Below, one piece after another: positions 1 to 64,000 of a stretch of DNA of 64,000 nt. Origin of the DNA: Lojkania enalia (Eukaryota > Ascomycota > Dothideomycetes > Pleosporales); the NCBI GenBank assembly GCA_010094045.1, contig ML986641.1, forward strand, positions 1 through 64,000, read 5' to 3'. Each line of letters opens with the position of its first letter. The stretch's first letter is position 1. A program made the position numbers and the translations under genes. The notes below the pieces were generated by a model. The model was not told the origin of the DNA. It did not search any database and saw only the letters and a list, made by a program, of their open reading frames with translations.

Positions 1-126
1 CAGGTTAGCTGGAAGCCGACGAACCAGATGCCAGCAGACGGTCTTACAAAGGCTCTGCCTAAGCAGAAGCACCTTACCTTTTTAAAGCAGCTCGGTCTCA
101 CAGAGGTACCTAGACCAGTTGACTAG
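1..126 (+). mobile_element. 3' end of Ty1/copia retrotransposon pol (RNase H C-terminus), partial
   Basis: Frame 1 is open from the window edge to a TAG at 124-126. It reads through the motif MPADGLTKALP, then KQKHLTFLKQLGL. This is the characteristic C-terminal end of copia-type reverse transcriptase/RNase H polyproteins. The rest of the element lies outside the window to the left. Just downstream are purine runs (GGGGGGG) followed by TGTGTTACGG, the expected arrangement of a polypurine tract abutting a 3' LTR that starts with TG. Whether the element is intact or active cannot be judged from this fragment. Confidence 0.8.
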
Positions 127-323
127 AAGGCAGCTTTGCTATTCACTGCAGCTGGGGGGGTGTGTTACGGCTATACAAAGGCACCTAGACCAGTTGACTA
201 GAAGGCAGCTTTGCTATTCACTGCAGCTGGGGGGGTGTGTTACGGCTATACAAAGGCACCTAGACCAGTTAACTAGAAGGCAGCTTTGCTATTCACTGCA
301 GCTGGGGGGGTGTGTTACGGCTA
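109..323 (+). repeat. 75-bp tandem repeat, 2.9 copies, at a copia 3' end
   Basis: Units run 109-183, 184-258 and 259-323 (the last partial). Each contains the pol stop codon region, a G7 purine run and the TGTGTTACGG sequence. The copies are nearly identical; I see one G-to-A change at the start of the third copy. Because 75 is a multiple of three, another frame stays open through the array, but its only possible start is TTG and I do not treat it as a gene. The unit spans the presumed polypurine tract/LTR junction. Confidence 0.9.
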
Positions 324-916
324 AGCTATTCACAGTTAGCCCCTTGGCAGGTCCAGGGATATATATGTAGCATGTCTCGCATTTCTAGTCAATAGACGCA
401 GTTTTCCAACCCTCATCAGAGCCAGCTAGCTCTGACATCAATGAATGAATACGGGCGGCGAAGATCCATGAGATTCAGCCCTACGCCATAACCGGCCTAG
501 CGCGTCAAAGAAAACGTGCAGGCGCTCGGGCCGCCACTGGCCGATAACCGTGGGAGTCTCAGTCAGCGGAACCGCGCTAAGCTCATCTACATTTTATTTT
601 ATTCACCGAGCCCAACTTTAAACCGTGTCGCCTCCAACCCTTCGCCCTGTGCGCCCTTTCCTTTCACTTTTTTCTTCCTTATATATAAAGCGGGACTCTC
701 CACTCTTCGCCCGCTCTATACTATCTTCCTTTTCCCTGGACAGCCATATTTTACAAGATAGGTTGCCCTTTCAGCCGCTTCTTATAGATCAGGTCGCGCG
801 CCGCCTAAACGAAATAACCCATCAACTTCATATCGATAAGGGGTGCCCCTCAAAGAGCGAACCTTTAGTAGGCCAGAGTCTTCAATACCGCTCACGACCA
901 TTCCCCACTGAGGGAT
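311..916. other. Candidate 3' LTR remnant and promoter/5' UTR of the NEW1-type gene
   Basis: TGTGTTACGGCTAAGC at 311 could be the 5' end of a 3' LTR. No convincing CA-ended LTR terminus or target-site duplication was identified; an end near 441 is only a guess. From about 600 to 916 the sequence is pyrimidine-rich with TATATATAAAG at 680-690. That is a plausible core promoter for the gene starting at 917. Small ORFs here overlap each other and show no family resemblance. Confidence 0.35.
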
Positions 917-3900
917 ATGCCACATTTCGAGTCGCCTCCCATGGCACCCGCAATCGTTGTCGATAAGGCCGGCTCCACTCCTCCGCCCACCCAAGACGAG
1001 ATTTCCTCGATTCTTCAGTCCATTTTTACGAGCAAGACCTCTAATGCTTCAGTCGACGCTGCGTATGCGCTTACCACGCTTCTGCAGAACTCCGTTGGCT
1101 TCCGGGGCTTGAAGGGGTATGGCATAATTGAGGAAATCAAAAAGGCCGCTGGGAGCAAGAAGGACGAGGCTAAGAGAGAGGGCGCTATGAACGCACTCGG
1201 CGCTCTTTTTGAGCGAATGCCCCCCGCGCAGAAGCTGACAGAGGTGGTGTTTCTAGTCCAGGAGGAGGGCCTAGTATCGTTAGCGCTGGATGCGCTTGCT
1301 GATAAAGTCTCCTCTGTCAGGCAGTCTTCGCAATACGCGCTGGATGCGCTATTCGACAATCTGAGCCCTGAGGCGAAGGTCTTCGGTCTACTTCCTGCCC
1401 TCGTAGAGCACCTGGGCAAGAAGTCCGGAAAGTGGCAGGGTGCTGTTGGCGCATTTGCGCTTATGGGTAAGATGGCCGATAGGGCACAGATGGGCATGGA
1501 AAGCATGGAAGTTGAGAAGGAGAAAGATGTGCTAAGGGAGGCTATGGGCAAGAAGCTGGAAGGGCTTATCCCCGTGGTCGAAAGCGGCATGCACGATCTC
1601 AAGAACGAAGTGAGTATTTTACATGAATCGATCACATAGCCACATTAATAATATACTAGGTCGCGAAACAAGCAGTCAAAACCATGACTGGCCTCACCAC
1701 CCTCCTGCAGAATGACGATGTTGCCCCTCGGATACCCCTTCTTATCAAGTCTATGGAGACTCCATCTGCCCAGACTCTGCAAAAAGCCATTCATGCATTG
1801 TCACAAACTACATTCGTCGCAATCGTCACATCCCCTGTTCTCGCCCTTCTTACTCCTTTGCTTGAGCGGTCTTTGAATACACCTAGCACACCCCAAGAAG
1901 TCCTCCGACAGACTGTAGTTGTCGTTGAAAACTTGACAAAACTCGTACACGACCCCATTGAAGCGCGTGCATTCTTGCCCAAGCTCAAACCGGGTGTTAA
2001 GGGTGTCAAAGATCGTGCATCCCTTCCTGAAGTTCGAGAAATTGCATCTCGAGCGCTGGATGTCATTGAGAATGCCATGGCCGACAAGGATGGAAACGTC
2101 GAGAGAGGCACGATTGCGCGAACCCTGGGATCCGATGTCGTCAAGGTGCTTGAAAAGCAAGTTAATATTATCGGAAACCTATTAAACTTCCCTGGAGATG
2201 CCGAGATATGGACTGTCACGAAGCGTTATGTTTCTGATATGGTTGCGGAAATCGTGAACCAGCGAGAGTTGCAGCGCATCCAGCAACTAATCGCGCCCTA
2301 CTTGGACCCCTTGATGAACCCTGGAGATGCCTCCAAGGTCGCAGAGGGTGTTCACCAGTTTTATATCGAAGAAGATAATCGCAAGTTTGGTGAACCCATA
2401 AAGGAGGATGACGGGGAGATTGAAATTGTCAACGCAACCTTCTCCTTGGGTTATGGTGGTATGTTGCTGCTTTCCCACACCAACCTACGACTCCTCAAGG
2501 GCCACCGTTATGGATTGTGTGGTCGAAATGGCGCAGGAAAATCAACACTTATGAGAAGTATAGCCGAGGGCAAGCTTGAAGGATTCCCACCTCAGGATGA
2601 AGTCAAGACCTGCTTCGTAGAACACAATCAGGGTGAGGATGCTGATCTCAGCATTCTTGAATACGTATCTCGGGATCCTCGATTCAAAGATGAGAGCAAA
2701 GAGCGTATTTCTCAAGTTCTCAAAGATGTTGGCTTCACGGCTGGTCCTGAGGGCAGGCAGTCGCACAAAGTTGGCTCGCTATCTGGAGGATGGAAGATGA
2801 AGCTCGCTTTGGCCAGAGCTATGCTCATGCGCGCTGATGTTTTACTCCTTGATGAACCAACTAACCATCTAGATGTTGCCAATATCAAGTGGCTGCAGGA
2901 ATACCTGAAGAAGCATACCGAGATTACCAGCTTGATCGTTTCTCACGACTCTGGTTTCTTGGATGAAGTTTGCACAGATATCTACCATTACGAGCAGAAG
3001 AAGCTTGTTTGCTACAAAGGCAACCTCGCGGATTTCGTTAAGATTAAACCAGAGGCTAAGAGCTACTATACGCTGTCGGCTTCAAATGTGCAATTCAAAT
3101 TCCCCCCTCCTGGGATACTTTCGGGGGTCAAGTCTAATACTCGATCCATCCTCCGCATGACCAACTGCACATACACCTACCCAGGCGCATCGAAACCTTC
3201 TCTTTATGATGCGTCATGCAATCTTTCGTTGTCCTCACGTGTCGCTATCATCGGCGCCAACGGTGCTGGCAAATCGACCCTTATCAAGATCCTTACAGGC
3301 GAAGTGATTCCCCAAGAAGGCAAGGTTGAAAAGCATCCTAATCTTCGTATCGGTTATATCAAGCAACATGCTCTGGAGCACGTCGAGATGCACCTGGAGA
3401 AGACGCCCAACCAATACCTCCAGTGGCGTTATGCCAACGGTGACGACCGGGAAGTCCTCATGAAGCAGACTCGTGTCATGACGGCCGAAGACAAGGCTCA
3501 GATGGAGACGCCTATCGACCTTGGGGATGGAAAGGGTCCGCGTAAGATTGAAGCTCTTATTGGTCGCCAAAAGTACAAGAAGAGCTTCCAGTATGAGGTC
3601 AAGTGGTTGAACATGCTTCCGAAGTTCAACACCATGATCTCACGAGAAACGCTTCTGGAGAAGGGCTTCCAAAAGTTGATTCAGGAATTTGATGACCACG
3701 AATCATCACGCGAAGGTCTCGGTTACCGAGTATTAGAGCCCAAGGTCATCTCGAAACACTTCGAGGATCTGGGTATGGATCCAGAGATTGCCAACCACAA
3801 TGAGATCTCTGGTCTCTCGGGTGGCCAAAAGGTCAAGGTCGTATTGGGTAAGTCCTATGCCAACTAATTTCAAGAATACATGCGACTAACGCGTTGTATA

Positions 3901-4440
3901 GCCGGCGCTATGTGGAACAATCCACACTTGCTTGTTTTAGATGAGCCTACCAACTTCTTAGATCGCGACTCTCTCGGTGGTCTTGCCGTCGCTATTCGCG
4001 ATTTCAAGGGCGGTGTCATCATGATTTCTCACAACGAAGAATTTGTTGGTGCACTATGTCCTGAGCAGTGGCACGTTGCCGACGGCCGAGTTACTCACAA
4101 AGGCCATTTGGCGGTCAGTATGGACCGTTTTGAGGACTCCCGGCCTGGTAGCAGCCTCGCTAGCTCTAATGTCTCTTCGGCCAACCCAAGCACGACAGGC
4201 ACTCCAGTCATGTCCGAAGCCGAAGGTAAAAAGGACGACATGAAATTCAAGGCTAAGAAGAAGAAGAAGTTGACGAGGGCCCAATTAAAGGAGAGAGAAG
4301 TGAGAAGGAGACTAAGATACATTGATTGGTTGAACAGTCCGAAGGTAAGACTCCCCCGCCCTTTAGCCATGGTTTCGAACATATGCTAACGGTTTGGATA
4401 GGGAACTCCGAAGCCGGAGGATACCGATGATGAGGCATAG
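917..4440 (+). CDS. NEW1: New1/Elf1-type ABC-F ATPase (EF-3 family), ribosome-associated
   Basis: There are four exons: 917-1609, 1660-3847, 3902-4344 and 4402-4440, with GT-AG introns of 50, 54 and 57 nt. They encode about 1120 residues. An N-terminal HEAT-repeat region (to about 400) precedes two ABC domains. Walker A motifs are GRNGAGKST (about 519) and GANGAGKST (about 763). Signatures are LSGGWK (about 605) and LSGGQK (about 950). Walker B motifs are LLLDEPTNHLD and LVLDEPTNFLD. A chromodomain-like insertion sits inside ABC2 (about 870-940). The tail RRRLRYIDWLNSPKGTPKP followed by an acidic end matches what I recall of yeast New1 and S. pombe Elf1. It differs from EF-3 proper, which ends in a poly-Lys tail. 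New1 acts on ribosomes in translation termination and ribosome assembly. MAPAIV at 941 is an alternative start. Confidence 0.93.
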
Positions 4441-5295
4441 GTGATTGTTACTTTAGGTATAGACGTTTCGCTATTTGAGCGCAATATCTTAGACTTGCAT
4501 TAGACGGCGTTAATAGACGGAAGTTGTGGGTTGCGCTGAATATAGATGCGCATGTGCTGAAATTGATTGCAGGACATAGTCTTATAGACCGTGAAAATTT
4601 TGCGATATAAGGGTATAGATCCTCATATCATTTACATCTTTGTTTCTACTTTGATACTCCGTTGTAATTTGTGGCTGGTTCGATGAGCTAGTTTCTCATT
4701 TTGGTTTGCAAGTTCCTTTCTGCTGGGGAAGGACTAACCCCTTGAGCTCGAGCTCGACGTTGACCGATTATTTACCTCGGTCACGCAATTCTACTGGGGA
4801 GGTTTTGTCCAAAAAAGGCACTCACTGTTGCTTTCGGAGATTTAGTGCTTCACTGGATTCTCCGCCACTGCCTTATTTATTTCTCGTGGATTTCTTCAAC
4901 TCCGACCTTTCTACTTCCCACCTCTTTCCTTCTTTACTCCTACCTTCAGCTTTATACTCACTCCCTCACTACTTTTACCACTTTCTCACACGCTTCTAAA
5001 TACGCGAGTATTTGCACCCTCAGAACGGATTTCTCCCAGTCTGGTTCAGCCGCCTGTCTCACGCCTGCGAGGTAAGTCGAAAGGGCTTGATTTAAGGCAC
5101 AGCACTCGCCACCATCAACCTCAATTTCCAGTCTCTTGGGGACTTTAAAAAGGCGCTCCTTTGCGATGCCGCCTCACCTGACATGATCCTCCAATGTCCC
5201 CGCCCTTATTTAATATCTCCGCCTTCTTCTTCCCCTTCCACTCCCACTCTTCTCATCTGACCCTTCTACTCAGACTGCACGCAGACAGTTTCTCA
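4441..5295. other. Intergenic: 3' UTR of NEW1-type gene and pyrimidine-rich leader of the next gene
   Basis: No ORF here shows recognisable domains. From about 4840 to 5290 the strand is strongly C/T-rich (CTTCTTC, CCTTC and CTCATC tracts), which is typical of fungal promoters and 5' leaders just upstream of a start codon. The next gene begins at 5296. Confidence 0.5.
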
Positions 5296-7336
5296 ATGAG
5301 GCTGTTCGCGCTCACCGGCGTGGTCCTCACGGGTCTTGTCTCGCTTGCTGCAGGCATTCCCTTATATGAGCGAGCTGATACTGTAAGATATTGCCGACTC
5401 TTGATCCCCCAACACTAGCAAATGGCGCTATGGCTACATAGTGATTACTAGCGCGCTTTAATACTCCAGAGGAAAATTTGACTAACAAATAGAGGATGTT
5501 CATCTGGACGACACATCGCTCGCCACCCATGCAACCGATTGCACTTATATGCATACCAAATGTGATACCGACCGCAAGACAGTTCTAATGTGTAATGCTG
5601 CCCATGAGTACGAACTCTACCAACGCTGCCCTGAGCCAAAATGTTGTCGATACGGTCTTCACGGCTACCCGGATTGCTACAGCCAGTGTGACCCTAATCT
5701 CCCACCGCTCGATGAAAACGTCGCTTTCACCACTCGTCGGACTACACCGGTTGCTCGTGGTGACGCTGATGATCTGGCAATTCGTGAGGAGCCTTTCCGG
5801 TTCGTCAAGTACGATAATACTCCTACGCTGGACGCTACCCTGGCAGCATTCATAGAATCTGCTGGACCACTTCTCAAACGGCAAGGATCAGGTCAGGAGG
5901 CCTACAAGCCAGGCACATATAAGTGTTTTGGGGAAAAGTCAATGGTCCTCCTATGCGATGCATATGGGAAATGGGTTAAATCTGCGAACTGCAAAGACTA
6001 CGGTGATTGTCGAGAAGGCCCCACGCCTGGAACCGCTTATCGCATAGGTCATCTTGAAAAACGGCAACGCACGCCAGGCACGTATAAGTATTGTGAAAAT
6101 AAGTTAATGGCCGTCGTATGTAGCGCCCAAGGGCATTGGCATATTTCTGCGAATTGCAAAGATTACGGCGATTGTCGAGAAGGGTCTATACCAGGAACAG
6201 CTTGTTGCAAAGGTTACCACTCCAAACGCGATGCTACTGCACTCGACAGCGTAACGACTCCGATCTATGATTCCACCATACACCTTGATGGACGCCAGGA
6301 ACCTGATATAGACTGCAGGCCTGGCACCTATGGGTGTAATGGAGCTCACACAGAAGTCCTTGTTTGCAGTTCTGACGGAAAATGGACTCAGTCTGCACAA
6401 TGCCGCGGCTCAACTTGTCGAGCGGGTCCTACGCCTGGGACAGCATATTGCCTAGGTCACCCTGAACGCGATGCCACCGTCCTAGCTCCCCTTGATGGTC
6501 CCGCCACTCCACATGAAGCACGCCAAGATTGGTGGGAGACCTGCCAACCAGGCACGTACACTTGTGGTCGGGATAATACGGCAATGCTTATATGCGGGCC
6601 CAAACGAATATGGATGTTTTCTGCTGAATGTAGCGGCAAAACGTGCGTCAAGGGACAAATAAGTGGAACCGCTTATTGCCAATCGAAACGAGATGTCACC
6701 ACTGCCGACGCCATCCTAGGTGCTGTTGAAGAGGCGAACAACCTATCCAAGAGACTAGAAAACACCCACTGTAATCCAGGGAAATACAGTTGCTCCAGCG
6801 GCAAATACGGGGTCTTAATGATAATGGTCTGCGACCACTTCGGGATATGGAAGCTCTCTACTACTTGCAATCGTGGCCAGAGATGCATATATGGGCCGAC
6901 GCCTAGAACTAATTTCTGCGCGGTCAAAAAACACGAGGCTCAACAAATCATCGACAAACGCAACTCAGGCGAACACAATTGCAACAATCGTTTATGGCTC
7001 ATGGTGTGCAGTCTCCTGGGGACGTGGACGCCCTCTGCAAAATGCTTCGACCTCTCTTGCAGCGGAGGTTCTATACCTGGAGCCGCTCAATGCTCGACTA
7101 ACAACAGACTTGATGGACGGCAGGGCGGCGACAGAGGCACGCTAGGCGACTTCATTTGCGACAAGGATAAGATGAAGCTGTATGCCTGCGGCCCGAGCAG
7201 CCAGTGGACACTCTCCGCTACCTGCGCGAGTGGATCATACCAAGAAGGCGTTATTCTAGGAGCTGCCTATTACAGACGAGAAGAGGATTCCGCAATCACA
7301 CCCTCTGTCCGTCGACGAAATAATGTAGATCAATAA
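5296..7336 (+). CDS. Secreted cysteine-rich tandem-repeat protein with Kex2-type dibasic sites
   Basis: Exon 1 (5296-5382) encodes a signal peptide, MRLFALTGVVLTGLVSLAAG. A 112-nt intron (5383-5494, branch CTAAC, end AG) joins in phase 0 to exon 2 (5495-7336), giving about 642 residues. After a divergent N-terminal cysteine unit there are seven units of about 50-65 residues. Their pattern is C-x-PGTYxC, then VxxCxxxGxW, then SAxC, then CxxGxxPGTAYC. Units are separated by KR or R-containing sites (LLKRQ, EKRQ, SKRD, SKRD, SKRL, DKRN, DGRQ). Cysteines are lost in the first two and the last units, so copies decay unevenly. The layout suggests a Kex2-processed precursor releasing several small disulfide-rich domains, or a multidomain wall or effector protein. 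I do not recognise a named family, and function is unknown. The signal peptide, repeats and dibasic sites are seen directly; processing is inferred. Confidence 0.85.
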
Positions 7337-8040
7337 GCAGACCAAACCCTCTAACAGGGGAAATTCGTACAAGGTACGTCACTAGCCGTATTTCCATACA
7401 GATATCCAGGCTAATGCCTTCAAGTTTGCCACACTCAGTGTCAATGGAAGTTTCATAGTGAGCGTGAGCCCAAGGGTATTTGATGCTGCAAGGCGGGAGC
7501 TACTGAAGACGCGGTCTTGTGGTGCAAGGAAGGATAGTTAGAAAAAAGGCTTAATAGGTAGCAATACAGATCTCGTATTGCAGATCCATCAAAAATTCAT
7601 AATTCACAAAAAAACAAGTTTTACAGAATGGAGAAAAACCTTTATATTTCAATAGTGCTACTTATGAAAACATATCTCGATGTCATTTTCTTCTCCCAGG
7701 GCAAAGCCTAGCGGACTTCGATCCCGACACCGCTTCGACGACGAAATCTCTCCCCCTATCTGGACAACTCGGTGGTAGAAAATACAAAAGGGTATTTAAG
7801 CACTTTCGCAAGTCATTAGATCAATCAATCATTCTCCTAAACCGGATGCTCACGACACGTCATCAAATGACGCGATCGCGGCAGCTCTCGTATAATAAGC
7901 AAAACTTTAAGAATTGATTTAGGTGGACTACATCTGACTAAGACTACTACGCGGAACGGTAAAAAAGCAACTAACGTCTGACTGGTAATACTGCAGGAAA
8001 TAGTAAGAAAAGCGTTGATAGAGAGGTACGTACGATAGTA
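7337..8040. other. Intergenic between convergent genes, no gene seen
   Basis: About 700 bases lie between the repeat protein (plus strand) and the kinase gene (minus strand), so the two 3' ends face each other. The sequence is moderately A/T-rich with short A runs (for example near 7607). No coding pattern or RNA gene was recognised. Confidence 0.5.
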
Positions 8041-11000
8041 TTATTGCTGATCATGGGACTGATCGTATCCCGGATACATAAAATTTCCAGGGGGCGAGTA
8101 GGACGAGAAGTCGAATTGGTCCCCGAAATTCTGGTTCGAAGACCACCATAGGGAGTTGTCTTGAAACGGCTCATTGTAGCCTCCTGGGTTTCCCGAAAAC
8201 CCATTTGGGTACTGGTCTGCGAGACCAGCAGGATTTTCCATTCCAGCTGTTACACTGCTATTTGTGATTGCTTCAGCATAGCAAGCGGAGTCGGTTGTTA
8301 CATTGCCTTGGTCGTTAATCTCGGCGGATACGGGAGACTTCTCACTGCTATACTGGTCCATAGTTTTGACCTCCGAGGCTTGCTGAGTGTGCTCGGGAGT
8401 GGGCTGCTGCATTGAGGGTGGTGAATTAGCTAGCACGCTCATGTCACGGCGATGTTGGTCCTCATGAACGAGTTGTTCGATACCCATGAGGACAGCCCGA
8501 TCCAGAACAGTACTATCTAGCCCTAGCAAATGTTGTGGCAGTCCTTGGCGGATATTCTGGGAAAGGCGAGTTGCCAGTCCCGTCATGTCCTCCGCCTTGC
8601 CATCCGTGCAATCTGCTTAGAGTCAGCAATGGGGGTGCCTTCTAGACATTAAAGTAAGCAACTCACAAGGCGAAGGCATATTCCTATCATCATCTCGGGG
8701 AAATAAAATTTTGTAAGACCTCCTCCATTTCTCTTCTTCGTTGACGTTTCTATGTCTCAGCTTGATTTGATTCGCTTGTTCGTCGTCGTATCCTTGACCA
8801 TAATCGTAATTGTCGTCGACCCCTCTATGTCGTAGTTCACATGCGGCAGCTTGCCTTAGATGATCATCTTCCAAAGCTTTCTTCGTGTGAAATACCGCCT
8901 GGCATCTGGCGCATCGGTATATTCTATGTACTCGGCCGAGGTGTTCTCTAGTAGTTGTGCCGATATTAGTGTTCGTCTCGTATCAATGTTAGCCTATGGT
9001 ACTCACTTCACCCTGTGGAAGTTCGTCCATCCAGGCCCTTGGCATGAGCGATTTGTGTGTCTGCTTCGTTCACGTTGATAGAAAGGACATGCAAACATCC
9101 TGCTGCGTGGCGAGCCGTTGAAATCTACGTTAGAACTTTTGTCTCGACCTCGGTCTGGATCATCTTCACCATCACTTCCACCATTGTCGTCCCCATTTCG
9201 AAGCGGTAGCACCCTGCGGTTCTCAATGGACCGTCGCTTATCTGGTGGCCCTTTAATCGGAGAGCCTTGTCGGCGACTTCCTGAAGAACCATTTGATCTC
9301 CCAGAAGAGCTATTTGCCGGGCATTGGCGGACACAATGATCGAGGTTGTCGTTTTGGTGGAGAGACGAAAGGATGAGTTCCTTGTTCTGTTCAAGCCAGG
9401 GCTGGATCCTAGCCTGCAATAGAACGGCGTGGCGTTCAGATCCAACATGAAGTCGTGGCCTAAAATCATCTGCTGAGTCGGAATCACTATGTAATGACTC
9501 AGCCTCTGAGGGGCAAGCACTCTCCGTTTCATCAATATCCATTGGTGAATCCGATTTCGATGTCTCCGGTTTATTTTGATATCCTTGGCCATTGTCTTTC
9601 ACCGCGCGATTAGAAAGAGTAAAAGCCTGGCGCTCTAAGGCCTGCAAACTAGATCGATTCTGGTCAACAGCTCTTGCTTCTTCCAGCGTTGCAGGCAGAA
9701 CTTGGATCTTCGATTCTGATTGATGGTTGCAGCTTCTAACTAGGTGGGCGTCCTGGCATTCTAGGCAGTGGCTCGCAAAACCCTTGAATAACTCATGAAC
9801 CTTCGAAATAGGCGGTCGATTTCTCGGCGATATAGACATCATACTGAGCACCGCATCCAAATGCGGAACCCCAAGGTTTTGGACGCGAACAAGATTGCTG
9901 TTTGTATAGCTACGGAATGTCTCTGAGTAGCTAGTAGCAGCTTCGCGACGCACGATGCGTTTGAGTCGATCGACCCAGTCGATTATTCTGGGCCTTGCTT
10001 CCCGATAACTCTGTCGACGATTCGGGTCAAAAAGGGAACTAGTCAAATCTTCAAGGCTTTCGCCAAGAACAACTGTCGCCATCTCTAAAAAGACGCAGCC
10101 AAGGGAGAATATATCAGAAGAGAGATCCCGTTTGTGTTGGTGTACCACTTCGGGCGGGGCGTATTTGTCGGTGAATGGGGTCGTACCCTCCGTGATGGTC
10201 TCATCCTCGTACTGCTTCGAGATACCGAAATCACTCAAAAGAACAGATCCATAACGATCAACCAGAATATTTTCCGGTTTTATATCCTTGTGTTTGATCC
10301 TCCTTGTCATGTGGAGGTAGATAAGTGCGGAAGAGAGACAGCCAAATGCTGTTGTCAGTATCGACTTCCACTGGTCAAATCTTTGTCTGCTGTCTGAATA
10401 TTTCTTTTCTGATGCATCTTTGAGAAATTCGGCAAGGTTGCATATAGCCAAAGGATACATGAGCACGCCAAATTGACCATTGCGAGAAAATGTGCCCACA
10501 AACGCGACAATATGGTTGTGCTTCAAATCTCGCATAATCTGGAACTCGTTGGGCAGGTCGATGATGGGGGCTATCTTCTTGCTCCGTAGGACTTTTATCG
10601 CTAGGGTATCATAGTATCTGTGCACCGTAAATGCAGTTGCATACAAATTGCCTGACCCCCCAAAATTAATCAACTGGAAGAACTTGTTTTGGTGCGTAAA
10701 TTTCTCAGGAAGCCCTTCCTTGATTCGCTGGACAAATAGGTCCCATCGAAACTGGTCTTTTTCTCGTTGAAACTGGGACATGTGCATCCGTGAAGCATAA
10801 GTCGTATTTTCGTGGCTCTCTGACAGCAGGCTTGGCACGACTGCGGAATCCAGTGCAGGCTCAAAAGACGGGGATGAAACCAGGGACACTGATGCACTGC
10901 ATCCAGACGCTGATGAAATGTCGCTCTCCGGGTCGTCCAGTACGAGGTGGTCATTATCTGGATTTGGACTCGATGCCCATTCCATGTTGTTTTCGTCCTC

Positions 11001-11147
11001 ATTAAACATGCTGATGAGGGAATCCGGTGAAGCATCACGGACTAACAGAGGTGCTGCTGGTGCAGTTTTTGCGCTTCTAATATTCGTCCCAAGAGTGTTA
11101 TATGGCCTAGGAAGGGGCTCGGTCCATGAATACCCTGAAGAGGGCAT
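8041..11147 (-). CDS. Ser/Thr protein kinase fused to fungal C2H2-like zinc-binding region
   Basis: There are three exons on the minus strand: 11147-9007, 8947-8667 and 8615-8041, encoding about 998 residues. The kinase domain covers about 155-470. It has a glycine loop GGSG (163-166), LAIK (K185), HKDIKPEN (286-293, so HRD is HKD), DFG (306-308), APPE (330-333) and SSDIFSLG. A low-complexity Ser/Asp linker follows. The motif ACPFYQRER...C-x-GPGW...HRVK is split by an intron (8948-9006) and continues in exon 2 as EHLGRVHRIYRCARC. Together these form the C2H2-like region common in Pezizomycotina proteins. Exon 3 is Gln/Asn/Ser-rich. The second intron (8616-8666) ends in a tandem AAGCAG acceptor, either of which keeps frame. 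Kinase activity is likely. Substrates are unknown; it may be a signalling or heterokaryon/defence-type kinase, which is inference. Confidence 0.88.
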
Positions 11148-12550
11148 GATTCCGAGGCGTGCAAGGCTTCAAGCAGTAAGAGACGATGAGATGTTCTGGA
11201 GAACTAGCTACTTTTTTGCGCTCAATCTGTATTTATGGAAGCAGACCTCATGTGACTCGCGGAATCTCTCAAAGTTATATTTCGCCACTAAGAGCTGACT
11301 GTAATTCGCATTTGCGTGTTATAAGTTCTCTCGTCGTACCGGTATCACCGAAAGCCATTCCCATCCAGGAACTATGCACGGCTGGATGCGGGTCTAGAAA
11401 TTAATTCGCGACGCTGCCAGGCTGATTGGATGTGATAGCATCCACACTGCAGGCAACCAGCTAGCTCACTATCCTGGCCAATCAGTTTTGACTCTGCTTT
11501 CCCACAGAATGTCATCGTGGTCGTAGATCAGGCGGTCAAGATTCAGCTTGTTGGCACTTTGTGCACTGCATCTGGCCTTTTGCCCGGACTTTTAAGGGGA
11601 TCAGATGTTTCGCAAACCCGAATGGGATCCAAGGTTGTTGCGCACTCCTTCTAATCGTTCCCCCAACGTCTCATGAGCAGCAGTTATTTCATGCATAGTA
11701 CCGTTTCGGAAGGTCACTGAGAGCAACAGCTTGCCTCATATTATTCCAATGAATGATCATTAATCTCTCCAAGGCGGAGCATGGATTGAAGGGCAGAACA
11801 CGGACCCTTCTCGCAGCCCTCTTTGTCCATCATAGTGCAATAATTATACGTGTTCTAGTCGCTAGACCTGTGCAACAATATCTTTGTCGGCGAAAAGATG
11901 GCTTCCAAACCCGCGCGGCTGTGGTTGAAGCCCGCGGACGGTTGCAGCCTGATTGCCCTTCAGAGTGAAAAGGGCCCACGTGGGTCACGCCTTTGCAGAA
12001 CGCCAGAGGCGGAACAATCAAAGCGACAGTCGAAGATGAAATATCGCAAATAAGATGCTAGCAGATGGTAAGCAATAGAAAAATGAGCAGCTGCGAAGTA
12101 TGCCTAGTTGAACTCGGCCGTTAGGCAATGGTAGTCGTCAGCCAGCTAAAATACACAACTCGTTACGATAAGTTAATTGGAGGACTTATTTGGTGTCACC
12201 AGAACTCATATCGAAATGCTCCTCACAATATGCCACATTGAGTCGGCGAACTTCCAAGCTTAGTTTCTATTTCATCAGACACTTGAGGTTGGTATAGAAG
12301 CGAGAAACCCTGGAAGTAATTAATCAACGGAGACCCGATTCGGGCAAGCCGGCGCCACTTTCATTATAGCGCACCCATCCACGCACAACGCCGTCATAGT
12401 TCATGGCCCGGTGCCTCCCACTTGCGGCATCCATGGATCCACATGACCGACATGGCTTCAAGCGCTTTAATTTTCGTTTCTGGTGCCGGCAGCATGCTTC
12501 TATCGCTCTTCCCTCTTCCTCGTACTTAATTGACTCCAGTTGACGGCCCC
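11148..12550. other. Divergent intergenic region, no gene seen
   Basis: About 1.4 kb lie between the divergently transcribed kinase (minus) and transporter (plus) genes, so both promoters lie here. All open stretches are under 130 codons, overlap each other and resemble no family. The end near the transporter (12330-12550) is rich in short C/T tracts. No RNA gene was recognised. Confidence 0.5.
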
Positions 12551-14194
12551 ATGGCGTTCCTCGTCGACCATCTCCGGGCCGCGTACAGCGACAAGCAGAC
12601 GCACGTCGTGCTATTCTCGTCGACGGCTATCGCCCTGTACGGTAAGATGGCAACGTTGTTACATGGTTTAGTCCCAAAAATCTGATTATATCTAGGGTAC
12701 GACCAGGGCATGATGTCACTCATCAACACCAACTACAGCTACCTATCCACCATGGGCATTGCTGAAGACTCACCTATCGTCGGTATCGTCGTCTCCGTGT
12801 ACTACCTCGGCTGTGCTATCGGGGCGGTGCTCTTCTCTAAGCTCGCTGACCACTACGGACGAAAGAAGGGCATCTTCTTTTGCCTAGCCACCGCTTTGCT
12901 AGGCAATCTCATAATGTTTCTGGCCGGTCTAGGATATAGGCAGGGTGCCCTGGCCGTCATGTTCACCGGAAGGGTAGTCATGGGCTTGGGAGTTGGGGGG
13001 ATTGATAGTGTAATCCCGACATACTCGAGCGAGCTGTCCAAGGACGAGGCCCGTGGCAGGGCTCTAGCGCAGGAGTTCCAGTCGAACATTTTTGGCTTGG
13101 TCATGGCTTATGGCATAAATCTAGGCGTCACTGTTGGGCTGGGGAAATGGAACCAGTGGGCATGGCGAATACCAATCATCGTCATGCAACTCTACCCGGT
13201 TTTGCTCATGGGGTTCGTCGAAAGGCTCCCCGAGTCCCCGCGCTGGTTTGTCTATCATGGTAGAGAAAATGATGCCCAAGCGGCTTTGAACGATATCTAC
13301 GGTAATGAAGGAGACAAGCGGTTTGATGAACTTATGGATTCTCACGAGAGAGAAAAGGGCCAGCATGTGGGATACCTCGATATGCTCACGCCAGGACAGC
13401 CCCAATTCCACCCCACCGTCATCACTATCATGGGACAAATAAACCAAGCCTTGACTGGCTATGGTGCAGTCTCAGTATACGGACCGCAGATATTTGAGCT
13501 CCTCGGCTTCCCCACACGCCTCGCCGAATACCTGACCCTTGGTAACTACACTTCATACTTCTTCATGATGACTATTGCCTGGCTCCTAATAGATGCCCTC
13601 GGGCGTCGCAAACTGCTCATCCACGGCTCCATCCTGTTATCGACCTGCTTTCTTCTTCTCAGCATCTGCGGCGGTCTCGCAATCAACAGCCGCAAGCTCC
13701 ACATCTCCCCTTTCATCCCAGGCCTCCCCGGAACAGTAATTTTATTCATCGCAACCGGCGCCTTCGGGATCGGCTGGCTGGCTACCATCTGGCTCATCCC
13801 CACTGAAATCTATCCCACCGCCGCCCGTGCTCAAGGAACAGCCATCTCAGTAATCATCTGGGGACTCTCCAACTTCGCAATCACGCTCTTGACACCCATC
13901 ATGTTCAACAATCTCTCATATTTCATCTTCCTTGTCTTTGCCGCCACAAACGCCATCGCTGGCTTGTGGACGTACGTCTACCTCCCGGAGAGCGGTGGGC
14001 GGTCCTTCGAAGAGAATCAAGAGTTCTTCAAGGATGCGAAGGAGGCTAGTACCTGGAGGGTGCTGAGCATAAACAAAGGTGAGTTCGTAAAGATGAAGTA
14101 TCCCGATCCTTCGAATGGCGGCAAGGGTATTGTAGACGCGGAGCGCGTGCCGCTGCTTCGAAGAGTGGAGGATCAGCTGCCTAGCGTTGAGTGA
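12551..14194 (+). CDS. MFS sugar transporter-family protein (sugar porter type)
   Basis: Exon 1 (12551-12641) and exon 2 (12696-14194) are joined across a 54-nt GT-AG intron. The junction codon restores LYGYDQGMMS, a segment typical of fungal sugar porters. The protein is about 529 residues with 12 predicted hydrophobic segments. Family landmarks are DHYGRKKG after TM2, PESPRW before the central loop, LLIDALGRRKLL in the second half, PTEIYPTAARAQGT, and a C-terminal YLPESGGRSFEE. The last motif replaces the usual PETKGRSxEE. It should act at the plasma membrane as a proton symporter or facilitator. The substrate cannot be assigned; hexose, pentose or a related polyol or acid are all possible. 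Confidence 0.88.
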
Positions 14195-15211
14195 TGGGTC
14201 CATGCATAATTCCTCGGTGTATATATACTCCTAGCGTGAATTCGTAGGAGTTCAAAGAGCCTTGTTTTCTGTGTTGAAACTATATGCAAGCGAAGTCTAG
14301 ATTTGGAAAGTTGTTTACGAAGTATTGCTAATTAACCGTATCCCGGCCTCAAACATATGATGTACACATCAAACCACACCTACCAATACACACTCTCTCC
14401 ACCCATCGCCCAACTCACCAGACCAGACCAACCCAAAAAAAAAAAAAAACCTTACATTCCACCAAACCCTCCCCACATTATCTAAAATGGTAAACACCAA
14501 ACCACAACACCCCGCCCCCCCCCCCTTCCGGACCTCCCCTATCCTCCAAATTCCTATCTAAACATGCCCTTAGCAATTCTAAAAACAAATCATTTGTCTC
14601 TCCATTTTCCCCTCTCCCCCTTTTTTTTTTCCTCTCCAATTCAAAACCCTTATTACATAATACCCCGTTTCACGCAAACGCCAAGCCTATCCCAAATCCT
14701 CCCAGTTTCACATTTTCCATTGTCCGACAGTAGGCGCGGGACCCTAAACACATAGTCATTCATCCATTCAATTCAATTCGCAAAATTTACTATCATCTCT
14801 ACGATCGTCCATCCCTCAGACCAAAAACCCTCGCATTGTCAGAATAAAAGTCTCATCATAGCATTCAACTGCCCTACCCATCCGTGCACTCCTTAAGATA
14901 TTCCCTGGATACATCCCGTCAACTCCATGTAAAGGAACTTACCATTACATAGTGAAAGAGAGAGAGAAAGAAAAAAACAAAACCCCCCCAAAGATATCCG
15001 ATTCCCCTCATACGCCCATGCATCCGATAATCCCTAAAATCCACCTCCCCCTAATATCAGAGTGAAGAGGGGGGCAGGGTGTGTGTGACTGTCATATGTC
15101 CAAGAGGGACAGGTGAAGGAGGTATAGAGCAAAACAAAGAAGATTGAAACATCCAGCAGCATTCTGTAACAGGACACGGCTAGACTAGACATAGTTCCGG
15201 AGACATGTGGC
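14195..15211. other. Intergenic between convergent genes; C-rich and A-rich simple tracts
   Basis: The transporter (plus) and RGS gene (minus) converge here. The plus strand is strongly A/C-rich between about 14370 and 14700. It includes an A run near 14437-14450, a C run near 14510-14525 and a T run near 14620. It probably holds both 3' UTRs. No coding pattern was recognised. Confidence 0.5.
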
Positions 15212-16727
15212 TCAAAAGTAGTTTCCTTTTGGGAAAGCACAGAAGATACCGACGATGATGACGGAAATCGTGAATGCTCCAAGGATAGCCTGCAAGAAGA
15301 TGGTGTCCTGAATCTGCCGGAGCGCAGGCTCCTGAATCCACACTTCGCGATCGAAAACCTTGCGGACTAAGTTGCGCTTCTCGTATTTGGCCACCCATGG
15401 CTCGTCCTCCCAGCTGTTGCTTGAATCCTGGGAATCGAGGGAGGTGTACGAGTCGCTCTTCATGTCGTAGCCGCCGGGCTCGTCGTCAGACGAAAACAGC
15501 TCCCACGGACGAAGATGGCGATGATGCATGCCGTGCAGTACCACGCACATGCCCTTCCAAGCGGCGATCAGGGTCGAGATCCCGATCAAGAAACCGATGA
15601 TGGAGAGCACGCGCCAAGCCCGACTAGCGCTGCTGAGCGTGATGATGATTGCGGCGAGGAGACCGCCAACAATTCCGCCAACACCAAGACCGCGAGCGAA
15701 GATGACGCGAGGTCGATTGCCGTTGCAGATAGTCCAGCGGATGAAGTTGGGGTGGGCTTGGCAGCGGAGGGACCACTCAACCGTAGCGATGACCTCCTTA
15801 AATGCAGACGGATGGGTGGTGTTTTGAAGAGCGTGAAGCAGTGTTGTACGTTCCTTGGACGACAAGTTCAACTGGCGAGTGCCCTCATCAGCGATATAGA
15901 TAGAGATGACACGCGAGATCTCTTCACGATACGGTTGGACAGAGACTGTTGGCAATGAGCGAAAGTGTTCTTAAGCTGAAAATCAATCAGCTAGACTCAC
16001 GAGGCTTCCATTTGAGACCAGCACTCTGAAATGCACCAGAAGCGCGCTGAGTGTGGTTAACCTTCCCACCAGAACTCATGCTCTGATCAAGGGAGTCGAT
16101 TGAGTAGCCATCATCATTCTTGTTGTCGCTGTTTGGGGTACGCGGTGGAGTGAAGAAGGGGTTGGTCGCCTTCTCTGTCTCGAAAACTTTGGGCTCGTTC
16201 GCAAAGTCGGTGCCCTTGAACACGGCCGCTGTCTCAGGGCTCACGCGAGGTGGCCGAGTCTGGTTTTCGGGTTCTGCATTCTCGCCGAACCACTCCGGAG
16301 CAAGTGCTTTCTCACCCTGGGGGAGTTCATCAAAGCGTTTGCAGTAGTCACGAAACCAGAGGTAGAACTGCAAGTTCTCGGCAGATAGCTCGATATACTT
16401 GAGATAATTCATGAAGTCCCGCACAGTGCATGGCTAATGAAAATGTTAGCTTGCATGATCTGCCAGAATCGAGAGCAACAGGGTTAAGAGCTAGCGTGAC
16501 GGCGTAGACAGGTCATGGTCCAATTGGGACAAGCCAGGGAGACTTACAGGACAGACGCCACCGGCGATGATGCGGTCGAAGGACAGAGCTTCTGGGATTC
16601 CATGAGACATGCCGCTGGATCCGGAATTGACCGATTCATTGATGGACTTTTGCTTCTCCTCGCCCGAAAGAGAGTCGCGAGAAGAGACGACGCGCGCAGG
16701 GCGCCGGTAGGAAAGAGAGTAGACCAT
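15212..16727 (-). CDS. RGS-domain protein with C-terminal transmembrane segments
   Basis: There are three minus-strand exons: 16727-16548, 16433-16001 and 15945-15212. Introns are 114 nt (16434-16547) and 55 nt (15946-16000). The product is about 448 residues. The first junction restores GGVCPPCTVRDFMNYL, leading into YIELSAENLQFYLWFRDY, which is the first half of an RGS fold. The second half, after a charged insert, reads PYREEISRVISIYI to PSAFKEVIATVEWSL. Three hydrophobic segments follow (VGGIVGGLLAAIII, VLSIIGFLIGISTLIAAW, FLQAILGAFTISVIIVGIF). RGS proteins accelerate GTP hydrolysis by heterotrimeric G-alpha subunits. This looks like one of the Aspergillus Rgs-type proteins with membrane anchors; which paralogue is not resolved. 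The ATG at 16727 is used because further upstream only a GTG is in frame. Confidence 0.85.
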
Positions 16728-19700
16728 GGTGGCGAGAGAGGGCACGCTGAATCAGGCACGCGCGCGGCGAGGGAGGAAAGAAGGAAGGACGGAAGGTAGG
16801 GAAGAAAGAAGGGACGATGAGGGCTCCCACGAGGAAGGAAGATGGATAATAGCCTAGCGTGGCCGTATCTAGGAAAAGTGTAGGTGGTGTTGGCTGGACG
16901 AGGAAGGAACGAGTGATTGCCCGAGTAGTGGGTTGAACAGAGCAAGTTATGGCATGGGAAGCAGGGAAAGGAGGGTGGTGGTGACTATAAACTTTGGAGC
17001 AAACCGGGGTGAAAGCAAGACTCTAGCGAGCAATCACTGCTGATCGGCGGCGGAGACGGACACCACCACCACTGCCCGCGCGCGGAATATTTGGTGATAG
17101 GCTCGCCCTGCTACGGGGGCGGGGCTCCGTCCGGCACGGTGACAGGAAACGTTGCCGGCGTGCGAGAGGCGGAAGGGAGATTGCACTTACGGGGCGTGGC
17201 CCACACGCGGGCCCGATAGAGGAAGCTCTCGATCTCAACTCCCTGTTCAGGAGTATTATTGCTATGTATCTTGTGACGACTTCTAGCACTGCAGCGTGGG
17301 GACGGGATTAACGCAGGAGCCAGCTATGATATTGCAGGGAACTTTGTTTGTCTCTGTATACTACCAAGAGACGCCACGATTGATAGGACAGTGGCGTCGG
17401 TTTGCTACAGGGGGGAACATTGGGAAAACTGTGGTTGCACCCGCATTGCAGCCAGAAGTGACGGGGCTCTTGCCGTCAATGGCTTTGAGGTCGCCGTCCA
17501 GACTAGCCTCCCCGCTATACCTGCTGTGCCTAGGCTGGAAACTCCCGCGTCGACTGCCTTGCGAACCGGAAGCGAGCATTGCGCCAGCGCAGGACCCCCC
17601 TCGGCGCTGCGAAAGACCAGATAGTGGAGCTCTGTCGAGTCCATCTAGGTCGTCGTCTTGAAGCATCGTCCGCTGACGTCCAATGCTGGCCCGGGATTAT
17701 AGATGTGGCTTCCGGAAATCTGGGCAAGCGGCATGTCGATCCCTGGGATCCACGCTGCATTGGGTCGTGATCGCCTATCTATACCGCATTGGCGGACGTG
17801 CACATGGATGCCAGAGCATGGCCGTCGACGGTGTTTTCGGCAGGACACAGAAGCTTCGCTGAAGCAGCTCGGGTCCGTCATCATTATGCCTTCCCTGCCT
17901 TTGGACAGCACAACACCCAGTGAGTCTCTTGCAAAAAGTAAAGGGACGAGCGGTGCGGTTTTGCTCCCACAGGAGATTCGCGCAACGTCCAGCACGATGA
18001 CGCCCTTTCAGTCAGCCACGACGCGGCGCTGCATCGAAAAGTCGTGATTGGCATGCGCACGGCCTGCTGAGAGTGCTGGGCGTCGACGTCGATGCATCGT
18101 TCATTACTTTTTCCCTAGACCAATCAGCATCGAGTGGTCCGTGATGCGACAGGCTTTCATTCCTCGCCAGCCCTTCAATCCTTCAAATAATTTCCCGAAT
18201 TCCTATGGAAGATGCCGGTGAACTTTGTCCTTCGCATGCAAGCCCTCAAGCCTTCTATGCATCTCTCCGTCCTACACACACACACATGCTTCCTTCCCTT
18301 CGCCATCTGGTTCAGCATGTGTCCCGCGCGGGTGGCCTAGCCCGCCTACGCCATCCAATTCAACCACGGAAGCCACGACCAGGAACGTTTCCCAAAAGCA
18401 ACCTCCCACCGGCGCTAGCCCACCGCAAACAAAATCTGACAAACGCCATGCTGCGCCTCTGCCCGCCAATAGGAGCCTCGGCCCGGATGCCCACCCCCCG
18501 ATCTAAGATGGACGGTTCACTCAGGGGCACGGCACCTCCTGTGCGCCCTGCTTTCTCCGCCCGCCTCCATTGTTTAAGGGGAGAAAAAGAATATTGTTCC
18601 TTGCCATCTTTTTCAAAATCTTGGATGTGCCAAGATTTTCCGTCCTGGGTAGGCAGGTACCTGGGACGTCGACGGTATGTAGCACGCTCCAAAAGCCATT
18701 GACCTAGGCGGTAGGGAGTTGCTTCCTAGGGTTGACTTTCGCTCACTTGCTATTGTGTGCCTAGGGTAATGGGCTCCAAATTCTGACGTCCGGGATCCCG
18801 GCGCGAAATAGAGATCTTTATTCACATGTATTGGGTGATTCATGATGTCCGCTAAGAAAGTCTGGACCATCTGGATCTGCTGCGCTCCCCATATTCGCCG
18901 TCATTGATCTGCTTTTTGCATCGTCCACGCTATTCAATTAACATAGAGTCTAACGCATATTTATTTCAGGAAATATTCTAGAATCTCTGTTCTTTAAAAT
19001 TCCTCCAGTCCGGCTCTGTAAAACGCCCTCCCTTCCCACGCGACAGGCGGTAGCATCAGAAAAGCCAATCCATCTAAACCACTCTTCCCAATCGTCTAAA
19101 CAACACGTAGCTTTGCAGTACTTCCGATCGTCCAAATGGTACTATCCACACTCCAATATCATAATCGCGAACCCTTGAAGCGCCGTCCGAACCAGTAACC
19201 ATGTCGCTCCGACGCACTATCCATCACCATGCGTAAATGTTACAAGGTACCCACATAAGAGCACATTCCACGTTCTATCCCCCCTACCTCTCAACCACCC
19301 CAAACCACTTCCTACAATTCCCTATCCCTACTTGCAATAATAATCAACCCGGAAATTAAACATGCTGCCTTCTGAGCTAAGCCCCTAATCTCCTGTGCCA
19401 GCCGTCGCGCGGCGTCGCGAGGCGGCACGGTACCCTTGGCGTACATAACTCGCCGATTTGTGGGACATCGCGTATCTGCCACTGTGCCCACAAGTGGGTG
19501 TGCAGTTAATTTAATTCAGCTAGGGATAATTGTGTGTATGAGGAGCGAGGGGGGTGAGAATTGTTTTGATGGCGTTTCTCCTGCCGGAATCAATGATATG
19601 TCGATTTAATCAGTGGAATCCCCACGTTGTATGAGATCTATGATTTAGATATCGTATCCGTGGTGTTGGATCTGAAGATCGGGGGATGAAGGGTCTATGC

Positions 19701-20159
19701 ACTCACAGTCTTGACGCCGTTGTCAGCGCATGAGGGGGAGATAGATAGACGGCGCAGCATTAATATCGCAGTTCTGATTTGTTAATTGCCATCTATCCTC
19801 TCCCGTCGTGTGTTTGCCACTAGTGCTTTAACTACAGGCAAGGAGTTGAGACTTCTGACAACAAGGTCATACAAATCTAAAGTTGACTATGGTATAATTG
19901 ACATGGACAAATCGTACACGCATTCGTGTAGTGTACAAGGCCGACAGAATTGGGCTCCCAAATCTAAGCCGAGACTTTATCCGTGCACTTGCGAAGCTAT
20001 TCTAACCACTTAAAGTGCACATTCTCATGTCTGTTATCTCCTAGATAGTCCATTCTCCGTCTCTTAACATTCGTCCATCGCAAGGCTTGTAAGAGGAATC
20101 TTATATGAAACTACGCCAACAAATTCCTATGTGGCACATCAATTTGATCAATCCTACTC
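16728..20159. other. Gene-poor 3.4-kb stretch, no supported gene
   Basis: From 16730 to about 18750 the sequence is G/C-rich. Several frames are open by chance on both strands and overlap, which is expected at high GC and is not coding evidence. A short CA repeat lies at about 18276-18290. From about 18900 to 20150 it becomes more A/T-rich. It probably includes the promoter and 5' UTR of the RGS gene. The ORF 18205-18702 (165 codons, ATG) was examined and rejected as low-complexity. A non-coding transcript cannot be excluded. Confidence 0.4.
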
Positions 20160-20900
20160 TCACCCAGATATCTCATCATCTCGCCGTAACTTCACATGAT
20201 CCTTTTCTTCCGACATATCCTCTAGGCCACCGAGATAATCTCCGTTGTTCGAGGGGAGATTACGAGTATAATTAACATAAGGAACTAGCCCCTCCGCTAA
20301 CATTAATCTTGGTCGAATCATAGTTTTACGAAGCATTTCTTCCTGAAGCTCCACGCTTGTCGCGCCTCGCAAACCATTCTTTGCACATATCACCTTGCAT
20401 TCTACGCCGGGCATCTAGTACTCTGAGCTTGCATACCGCCGTCCGATATCAATTACTCCTATGTCCGGAATATCGCTGAAGTGCCACTCCATTGCGAGTG
20501 TGGTCGTGTTTAGAGGCTCTTTGGTCTCCACATGAGTCTCCAATGATTGGAGTGCAATGTTCCGGGCTGCTTCCACGTACGTCTTGAGCAGCGATCCCAA
20601 CAGCGTGCTTGAGAGCGATTTCTCTGTATCCAAGAGTGCAGCTATGGCTCGTTGCAGCTGCTCATCGCTCTTGGTCTTCGAGACTGTGTCGTCGATAGGG
20701 TAGAGATGGATCGATATCTCAGGTAGTCGCAAAGGGAGCAAGGGAAACATGGCATCGAATATGTCTCTTGTTTCCTTCTGGTACTCTGACTTGTGGTCCC
20801 CGGGTGGAGGGGGCGGAGGACCCGCTAATGAAGCGTCGGAGGCGAAATGGAGATATTGTAATTGTCGATACCAATTGTCAGATGGTATGTCGAAGGGCAT
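20160..20900 (-). CDS. Hypothetical protein interrupted by one in-frame TAG
   Basis: On the minus strand an ATG at 20900 opens 161 codons ending with TAG at 20417-20415. The next codon is ATG, and the same frame stays open for 84 more codons to 20160. Without the TAG the product would be about 246 residues. The first part contains a Pro6 tract and an amphipathic, acidic/leucine-rich stretch. No known domain, signal peptide or membrane segment was recognised. Either a single 161-residue protein is real, or the TAG is a recent nonsense mutation, a readthrough site, or part of an unrecognised intron. A GTATGC...CTAG stretch of only 22 nt surrounds it, too short for a normal intron. Confidence 0.45.
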
Positions 20901-22231
20901 TTAGATAGTGATGCTAGAAATGTCAAGGGGGCTGGTCAGAGTGGTCAGATCGCTACTACAGCTCGTGTCCGTGATACTCGTCTTATATAGGAATCGCTTC
21001 AATCGGACTGTAGCTTCATGTTTGACCTCGGCTTTGATTTGAAGGCAGCAAAAAAGAATCCAGAGTACTCGCAACTCTCCTAGAATTTGGGTAAGGCCGA
21101 TATGGAAATATAGTAGGAGGCGTATCTCTCATGCCTGCTGGAGGAGAACAGATTGTGTTTACTGGTCTGTCATGGTGGGCTCAGGAGTAGTAATCGCTGA
21201 GAGAAACACTGGAGAAACAGTGGACGATTCAAATTTATGGATTCGCAAGATGGCTGAACGGGAGATTAAAGGCTGCCTGCTGCTTATATTAATTAATGCC
21301 GGTAGTACGCGCGGGATAGCTAGGGTTGTACATGCGGTCAAGTGATCCGTCGGGTACCTTTCTAAACAGCACACTTCTAACTGTGTTGCCTTAAAGACGT
21401 GTAATATCGTCTAGGGAGCGCCACATTGTTAAGAGGGTGCAGGATTCTCAGATGATGCTCCAAGCTCGTCCCCTACACTCTTGATTTCTAGGTTACCTAG
21501 TGTAAGATCGCGAAGTGATTATTCGTGCTGATAAACAACGCTACGCCTCTATAAATCTCGTCGAACTGTAGCTGCTTATTCTAGCATCCATATTTCATAA
21601 CGAGGGGAGGGCGATATGTACAGACGCTTGAGTGTGCAATGGGTGATATCCAGTGCCAATAAATCGCAAAGTTTTACGAACCCAAATGGCACTTTCTAGG
21701 AGATGTGCCCCCGAGATACTGCTGCGTATCTTAATTATTTTGACTATTATGGATCTCAAATTACTAAGAGTGCTATTTATATTGCGCTAATCTGCAATTC
21801 CTTAGATTTGACGGGCCGGTTGCAAGGGGTGTGTGTTTTGGATCTACTATTCTGCACCCCACGTCTCTGGATTGATGTTGATTATGAAGATGTACTCCTA
21901 TTTTTTAGCCGCCATCTCCATTTATTTTATTTCACTTTTGGTCTTCACTATTCCTGCAGGTTTAAACCTTATCAGTCATTGGCTTCGCGTCGCTTGACTG
22001 GGCTCATCGGTATGGAAAAGGGACTTTTATGTTTAGGTAGGGAAAATATAGTAACAATCAATAAAGCTAATTAAGACAAAGAAAGTACTATAGTGGTCAG
22101 GAGCTCTTTTCGCACTCAAATGTATATCCCAATCGTTGCCCTATTCCGATGCCACGACCGCTCTATAGTCTGCCTCAACCGAGCTATTGAGACACCGTCT
22201 ATATGTCTCAGGCGGTACTGCTCCTATTCTA
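20901..22231. other. A/T-rich intergenic region, no gene seen
   Basis: About 1.3 kb is more A/T-rich than the conserved gene blocks. It holds only short, unsupported ORFs on both strands (for example 21159-21374 minus and 21703-22074 plus). No RNA gene, terminal inverted repeats or LTRs were recognised. Confidence 0.45.
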
Positions 22232-22480
22232 TGCAACACCCCCTTCTTGTATGCCCGGGGTGGTGGTATTGGTATCATGTGCATTCCCACCTTCCTGTGT
22301 CTTCCTAGAGGTTCTTTTGCTAGCTTGCGCAGCACCCTCTTCCTCTGTGTCCAAAGTGGCACTGTTGACGTCCTGTGGGCTCCCGCCTTCCTGTAACTCC
22401 CTGGCGGTATCGCTAGTATCCTGTGCATTTCCCTCTTCTATTCTTTTAACGAACCCAATAAATAGTTCGAGATCCGACAT
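22229..22480 (-). CDS. Small repeat-containing hypothetical ORF (possible 3' part of a frameshifted gene)
   Basis: ATG at 22480; 83 codons. It begins MSDLELFIGFVKRIEEG and then consists almost entirely of the 16-residue repeats encoded by the 48-bp array, ending at a TAG within the fifth, degenerate unit. The composition is acidic, polar and probably disordered. It may be the downstream part of the ORF at 22540-22938, which is on the same strand in another frame 60 bases upstream. Function unknown. Confidence 0.35.
   Translation of the reverse strand: MSDLELFIGFVKRIEEGNAQDTSDTARELQEGGSPQDVNSATLDTEEEGAAQASKRTSRKTQEGGNAHDTNTTTPGIQEGGVA
22232..22423 (-). repeat. Degenerate 48-bp tandem repeat (four full units)
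   Basis: Units of exactly 48 bases run 22232-22279, 22280-22327, 22328-22375 and 22376-22423, with partial similarity on both sides. On the minus strand each unit encodes 16 residues of the type G-x-A-x-D-T...E-G (for example GNAHDTNTTTPGIQEG). Period and indel-free spacing are conserved although bases differ, so the reading frame is preserved across units. Confidence 0.85.
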
Positions 22481-22539
22481 TTGTCGTCTTTCATTATCCG
22501 GTGCATATCCCCCCCTGTTCTTTCAAGAAAACTTAGAAA

Positions 22540-22938
22540 TCATTCAGATTCGTTCGTTCGCGCTTTTTCCGGATTGATCACAATAGATGGATTTGCCTCA
22601 ATGGGCGGACCGACCACAATAGGTAAATTGACCACAATCCTTGCTTCCTCTTCATCATTTTCTTCCTTGAACAACTCCAACACCTCCTCATACTTTGGCT
22701 CTTCGACATTCTGTGGAAGAATCCTAATCCACTGAGTCCCTACACAACTCGGAGAATAATTAGAGGACAATATGGTCATAGAAGCGTGTCCGACAAAACC
22801 ATCACGGCTCTCAGGTATCTTTGTCTGGAATGAGTTTTTCGCCAAAATCCCGACCGCCGTTTCGAGTTCATGGAGGACCCAATCCAAGGCGGTATCAAGA
22901 TTGTAGGAGGTAGCAACATGCATGATCTTATTTGGCAT
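22540..22938 (-). CDS. Hypothetical protein, 132 residues
   Basis: ATG at 22938. The N-terminal part (MPNKIMHVATSYNLDTALDW) looks alpha-helical and globular. The C-terminal half is acidic (KEENDEEEARI) and then Pro/Ile/Val-rich. No known domain was recognised. The shift from globular to low-complexity sequence, and the neighbouring repeat ORF in another frame, suggest one gene with a frameshift or a missed intron. I could not place convincing splice sites. Confidence 0.35.
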   Translation of the reverse strand: MPNKIMHVATSYNLDTALDWVLHELETAVGILAKNSFQTKIPESRDGFVGHASMTILSSNYSPSCVGTQWIRILPQNVEEPKYEEVLELFKEENDEEEARIVVNLPIVVGPPIEANPSIVINPEKARTNESE

Positions 22939-23561
22939 CAGTTGAGTAAGAAGGAGACCGTCAACCCGACGTTGACTGCGTGAAATTGGCAGATCCGGAA
23001 GCCGCTAGCATGATCGGCCTCGGTACACCTGAGTTGACCGGGGAGGGTGTTTCCTGAAGATCGCATTCCGTCCTTGTTGCGAGCAGTATTAAGCCTACAT
23101 CTCCTAGCCCCAACCTTGTGATCATTTCTCCCTCGAGATCGTGCTCTAGTCGCCGCGGAAGCTATTACGATCGCGTTGGCGTCCCGTTATGATGCCGTTG
23201 GCGTAGCAGAGCAATTTGGAACTGGCTATGCTCGATGTGTCTTCGCCGGGAATTAAATGAATGAGTAAGACTGTGTTTCTGTATGCAGAGAAATAACGAT
23301 TTTTGTAAAAAGGCAAGTAAATTGTTGGGAAAGAAGATTTCAAGTTTGCTTTAGCATCGGGCCTTCGTTCTTGCTGCCATATCTGCCTCACTTGGAAACA
23401 CTTTCCCTCTTGCATTAGTGGGCCTACTTTAATCATATTAATATCACATTACAAATACTTATACTTATCAGATCACTGATTCCACAAATCCAACACGCCA
23501 AAATCTGTATCTCGTGAACTCTAGCTTGATTGAGGGAGTTCCATAGGTTGAAACGCAGCGG
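22939..23561. other. Intergenic with one weak minus-strand ORF (23146-23436)
   Basis: A 96-codon ATG ORF lies on the minus strand at 23146-23436 (starts MIKVGPLMQEG). It has no recognisable domain, signal peptide or repeats and could be chance. Nothing else was seen in this stretch. Confidence 0.25.
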
Positions 23562-23927
23562 TTAGATATTAAGTGGCTTCCTGGAGGTGGTAAATCCAGA
23601 CGTTGCCACTATATCTAGGGGCTGAGTAGACTTGTTCTTACTCAATAAGGAATATGCGGGTAATTGCAGAGTTGCTGGACGTCCTATAGGCAAGACTCCA
23701 ATGAACGAGTTCCCAAAAGTCTCCAACGTCGTGCAACCATGCGAGCTGACACTAAAGATATTGGGCCTAAGAGTCAGGTACTCAAGATCCGAGGCGTCGA
23801 TGAGGTTTATGAACAAGGCGATATTGAAAGCCGAAGATAAGTTCAGTGCAATGGCTATGAGCGAAAAGCCTAATAGTAGATTTATCCAGGATGGGTATTG
23901 CTTCATGAACCTTGTAACATTTGCCAT
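23562..23927 (-). CDS. Small hypothetical protein with one hydrophobic segment
   Basis: ATG at 23927; 121 codons. A clear hydrophobic segment lies at about residues 15-42 (INLLLGFSLIAIALNL, then FNIALFINLI). The rest is polar. No family was recognised. An antisense frame of about 100 codons is open over the same bases, which lowers confidence that either is real. Confidence 0.25.
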   Translation of the reverse strand: MANVTRFMKQYPSWINLLLGFSLIAIALNLSSAFNIALFINLIDASDLEYLTLRPNIFSVSSHGCTTLETFGNSFIGVLPIGRPATLQLPAYSLLSKNKSTQPLDIVATSGFTTSRKPLNI

Positions 23928-24082
23928 TGGCTAAAGTCTTTGACTCACTTCCAATAGAGTAAGAGCAAGGCGGCAATCTGCGCTCAGTAAAGGGCCTATG
24001 GAATTAAATTATCTTATTAGTCTACCTAAGCAGTATAAGGGCATGCTATCCATATCGGCATACTATCGTAATATCGAATTAT

Positions 24083-26128
24083 CTAGTAGGCGGTCCGTCC
24101 AGTCTTCACCGTCTTCAGAACTCCTTCATCGGCTAACTTCTCAATCATGTTATAAAGCATAAAGTCGCAACCCCTCTTAACCACCATATTAATCGTAACC
24201 GGTACCATTTCCTCGTGGTATGTTACATTACTCTGATATGGCACTTGACCAATGGGAACGGTAAAATCGGCACACCCGAAAATGGGACAAATATTCGCAC
24301 CTGTGATCTTAGCAGTTTCCGGAAGAACGGCGAGGTAAGAAGCGTCTGGAGACTCGTTGAGCTCGCGCTCGCGGAATGAAGGGAGACCACCAGTGCCAAT
24401 ATCGTATAGCAATACAGATTCCGAGCAAGACTCAGGTGTGCTATATTGGAGGTTTGCTTCATACCATTCCACGCCCCGATTCTTGGTAACAAGAGCGGCA
24501 TCATAGGCGGTCTGGTTAACAACGGATTCATCGAAAGTCACCCAACCAGGGCGGCGAGCATAATCGATTGGTGGGAAACGGCCATTGAAGAGCTGCTTCC
24601 AAGTGGAAACAAGCTTCCGACCAATAACATCCCATGCGCTCCACCTGTTAATTACGCTTGTTGCTCCAGTAAGAGTTGTAAAGTTGCTCGCAATTGGATC
24701 GGTCCAATTCTGAACCGTTGCGGTAAAATTGAATTCCTCCACTGTCATATTGAAGATGCGGGACATGCTCGCAATAAACTCTTGCAGGATAGGCTCTGCG
24801 GCAGAGTTGTTAAGAGGTAAGTAGTCGACCGGGTACAAGATTGTCTTTGGGAAAGCATTGGTCTCTGGAACCTCCAGGGGAGAAAGCCCGGTAATCGAAA
24901 CGTCTTGATGGAGGCTGGGGTCGTACCAGGCCTTGGAGAATTTGATCCACTTGTACGGATCCCGCGAGAAGACGCCTGCTGTATCTGTGGCACCTCCAAG
25001 AGGAAGAACCCGCTCAAGCGATATCATGCCTTGGCTTGGTCGTTGACCATACGTACCGGAGACAGCAGCCGGTCTTCTCATTGAAGAGCCGGTATCACTC
25101 CCAATCGCATAATCTAGCCAATCATATGCTGCAATGGAGCATCCCCCTCCCGAGGAAGAAGCAGAACATGTAAGCCAGCCATCTCCACGGGGGTTAAATG
25201 GATAATGCTCATCTTGCCAGTCCCACGGATTAGCTCCAGAAGCAAATTGGGCAAGCTTCTGCTTCCCGACAACAACACCTCCGAGGTCCAGGATCTGTTG
25301 AACGGACGGAGCGTTGCTGTCAGCGACTGGAGTGATGTAGGCCCAAGCTTGGCTACCGCCGGAAGTCTGTAACCCTTTCACATCGTAGAGATCTTTGATG
25401 GCAACTCGCTCACCAGCTAAAGGCCTGTCATCATCCAAGTAGTAGATGCGCGAGGGTACCGGAATCATAGGATCCCAAAACTTGGGTAGGAATACACCGA
25501 GTGGCGAGTGGCTGCCGTTGCCATCATTTGTATCATATGCTCCAGAGAGAAACGTTCGGTATGTGTCCGGATATAGACGATATACCGTAGCAAAGCTAAC
25601 GGAATTTGATCCGAGCTTTGCGAGGTATGGCCCAGCCGGAAGATCAGCGGGAGAGCTGAGTGTGAGCTTGGAGAAACTGCCCTCCGCAGAAACCGATTCA
25701 TCTACAAACACAAAGCTCGTGTTAAAGGACGCTAGATACTCGGCTGCTGTTGGATCCAGTGATGCCTTCACAGTCGACGACACATATAATCCATGCAGGA
25801 AGTCGTAGTTGAAAACATCGTCGACGTCTAGATAAGATGCAATAACGCTCTTAAGGATATCCTCCGAGATATTTGGGACATCGGTCTTGATCACCGTGAT
25901 TGGAATCGAGGTGGCTGGTTCACACTCCGCGGATACGATAGCTTTCGGATGCTTCGTATTGGCGAGATAAGAAACGTCTCCAAGCTCGAAGATGGCATCT
26001 CCATACGGATTATCAAGAATAAAAGTATAAGAATTCCTCTTCATGAACTCCAGCGGGGCAGCATGGCACACAGTGATGGATAAAAATAGCGCGCTCAACA
26101 AGAGCCCAAGCGAAAGTCGTCCCGCCAT
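24083..26128 (-). CDS. Secreted amidase-signature family hydrolase
   Basis: This is a single-exon gene of about 681 residues. I start at ATG 26128 because only a GTG lies further upstream. Residues 1-24 form a signal peptide ([23 protein letters not shown] is the core). About 170 residues without obvious catalytic motifs come first. The amidase-signature core follows: catalytic Lys in [13 protein letters not shown], the Ser-rich loop [10 protein letters not shown] with the cis-Ser, and the nucleophile region [12 protein letters not shown] (usually GTDTGGSIRxPA). Many NxS/T sites fit secretion. The family hydrolyses amide bonds by a Ser-Ser-Lys triad; the substrate here is unknown. A similar N-terminal extension occurs on other fungal secreted amidases, as far as I recall. 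Confidence 0.87.
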
Positions 26129-27433
26129 CTTTGGTGACGACACACCACGTTACTAAGGCAGCCATTACGCCTTTTATACATTGTGAAGTCAGCAATCACC
26201 TTAGGGGCGATAGTAATCCAAAGATAACGAAGGATTTTGAGATGCCTTTTAGGGTTTGGTGATGGGATAACGGAAGAAGAGACAGAGATCGTCGACTACA
26301 AGAGCGCAGGCGATGGGCTTGGCATGGGCCGGAGCGGGGCTTATCGTGAACGCGGCACAGTTGTTGCCGTTACTTTTGCCCACCCAATTACCAATTTTAT
26401 GGCAGGGATAGTCTTGATGAAACCTGTTTCTATAGAGCGCATACTGGGAATAAGTGCATTCGTCACCTTATTCGGGAAGAGGGCGTCTGGAAGCCAAAGG
26501 AATGCGAGCTAGGCTGCTGAACCGGCCCTCAGTTACGGAAATGCAGGAACACCATGCGATAGCCCTTGTGCCTGGGAGCAGACCGTCACTGTGGGGTCTA
26601 CCCGTTTACCTGGACGGCGGAGCGGCCAATGATAGGCCAAATCATGTGATAGATATCGATTTGGTAATCTAGGCACGAGCCTTGTTAGATATTTCCCATG
26701 AGTTACCCAGTCTCTAGGACTCTAAGCCGGGTTTCGCACGTGTATGCTCTTATATTTCTATTACTGACTAGTTCTATCTCACTGAAGACCTCGCAAAGGC
26801 TTTTTGATGCACTAGGCTACGATTTGACTTCCACAGAATCCACGTAGCAAGTCGGAAAAACAGGTCTCGCGACCTGCTTTGGTTACCTTCCTAGATCTCT
26901 GTACGAGTCTCCACACAGATGCCGTATCCAATACTTGACATTCCGCTTCACTATCCCGCTTCATGATGATCCATGAGCATTCGCAACACTTATATCCTAC
27001 TCCCTCGCCTTCCTAAGACACTAGTCTATCGGTGACTCCCCAAGCTAAAAATTCTTTCCCTTTCTTCGGCGGAAGATTAACCATGGTCCATGGCCGAGCA
27101 ATGTTGGAGAGTATTTCGGCCATGATAGCGAGAGAAATATCTGGAGCTAACACCGAAAGTCGAACCCTCGGAGCAGGTTCTACAGTCTAGAGGGACGGGT
27201 TAAGTGCAGGTTGAAGGTTAAGTCGAGGGGCATCGAGAACGTTTTGTACACTATTCATTGTCGGCGCAGAGTTTAGGCCAACAGCAGTCTTCTCTAGGCT
27301 AATGAACACATTGACTGAACTGTATTGTGTACGCATCTTGTAGGGCGGATCATTTCCTACGATCGTCTGGTTGGATATGTCGGTGTCTTCTATGGATACT
27401 ACGATTAGTCATGCAAGGCTTGTAGGAGAGAAT
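26129..27433. other. Intergenic, promoter side of the amidase gene, no gene seen
   Basis: About 1.3 kb upstream of the amidase start. A few ORFs under 95 codons exist (for example 26237-26512 plus) without recognisable features. No RNA gene or repeat was recognised. Confidence 0.45.
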
Positions 27434-27918
27434 CTATTCACTGTTGGCCTTATCCACGTTGTCATACGACTCAACTGAATTCAATGTCGCAGATTTTAGC
27501 TGCTCTATTAAATTCGAATCAACAGCCTCATTTACTAACAATTCAGCATCTACACCGCAGAAATATAGTGTCGATTCGAGACCCCACGTCTCCGGGTCAT
27601 TTTTTAGGAATTCAAGATCGAACAGGCCGCGATTGTCCTTCTCAATGAAAGACGACGGGAAACGCTTTTGTATGGTAATGGGACCCCAAGACTCATATCC
27701 AGTATAGTTATCTCTATTTCCGAGCTCGCGAGTAGGGGCGCCGATTCGGATTGCGTCTAGTCTATAGCCATCAACAGAATTGGGTCGAGGGACTACCAAT
27801 CTGTTGTACCCAAGTTTCAAGTTTGAACGAAGTCCTCAATCGTAGGACTCAGTGGTGCGTTTACAATTCGGCGGGCATCTAGAGAGCCAATCTCAACATA
27901 GGAGTCCTCAGATTCCAT
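27434..27918 (-). pseudogene. Frameshifted hypothetical ORF
   Basis: On the minus strand ATG 27918 opens 33 codons (MESEDSYVEIGSLDARRIVN...) ending in TGA at about 27817-27819. An overlapping frame, with no ATG of its own, then runs 128 codons to 27434. It starts LKLGYNRLVVPRP and continues with a plausible globular composition. Joining needs a one-base deletion or two-base insertion around 27820. Together they would give about 160 residues. I do not recognise the family. A frameshift in the genome, an assembly error, or an unseen short intron are all possible. Confidence 0.4.
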
Positions 27919-28821
27919 TCAAAAATATCCATTTCGATGGACTGAGACTGGTAGGTTCGAATAATGTGCAAAAACAAGGAAGAAGTGAATAGAGAAATGA
28001 TATAGCTTGAAGAGAAAGAAAATAGAATTACGGATGAGGTCGGTAGGCCTGACCCGAAGAACTGCTCCTAATAATTGTTGACAATCATTGGAACTCTCTA
28101 GAAGTTGTGGTCGTCAAGAAGATATTTTCGTGACGACATATTTCGTTTTGGGAAGGTGAGAGCGTACTTATAGTAGTTGTAGTTTAAGCTTGTGTGTACA
28201 CGTTAGCATGTGCCGTTGCATGAGTTTTATATTCTCGTTTGGCACATTGATGAACTAGTCCTAGTTCACCAAGGTCTTCGCCTTCATCGCCATTCGTGCC
28301 AGCCTAATGTGGCCTTAGACAAAAGGAAGGTAAATGCAAAACTACGCTACAAGGGAAACGAGGCCAAGACAACAACCGCAGCCTCTAAGCCCCGTAGTCA
28401 CTACTATTACCAATATAGATAGAAGTTTATTCAAGTATAAGATAATCTTAAGAAGCAGTGTCGGGTACGCTTTTGGACTGGCGGTCAACGTTACTGCATG
28501 CCTCCGTCACCTGTCAGATTTGACCTATTTCGCTCCCAAGCTGTGACTCTACGGGTGTGTGACTCCAATACTGGCGACGTGGCACAAGCTTTATTAAAGA
28601 AAGATAAATGCACTTAAGATTCAACAGGGAAGACTTATGTTCAATTACCCGAAGCGTCCCATTTATCACAGCGAACGATTAGGCATCATCGAGGGGGTGT
28701 TCTCTTATGGAAACCAAGGTACCAGTAGACTAGATACTAGAATCGGAGAATTGATGGGTATGCATAGCGAACTTGCTCGCGTTATTTGAGGAAGGAAATA
28801 TTCACATGCACTTTCGCTCTT
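27919..28821. other. Intergenic, no gene seen
   Basis: About 900 bases between two minus-strand genes, moderately A/T-rich. Two overlapping plus-strand ORFs of 70 codons (28210-28546) have no recognisable features. Confidence 0.45.
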
Positions 28822-29925
28822 TTACTGAACTTTTCCCCTCGCATCTACCGGCCAAATCTCTTCGATGACACCTTTACGATGAGCGTAATAGAAGTCGTGT
28901 AGGTTGATTGTAGGGTCGATGTGACTTGGGATCATCTCCACCTTATCCCCGATATTCAGGCCGGGGCCATCTGTCCAAGTCAGAGAACCATGCTCGTCTC
29001 CAAGGACTCCATAAGTATATCCCAATGTCTTGCATTCCGCTAGTCCACTGTCGGTAGACAGGGACTTCAGGCCGGTATCGATTGTTACACTCTTCGGCCC
29101 TTGCATGCTGAGAACCGTTGCAAGAATCGTCAAGCTATTTGAGTAGAAGGTACCGATCGCATTTCGGTAGTCCGTGTCCATAAAAAGGAAAGATCCGGGT
29201 TGAACCTCCGTCACCCCAGGCACTGTTACACAGAATTCAGCTGTACCTGTGCCACCGGTCGTGACAACCTCGATATTATGTCCTTCTTTACGAAAGGCTT
29301 CGCTTGTTTGCGTAAGTGTGACCATTGACTCGAGACAGCTCTTCTTCCTCTCCTCCCGATCATGAACATGCTGCAAATGCCCTTCGTATCCCTGCACACC
29401 AATCAGCTTTAGATGCTTCAAACCTGTCACGTGCCTTGCGAGCTTTAATGCGGGCTCGCCGGGCTGCACACCGGTTCTGTGCAGTCCGACATCCAAATCA
29501 ATGAGCGTCATGACTGGATCCTCAATGCCACTCTTCCCCAAAGCTTCATTGATAGCTGTAGCTCCAACCTCACTATCCACCACTATCCTGATAGTCCTAT
29601 ATTTTCGGAATAGCTCGACCAATCTTTCGACTTTCGCAGCTCCGATGATCTCGCACGTGATAAGTAGATCGGTGAAGCCCAGTCTGCATATTACCTCCGC
29701 TTCGCTGAGCTTGGCAACGCAACCGCCTTTTGCGCCTGCTTCACTAAGCTTTCGTGCGAGAATAGCGGATTTGGTAGTTTTGAGATGCGGACGGATGTTG
29801 ATGCCCGTTGAAAGGAGTTGATTCATGAGTTTGGAGATATTTGCTTCCATGAGATCGAGATCGACAATCATAGATGGGGTATCGAGGGAGGAGATCGGAT
29901 CTCCTACTTTGGGAGAGTATACCAT
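28822..29925 (-). CDS. D-threonine aldolase / D-serine dehydratase-like PLP enzyme (fold type III)
   Basis: Single exon, about 367 residues, ATG at 29925 (upstream in-frame sequence has no ATG before a stop). The N-terminal SSLDTPSMIVDLDLMEANI leads into the PLP-lysine motif RPHLKTTKS. The barrel continues with LLITCEI, LIDLDVGLHRTG and GVQGYEGHLQ. Glycine-rich phosphate-binding VTTGGTGT is followed by a C-terminal beta domain. The metal site near the C-terminus reads PSHIDPTINLHD, an H-x-D pair. H-x-D is what I recall for D-threonine aldolases, whereas D-serine dehydratases have H-x-C, so the aldolase-like assignment is favoured. Expected reaction: PLP and divalent-metal-dependent cleavage of D-3-hydroxy amino acids to glycine and an aldehyde. 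Confidence 0.85.
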   Translation of the reverse strand: MVYSPKVGDPISSLDTPSMIVDLDLMEANISKLMNQLLSTGINIRPHLKTTKSAILARKLSEAGAKGGCVAKLSEAEVICRLGFTDLLITCEIIGAAKVERLVELFRKYRTIRIVVDSEVGATAINEALGKSGIEDPVMTLIDLDVGLHRTGVQPGEPALKLARHVTGLKHLKLIGVQGYEGHLQHVHDREERKKSCLESMVTLTQTSEAFRKEGHNIEVVTTGGTGTAEFCVTVPGVTEVQPGSFLFMDTDYRNAIGTFYSNSLTILATVLSMQGPKSVTIDTGLKSLSTDSGLAECKTLGYTYGVLGDEHGSLTWTDGPGLNIGDKVEMIPSHIDPTINLHDFYYAHRKGVIEEIWPVDARGKVQ

Positions 29926-31680
29926 TCTCGACGTTCTTGGGCTGGTCGATGTTGAACAAATGCTTTCGTTGAAGAGCTTCCGAGATACTATAGATGTTGG
30001 GGGTTTCCTCAAGGGTGGATTTAACGATGATGAAAGTTAAGCACGAAGTATATGCTTAGCGCGCACCGTATAAGTCATTATATACATGCCTTGTGGTCGA
30101 CTAGTGAGACGTTGTGGGAGAGTGGATGTTACTCTGCAACACCTCACGGGCTTTACCCAATTCCGGTAAGCCGACGTTCGTACGTGGACTAGGCTACGTT
30201 GAGGTCAGCGGCCGAAGCCGGCAGCATTGTCCCGGTCCAAACCCAGGGTTAAAGTGGTGGTTCTAGCTATATAACTGTCCTCCTTAGTGAGGCTGATATG
30301 CGGGAGGAATGCCAGCTCGTGATACAGTATGCACTGACAAATGCGGATGTAGTTGTGATGTAGTTAAACGGCCGCTCTGTGATGGAACCTCATCTATGTA
30401 TTCTCGTCTCTCAAAACCAGCGGAAGTTGAAGCCATATTAACACAGCAGGGGGGAAGTGATTTTATAGCTTCTGGTATACCTCCGACAAGATAGTCACGC
30501 CGTCAATTGTGCTATTGGCTCCAGCTCCGACCATCAGACTGAATATATTTCGACCTTCCAAGAACAACGGACAATTATGTAAAGGATTGTTATTGTAAAT
30601 GGAACAATAATTTTCACGGGGCCCCGATTTAATAAGCTTCACTCCGTAACCTCCCATACCCCCAATAGGCTAATAGATCAGAACCGGACGTTTGGGGTGC
30701 TACCGTATCACCGAAGAACATGAGCGTTCGAGCTCCACTGGGTTTTTCTGGTGAATCCTAAATTTCAACCGTGAGTTTTATTTAAGAATCTCTAGTACTG
30801 AAAGATGCCTAGCAAAGGGCCTACTATGGTTTTAATATTCATGCATGCAGTGTGACGAAGCTAGCCGTTCTGCTAGCCTTCTGCAAGAATCATCATGTAA
30901 GTGATCAGGTCGCAGCATTTTTGAATGTACTTACCCAGGCTCGCGAGACGACCCAGCAATCCCAGACCTCGCTGGAGTGGAGTGCTCTACCCATCACAAC
31001 CCCAGTGGTGCTGGGTAGTACGACAAAGCCAACAACATCGTGTAGGAAATCTATCGCATAGCTGGTTTCCTCATATATCAGTGGCGCTTAATAAGAATAA
31101 ATGGTGTAGAAGTGCCTGGAATGACCTCCATGTTGCCTCAGAAGGGGAATGATGTGGGGATGATTCGAGACTTGGCCGCCCGTTGATCCTGTGCCCTATT
31201 AGGAGCGAAAAGGGAGGATCTAATGGCGAAAAAAGAGTGTGAAAACCTGTAGGTGAGATTTGTGTGCATGGTTTCATGAACAGGGAGATGCTTGATCCAA
31301 AGCTTAGCTTGGTAGAGAGAACTGTGATTCTCTTGTGCGAATCGAGGCATGTCACATCTTCAGTAAGGCTACAAGTATATTGTTTTGATTAGGTGATAAT
31401 TTTTATCATTGACTTGGATAAGGATGTCCCAATGAAGATTTTATCTTAAGCTAGGCTGTGTTAAGCTTTGACGGTGAAGGTGACGGAATTAGGTCGGCCC
31501 TAAACAATCACCAAAGTGTTGATATTTGTCAATATGTATTCACTTGTTTCTAGGGCTCACGCGCCGAGCTCTTTCACCAGATCCTAGATATTGGTTGGAA
31601 ATTGTTGCACTGATAGGCTGTTTGTTCTCTTCGCAAGAGCCACCCTCTTCCCTGCACTCTCTTACCTTCCTAACGCTGTA
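29926..31680. other. Divergent intergenic region, no gene seen
   Basis: About 1.75 kb between the PLP enzyme (minus) and the CYTH protein (plus), holding both promoters. ORFs are all under 95 codons, overlap on both strands and show no family features. The last 60 bases before 31681 are C/T-rich, as expected for a leader. No RNA gene was recognised. Confidence 0.45.
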
Positions 31681-32382
31681 ATGGCGCCCTCTCTGCCCCC
31701 TAGCATGCGCCCACATTTTAGCCCAGTGGCAAAAAGCTTACATGTACTGGAAGTAGAGCGAAAGTTCGCGCCAACGACCGAGTCTCTCGCCCGTCTTCGA
31801 GCAAACAACGGCGAGCCACGATTTGCGCTTCACCACCCGCTCCCGATTATCGATCTTCATGACATTTACTACGATTGCGGAAATACACTGATGCGAAAAG
31901 GTATCTACGTACGTCTCCGTAACGGAAAATGGGGCGCAAAAGTGCGAGTTGGTGGCGACTATATCAACTCTCGCTTCAAGGAATATCACGGGGTAGGGGA
32001 GGTTGAGAACATCTTACGGGGCGTCGGTAACACCAAAGACAAATTTCAGGGAGCACGCGTCACCGACCTCCTACCAGTGGTGGAGTTCAAGGCCAAGCGG
32101 GAAAGCTGGAATATCGATGGGTTCAAGGTTGTGGTCGATGAGGTCGACTTTGGACATAGGGTTGGAGAAGTCGAACTTTGTCAGTCTTTTGATCTTAGTG
32201 CGCGCTTCGCTCTGTCTAAGGATGGTAGAGGCATGGAGAAAGCCGGGGAGAAAATGGATTTCAAGATCGAAACCTTCATGCAGGTCCACAAATGGGCGTT
32301 TCCCAAGCAGGAAGGAGAGGTCATGGGCAAATTGACGGCGTATTTTCGATGGAAAGATAAGGTGGGTAAATCTGAGGGATGA
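31681..32382 (+). CDS. CYTH-domain protein, thiamine triphosphatase-like
   Basis: ATG at 31681; 233 residues, no intron. The frame is open upstream only from a TTG. The N-terminal HVLEVERKFAPT contains the E-x-E-x-K motif that defines CYTH (CyaB/thiamine triphosphatase) tunnel enzymes. Further conserved steps are IYYDCGNTLMRKGIYVRLRNGKWGAK, then VVEFKAKRE, then VVVDEVDFGHRVGEVE with alternating acidic and basic residues that bind metal and triphosphate. Such proteins hydrolyse thiamine triphosphate or inorganic triphosphate. The W-x-x-K pattern and overall length fit the thiamine triphosphatase branch. Probably cytosolic. Substrate not proven. Confidence 0.85.
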   Translation: MAPSLPPSMRPHFSPVAKSLHVLEVERKFAPTTESLARLRANNGEPRFALHHPLPIIDLHDIYYDCGNTLMRKGIYVRLRNGKWGAKVRVGGDYINSRFKEYHGVGEVENILRGVGNTKDKFQGARVTDLLPVVEFKAKRESWNIDGFKVVVDEVDFGHRVGEVELCQSFDLSARFALSKDGRGMEKAGEKMDFKIETFMQVHKWAFPKQEGEVMGKLTAYFRWKDKVGKSEG

Positions 32383-32865
32383 CGAGTACGAGAAACACAT
32401 GACTGAGGGAGGAGCCATCGAAACGACTAGAATGCCGCAATAGTAGAGATGCCACGTAGACGGGACTAATGTAACTTTACCGGGCTCTGATAACCTACAG
32501 GCACTACTAGGAAGCTAGAAAGATTGCGATTCCAATTAATACATGAGCTGAAATTAATTTTGCTCAAATTCAAAATTTCAAGCCGATTTATAAGAAGGTC
32601 TAGAGAGTGTATTCAATCTCGAGTGGGCTGTTTACATTAAATCTGATTACGTCATCCGACTAGAACGCCGAACGCGCTATGTAAAACGCCGCGAAACAGT
32701 CTTGATACATCAATCCCTAGTGTGCTGGCCATACAAACAAACCTAAGCCCTGTTATTCATTCTTCTCTTGGATTGCTCTTCGGCTATTGATTTAGGTATT
32801 TAATTGCGGATATTAGACCTTTTCAAGTCTCTTCCACACCGACATCTTGCCGCCCGATCTTCGCC
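32383..32865. other. Intergenic between two plus-strand genes, no gene seen
   Basis: About 480 bases with the 3' UTR of the CYTH gene and the promoter of the Mpv17-type gene. A/T-rich in the middle. No coding pattern recognised. Confidence 0.5.
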
Positions 32866-33513
32866 ATGCCCTCTGGTATGTTCCAGCAGACGTTCCAAGG
32901 CGCAATCCTGAGTTCGGTCTCGAATATACTTGCTCAATTCATATATACCTACAAAGAGAAAGTGAGAGAGGCCAAAGCACCACAAGCAAGCAACCCCACT
33001 AACTGATGCGTCTCATAGGTACCATTCTCACTCAATCCCGCGCAGACCCTCAAATTCGCGCTCTTCAGCGTAGTCAGCAGTCCGCCAAATATCGTATGGC
33101 AAACCTTCCTTGAGACCCAATTCCCTACCAATGTACCAGTATCACCAGCGCCGTTCGGAAATGCCAATGGCAAGCCTAAACCGCACAAAGGGCCGGAGAC
33201 CCGTGTGAGCAAGACTAATGTCTTGATCAAGTTCATATTAGACCAGACATTCGGCGCTGTGATCAATACGTTAATGTTTTTGGTATTCATGGGGTACGCA
33301 AATGCTCCGACTACGGGGAAAGAGACCCCGTGGAACTCAATCCAGCGCGAAATCGACAACAAATTCTACCCCATGATCATGGATGGATATAAAGTGTGGC
33401 CACTTTTCTCGTTAGCCAGCTTTCTATGGATCCCAGTAGACAAGAGAATTGTCGCTGGATGCCTGGTTGGAATTGGGTGGGGCATCTACCTGAGCTTGAT
33501 GGTGGACGCATAG
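32866..33513 (+). CDS. Mpv17/PMP22-family inner-organelle membrane protein
   Basis: Exon 1 (32866-32961) and exon 2 (33019-33513) are joined across a 57-nt intron with donor GTGAGA and a CTAACTGAT branch region. The product is 196 residues. The join gives FIYTYKEKVPFSLNPAQTLKFALFS in frame; I cite it as the reason for the splice. Family features are the SSPPNIVWQTFLE segment, then KFILDQTFGAVINTLMF, then WPLFSLASFLWIPVDKR and a final GIGWGIYLSLMVDA. These match the conserved FxFIPxxxR and WxxYLS ending of Mpv17/PMP22/Sym1 proteins. Four hydrophobic segments are visible. Location is the peroxisomal or mitochondrial inner membrane. Role: pore or metabolite homeostasis, not defined. Confidence 0.87.
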
Positions 33514-34672
33514 ATGGCGTGCTTTGTTGGTGCGTGGCCCCTCAACATTAACTGCCTGAGCGGTTCCTCTCAGTGGACACATGAATTATGTGCGTAACAG
33601 CCTACAATTTCGCTCAAAACTGTTCTTTACTTCTTCTAACACTCCCTGGTCTGTGTTTAATCGCCCTTCATTTCTCATCTCGCTTACACTGACCGAGCTG
33701 ACTTTCACAGCATTAAACGCAGACAGTATTACACTTGTCCAAAGCCGCTTGAGCGACGCAGCCCCATATTAGCTCACCAAGGCACGGCTTTTTGTCTAGT
33801 GCCTTAACGTCTTAGGTCAGCTACTTTGAATGCTTAGGAAATGTACTATTGCACCAAGATAGCTAGCCGCATGGAAGAAGCTTGACGTCATTCCAGATTA
33901 TCCGCAATTCGGGACTAGCGGTTGCGACGATGTACTCTACCCAGCGTTCCTTAACCAGCCATCCAATTGTTGCTCCCTGTAGTTGCTCGAGCCACCCATG
34001 GAAAGGTACTTGCTTTCGGTCCGCATACATCTTGGCATCGAAGATAGTGGTGACCATGGTCCTCGATTCATCGATCTATTTCTCTAATCTTGGCATCACA
34101 CAAGTAACATATCTCTGTCAAAAGATTGTCTAAGTGGTTAATGGTCCACATTTTTCATTAGTAACTGCGGCGACATAGTTTCGGATTTATCATACCTAGT
34201 GGTTGCAAGTTGATTTCCTTCCCTATGGGGACAGTGACACTACAGCGTAGGAAGGATAGGAGAGATCTTGCTTTCTAGGATTGAAAGACACCAATGCAGT
34301 TTCCGTAGCCGTGCCAAAAAAAAAAAGGCTATTGAACAAGAGGCCCCCAACTAGGAGGTCGCGGACGAGGTTTGGAATGTCGTCACAGCCGTTGAGTGTG
34401 GTTCGCATATTCTGAAGAGACATTTCAATCAACTCGATTTGGTCTTACTGGACACACATTGGGATACCATTTCTAAAGACATAATTGTTTTTCCAATCGT
34501 ACCCAACCACCTATCTAGTCATTCCGCTTTCCGCTTATCTCGTTCCCCCAGCTTCTGTAGTATCGAGGCCGAATGCTACTCAGTCAGCTCTTTCAATTAC
34601 CGTTTCCTTGTCATACCATCTTACCATAAACATCCTGGAATCTCAGGTCTCGAATAACCTCCGCACCCAGAT
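33514..34672. other. Intergenic with two weak minus-strand ORFs
   Basis: A 64-codon ATG ORF on the minus strand (33863-34057, starts MVTTIFDAKMY) and another open stretch (34223-34432) have protein-like composition but no recognised domain. They may be remnants of a decayed gene. An A run of about 13 lies near 34317-34327. The last 150 bases are the C/T-rich leader of the GH16 gene. Confidence 0.35.
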
Positions 34673-36290
34673 ATGGTATCCTCCGACAAGCCGACGAAGG
34701 AGACGCCTAAACAGCAGGCAACTAAGTCAAATCCTGAACAAGCAACTACCCAGAGCCCGCCAGTGGACATTACAGCGGCATCAACGTCTGACCATATTGC
34801 GACGTCGAAACGAACAGTCGAACAGCAGACTCCCGAAACATCTAAGCTCAAGCCTCGTGGCTCTGCTCCTGGTTCCGCGTCAGGGCCTGTATCTGGGTCT
34901 AGGTCGCCTTCGGTGGCACCATCAGGGACAGAGGCAGGAACAAGGTTCAGACCTAGTACAGCCGCCTCAACTGGCAGAGTTGTGCCAAATGGTGATAGGT
35001 ATTTCCGCTCTCGCCGGGCTCGCAAAGAAGACATTCAACAGCCATGGTTGGATAAGAAAGATCCAAGAGATAAATGGGTAACGATAATTCCTCTGGTCGG
35101 GTTGATTTTGGGTCTCGGGTTGGCGGGGCTCCTCGTCTGGGATGGCTTTAGATCTGTTTCCAACCATCAATATTGCCTACTTCTAGACGAAGACTTCTCA
35201 TATTGGAATGGCAAGGTCTGGATGAGAGAAGTGCAGGCCGGCGGATTTGGGCAAGTATACCTCATCTATTCTACTTACTGCGCTAATCAAGTTCTACAGA
35301 CAAGGCCAATTTGAAATGACAACAAGTTCGGAAGACAACGTGTTTCTTGCCGATAATACCCTCGTCATACAACCAACTCTTCAGGATGAGGCTTTCATCG
35401 AATACAACAACGTGATAGACTTGCGCGGAAATGGCTGTGTTGGGGAGTGGTACGACTGCATTGCGACCACTAACGTCACGAATGGAACCATCATCAATCC
35501 CGTAAACTCTGGGCGGATTAATACCAAGCTTGGTAGTTCTATTAAGTTTGGCCGTGTTGAAGTTGTTGCGAAACTTCCTGTCGGAGACTGGTTATGGCCT
35601 TTTATCATAATGTTGCCTACCGAGAGCAAGTACGGACCGTGGCCGAGGTCGGGTCAGATCGATATTATGCAATCGCGCGGCAATGACTATAAATATGAGC
35701 AGGGTGGTAACAACGTTGTCAGCAGCACGTTGCATTTCGGGCCTAATACGATAAATGATGGTTGGTGGCGCAATAATGTCAAGCGCTCCGCTTCTCGTAC
35801 CACGTTCTCTAATGATTACCATACTTTCGGTGTTGAGGCAAGTTGTCCTAGCCTGTCACTGCTGTTCCCGCCTAACCTGATGTAGTGGAGCGAGAAGTAT
35901 ATATTTACCTACATTGGTACCCGCCTCATGCAAGTTATGTACACGCGCTTCGACCAGCCATTCTGGAAGTACGGCCAATTTCCTCTCTTCGAGGCTAATG
36001 GCACGGCCCTTCAAGATCCGTGGAGTTGGACTGAAGTTAATGCCACGCCATTCGATGAGGACTTCTACCTCGTGCTCGGTGTCAGCGTCGGAGCTACGAA
36101 TGGTTGGTTCAAGGATGGCAAATCAGCAAAGCCATGGATTGACAGTAGCCCTACGGCGAAGCAGAGCTTTTGGAAGGCGAGGGAGGATTGGTATCCCACA
36201 TGGAGAGATCAGGGTTATATGCAAGTCAAGAGCGTAAAGATGTGGCAGCAAGGTGGATATCGTGGTTGCTATGCGGAAGAAGAGGATTAG
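34673..36290 (+). CDS. Type II membrane-anchored GH16-like beta-glucan protein, catalytic glutamates replaced by glutamine
   Basis: There are three exons: 34673-35250, 35300-35837 and 35886-36290, giving about 506 residues. Both introns (49 and 48 nt) must start with GCAAGT rather than GT. No GT site gives an open join, and the GC sites restore GGFGQGQFEM and HTFGVEWSEKY. An N-terminal Ser/Thr/Pro-rich cytosolic region (about 1-135) precedes one TM helix (about 140-160, IIPLVGLILGLGLAGLLVW) and then a GH16 fold. In GH16 enzymes the active strand reads E-I-D-I-x-E. Here it is SGQIDIMQSRGN, with both Glu changed to Gln (CAG, CAA) and Asp kept. WPAIWMLP is also changed to WPFIIMLP. I infer a non-hydrolytic glucan-binding protein at the cell surface rather than a glucanase. 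Confidence 0.86.
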
Positions 36291-36738
36291 TTGGCACCCT
36301 ATAGTATCTTTCGCTCAAATTGAAGTTGCATGGTAGGTTGTGATTTTGACCTCCGGACATGTCCGTAGTATAAAACTGTAGCATTCAGCGTTACTCCACG
36401 CATAGCAGCGGTTTGCGTAAGACAAATGCTAATAATTTAGATTTCTATTCTTCGTCCCCTGACGCGATGCTTCTCCTTCGCGCCTCACAATATCGAATAG
36501 CATCAGCAACAATTAGAGAAGGACTATCTTGTGTTCGGACCACGGTTTGTCATACCCAACCGAAAATGGCTTAGAGAGGCTATCCACGAGTGCTGAGCCG
36601 CTAATTGTTCCCAACACACTCGAATTGTGAACGTCACCCACGCATCAAACCTTAGAAATCTTCATCTCTTAGCAAACATTCGTATTCCTGTTTGGTTATC
36701 TAAGCTTCTGCCACAAACAGCACCCTGAATGTGAGAGT
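36291..36738. other. Intergenic between convergent genes, no gene seen
   Basis: About 450 bases between the GH16-like gene (plus) and the nucleotide kinase (minus), so both 3' UTRs lie here. No coding pattern or repeat recognised. Confidence 0.5.
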
Positions 36739-37622
36739 CTAGTCCTTCCCGTTGTTGATAATATTCCTTAATACCGACCATGCCTCTAGCTTTTTGGCCT
36801 CCTCGTGAAGTTTCTCAAAGTTTCTTTCATCATCTATTGCAATACTCCAACAACTCAGGTTGTCTCTAGCAATCGCATTGTCGATATCCTGCTTGTTCTT
36901 TTCGTATTCGCAAAATCTTTGTTCGAAGCGTGTGGCATCATCATCACCTCTCGCACGACTGATAAACCATTTCCTCGCAATGTCTTTGTTACAATGGATA
37001 GAAATTACCCCGGATCGATTATTTGATTTCCAGTTAGTCTGAACAGCCGTTTTGAAGGTCTCCCATTGTGTAGCATCTCGTGGAAAACCGTCGACGAGAA
37101 CCACGCCAGGAGAAGAACCAGATTCTAGCATATCATTTCGTCTGAAAATTCTCTGTTCTAGGTACTTGCACAGAATATCTCGCGGGACCAGCAACCCATT
37201 CTCCAGATTATATTTGATGATTTGAATATCCTGGTCCGCCAGATTTACTCGCGCCCTAGCAGATTCAGAGTTTGCGGTGAGGTCCCGAAGTTCGTTGCCG
37301 ACGCCAACATAATTGAATAAGTACTTTTCGCCCAATTTCCTACATAAAGTACTCTTCCCCGCTGCCGGTGGTCCTAGCAACCATCAGTCTTGTACTGAAT
37401 CCGCAACTTGACCACGCTCTCACCTAAAATGAACACCAGCACTAGTTCAAGTGGTGGTGATGCCTGTTGTAGTAGATTTTGCGTGGCTTTATTATCGTTG
37501 TCCATCGTCTGTACCATCGTGATGGACTTCTGGTTGTATATCTGTGGAGATTTTCGCAGGTGACGAAGTACATATAGATTTTCAATACTAGGGAAGCAAA
37601 CAAACGCTGGAGATGGAAACAT
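36739..37622 (-). CDS. Nucleoside monophosphate kinase (adenylate/UMP-CMP kinase family, short LID)
   Basis: Minus strand; exon 1 (37622-37424) and exon 2 (37373-36739) are joined over a 50-nt GTGAGA...TAG intron. The junction restores the P-loop LVFILGPPAAGKSTL. Features in order: P-loop, NMP-site region VGVGNELRDL, VVLVDGFPRD, and a short LID with RARGDDDATRFEQRF followed by EYEKNKQDI. The short LID and EQRFxEYxKN layout fit UMP-CMP/AK1-type kinases. The SGR arginine normally in the LID is not evident, so specificity is uncertain. The start is ambiguous: ATG 37622 gives 277 residues with an N-terminal basic stretch (RHLRKSPQIYNQKS) that could target mitochondria. ATG 37517 gives 242 residues. 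It lies 436 bp downstream of viperin on the same strand. I infer it may supply or recycle CDP/CTP for viperin. Confidence 0.82.
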
Positions 37623-38058
37623 TGGCCAGCTCTTTCTCGTCAATTCCAGCTACCATCCATTTTAATCTACCGGCATTGCCGCAAGTGTGAATGCATGCGT
37701 CTTAGGATTTGCGGCTCAAGACAAACGTAGAAGTGGTTTGTCAAACATAATTGGTAGGAACTTTCGTGCACATGCGTAGAAAGTAGCGGACGATGAGGAG
37801 AGAAAGCATCGAGACAGCAAAATTGTAGTAAATTAATGGAAAAATCGTCAGCTCTATTATTTTATATAGGGTCATCATTTCTTATTATGATAGTTAGAAT
37901 CTGCTGTCCGCCGTAGCTTGCTGGACTTTTCTAGGCAATCCTTGTTACTGGCGACTTTTGGAAATGAACAGTTCCTCTCTCTAAATAGTTAAATCAAATC
38001 AATCAAGTGTATCATTTTCCTCTATGCCGCTACCGCCCAGATATCTCAACGTCTAGTG
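37623..38058. promoter_or_regulatory. Intergenic between viperin and the nucleotide kinase
   Basis: 436 bases separate the viperin stop (minus strand) from the kinase start, so the two genes are tandem with their own promoter space rather than a fused transcript. A/T-rich around 37830-37900 (TTATTTTATATAGG). No specific regulatory motif was identified. Confidence 0.4.
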
Positions 38059-39209
38059 CTAGAATTCGAGCTCACTTAGATCAATTCCTTCCAACCCACC
38101 GCCGCAACCCTTCTTTCCATCTATATTAGCCTCTCGACCCCAATCATATTCACCCCCTCTTGCTTTGAATGCCATCTCATCATAGTCAACTTCGTTCAGT
38201 GCATTCTGTACGCCAACTTCCAAGATAGGTTTCGAGGCCTTGCTTTTGTTCTCAGGGGAAAGGAATCGCAAGTGCTCGTCAAGAATCTAGCCACCACATT
38301 AGGATCTCAGCACCCCTGAAAGCAAAAAGATGAAGTACTCACCAGATAGCTGTTTCTCATCAGTGAGTTTGGTTCCGGCGTAAATCCCTTGACATCCTTA
38401 TGCTTCTCACAGAACGTCTTGAACTGCTCATCCGTAATCACCATCTTCCCAGCATCCCTCATCCTCTTTTCATTATCATTCTCTCCCTCTACAACCAATA
38501 CCTGGAACACCTTCCAGCGAAACGGATTCAAACTCTTCACTACATCCACCATATCTTCTTCCCAATTCAAACTGCAGACAACAGTGTTCAACTTGAACTT
38601 AATATCAAATTCATGGCACCAGTCTCTGATCTGAAACAGCTGAGCTACGTTGTCGAATGGTTCTTTGGTCCCCCTATCAGCGCGTCCGATCTTCCGATTC
38701 GTTTGCTCATGAAACGAGTCGCAAGAAATCGCCAAAATATCAATGTACTTGCCCCATTCCTTCAGCCAATTCTCAGTCACTTTCGTGCCGTTCGAAACGA
38801 TGCTCACGCTCTCGAGCTTCAACTCTTCCTTCGCATACTGGCACATCTTGCCAAGAGGCCTATGATACAGGAATGGCTCACCGCCAGCGAAATTGAGCTT
38901 TCGCATCCCGGATTCCTTGAGCAGCTTTAGAGCCCTCTGAGCGTCCTCTAGCTTTGCCACATAGGAGGTAGTTTCTGTGTGGAAGCAGAAACCGCACTCG
39001 GCATTGCATTTTCGCGTGAAGTGGTAGTTGACGCTGACGGGAATTGTATGGCCGAGAATTGTCTTGCGGCACCATGCTTTGATGTCAGAACGTATCGATG
39101 GATGCCAATATAGGTAGGCAGCGGTTGGGAGGGCGATGCCGATGGTGGTGAGGGCCGCGGCGGGAGATGTGAGGACACGGGAGAGCAGTGTTTTGACTAG
39201 GGGTGCCAT
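38059..39209 (-). CDS. RSAD2: Viperin-like radical SAM protein (ddhCTP synthase family)
   Basis: Minus strand; exon 1 (39209-38343) and exon 2 (38286-38059) are joined over a 56-nt intron in phase 0. The junction restores the conserved SYLILDEHLRFLSPE. The protein is 364 residues, matching animal viperin length. A hydrophobic N-terminal segment (about 12-35) could anchor it to membranes. The [4Fe-4S] motif is CNAECGFC (C68, C72, C75). It is followed by LNFAGGEPFL (SAM GGEP, 109-112), VSIVSNGTKV and DILAISCDSF. After exon 2 the tail KPILEVGVQNAL and FKARGGEYDWGRE aligns with the viperin C-terminal extension. Viperins convert CTP to 3'-deoxy-3',4'-didehydro-CTP by radical chemistry, an antiviral chain terminator. 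The neighbouring NMP kinase fits a nucleotide-supply partner. In fungi the role is not established; mycovirus restriction is a reasonable inference only. Confidence 0.93.
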
Positions 39210-39731
39210 CTCTGATATCTATTCTCTACAAAATAGACAGTGGCTTGAATAAGAGTGCTCAGCAGGTAGAATACGGTCTATTTAGATACGATGTATTGCT
39301 TAATTGCTGCGGATTGTGTTGGAAGCAAATAACAATCATCTAGAAGCACCTTATCAGCGAGACATGTGTCTTAAGAAGGGTCAAACGGCTCCCACGAGAG
39401 AAGTCATGAAATTGATCTATATTTTGCGAGTCTGGAAATTTATGGAATGTTCGTTTGATTTTATGTCTTGAGACTGTGAGAAGAACAATGCTTCCGAAAA
39501 ACTTCTAGAGTGAGCTCAAACCAACGTACAAAATATGCCGAAGTTTGACCTATGGTCATTTTTAGACAATGCCCTAGAGAACTGTGTGTAAGCGATACAT
39601 TGACCTAGACATTTTGGATTCGTTTTCTGCTTTGCTTCCCTCTAGCGGTGTCTAAGAAGCGTGACCGCGTACTACGTCTCGTCCACACCAATTGCTAATA
39701 TAAAGTTACTCTAGAGGTGAAAAACTAGCAA

Positions 39732-39767
39732 GTTTTCATGAATCCTTTTATAGTGCTTCATGAAAAC
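39732..39767. repeat. Inverted repeat, 11-bp perfect arms, 14-nt loop
   Basis: GTTTTCATGAA at 39732-39742 is the exact reverse complement of TTCATGAAAAC at 39757-39767. It lies in the viperin/DPH1 divergent intergenic region about 520 bp upstream of the viperin start. Confidence 0.85.
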
Positions 39768-39884
39768 GAGGGTTTGACTCTAGGAAGCTGTAGTCCAATA
39801 GAGTAAGTCTGCTCAACCTCAACTTCTAGAACCCAAAAAGGTGGAACTACTATCTTATTTTGTATATAACGTTAAGAGACGCTT

Positions 39885-39908
39885 AAATATCTATTCGGAT
39901 AGATATTT
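39885..39908. repeat. Inverted repeat, 10-bp perfect arms, 4-nt loop
   Basis: AAATATCTAT and ATAGATATTT flank TCGG. It can form a tight hairpin or act as a dyad protein-binding site. It lies about 680 bp upstream of viperin and 305 bp upstream of DPH1. Confidence 0.85.
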
Positions 39909-40213
39909 TTCAGTGTAGACTCAAAAAATTGAAGAATAAGGTGTGGTTGGCACGTTCAAGAGACTGCAAACGCATTATTATGTAATTGTTGCATTCACGA
40001 TCCGAGAGGAGTTACTTGCGGCATTCTTTGTGAACATAAATTCCGCCGCCGAAGGATGTAAGGGAGGCTTCCAATACAGATAGGAGAAGAAGCGTTGATA
40101 CCTGAGGTATATGCCGTTCTCCCAAAGATGTGGACCACTAAAACCATTTTCCGACCCCACATTCATCTTCGCCGTCCCACCTTGCAAACCCCCCCCCTTC
40201 CGGGGATACTACA

Positions 40214-41708
40214 ATGGAAGAAGACAGAGCGGCAACGAATCTCGGACCTTTGATTGAGGATGCACTGAGTGAAGAACCAGTTGCTTCCCCGAAGCAGCCA
40301 AAGAGGCGGTTCGTGGGTAGGAAGACAGCGGAGAAGGCGGCAAGCCAGCCGGCCGATCCAAACGCGAACATCGAAGACAGCAGCGCTATACAAGGTGTGA
40401 GATGACCACGAGTTTATATCGATGAATTATATGAAATCTAACATACACTGGCTAGTTGCGCAACCTCGCCGAACCGTGCGGGCCTTGAATAACATCCCCG
40501 AATCCATCCTCCTTGACAAAGATCTCAACGATGCCATCGCGCTCCTCCCTCCGAACTACAACTTCGAGATACACAAATGCATACACCGCATACGGACATC
40601 GGGCGCAAAATCTATAGCCCTCCAGTTCCCTGAGGGGCTTCTGCTATTCGCGACGACCATCTCGGATATTCTGACACAATTCTGTCCCGGGACAACGACG
40701 CTGATAATGGGCGATGTGACATATGGCGCATGCTGTATAGATGACTTCACCGCCAGGGCACTAGGGTGCGATCTCTTGATACACTATGCGCATAGTTGTT
40801 TGATACCGGTTGCCGTCACCAAGATTACGACGCTGTACATTTTCGTATCCATCAGCATCGATACACAGCACCTAATCAACACCATCACCCAGATCTTCCC
40901 GACTGGCAAGACGATAGCCTTGGTAGGCACGATTCAATTCAACGCCACAATTCACGGCATCGTTCCTAGCCTCCGACGCGAAGGATACAATCCGATAGTC
41001 CCACAAATCGCACCACTGTCAAAAGGCGAGGTATTAGGCTGCACATCACCCTCCATGGCCATCAAACCCGGACAACTCGATTCAAAGGGCAGAGAAGAAG
41101 CAGTTCCGGATATGCTTCTGTACCTCGGCGATGGACGCTTCCACCTCGAAAGCGCGATGATCGCAAACCCATCGTTGCCCGCATACCGATACGATCCGTA
41201 CTCGCGACGTCTAACCCATGAAACATACGCTCACGATGACTTATATTCTCTACGTCGGAAAGCCATTCTAACGGCAAGGAAAGCGAGGACCTGGGGCATC
41301 ATCCTCGGGTCATTGGGTCGGCAAGGAAATCCGCATACATTGACCCTAATCGAGAACGAGCTCAAGCGTCAGGGTATCAAATGCGTCAATCTCCTCTTAT
41401 CAGAAATCTTCCCAGGCAAGCTGGCAATGATGTCAGATGTTGAGGCTTGGGTACAAATCGCATGTCCGAGGTTGAGTATCGATTGGGGCTACGCGTTCCC
41501 GAGGCCGTTGTTGAGTCCATATGAGGCGCTTGTTGCTCTGGAGGTGAGGAATGCACTGTGGCTAGATGAAGAGGAAGAAAGAGAAACGGCGGTTGAGAGA
41601 AAGACGCCTAGGGGAAACCTCTATCCAATGGACTTCTATGGCAAGGAAGGTCTAGGTAGGACGACGGCTGATCATGTGAAGGCTGCTGAGGTGGAAATAA
41701 AGGGCTGA
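40214..41708 (+). CDS. DPH1: Diphthamide biosynthesis protein 1 (Dph1, 3-amino-3-carboxypropyl transferase subunit)
   Basis: Exon 1 (40214-40394) and exon 2 (40456-41708) are joined over a 61-nt intron. The donor is the weak GTGTGA; the branch is CTAAC and the acceptor CTAG. The product is 477 residues. The join reads through [20 protein letters not shown]. Family landmarks are [17 protein letters not shown], then [20 protein letters not shown] with a cluster cysteine, and [13 protein letters not shown]. Later come [13 protein letters not shown] and [25 protein letters not shown]. Dph1 with Dph2 binds a [4Fe-4S] cluster and uses noncanonical radical SAM chemistry. It transfers the 3-amino-3-carboxypropyl group to a histidine of eEF2, the first step of diphthamide synthesis. 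Cytosolic. It is coincidentally next to another radical SAM enzyme (viperin), divergently transcribed. Confidence 0.92.
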
Positions 41709-42041
41709 ATACAATGTTGATGGATGCTTGCATACTGCGGCGTTTTAGTTACCGGAAAAGACCTGCGGTAGATGCATTTCTAGGCGTTTGATACTTGGGA
41801 AAAAGACATGAGTATCAAGATATGTAGTGGGTAACGTTCAAAGTCTGAGAATGACGATGAACGATTTTTAACATCATAGTCACATGCATAGATAATTGTT
41901 GAAGTGAGTGTCTCTCTGATTGGAGTGAGGCTCCAAGACGAACCAAAAATCTTGTTTTGAGCGAAAGGAAAAAAAAAAAAAAATAACGCTAGCAATGGGT
42001 ATCCATAATACATATACTCATCAACACCTCAAGGCCGTTCC
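41709..42041. other. Short intergenic between convergent genes
   Basis: About 330 bases with the 3' ends of DPH1 (plus) and the proline-rich wall protein (minus). A run of about 13 A lies near 41970-41983. No gene seen. Confidence 0.5.
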
Positions 42042-43897
42042 TCATAACCAAACGGCCAGCCATCCGAAGCCCAGCCCCCATAGCAATAGGATGCCACCTA
42101 TCGATGCCTCCAGCCCGCCACTCGCGCCCATTCTGCTACTTATGCCTGCCGAATCCGGTTGATTCGTGCTCTGGGCGAAATTACCCCCACCGCCTCTGCC
42201 ACCAGTGCTCCACCCTGGCCCTCCAAATGGGTTTTCTCGCGTCAACGTGACGATCGTCGTGACCGGCGTCATTACGCTCGTGCTTCCCTGAATAATCGCC
42301 GCCGTACCCCTCGGCTCGAGGCTTATCACAGTACCTGAGACAGTGACGGGCGGTCCGCCAGGTATCAGGGTAGTTCCTGGAGCGAGGACATAGTAGCCTG
42401 CGCGGTTGGCCGTGAAGACTTTGTTATGGAATGTGAGGAGCGTCGGTGCAGCTGTCGTCGTATAGATGGCGCCATAAGCTTGTGCAAGCGTGGTGGTGAC
42501 TCCGTCGACTACGAGTGCGGTCGCGGAGGGCATGAGCGAGATGGTATGTCCGTCTACTGTTATTGCCGGGCCACCTGGTTGAAGGGTCTGGTCGGCTACA
42601 ATGTACTGCGATTCTGCATTTGCTGTAACAGTCTGCGAGCCAATAGTTACCGGGGCTAGTATTGGAGCTTCGGTGACTTCGTTGCCGGCAGTTTCGGGAG
42701 AAACTGGCTTGAGGGGAATGGTCTCTGTCGCTCCTACTACGACTTCGGTGTTCCCAGCTGAGGTCTGGATGACGATGGGGGTGTTGTCGACCACGACGGT
42801 TTGGCCAGCCGTAACAGTCGTGGAGCTTGTAGGGTTGCCGACGACGAAGCTGGAACCTGTTGGCTCTTTACTAATAATGAGCTGAGATTGGCCAGCGGTG
42901 ACGGTCGCTTTGGTGGGTGGGAGAGCAGAGCTGCCAGCATGTTCGGCTACGGGTGTGGTAGGCCAGTCAAGAAATCCTGACACGGAGATCTCAACAACCG
43001 GAGAGCATCCTCTACATGAAGCTGTGGCAGTGAGGTTTGGCTCAGTGATTTCATGGTGGCCATCTGGATCCCCCGGCGCTGTTGTTGGAGCTGGTATCGG
43101 TCGTAGTGGTTCGTCTGTTAGTGCCATGGACGGGGTCAAGGTAGGCCCGGATCCATGGGATATGGATGTGACAGGATCGAATGTATGTGATGGGATTATT
43201 TGAACACCTGTCCCCGAAGGAATGATCCCGGGGTTGGAGGGTATCGGTCCCGACGGGATGATGCCGGATGGCACCGGCGTGGAGGATATTAGTTGTGATG
43301 GTATATCACTACTACGTGGAGGTTGAGATGGTATAAGTCCACTTGGAAGAGGCCGAGACGGTATAAGCCCACTTGGTGGAGGTTGAGACGGTATAAGTCC
43401 ACTTGTAGGAGGTCTGGATGGTATAATTCCACTTGGACGTGGTTCCGATGGAATCAACCCGGATGGTCGAGGTTGGGATGGTATTAGATTAGATGGCGTG
43501 GGTTGTGATGGTATCAGGCCTGACAGAGCAGGCTCAGAGCGTGGAGGCTCAGACGGTATGAGAGCAGTGACCTCTACTAACAGCGTGATGCCGGAGTAAG
43601 TCCAATATGCTCAACAAAGAAACCTCTTGTAGTATATGCTTACTCGGAGCGGACGGTATCAAAGCGAAGGTCGCAAGGGGACTCGATAATGGAACATCGC
43701 TCTCGGTTGCTATCGGTCTTATGTGAGATTGACATTCTGATAAGATACGACACATGAAACATTATGTAGGCAAGGCACATACCTCCCTGGGGAAGAGCTC
43801 TTGTGGCTTGCGTCCATGTCGCACATAAGCATAATGTCCGGCATAAGAAGAGCACCACAGCCCAGCCACCCTTCTCATGATGGGGAACAAAGAGCAT
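42042..43897 (-). CDS. Proline/serine-rich secreted protein with C-terminal GPI-like signal
   Basis: Three minus-strand exons: 43897-43783, 43736-43644 and 43576-42042, with introns of 46 and 67 nt, giving about 580 residues. The N-terminus has a hydrophobic stretch (WAVVLFLCRTLCLCA) ending near TRALPQ, a probable signal peptide. Residues about 90-190 contain seven decapeptides of the type GLIPSQPxPS plus degenerate ones. The C-terminal half repeats a fungal wall motif such as YVLAPGTTLIPGGPPVTVSGTVISL and YIVADQTLQPGGPAITVDGHTISL. The end is a Gly/Ser stretch plus the hydrophobic tail SIGGILLLWGLGFGWLAVWL without charged residues, typical of a GPI-anchor signal. Likely a surface or cell-wall protein; function unknown. 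The exon 1/2 junction is less certain than the rest. Confidence 0.8.
43311..43520 (-). repeat. 30-bp coding minisatellite (GLIPSQPxPS decapeptides)
   Basis: Seven consecutive 30-base units encode GLIPS-x-P-x-x-S on the minus strand within the preceding gene. Further degenerate IPS units lie on both sides, for example SGIIPSGPIPSN. Repeats of this kind often change copy number between strains. Confidence 0.8.
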
Positions 43898-46430
43898 GGC
43901 GCGACAAGAATGTTAAGACGACTGGAACGAACGACGACGAAGGTTGAAGTGACATTAGGAACGAGGAGATATGAGCTTCTTACAGATGGTCAATATGGCA
44001 CCACGATGAAGAATACTAAATGTCCAGATCTTTCTTAATCATGGGCCTGCAATCAAGCAAAATGAGCATTCCCCGTATTCCTTCTTCCGAGCGACTCCGC
44101 CGCAATCAAGATGTCTCGCGGCTGTTGATTGTGAAAGAAGTCGAGAACATCGATATATACTATTTACTTAGATTGCTCTTGATTAGGTTGGCCGAAGAAT
44201 TTTGAGGGGCGACTGGGCCGATTGGGATCGTCCCGCGTGTGGAGTGGCTCTATGTTGCATGGGATAAATTGTAGGCGAGCAAGTTGTCTTCGTGATACGT
44301 TGGTTTGTGTTTGTGCAAGATGCCTACCTCATTGTAGCCGCCTTAGCGAAGCTTTACCCTGTCGCTGTGAAAAGCCGCCACGAATCCAACACATCCCGCC
44401 GGAGAGACCAAGCTTACCCTCGGCACGCAGTTTGAAATAGGTAAAAGCAGGGTCGGAACGCGAGCCTTTGTACGCGTATTGCCATACTGTTGGGTTCTGC
44501 GCCAAGTTGAAAATCCTACGGTAGAGTAGAAGTCAATGAGAAGGATTGTTTGACCACCCGAACGCATTACGGCCAATGCTTATCACAATAATGGTCGATT
44601 TACGGCTTGGGGATGCAACCACCACAGGTGCACAGAACATGAAATCGCCATGACCTACAGTTTCCATGGTGGGGTGACATATATGTCGTGAGACTGCAGC
44701 ACACTGAACAACCTTTGATCGAGGTTGGTCCAGGCGGTGGCCGGCGCTCCGGTCCGTACAAGGATGGTGGCAATCAGCCGAGACTCTTCCCTCCAATGGT
44801 TAAATTCCGTGGTTCAGCAGCTCCCAGAGTCAGCCTGACATCTGGAGAATCCTGGCCAACGGGCACGTGGTACCAGTTCATTGAGATCCTGCACAGACGG
44901 AGGGCGCTTCATTGATACCTGTCTATGGGCGTTTTATGCAGCGCTTGGCTTACAAATTATAAATTCTAGCATAGAAACACCGCGTCAGCTGTAGGAAACG
45001 CCGAATGTCGGGAGGGAGCTCCAAGCTAGATACCAATTCTACGTTATGGTGCCAGATCCAAGTGTTCCTAGATGTCGCTCAATGCGAGAAGCTGTGCATC
45101 CAGCTCGTGCAATTCGGTGCGTGGCTGCATGCTGCAAACATGTATTGGTAGTAAACTAGCGTCGGTGCTACCAGATCGATCCATAGGAAGGCGAAGCCTC
45201 GAAGCGTAGCGGAGGCCACGAAATTTAACTCTTCGAAGCTAAAATAGCAGTGAGGAGAATTTCGAACATTCCCTGATTATTTTTGAAAGCTGCATCAAGA
45301 TGCACTGTTCTATTCAGCGGTAGCTTGGCATCAGAAGACTCGCAAGCATGCCGTTCTACCTTGCCACTGCTGCATGGAAGTTCCAGCGAAGCTTCGCAGC
45401 AAAGGAAATACGGCTGCAAAATCCCGTCTCGTCCCTCTAACCAAGCAAAATACCGTGCCGAGTTTACTAGCTGGCGCCCGCTGACTGTGTTTGAGGTATA
45501 TAGACCGGGATAGACTGCAGTGTCCCGCGCTGCATTTGCACGACGTCCGGTTATAATTGTTCCTTACTTCCGGAGCATCGTACTGGAAGCTTTAAAAGAA
45601 CAGAGAAGCGAACCTTATACGAACCAATCGCCCTAGGATGAATGCTGTGCGTAGCTGGAGAGAGAAACCGAGTAGCGCACAGCATCACCGTCTTCCATCT
45701 TCTTTGAGCTCTTTACATTGAAAAAGCCCGTTTTGGGGAGCTCATGATAGTGTTGTAACTCTTGCCGCCTCCTCATCGTTATACGTGTCTCAGGGACTAT
45801 GACATAGGGAGTAAAAGGATAGTGGCATTGGCAAGGCGCATCTACTCAGGAGAAGAACAAGGGTGATGGGTTCATGGATGCATCAGAGTGAATATATTAT
45901 AGATCGAAAGAGACACTGGTGCTCCCCATGAGGCTGACGTTCGAGAGCATAAAGTACGAAGATTTGTAAGTGTTAGATTCGGACCTGTGGTTGTTGGCAC
46001 GTGCACTAGCGCCAATACCAACTCCGGCTAGCGCACTACCTAAGCGAATTCTTTGTGGGCGAAAGTCGAATTTCGTACCAAGTTCAGTCTCTCTTAAACC
46101 CAACGACAACCGCCCATTGCGAGGAAGACAGATAGAAGGTACGTTCGAACTCATTTTCCTTCACAGAATTCTAGGCCAGACCCATAACCCAAATGGATGG
46201 TCGAGGTCCTCTACCTACTATACCGCATAACGCATTTCATCTATCGATTTGCGCGCCAAACGATATACTCGTTAGGAAGTTTGTTTCGCGACTCACGAAA
46301 GATAATGGGAGAGGGGCTATTCGTTATCAATATCATCTGGGCTACATCAATGGTGGTGGGATATTGTGGGATTTGGAGGAACAAATGCTGATATGATCCG
46401 TGTATAGGAGTCTCCTAGTCGATCGCAATT
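43898..46430. other. 2.5-kb intergenic region, no supported gene
   Basis: It lies between the wall-protein start (minus) and RPS8 (plus). Only short ORFs are present: 44020-44205 plus has 61 codons and a basic/Leu-rich composition, and 45897-46154 minus has 85 codons antisense to another frame. None has a recognised domain. The last 250 bases are the promoter and leader of RPS8. No tRNA or other RNA gene was recognised. Confidence 0.45.
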
Positions 46431-47138
46431 ATGGGGTACCTATCCTTCATTTTCTACCCTCATCCATAATAGCTAAGTGGCCACAGTATCTCACGCGACT
46501 CCCGTCACAAACGCTCTGCCTCTGGTGCAAAGAGGGCATACTATCGCAAGAAGAGGTATGCATAACCCGATCGCTTCTACAGTCATGTCTAACATGGCTT
46601 TAGGGCTTTCGAGAAGGGTCGCCAGCCTGCCAATACCCGTATTGGTGCTAAGCGTATCCATCTTGTCCGCACTCGTGGCGGCAACCGCAAATTCCGCGCT
46701 CTGCGTCTCGACTCCGGCAACTTCTCATGGGGATCTGAGGGCATCGCCAAGAAGACCCGTGTGATTGGTGTCGTCTACCATCCATCCAACAACGAGCTTG
46801 TCCGCACCAACACTCTCACCAAGTCTGCTGTCGTCCAGATCGACGCCGCTCCTTTCCGACAATGGTATGAGGCACACTACGGTCAGTCCCTCGGCCGCAG
46901 GAGGCAGGCCAAGGGTGCTGAGAAGGAAGAGGAAAAGAAGAAGTCCAAGAGCGTAGAGAAGAAGCAGGCTGCCCGTATCCAGGCTTCTGGCAAGATTGAG
47001 GCTGCTTTGGACAAGCAGTTCGAGGCTGGTCGACTCTACGCTGTCGTTTCCTCAAGGCCCGGCCAGAGCGGTCGTTGCGATGGATATGTCCTTGAGGGTG
47101 AAGAGCTTGGCTTCTACCAGCGTCTCCTCAGGAAGTAG
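46431..47138 (+). CDS. RPS8: 40S ribosomal protein S8 (eS8)
   Basis: Three exons: 46431-46435 (only ATGGG), 46487-46555 and 46604-47138, with introns of 51 and 48 nt. The 202-residue length is usual for fungal eS8. The splices restore MGISRDSRHKRSASGAKR, then YYRKKRAFEKGRQPANTR, and later FRALRLDSGNFSWGSEG and NNELVRTNTLTKSAVVQID. A five-base first exon is a common arrangement in fungal ribosomal protein genes. The C-terminal lysine/glutamate-rich insert (GAEKEEEKKKSKSVEKK) is typical. Structural protein of the small subunit, expected to be highly expressed. Confidence 0.95.
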
Positions 47139-47540
47139 AGGGTTATCTTCGGCAATTCTTTGGGGCATCGGTCGGATCAAAATGGGCGTTCATTCATGTA
47201 TCTGGTCTGCATAGTCACAGTGCCATGAATGAGTGTGGCTAAATTATGCCACGATTCTAGATATCATGACAGAAATTATGATTTTGAATAACCAGGTGTG
47301 AAATTCTATGTGATATATAATTAACCTGTTTTCGTTGAATTAAACTCCGCACTTCGAACCGGAAAATGTATGATGCACCGGCAACTATTTAAGCATAGAT
47401 TTGGTCCATAACCTGTTTATAACTTGGACGGCAAAGACAGTCATCTAGCCTCAGCCTCATAGCAATAAACTCTAATAAAGTATAAGGACCCATCTCTTTT
47501 AGTAGCGCTGAAGCTTAGGAAATTCTTGACGTCTAGTTCA
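47139..47540. other. 3' UTR / intergenic after RPS8
   Basis: A/T-rich, no coding pattern recognised. Confidence 0.45.
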
Positions 47541-48460
47541 CCTAACAACGACCTGAACACTTGAAAAGCTCAAACGCTCTTCCCACTCTTCGCTTCAACT
47601 GCACTAGTCTGACCTGCGCCTTGTCGTCTCCCACCTCATCATAGTCGAGATCCATCTCCTGGTCATTCCTTTCGCCCTCGAAGACCACATGACCTATTGG
47701 CGAGAGTCTCCTTCAAGAGTAGGACGAAACTGACCCAGACTTCGCCATCCGCACCTGCATACTCCATGCCGAGGCTCGCCTTCGTATCCTTCATCTCCAA
47801 AAAACCATCGTGAGGGACTCCAGAGTTGGATATCCTTCCAGGACTCCGTGGTGTCTCGTACGAACCAGCCTGTGAGATCGATTAGGAGAGTAGCTTTTAA
47901 CGAAAATTGCGAATGAAGCGCTGATGGCGAGGTGGGAAGAATAGAAATTTGAACCTGGCCTACGGAACAGCGTTCTTCACAATGTGGGTGATCTCGAATT
48001 GATTCTTACCGTAGAGGATGTTGGTGACTTTGTGGTGGATTTTGCCTACAGACTTGTAGGATGCTGAGGTTGGTGCCCTTGAAGCTGGTGAACTTGCGCT
48101 TGGACCCACTGCAAGTGGTCTGGCAGAGGGTGTCTGATGTGCTAGGCAGAGATTCCTTTGGCTTGATGTCCTCGGTAGAACCCTTAACAGAAGACAGCTT
48201 CTGCCGAGGGCAGACAATTGCTAGGACAGTTTGGACAAGGTTGTAGATGGCCTACCTAGCTGGGAAAGGCAAACCCAAGAAGTCGAAGATTTGGCCTTCG
48301 AAGCCGGCATTCTTGGTGATGTAGGTTTCAATATTGATTGAGAAATAAAATAGAGGGTCTCTCTTCACCCAACAATAATTCCACAGCACTAGGGTGGGTT
48401 GGGAGCTGTGATGTATGATGAGGAAAGAAAAGAAGTGGAAAAGTCTGGGAAGCATGTAGG
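47541..48460 (-). pseudogene. Decayed protein-coding sequence with frameshifts and stops
   Basis: Several minus-strand pieces read like protein but are in different frames or interrupted. One (about 48360-48252) reads INIETYITKNAGFEGQIF and FLGLPFPAR, then a TAG; the same frame continues AIYNLVQTVLAIVCPRQKL to about 48020. Another (about 47860-47700) reads GVPHDGFLEMKDTKASLGM and EVWVSFVLLLKETLA. A third in yet another frame reads VVFEGERNDQEMDLDYDEVG to a stop near 47540. No single intact frame or complete set of introns joins them. I do not recognise the family. Multiple unrecognised introns are an alternative explanation. Confidence 0.4.
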
Positions 48461-48999
48461 TATCCCCGGACTGTAGATGTAAAAGTGGCCGTGAACTGAA
48501 GGAGAAATGTAAGGTATTCTTGCATTTATATCTTTACTATAAAATGAACTTTAGAGAACACAAAACAGCAGTTGAAGGCCATCCAAGAGTCCAGATGGGA
48601 GCCGCCATAGGCGTTCAACATGGTAAAGCAGAGTATTCATTATTTTTTTTATATTTTACCTGGGAAGCTATCTTTTATCCATATATGTGTAGCAGGTATT
48701 TCACCAAAGAAATATTATACAAGAGAGCTTCGATAATTAAGGTACTACACTGTGTCTTGGACGGAATATAAACTAATCAGAAGGAAAATATGTTAAAATT
48801 TCAGGCTTCTAAACCGACTATACAAGTGTTGAAAAAGCAATAGATCAGTGATACCCTCACCACCCATCCTTCCTCAAGCTCGGACCACTACTTCTGACTA
48901 AGCGAAATCCCTCTCTCAGAAACACCTCACATCCGCATCTCCATCCACCCACCCCGAAAGCGCCAAAGCTCCCTCCCACCCATCTCCTCTCCGCCTATA
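48461..48999. other. Intergenic and promoter of ATP5
   Basis: A/T-rich to 48840 with a T run near 48641-48650, then a C-rich leader (48860-48999) typical of strongly expressed fungal genes. No gene seen. Confidence 0.5.
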
Positions 49000-49863
49000 A
49001 TGTTCACTAACCGGGCCCTCAGCACCGCTCTTCGAGCTGGCGCTCCCCGCGCCCCAATTGCTGCCCGCATCGCCGCAACCCGAAGCTATGCAGCAGCCGC
49101 ACCGAGCACCTCAACGAAGCCTCCGGTCGCCCTGTTCGGCCTTGACGGAACATATGCTAGCGCTCTGGTACGCGTCCCACCTCCATGCCACCATTGAAGA
49201 TGACTCGGCGATGCGTTCAATTGCAATTGGCTCTCCAATCACTTGCTAGAAAGCTAACGATCGAAAAATTTCTAGTACACCGCGGCCGCCAAAACCTCGG
49301 CGCTAGACAGCACGGCCAGATCTCTCGAGACGCTTGACGCTGTCTTCAAGAAGGACGCGAAGCTCACGGGCGTCTTGGGCGCCCCGACGCTCAGCGCCGA
49401 CGACAAGTCGCAGATTGTTGCTGAGCTGCAGAAGCACGTCGGCCAGGATAAGGACGGCATTGTGAAGAACTTCTTGAATACCTTGGCGGAGAACAATAGA
49501 TTGGGCGTACTTGAGGGCGTTGTGGAGAAGTTTGGCATCTTGATGGGGGCGCATAGGGGGGAGATTGAGTTGACCGTCACCAGCGCTGCGGTACGTTTCT
49601 GACACACGCACGGAAGCTGAGAATGCAATTAGATTAGGACTAACAGAGTGCCCTAGCCTCTCGACAGTAGGACTCTCTCCCGCCTCGAATCCGCCGTCTC
49701 GAAATCCCAATACGTCGCCCAGGGCAAGAAGCTCAAGGTCGTTCCCAAGGTCAACCCAGATATCCGTGGCGGTCTTATTGTCGAGATTGGCGACCGCACC
49801 ATCGACCTCTCCGTTTCCGCGAAGATGGCGAAGATGAACAAGCTGCTCCGGGATACTCTGTAA
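49000..49863 (+). CDS. ATP5: Mitochondrial ATP synthase subunit 5 (OSCP)
   Basis: Three exons: 49000-49167, 49276-49590 and 49657-49863, with introns of 108 and 66 nt. The product is 229 residues. The N-terminus MFTNRALSTALRAGAPRAPI with many Arg/Ala/Ser and no acids is a mitochondrial presequence, probably cut before ATRSYAAAA. The mature part has PPVALFGLDGTYASALYTAA, then LTGVLGAPTLSADDK, VKNFLNTLAENNRL and the C-terminal GGLIVEIGDRTIDLSVSAKM, all classic OSCP/delta-subunit segments. The subunit links the peripheral stalk to F1 of the ATP synthase in the inner membrane. The last intron uses a downstream CCCTAG acceptor; an upstream AACAG would break the frame. Confidence 0.95.
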
Positions 49864-50412
49864 ATATATTACAATCTCAGTCACGGGATGAGACGGAAAT
49901 GTGGCATTGTGGAATTCGTGTATTCTAGGTAGACTTGGGGACTCAAAACAATCTACTTTGTTCATTGAAGACTGCTTGCATTACGGTGATTCGGGTTAGG
50001 AACAGATTATCCTACGTGTCGATTGCCGAAAGCTTGGCTGGAAAATAGCCCAACAAACATGAGGTTATCGGCATGCCCGCAACTCATAAACCTGTATGCA
50101 CTATTATGTAACTTTTTGCATTTAACGCTGCTTCGTGATTTAAACCCCCTTTATCCTTCACACTCTCATCATATATTACCCACAAATACGAATACATGTA
50201 CCACCACCGCATCACGCATTATGGAGAACACTAACTCGTCAGATTCTGTGTCAGAGTCTGTGAACACATGATTTGGCGAGAGGTCGATGATGCGGTTCCC
50301 ATCGGCGTAGGTTTCGTCCTCATCGCCGGAGGAATCGTCTGGGGAAGAAGTAGCGACTGCGTCCTCATTACCACAGAGACCGTCTAGCGAAAGGCGTTTT
50401 TAGTGAGATTCC

Positions 50413-50443
<31 letters not shown>

Positions 50444-50830
50444 CTACCGGACATAGTGGACAGAGGAAGAGCCTACTACGCCGTCTATTGGAATTGAAGG
50501 CGATACTCCAAATCAGAAGTCTGGCTCACGTTCGGCATTTGTCAACTATGTCAGCTTCAGCACCGCTTTCTATGTCCTTTTTCTCTGTAATATAGCATGC
50601 AACCAGCTCGTCCAGACCTCGTCCGTTTTTATCGCTACTTCCTTCCACTTCTAATCCTGGATTGCTATTTGAACATGGTAAGGAAGGTAGTACCCTTATT
50701 ACTCTGAAACTACTTCTATATACACCCGGCCAGCTTTGATGTTTTTTGCAAAGCCATAATAGAGCCAGTCAAGCTCATTGCCGCTGGGCTGGGCTAGAGT
50801 GCTGACAGATAATATTCCATCAAACAACTT
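49864..50830. other. Intergenic between convergent units, with a 29-base A run
   Basis: Holds the ATP5 3' UTR and low-complexity sequence. A short open stretch near 50220-50400 is Ser/Glu-rich and ends before the poly-A. No gene recognised. Confidence 0.45.
50413..50441 (+). repeat. Poly-A homopolymer, 29 bases
   Basis: Uninterrupted A run, the longest homopolymer in the window. It could be the poly-A tail of an old retroposed sequence or simple slippage; no target-site duplication was identified. Length may be unreliable in sequencing. Confidence 0.9.
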
Positions 50831-51766
50831 CTATATATTATCTACCAAAGTCTGAAGCTTTGGGGGTTCCATGGATGGTAATGGTGCCCCTACCGCATCT
50901 TCAACAGAGGAATCTCGATTATCTTCTAGTTTATTTCTGAGTGCATCCACATAGACCTTCAATCCGTTAAGTCCAATAAATTCGTAGAACATGTCTTGCT
51001 CATGTGGAACGGGCACTTCAACGGGATATTTGAGGGTAATGAAGTCGCTGATTGCTAGGGCGTCTTTAAGCTCAAGCTTATTAGATGTCGTGCTCTTGAT
51101 ATGCCGAGTGTCCGGTAACTTGAAGAAATGAGCAGGTTCTTTATGGAGCGGTTGTCGTCTAGCTGCGGGCTTCGGGCATCCCGAAGAGGACCTCTGCTCT
51201 CTCCGTGGCCTGGTAGCCTTGGTATGAGTTGAAACAGAGCTAGAAGAGGCGTTTGGCCCTTTGTAAGAGCTACCGGAGACGTCGATGTGATGGCGCTTCT
51301 TTCTTCTTGTATACGTGATGTAGTGCCTCTTGGGATCCCTACGAGGCGAAGGGATAGAGAGCCGTCTCTTTTTTGCCACCATCTCCCTTAGACTAGGCTT
51401 TCGCGGCAAGCCATCTTCTAAATCGTCTCATAGACTCTTCCATTCGGGGGCCTCTAAAGAGAATCTACGACGCTTTTTGACATTTTGTGAATCCTTTCGC
51501 GAGGTTTTCGATGGCTGGGGAATCTCTTAGGTAGAAGTTAGCTCCTCAAGAGCAGTTGCACTCCGGTCTTCTCGAATGGTAGTAGCTCTCATGCATATTT
51601 TCCCTTTAGCCGCGATCTTGGATGAACGTTTGACGTTCCCTAGCCGTTCCGCGCTGCTGTTGTCATCTGCGCTGTTGCGGTCTTCCGCGCTATTGTAGTC
51701 TTCGGCGTTGCTAGAGTCTTTCATAACGCCTCGTGACGGCATACCGCTGACTGATGTCTCCGATTA
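50831..51766 (-). pseudogene. Long basic ORF interrupted by three in-frame stops
   Basis: One minus-strand frame reads as protein for over 300 codons but is broken by TAA at 51764-51766, TAA at 51527-51529 and TGA at 51428-51430. It is also open upstream of the first stop to about 51890 (SPPSLIGVSCIQTHDV). The last open segment (51409-50831) has a usable ATG at 51382. Content: Ser/Asn/Asp repeats (EDYNSAEDRNSADD), then many Lys/Arg clusters resembling nuclear signals (KKRRRFSLEAPEWKSL, VAKKRRLSIPSPRRDPKRH). A C-terminal globular part follows (ISDFITLKYPVEVPVPHEQD). All three stops could come from C-to-T changes (CAA or CGA codons). I do not recognise the family. A nuclear or chromatin role is only suggested by charge. 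Introns removing the stops cannot be fully excluded. Confidence 0.5.
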
Positions 51767-52495
51767 GAGAAGGGTGGTCTCCTCCGCTTCGACCTTTGCT
51801 AACTCTGCCTGGGATTCTTCTTGATTAGGTTGGTCGGGGGCACTGATCACATCGTGCGTCTGTATGCATGAAACCCCGATTAATGAAGGGGGCGATTCTT
51901 ATAAGCACGAGTGAGGCGCTGCTGGAAGGCGGGAAGATCGGACGTGCGAAGAGCTAGCTCAGCTACCTTCGCAAGCAAGAGCGAGTTGAGACCCTCCACG
52001 GCTGAAGGTTGGTATGCGGCCAGAATGGCTCGAGCGTAGTCACCCCCAGTGTACTCTTAATCGTGATTTCGTGAAAGTGGCCTACCCTTGCAGCAATGGG
52101 CGTGCTTCCTTGGCCCGTATTGCACGGTTCAACCGCTGGCTTTAAAGGTGTTTTCTACAAGAGAAGAACTTACGGTGCAGCTAGTAGCCATAGCGTTGTA
52201 GCCGCTCAAGTGATGGACCATTGGATGGAGCACGAGGTAGCTCAAGGCGGGGAGAAACAAAGTCCGCAGGGCCAGGTAGTGTTAGAGAGGAGAAAATGCC
52301 ACGGCGATGCGAGGCTTGGGGGTCGTGGTTTCAACTACGGTAAGAACCCGCCTGCATTATCTCTCGCAGCTTGTCTTGACACAACAAACATCGTCCCACT
52401 CTTCTCCGTGCTCTTTGCAATTTGAAAAGGGGCCAAGTATATCTCTGAATCACGGAAGATTAACAAAGCGAGTTCACTATTTAAATATCTCTTTT
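51767..52495. other. Intergenic, no supported gene
   Basis: The left end continues the open frame of the disrupted ORF. A 109-codon plus-strand ORF (52096-52425) has no recognisable domain. The right end is the 3' flank of the CLN3 gene. Confidence 0.4.
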
Positions 52496-54152
52496 CTACT
52501 GTAGCTTGCAGTAGCTGCGGCCATGGTCTACCTGCCACTTACACAACCACACCTCAAACGCCATACTGATGAAGCCCGCTGCACATATGCCTGCAGAATC
52601 GCTTACGCTTGTGGCACCAAGACTGAATTCCCTATCCTTCTTCGGCACGTTGTCCGTAATCTCCGCGAACGTACTCACATATACCAGTCCTCCCAGCAAG
52701 CCTTCCCAGAAGATGATGATACACACGATATAGAAATGGGGTATGAAATTGAACATTGCATGCATAGTGAGGACCACAAGGTTGGCCACCTGCAGGAGGG
52801 ACGGGAGATACAGGTGGTGGACGCGGATGAACGGGGTAGAGGAGCGAGAAATGAAAACGCCGACCTGATAGATGGCGTTGTATGTGGAGTAGAATGAACG
52901 ATATTCCTGAAAAGGGCTAGAAGATAGAGGGAATAGTAAGGTAGGTGCAACTCCTTGGTTGATCGTATACTCGGCAATGTAGACTAGAAGAAGAGGAAGC
53001 ATACTTGTAAGTGGTTAGTAATGAGTCCGAGCTACTGTGTCTGGCTTAGCGTAACTTACTATGGGAAGAATAGTCCCCGAGAACGTTTCAAGTTGGCCTT
53101 GAAACTCCTCCAAGCTTGGCTTAGACGCTTGCTATTGGTCGAGTCAAAACTAAGTCCCGTAGTCGAATGTAGAGACGAAGATATGAGACCCTCCCGTTCA
53201 CCACGATAATCCTGCACATCAATATCCTCGGCCGACTCCTCGCCTGGGCCTTGTTGCTCAGCGTCCTGCAGAGCTTCGTAGCTGTGCTTTCCAGACATGG
53301 CTTTGAGGGGACTTAGAGGAAGAATGAGAAAGAAACTGATGAGCATTATAATCGGGAGGAATGAGAATGCTAGCAGACTCGATCGAGGGCTGATGCTTAA
53401 CACGGTAGTTGCAACCGCATAGGCTCCCGCGCCAATCAGCCCGGCCCCACCAGTCCCGCTACCCCATGAAGCCAGAGCAAAATGACCGTAGTAATGAGTC
53501 AAGCCGAGGAAACTGAGCTCGCCACCCCCACTGCTGAGGCTTGCCAGTATGACGCCGCACATCTTGATGCCGATTGTTCTAGAATCCCGTTCTGCGGGCG
53601 TGAGAGCGATGATAAGCATGCCACACGCCGAGAGAGCAGCAAAGACAGGGATTCGGGCATGATAGGGGATCTTGTGAATGAAATACGGCGCGCAGAGCTT
53701 GGTCAGAAACGAGGGAATGACATCGGCGAGGAGCACGACGCCTTTGGGGACCTTGGGCCCGACGAGGTCGAGGGCGGCGGAGAGGATGATCACATAGAGG
53801 ACATTATTGATGAGGCCTAATGAAGCTGTAAGCTAGGTGTACGCCGCAATGCAGACAGTTGTGCGCAGTGTGTGTATAGCAGAAGTATTCCGAGCAGCAT
53901 CTTGTTGCTGCCATCGTTGGATCTCTGTTGGGGCATTGAGAGGGTGGTCCCAAGCTGAGCCCTGGTCTTTCTCCATCTCGCGTTTCGTCGCCCGCGGCAG
54001 CCTCCCGTCATAATCGAACCAAACGGAAACGTACCAAAGAGCCAAAAGGCACAGCACACTCGCGGATCAGCACCCTCGAAGATGGCTTTGAGGCGAGCTT
54101 GGAAAACGGGCCAGGACGCGGAGGGGGAGCCTGGCATCGGGAGAAGTAGCAT
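52496..54152 (-). CDS. BTN1: CLN3/Battenin family lysosomal (vacuolar) membrane protein, BTN1
   Basis: Three minus-strand exons: 54152-54035, 53816-53060 and 53003-52496, with introns of 218 and 56 nt. The product is 460 residues. The first junction restores [20 protein letters not shown], leading into [19 protein letters not shown], the CLN3 signature. Later segments include [21 protein letters not shown] and the post-loop [19 protein letters not shown], then [19 protein letters not shown]. About ten hydrophobic helices are visible, with a polar loop (about 205-275) between them. CLN3 proteins sit in the vacuole or lysosome membrane and affect pH and amino acid homeostasis. Loss of the human gene causes juvenile Batten disease. 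Confidence 0.94.
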
Positions 54153-55188
54153 GGGCGGCGCGGGGAGCAGAGAGAAGACTCTGAGAGGCCCCAGCGGATC
54201 TTCGTTTACATAACGGGGCGTGCGGTTAGGACCTCCAAGGCTGCGAAGGCACGCGGGCAGGTCAACGTGATGCGGCTCAGCTCAGGTGGTAAGCGGTGGA
54301 GTGCATCGGACTGGACTGGGGTGGGGCGTCGGGCTGCTGGCGGGCGGCCCACGTCAGCGTGCACAGGGCTCGGCAGATTGAGCAGCGGTAAGCCCAAATA
54401 TAGTTAAGGTTGAGGCCTGCTGAAACAGGTACAATGGCACCCATGCGAAAAGCTCTGTCGGCGGCGCACAAAAGGCCCGGCTGCCCTGGATGTGAGATGC
54501 TGTGCTGTAGCGCACACCGCGAAGGATGTGCGCGATATTTGTGCCATGGCCCGGTGCGTGTTTATTCGGGCGCTGCGCTGCTGCACCCGCCTCGAAACGG
54601 CCGAGGTGTTCCTGTGCGTGCAAGTGAAATATGCGCACGACTGCGCATGCGGGGCGATGCGCTGTGACTCGCCGCCAGGGCCGCCCCGAGCGAGAGATGC
54701 AAATCGTGGCCGCCATTCTCTGCTCACCGTGTTCTGGCGGCCTTTGGCGAGGGCCCAGCGCAAAGGGAGCAGCAGCATCAGAGTCCAGCGCGCACCGGGC
54801 AGCGACAACAGCGCCGCTCTGCTGGAGGGCGCGCGCCGGCACATGCTAAGGTTGAGCTTGAAAAGTGGTAACACGCTGTGGCTTGCAGGGGTCCAGGCGA
54901 TTAGCCAGGGCCCGCCTTGGGACCGATCCGCCGTCGGTGCCAGTGCCAGTCAGTGCGGTGTCTGCAGGTGCTTTTCGACTCCTCACGTCCACCCTCCTCT
55001 CAACAGCAACCTCCTCCGCTGCTTCACCCCCTCCAGCACCCCCTCCCCCCGCCGAGGACGACTGCCGGCTACGCAGGGGCCCTTCTCTGCCGACATGTCC
55101 GCGCCGCACCCCGACTGCTAGAGTGTTCTCTCGAACTGTCTCCGGTATTACTCACACCCTAGGACTGCAAAATTCGAATCGCACGACA
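54153..55188. promoter_or_regulatory. G/C-rich divergent promoter region of BTN1 and RXT3
   Basis: About 1 kb between divergent genes, notably G/C-rich. Open frames on both strands overlap and have Arg/Ala/Pro composition expected from GC content alone. C/T-rich tracts at 54980-55060 precede the RXT3 start. No gene supported. Confidence 0.5.
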
Positions 55189-58100
55189 ATGGATCCACGA
55201 CAGTCCCAGCACGTCTTTGCTCGGTCGCCCGAGCGCTCTCTGATCCACAACCCAAACCACCAGCCTCCCGTTCCTCCACCCAAAACACAGCCCTTTGCTG
55301 GCTATCCTCCCTCTGCATCACAGCCGCAGCAGCCCGTCCACGTACCTTTCTCCACAGACCCATATTCCACGCCACGCCGTGACCCATTCCTCCCGCCGGC
55401 AGCACACCAACACACGCGACAAGGTAGCTATGGAGCCTATAGAAGCGAGGGTGCAGTTCCAGGCCCCGGTGAGAGGCATGCCGGTTGGGGCAATATAGGT
55501 ACGGTCTACGGATGCGGCTCTCATATTTTAGAACCATTTGCTGTAGTGCAACGAGTGTTGGATACGGCAGAATGTCTCGGATGCGGGTGCTCTAGCTCAC
55601 GTGGCTTCCTGTCCATACACTACAGGAGCGGTACGGGCCATCTGGAATGGACTTGCAGGTGACGCTGTTCCTGTGCCTGGTGTTAATCGGCAGGCAAGAT
55701 TGACGCAAGGAGCTCTGGAAGCGCAGAGCGGCGGAAGAGCTGCCCAGTTTCCCGCTGCCTCCTTCCACTGTGAACTGTGTTGCTGAAAAGGACTGGTGCG
55801 CTTGTCTGCGCCATTTCAGTGTCATCCATAAAACGGCAGCCCGCGGGTAGCATCTCGGCACATGCTTTTTTTTTTTTTTTTTTTTGGCGGTTTCTTATGT
55901 TAATTCGCTTCCGGTTCATTCTCCAAGTTCATTTTCCTCTCATCCGCACAGACATGGCGCTAAGGCATCCCTGCCACGCTAACCCGCACGACTGACCGCT
56001 GATCATGTTTTAGCAGGAGCTCATAGCATTCACCATGTGTCCCATCAGTCTCCCCATTCAGGTCCTCCACCACCGCCATCCATGTCAACGCCGCATAGCG
56101 CTCCGGGACAGCCTTCCTACAGCTACGATACATCGCGCAGGCGATCTCTAGGAGGCGCGAGCCCACCCAACCCTTATGGAGGTAAAGCCCCGCGCAGATG
56201 CTCTCTGCTTCATCCTCAAACCCTTCCTTCCACTGACATCTCGTGCAGCTTCATCACACGATCCCCCACCGCCGCCTCCTTCGTTCGCGCGGCCGCACAT
56301 GCCCCCCCCTACATCGCCTCAACAACAACATAATCATGCTCCGCCAGCGCAGACGCAGTCCCGACGCACACCGTTTCCATCAGCGTTTGGCGCCAGTCGA
56401 GAGCTCCCTGGTCTAGGGACAGCACACCGTCCCGGGAGTAGTATGTCCATTTCCTCATTAATTGGAGGCGGCGATGCAGCTGCCTCCACCCAAACGTCAC
56501 AGGCACAATCGTCGCCCTCGAGCGCTCCTCTTAACGCGCCACCCTCTAACAATCACAATATGCAACCACCATCTCCAAGGCACGGGCTATCATCTGGATC
56601 GAGATCAGAATTCCAACCCTTCCGGCGGCAACCGTCTCCCGATCGACATATTTATGCAGGTGGAACGCCAAGATTACCTGATGGGCATGGTTATTCCGCT
56701 GGATCGCCTACACGGCCCTACAGCAGCCACAGCTCGCCGGAGCAGAGCCGCCAGCCATTACCTCAACCCTCTCAACCATATAAACCTATGATATTTCAAG
56801 GCTCCCGATCCTACGCATCAACTCCTGTTGATACACACGGGCGAGACCCTCGACAAGCATCCGCGGCTATACCGCCTCGACCCAACAGCCAGCCCACGGG
56901 TCCGCCTGAGCAGGAGACAAGGGCTTCATACGATGTCCTGGGTGGGCGACGAGAAGGTTATGGACAGCCTGAGGAGAGGCGTCGAACAATGGAGGGGTCG
57001 CACCATGCAAGGCCAAACGTTGCGGATATACTAGGCAATAATCCCCAGCCTTCTGCCGACGGAAATCGGCCTGTCACGGTACAACCAGTCTCTCATTCCG
57101 CTTTTAGCCCACCTCACGATCGACGAGCCCCGATGGGACCTGCCAAGCCTACTCGAACCCCCTGGCGTCACTCCGAAGACGCACCCCGTGAGACCACTGA
57201 AGTTCGCCGAGAGGAACAGCCAGCGTTGTATCGAGGTTATGGCGGCTATTCGGGCACGCCGCAAGCTTCTGGCCCGTATGTGAAACCTGCTGCGGAAGAT
57301 ATGGTTCGTGGACGGAGTCTTGACCATTTAAACCATCGTGTCGTCGAACAATACCACGCTCCTCCCACCTCGGATCCACATTCGGCTGAGAGGCAAAAGG
57401 CTGAGCATTTATCCCGTTCCCTCTCCTCTGGAGGCACTGCATACTCTAGCAAGTATGATTCGCGTAGGATAGGCGACGATATTCAACACGCCAAATCGTT
57501 CTTAGCAAATCTTGGGCCAGAGGCAAACAGAAGAACAGGCCGCGCATCTCCTCTGCCCCAGGCCGTCCAGGGCGCGCAGGCACAACCTGTGTCCATCGGT
57601 AAAGATCCTAGCATCAAGAGCGAGTTTGGCCGTATGTTCTCGGGTCTAGGAAGTGGACTGGGCTCGTCCACACCATCAAGGCAGAGCCCGATGCCTCAGT
57701 TTGGTCCCGATGGGCCACCTCCGGGCGCTGATTTAAACGAGCTCAGGATGCAAAGAGTAAATTCTCAGAACGGTAGGAAGCCGAAAAGAGTAAAGGATGA
57801 AGAAGGACTGCTAGATAACGACAGTCTAGACGGGAGGGGCACTCCTTCGCTGCGTGGCTCTAAGAGGCAAAAGCACAACCATACCGGGCATCACCACCAT
57901 CACCATCCTCATCCGCACCAGTGAGTACAAATTCCACACCACCACGAGAAGGTCATGTTTGCTAATCAAGGATTAGTCATCACCACCGCCATCATAAACC
58001 TGATGAGGATATAGCCGGGATGCCTTCGGCTGGTTCTACATCCTTTAGTGTTTCAAGATTTTCGGGGGTTCCCCAGAATGGTGGCACGTCGCAACCTCCA

Positions 58101-58931
58101 CATCACCATCATCACTACCATGCTGCCCCACATCATCATCACCATGTGCCGAGAGCCAGTCAGCCAGCGCCTGAGCCATCTCCCAAAATTCCATCAAGAA
58201 CATATGATATTCAATCCGTTTTGGACGAAGCCGCAAAATTTCCTCGAACTCATTTGGGGTCCTACCTGTACGAAGCAGCAGCTGAGTTGCCCGAACCGAA
58301 TTCTTCCTTGGACGATCAGTTTTCGTATGCTTCCAAGCCGAAACCGCTGCCGCGATTTGAACGGAATCCAGTGAATTGCACTGTAACAGTCAGGATCCCA
58401 AGATATTATTTGAAGCCGCGTCAAAGGCAACAGATTGTTCTCCAGCGACATCTTTGGGGCGCACGCCTTTATCGCGACGACTCGGATCCCATAGCGGCTG
58501 CCATTCACTCTGGCTGGATCCGCGGCGAATGGGATGATACTGTGGACGTGAGCATGCTTGATCCACGCATTACGGCACCGAACGACCCAAGTGATGCAGA
58601 AGACACGCTATCGAAAGTTCCTGCTGCTCCAGTGACACCGCCGGCAGACATGGAGCTGCAAATCGATCTACTAATACTGCCCCGAATCCAGGAATATGTG
58701 GGAACGGTCGAATATGGAATCTCCAGCCGAAGGAGCACCAACCATGACGGACTTAGCTTTACGATCCACAAGATGCGCTGGGTAGAAGAAGGCTTCGGAA
58801 GCCGGGGACAAGAAAGGGGAGCAGCGGCGATGAAGCGCAGGCTTGATGCAAGCACGACTTTGCTGAGCCTCATGAATGGCGGAGGAAATGCTCTTCGACC
58901 GGTGAGCGGAACGGCGAAGTTGCATGCCTGA
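55189..58931 (+). CDS. RXT3: Rxt3 subunit of the Rpd3L histone deacetylase complex
   Basis: Four exons: 55189-55468, 56017-56181, 56249-57920 and 57977-58931, giving 1023 residues. The first intron is long (548 nt) and contains a 20-base T run. The donor GTGAGA at 55469 and an alternative GTACGG at 55499 keep the same phase. The acceptor is a tandem TAGCAG. The N-terminal 700 residues are Pro/Ser/Gln/Arg-rich and disordered. A His-rich tract (HHHHHHPHPHQ) is split by the last intron. The C-terminal Rxt3 domain has RTYDIQSVLDEAAKFPRTHL, then CTVTVRIPRYYLKPRQRQQI and HLWGARLYRDDSDPIAAAIH followed by SGWIRGEWDD. Rxt3 is part of Rpd3L, which deacetylates histones at promoters. Nuclear. Confidence 0.9.
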
Positions 58932-59737
58932 GATTCCTTACAAGTGGTACTAGACGTTTGGCATGTGGCCAATATCTGGGGGGCGCTAGGTTTACTTGCA
59001 TACCACTCCGGAAGCCGGGCTGCCGCTTGGATTAGGTTTAGCATTGCCATATACTCATAGTTTTACAACGGCAACGGTCTTTGGTCTAGCGCATGATGGA
59101 TTGTGGTTGGCTTTGTGTAGTGGAAAATGATCTCGTTGCATGATAGTTTGGTAGTCAGGAACATTAGCTAGTCCAATGCAGGCTGTATCTCCTCAAGCAT
59201 AGCTAGTGCCGGGCGAGGTTGATGTCAGGATGGGTGCGTGCAGAGGACGCGCTAAGCAGACGACGAAGCATGCACTACTAGGTCCCTGGGAAGGGAGATT
59301 GCGGCTCCACGTGGAGCCGGTAGTGGTTGAATGCAAGTAGCCATCCACGGATCTTCTGTTCAGCCGGAAAGTGCGATAGCGGCGGTGCTTTTTGTGTTGC
59401 GCTCCTGCTCCTGATAAGCAAATGACGAACGTGGGCAACACCGAGCCCGCTCTCCCCTTGGACGGGAGAGGGCGCTCTCAGTAGCAAGCACAGGCACACC
59501 TGCGACAACCACCTCTCCCTCCTGACCAGCGAAACCAAGCCGTCTTCACGCCACGTACAGCGCATTCTCGACGCTGACCACCCGCCGAGCGAGAGCCTCA
59601 GTGCCCCGCTACCGACTCCCACACCAACGCCCACGCCCACGCCCACGCCAGCCCGCCCCCTGCCTCGTCTCGTGGTTGACAGCAACAGCATCCTCCATAC
59701 GTCCACGGTACCGCAGCAGGGCCCCGGACCGCAGACC
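58932..59737. other. Intergenic, no supported gene
   Basis: Contains the RXT3 3' UTR. A (CCCACGCCCACG)-type C/A/G-rich short repeat lies near 59610-59650. Minus-strand ORFs here are low-complexity products of that composition. Confidence 0.4.
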
Positions 59738-60237
59738 ATGTCGCGCGTCAGGAACTACTCTATCTCCACGGTGAGTTGTCTCTCAAAATTTTTTTTTTTT
59801 TTTTTTTTTTTTTTCCCTTTTTTCCCAGCTCGTCTGCGCGCATCTTCTTTACTGGGCGGGCCGTTCATCTATTTTCCTCTCCGACTCGTCCCAACATTGG
59901 CGCCGCTCCCGGCGTTCGGCGAGCCATACAGATTGCATGCTATGGAAACCACCGGCTTAGGGCCTTTGGGCATTGCATCCAGCCAGTGGCGTCATACCCA
60001 ACCCCCTCTACTTCTTTGCAGGTGGTGACACAAGAGGCACACGAGCACCCGAGAGCCGCAAATCCTCCAGCTCTTCCAGCCCTTCCAGCCGCAAACGGCC
60101 TGCCTAATTGCGCTCTGGACACACTGCCGTTCCCAGGCACACAGCTGGCCCCCTGGCCTGGAAATATGGCCCTGATTGCCCGTCGTCAATGTGAATTTGT
60201 CACCAGCAGTAGTTGGAGCGAGATTCACCAGCACTAG
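59738..60237 (+). CDS. Candidate small spliced ORF upstream of PFK-2/FBPase-2 (uORF or own gene)
   Basis: ATG at 59738 gives MSRVRNYSIST, ending exactly at a strong donor GTGAGT (59771). The following 251 nt hold a 26-base T run and end with CTTCTTTGCAG at 60021. Splicing 59738-59770 to 60022-60237 leaves an open frame of 82 residues, Ala/Pro-rich, with no known domain. It lies about 500 bp upstream of the PFK-2 start. It could be a 5' leader intron with an upstream ORF that dampens translation of the enzyme, or a separate short gene. Transcription is inferred only from splice signals. Confidence 0.3.
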
Positions 60238-60753
60238 CCACTTCACGAGCCCTGCAGCGCGCCGGGCCAGTGGAACGTCACCGCCGTGGCCAGCGCCCGC
60301 GCACAGATTCAGACCATTCTGCTGTGATTGCTCGACCAGGTCACTTAGCCTGCAACTCCTAGGGCTGCCCGACCGCTCTAATACAAAGGCTTGGTTCTAA
60401 ATGCGGGGGGAATCATCTCCCTCCAAGATTCATCCCTCTCGCTTCACGAAAGCCGAGCCGAATCCACAGCCCTGCAACATCACGCCTCTCCCCCCTGCCA
60501 CGGTTGACCCCCTCCCCCTTCCAAGACTCAGCATACCATCAATTGACCTGGATACTGGCTACGCCTGCCGTTAGAAGGCCCTTTTGCTCTAGACCCCTGA
60601 CGTACTCTTCCTCTTCCACGCAGCGTCTGCGTTTCGGAAAGCCGAGGCCGGGTTCCGATCACTTTTCTTTTCGTACTCCAAGTGCTTTAGCTTCGTCCCC
60701 TCATTTGACCACTTTTTGAACCTACGAGCTGAGACTCGCTGTTTTTGATTGCA
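60238..60753. promoter_or_regulatory. 5' leader/promoter region of the PFK-2/FBPase-2 gene
   Basis: C/T-rich throughout 60400-60720, typical of a fungal leader. No supported ORF. Confidence 0.45.
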
Positions 60754-62248
60754 ATGGACACCAATGGCGTCTTCGCGCCAAACATGCGTGCTGTGCCTGC
60801 GGGCGACTTCATATCGCCGGCCAGGAAGACTAACGGTGTCGGTGTGCAGGCTGAGGACACGAGAATATGTGTCGTCATGGTCGGCTTACCCGCTCGAGGG
60901 AAGAGTTTAATCGCGCAGAAAGGCAAAGTACCCTTATGACGCAAAGTTAATACAGTTCACTGACCGTTAGCTCTCACAGTTGTTCGCTATCTCCATTGGT
61001 TGTCCATAAAAGCTAAGACCTTCAATGTTGGCCAATACCGCCGTACCGCCACCCCAAATCCCTCTGCCGAATTCTTTGATACCTCGAACCCGGAAGGAGA
61101 GCGCCTTCGAAGAGCTGCCGCCGAAGCTGCTGTAAATGATATGTGTAAATGGTTTGCCGAAGGTCGAGGCTTGATCGCTATCCTCGATGCAACAAACTCG
61201 ACCAAAAACCGTCGCAGATGGATACAAGAACGATGTTTGAAGGAGAATATTGAGACGCTATTCGTGGAGTCTAAATGCGACGATGAGGACCTAATCATGA
61301 GCAATATTTTGGAAGTTAAGACAACATCACCAGACTACGTGGGGCAGGATCCAGAGGTAGCCGCGGCCGACTTCCGTAATCGCATCCGAAACTACGAGAA
61401 GGTCTACGAAACCATTGACGAGGATGAGCGCGATCTAACTTACGTCAAGCTGATCAATGTTGGCAAGCAGGTCATCATCAACCAGATCCAGGATTACCTC
61501 CAAAGTCGAGTAGTATACTACTTGATGAACCTCCACATCAAGCCGCGCTCGATCTGGCTATCTCGGGTAAGAACCGTAGCAACTTTATATTTGACCGAGC
61601 TCATACGCAATCTAGCACGGCGAATCGCAATACAACCTAAGCGGGAAGATTGGAGGTGATGCAGATCTATCCGAGCGGGGTGAGGCGTATGCTCACGCCC
61701 TTCCCGGTCTTGTAGCCAAATCTGTCGGCGATGGTCGAAGGCTTACAGTGTGGACGTCTACACTAAAACGCACAATTCAGACAGCGCGCTTTCTCCCATT
61801 TGAAAAACTAGAGTGGAAGGCCCTCGATGAGCTAGATTCCGGTGTTTGCGATGGCCTCACTTACGGACAAATCGAAGAGAAATACCCGGAGGATTTCAGG
61901 CAGCGTGACGAAGACAAGTACAACTACCGATATCTGGGCGGTGAGTCGTATCGCGACGTCGTCATTCGCCTAGAGCCAATCATCATGGAACTAGAGCGCA
62001 GCGAGAATATCCTGATTGTCACCCACCAGGCCATTCTACGGTGCATCTACGCATACTTTATGAATGTGCCGCAGGAGAAGAGCCCATGGATGGAGGTGCC
62101 GCTCCATACCTTGATCAAACTGACTCCTAAAGCGTATTCCACCCAAGAAGAACGACTCAAGGCGGATATCCCGGCAGTCAGCACGTGGCGGGGAAAAGGC
62201 AGCAGCGCTAAGCATCAGGAAGTTGATGGCAGCGAAAGCATGGTGTGA
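60754..62248 (+). CDS. Bifunctional 6-phosphofructo-2-kinase / fructose-2,6-bisphosphatase
   Basis: Three exons: 60754-60922, 60980-61566 and 61616-62248, giving 462 residues, the usual size of the bifunctional enzyme. Intron 1 (57 nt) begins GCAAAG, not GT. This GC donor with the CACAG acceptor restores the conserved VGLPARGKSLIAQKVVRYL. Intron 2 (49 nt) restores SIWLSRHGESQYNLSGKIGG. The kinase half has Walker A GLPARGKS and AILDATNSTKNRR. The bisphosphatase half has the catalytic RHGE histidine, TSTLKRTIQTA, LDSGVCDGLTY and the second histidine in VTHQAILR. Both active sites therefore look complete, unlike yeast Pfk26. It sets the level of fructose-2,6-bisphosphate, the activator of glycolytic PFK-1. 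Cytosolic. Confidence 0.93.
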
Positions 62249-62678
62249 TGACACTGGCCGCATTACATTATAGAATTTCGCTGAATTGGAGCACAAGGTG
62301 GATCGGCACGGGACTGGAATTAGAGCGGCATCAGCCAGGCCAACACAGTATGGATCAGTCAGTACTTTTAAAAAAAGTGAGCATTTTTCGTCTTCGCTTT
62401 GCGGAATGGGGGTAGAATTGGTTGGGCATCATTATGCATGGGTGAGTTCAGTAGACTGGCAGCCATTTTCTAAAGCTTAAATTTTTTTTTTTTTTTTTTT
62501 TTCTTGCGGCCTTTGAGTTGGACAGATGGGAGTATATAACCTTGGATGCATTTACAAGGGTGTTTTGGTGTTTGGGGTTGTTTTATGGAGATTAGATTGG
62601 ATGGAAGAATTGGGGGTTTCCTAGGTCTATGATAGAATAGGGAAGTTTATGGAATTGTGTATGTTTTTTTTTCCCCTA

Positions 62679-62711
<33 letters not shown>

Positions 62712-63262
62712 CGTTTTGAAATGTTGTAGTGGGAATTGTGGCGATTGAACATGAGGGGGTGAGTTCAGTGCTGCGGGGTGTTTACGTGCTTCGAGTTTGG
62801 GTATGCGACATGGGATAATTAGGGTAGAAGAAATATAGTATGTAAGTCTTTATAGGGTAATTGTCTTTTCTTTTCTTTTTTTTTTTTTAAAAAAAAAAAA
62901 AAAGGATATTGGCTAGTTAATGTGTTCCTACTTCGAGCTTTAGTGCGCAGACTCGCTTGTTGTTTAGGTTTCTATGGTTCGGGGGGGGATGAGAGTGCGG
63001 TACGTGAGTCGATTTCCTAGAATCTTCTGTTTGGAGTGGTGAGCAGTGTGCTAGTATCAGTGCTCTTATTCCTGAAGCCTCATTCTTGTTTCCTAAAGAA
63101 TTAAAAGGTCCCGACGATATACATCAATCCACATACCTTCTGGTATATTTCCACTGCACGTTGATGCCGGCAAACGTACCTATCCATCCCGCCTCCTTAT
63201 TTACTTAACCCTCTTTTCTATAAGCTAGAGGAAGCAGAAGAATAATTACAATCATAATCGAA
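62249..63262. other. Intergenic with several simple-sequence tracts
   Basis: About 1 kb with a T run (62482-62502), an AT-then-GT dinucleotide repeat (about 62680-62713) and a T run directly followed by an A run (about 62876-62903). G/T-rich elsewhere. No gene supported. Confidence 0.5.
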
Positions 63263-63928
63263 ATGAACAAGATGGCCCTCTCACACGTCTGTAACCCCTC
63301 ACCCGTCCCTCCAGCCCAAGACGAACAAACCGCGGCCGCAGACGCGCTAATGCAGCTCCGACGGCAGACTGCCGCCGAGGGCCTACTAATTCTAGGCCAC
63401 GAGCGCGTCTTCCAGGAGACGAAGGCAAGGTGGGTGGTTATGCAGATGGATTTTCGGGTCCGGGGGGCGTCGCCGGGGAGTGTGGACAATGGGGAGACGG
63501 TGGCTGCTAAGATGGAGGAGGAAACGGAAATAGAGAAGACGGTGGAGGGTCTGAGGGAGGCATATAAGAAGGGGAAGGGGAAAGAGAAGGTTTCCGTACC
63601 GGCTAAACGTGTAGCGTTGTCTTCGAAAAGGATGGCGAAGGCAAGTGAGAATAAGAAAGCTATGCCACCGCCGCACGCAAGACTTAAAGCGTTGGGGAGA
63701 AGGGATTCGGGGTTTGCGAATTGTAGGAATGGGAAATCTGCCTGTGTTACGACGTCTTCTTCTGGAAGGGGAAAGAAAGGGGGTAGTAAGAATGTGAAGA
63801 AGAGGCTGATTGTACAACTACCGATAGGAGCCAAAGCTATGGAGAAAATGAAAAAAGATGAGAAACGAAAAAAAAAAAAAAAAAAAAGGAGCAGATTTAT
63901 CACCCCCGGAACCGCCGCTCTACATTGA
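63263..63928 (+). CDS. Basic hypothetical protein, 221 residues
   Basis: ATG at 63263, no intron found. The N-terminal 75 residues may be helical (DALMQLRRQTAAEGLLILGH, then VFQETKARWVVMQMDF). The rest is Lys/Arg/Ser-rich, ending in a polylysine run encoded by A18-20 at about 63869-63888 and then RSRFITPGTAALH. The homopolymer makes the C-terminal frame uncertain. The codons and the globular N-terminus argue for a real gene. Nuclear or nucleolar location is suggested only by charge. Antisense frames over the same bases are shadows. Confidence 0.55.
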   Translation: MNKMALSHVCNPSPVPPAQDEQTAAADALMQLRRQTAAEGLLILGHERVFQETKARWVVMQMDFRVRGASPGSVDNGETVAAKMEEETEIEKTVEGLREAYKKGKGKEKVSVPAKRVALSSKRMAKASENKKAMPPPHARLKALGRRDSGFANCRNGKSACVTTSSSGRGKKGGSKNVKKRLIVQLPIGAKAMEKMKKDEKRKKKKKKRSRFITPGTAALH

Positions 63929-64000
63929 AGATGAGCAGATCATCTTGCGCCCGGACTCGTGAGCGGACGGATACTAGATAATCACAAGCATCCACCAACT

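Follow-up and report, generated by a model that had tools for sequence, protein, structure and literature searches.

A viperin gene beside a divergent nucleoside-monophosphate kinase gene in Lojkania enalia: a possible functional pair

The window analyzed here, i.e., 64,000 nucleotides of Lojkania enalia DNA, sits on a contig of 257,596 bases (C64) and carries a viperin gene closely followed by a kinase gene. The locus raises the question of whether the two genes serve one function and, if so, from which kinase family the partner of viperin was drawn. The positions and shared strand given for both genes in the first-pass annotation were exact. The gap of 436 bp between them depends on an upstream in-frame ATG at 37622 and widens to 541 bp with the public start at 37517. 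The features are as follows.

36739-39209, minus strand: viperin and kinase pair, viperin upstream and kinase downstream in the same direction
39209-38343, minus strand: viperin exon 1, with the radical SAM core, CNAECGFC, GGEP and a hydrophobic N-terminus; matched by NF038283 and 100% identical to P0009 over 87%
38342-38287, minus strand: viperin intron, 56 nt, GTGAGT...TAG; the spliced product matches P0009 across the junction
38286-38059, minus strand: viperin exon 2, with ILDE, the C-terminal extension ending in LEF, and the stop
38058-37518, minus strand: intergenic stretch, 541 bp from the viperin stop to the annotated kinase ATG, or 436 bp with the ATG at 37622
37517-37424, minus strand: kinase exon 1, with the start of the public model and the strand preceding the P-loop
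37423-37374, minus strand: kinase intron, 50 nt, GTGAGA...TAG; the spliced protein equals P0001
37373-36739, minus strand: kinase exon 2, with DGFPR, the short LID RARGDDD and the P-loop GPPAAGKS, whose sequence is completed by splicing; supported by PF00406 (53.5 bits), an alignment and a structure model (pLDDT 85.4)

The Pfam-matched neighbors of the pair are ordinary genes, namely those for diphthamide synthesis (40422), a D-serine dehydratase-like protein (28822), CYTH (31591), amidase (24083), CLN3 (53059), and 6PF2K (61000). The ORF at 35247 had no match in the Pfam search, and the region at 34.7-36.3 kb is presumably a GH16 glucanase.

The viperin gene is spliced once and encodes 364 amino acids. 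CNAECGFC and GGEP are present, while SYLILDE and the C-terminus appear only after splicing, and with the spliced model scoring above the cut-off of the family model NF038283 (260.5 vs 180 bits, E 1.5e-77), the gene can be regarded as intact, as had been claimed. The stricter TIGR04278 gave E 1.5e-114 and 382.6 bits, below its cut-off of 450. Among the best 120 of 2702 viperin relatives, CxxxCxxC was found in 120/120, GGEP in 119/120 and a SYLILDE-like motif in 84/120; this last region presumably contributes a functional tyrosine. A C-terminal tripeptide of the form [LIM][DES][WF] directs Fe-S loading through the CIA machinery. The window viperin ends in LEF, which fits this pattern, as do 87 of the same 120 relatives; the other 33 do not, some of them being truncated models. 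The best solved structural relatives were viperin-like enzymes, 7n7i and 6b4c first, and PMC8124187 has 6B4C among the viperin entries, with Mus musculus and Trichoderma virens as the species. The public viperin model P0009 has another N-terminus and omits the hydrophobic N-terminal segment encoded by the window ORF. The enzyme would be expected to make ddhCTP or another ddh-nucleotide.

A second viperin-like stretch was located in the same genome (C142:101.6-102.4 kb, about 4650-5420 of L022, minus strand), with 49% identity over its first part. It looks like a relic, since its frame is broken and its C-terminal part was sought there without being found. Beside it lies an AAA ATPase ORF, which we take to be BCS1-like. 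A weaker viperin match in the search of the same genome (C73, 54.1 bits) is presumably MoaA. Elsewhere, Mycena vitilis has two different viperins (P0063 and P0105) on equal-sized contigs of 164,258 bases, possibly a linked duplicate.

The kinase consists of 242 amino acids, is spliced once and agrees letter for letter with the public L. enalia protein P0001. It has the ADK fold (PF00406, E 3.9e-14, 53.5 bits), and the claims of an intact P-loop and a short LID were borne out by its Walker A motif, GPPAAGKS, and by RARGDDD, respectively. A nucleoside-monophosphate kinase fold with P-loop, DGFPR and LID arginines is supported by the alignment and the structure model (pLDDT 85.4). In an alignment of 16 members of the kinase clade described below, the columns G37, K38, R61, R130, R171, R173, D176, and R184 are invariant, and we assume catalytic roles for them. 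The possible mitochondrial presequence noted earlier is doubtful: it is confined to the extension upstream of the public start, so that it exists if ATG 37622 is used and is absent with the start at 37517. The use of this ATG (37374-37643 of the window, minus strand) would add 35 residues. Most of the 16 aligned relatives begin near the public start; N-termini vary among relatives, as P0133 is longer with a different N-terminal sequence and P0135, P0137, and P0140 are also longer. Elsewhere in the genome, UMP-kinase-like stretches lie directly behind an HD-domain-like stretch, as read by eye, at 2628-3290 of L021 (C142) and in L008/L023 (C53:234.3-234.9 kb); the C142 copy has an altered P-loop and the C53 copy internal stops.

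One interpretation of the kinase would be an ordinary UMP/CMP or adenylate kinase. The PF00406 match agrees with this, as does the fold, which is shared with adenylate kinases, and UMP/CMP and adenylate kinases were near-tied as structure matches. However, the UMP/CMP kinase model TIGR01359 scored 71.6 bits on the window kinase, far below its cut-off of 207.6, whereas the genome's own Ura6-like gene on C47 scored 223.3. In a tree of 52 sequences, the seven kinases linked to viperins, those of Acephala, Plenodomus, and Alternaria, and other sequences formed one fungal group (support 100/98), separate from the UMP/CMP kinases including the C47 gene, and the same group was recovered with 100/98 in a tree of 25 sequences. 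In the latter, a constraint that united Ura6 and four of the linked kinases was rejected (p-AU 6.5e-6), its sequences having been picked after the first tree was known. The trees gave long-branch warnings, included one fungal Ura6 only, and left out most animal and plant sequences and several odd long ones. In both, the window kinase grouped with neither the adenylate kinases nor the UMP/CMP kinases included. The candidate of a housekeeping UMP/CMP kinase is rejected on account of the C47 gene, the separate clade and the AU test, which upholds the earlier statement that the gene is not simply that enzyme, and an ordinary UMP/CMP or adenylate kinase is altogether a very improbable reading.

The first-pass annotation had also drawn a parallel to the vertebrate RSAD2-CMPK2 pair. 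The position of the kinase beside viperin would agree with a fungal CMPK2 orthologue, and one clade member, P0163, carries PF02223 beside PF00406 in precomputed domains, as do several plant and fish UMP-CMP kinases. CMPK2, however, carries a thymidylate-kinase domain (PMC9132166), and PF02223, the profile of that domain, had no match in the window kinase at E<=0.001. When seven relatives were scanned at E<=0.1, it appeared only in P0002, with 14.2 bits against a cut-off of 27. A kinship with CMPK2 is not supported, and CMPK2 orthology, an extremely improbable reading, was rejected for want of PF02223; the parallel to CMPK2 is functional at most.

Whether the two genes belong together was assessed by their linkage in other fungi. 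The best 120 of 5501 kinases were compared with the best 120 of 2702 viperins, species and contig size being matched by script and five kinase sequences without a contig size being left out. In 6/6 named species among the matches listed for both, kinase and viperin lie on equal-sized contigs, a result on the scale of contigs and not of distance. Lojkania and Lophiotrema, two of the six, were part of the search profile and the other four were not. A seventh shared contig among the matches listed has 17,870 bases. We take the linked species to span Dothideomycetes, Leotiomycetes and Sordariomycetes. A co-occurrence of the two genes in related genomes is therefore seen in several other fungi, at the level of contigs rather than within 5 kb. 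That relatives of both genes share a stretch of genome in several other fungi suggests that viperin and the kinase work together.

On the other hand, the kinase could have a role of its own and lie near viperin merely in some lineages. Among the 12 named fungi in the kinase matches listed (best 120 of 5501), six, i.e., Plenodomus biglobosus, P. lindquistii, Alternaria dauci, A. conjuncta, A. viburni, and Acephala macrosclerotiorum, have no viperin among the matches listed (best 120 of 2702), and those of Alternaria and Plenodomus fit such an incidental linkage. Against a pair also stand the viperins: most of those listed (best 120 of 2702), including those of the remaining named fungi, have no kinase among the matches listed; the search depends on shared words and on best-120 lists, so that a missing partner is no proof of absence. 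The difference in evolutionary rate also agrees with incidental linkage. The linked kinases are 32-53% identical among themselves, little more than the 29-39% they show to the Ura6-like protein of L. enalia, the viperins of the linked pairs are 56-73% identical, and between Lojkania and Lophiotrema the values are 39% for the kinase and 73% for viperin; judged by these identities, the kinase appears to change far faster than viperin. Nevertheless, the equal-sized contigs in all six named species among the matches listed for both, including contigs as small as 63.6 and 17.9 kb, oppose incidental linkage, which we consider quite unlikely.

The reading we favor, and regard as fairly probable, is a functional pair in which viperin is fed by a dedicated nucleoside-monophosphate kinase from a fast-changing fungal clade beside the UMP/CMP kinases. 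The kinase would phosphorylate UMP and/or CMP, its product would supply viperin with CTP/UTP, viperin would convert these into chain-terminating ddh-nucleotides, and the latter would probably act against RNA viruses of the fungus. The antiviral module suggested in the first-pass annotation is plausible. Alternatively, the kinase could act downstream, returning ddh-nucleoside monophosphates from degraded terminated RNA to the active triphosphate, or tuning their level, rather than supplying CTP/UTP. The same anatomy and linkage fit this role. Moreover, the Ura6-like gene on C47 presumably covers the ordinary UMP/CMP kinase activity, so that a divergent second enzyme, given the 29-39% identity of linked kinases to this Ura6, may have a special substrate. 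However, none of the analyses made here points to a pocket for ddh-nucleotides, the fold and core motifs of the kinase being conventional, and a downstream role seems unlikely. A bolder version of the functional pair, which we put forward tentatively and with more doubt than belief, holds that several fungal classes keep a dedicated, fast-changing viperin kinase that is independent of CMPK2 and VakA and whose true substrate is viperin-specific, e.g., a ddh-nucleoside monophosphate; this would be a separate origin of an antiviral module against mycoviruses.

With regard to the functional pair as first stated, the likeliest case is that some fungi supply nucleotides to viperin by a kinase from another family. 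A kinase clade that shares contigs with viperin in several fungi, and is drawn from a family other than those of the vertebrate and archaeal partners, argues for repeated selection for the supply or processing of viperin's nucleotides, and viperin with the clade kinase offers a clear gene pair for deletion and assay. Shomar et al. in 2024 reportedly found that conserved genetic linkage ties eukaryotic viperins to partner genes, above all to nucleotide kinases. Viperin-kinase linkage is as a kind already known, and in view of that report any novelty would be limited to the fungal kinase clade. In the papers covered by our literature search, key subscription papers not among them, no fungal kinase linked to viperin was described. 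The evolution of eukaryotic viperins is covered by PMC10732462, in whose main text neither the word kinase nor CMPK2 occurs, and in a paper on the yeast L-A virus (PMC10089162) viperin is named in the reference list only.

Among known systems, the vertebrate RSAD2-CMPK2 pair is similar in that viperin adjoins a nucleoside-monophosphate kinase. Mammalian CMPK2 is mitochondrial, the chicken viperin and CMPK2 genes are adjacent in opposite directions, and vertebrate CMPK2 is described as maintaining the substrate levels for viperin (all in PMC9132166). In contrast, the fungal kinase has the ADK/UMP-CMP fold and runs in the same direction as viperin, whereas CMPK2 has the thymidylate-kinase domain. 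As the kinase comes from a different family, the likeness to the vertebrate pair appears convergent.

In prokaryotes, 15% of bacterial viperin genes adjoin a CMPK2-like kinase and CMPK2 itself had a separate bacterial origin (PMC11249213). Our own sample comprised 36 loci from archaea and bacteria, in sets of 7 and 29, and 35 of them showed a viperin ORF. A P-loop kinase lies directly beside viperin in 6/35; these neighbors were picked by eye via a shared motif from the ORFs of 140-420 aa lying no more than 3 kb away. All six, archaeal (L064, L066, L068, L070, L081, and L082), match AAA_17, and the two tested match the VakA profile (E 5.8e-25 and 9.3e-43; 86.7 and 144.6 bits). Two viperin ORF matches each were seen in L064, L068, and L081. 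An ADK-type partner was not found beside the prokaryotic viperins at E<=1 with default filters (ORFs of at least 100 aa in the 36 loci, of which 35 show a viperin ORF), nor in 7 of the 36 loci searched also at E<=10. As a control, sequences outside the ADK-type profile scored 125-264 bits on it, and with filters off the six archaeal neighbors scored 3.7-12.5 bits (best E 0.0028).

The PADLOC VakA profile did not match the window kinase at E<=0.01; four of the other six linked kinases scored 19.0, 23.7, 15.6, and 24.5 bits and two had no match. The plant UMP-CMP kinase P0167, with 31.0 bits, lies above every linked fungal kinase. VakA matches occurred in 10/37 aligned kinase sequences, and since the best of them (E 8.4e-8) is this plant enzyme, the likeness to VakA is general to such kinases. 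A profile built from the six archaeal neighbors gave at most 2.9 bits and did not pick up the window kinase. Descent from archaeal VakA was rejected because of the weak or missing VakA matches and the higher score of the plant enzyme.

By these profile tests, the window kinase is to be placed with neither CMPK2 nor VakA. It shares with the pVip and VakA system of PADLOC a small P-loop kinase directly beside the viperin gene, but the six archaeal neighbors match AAA_17, and the two of them tested match VakA, whereas VakA matches among the linked fungal kinases are weak or absent. With the UMP/CMP kinases (yeast uridylate kinase and the Dictyostelium and human UMP-CMP kinases) it shares the fold, the motifs and the best profile and structure matches, and it differs from them in its separate clade, its LID, shorter by eye, and its score far under the TIGR01359 cut-off. 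As far as sequence comparison goes, the fungal, vertebrate and archaeal pairings of viperin with a kinase look convergent.
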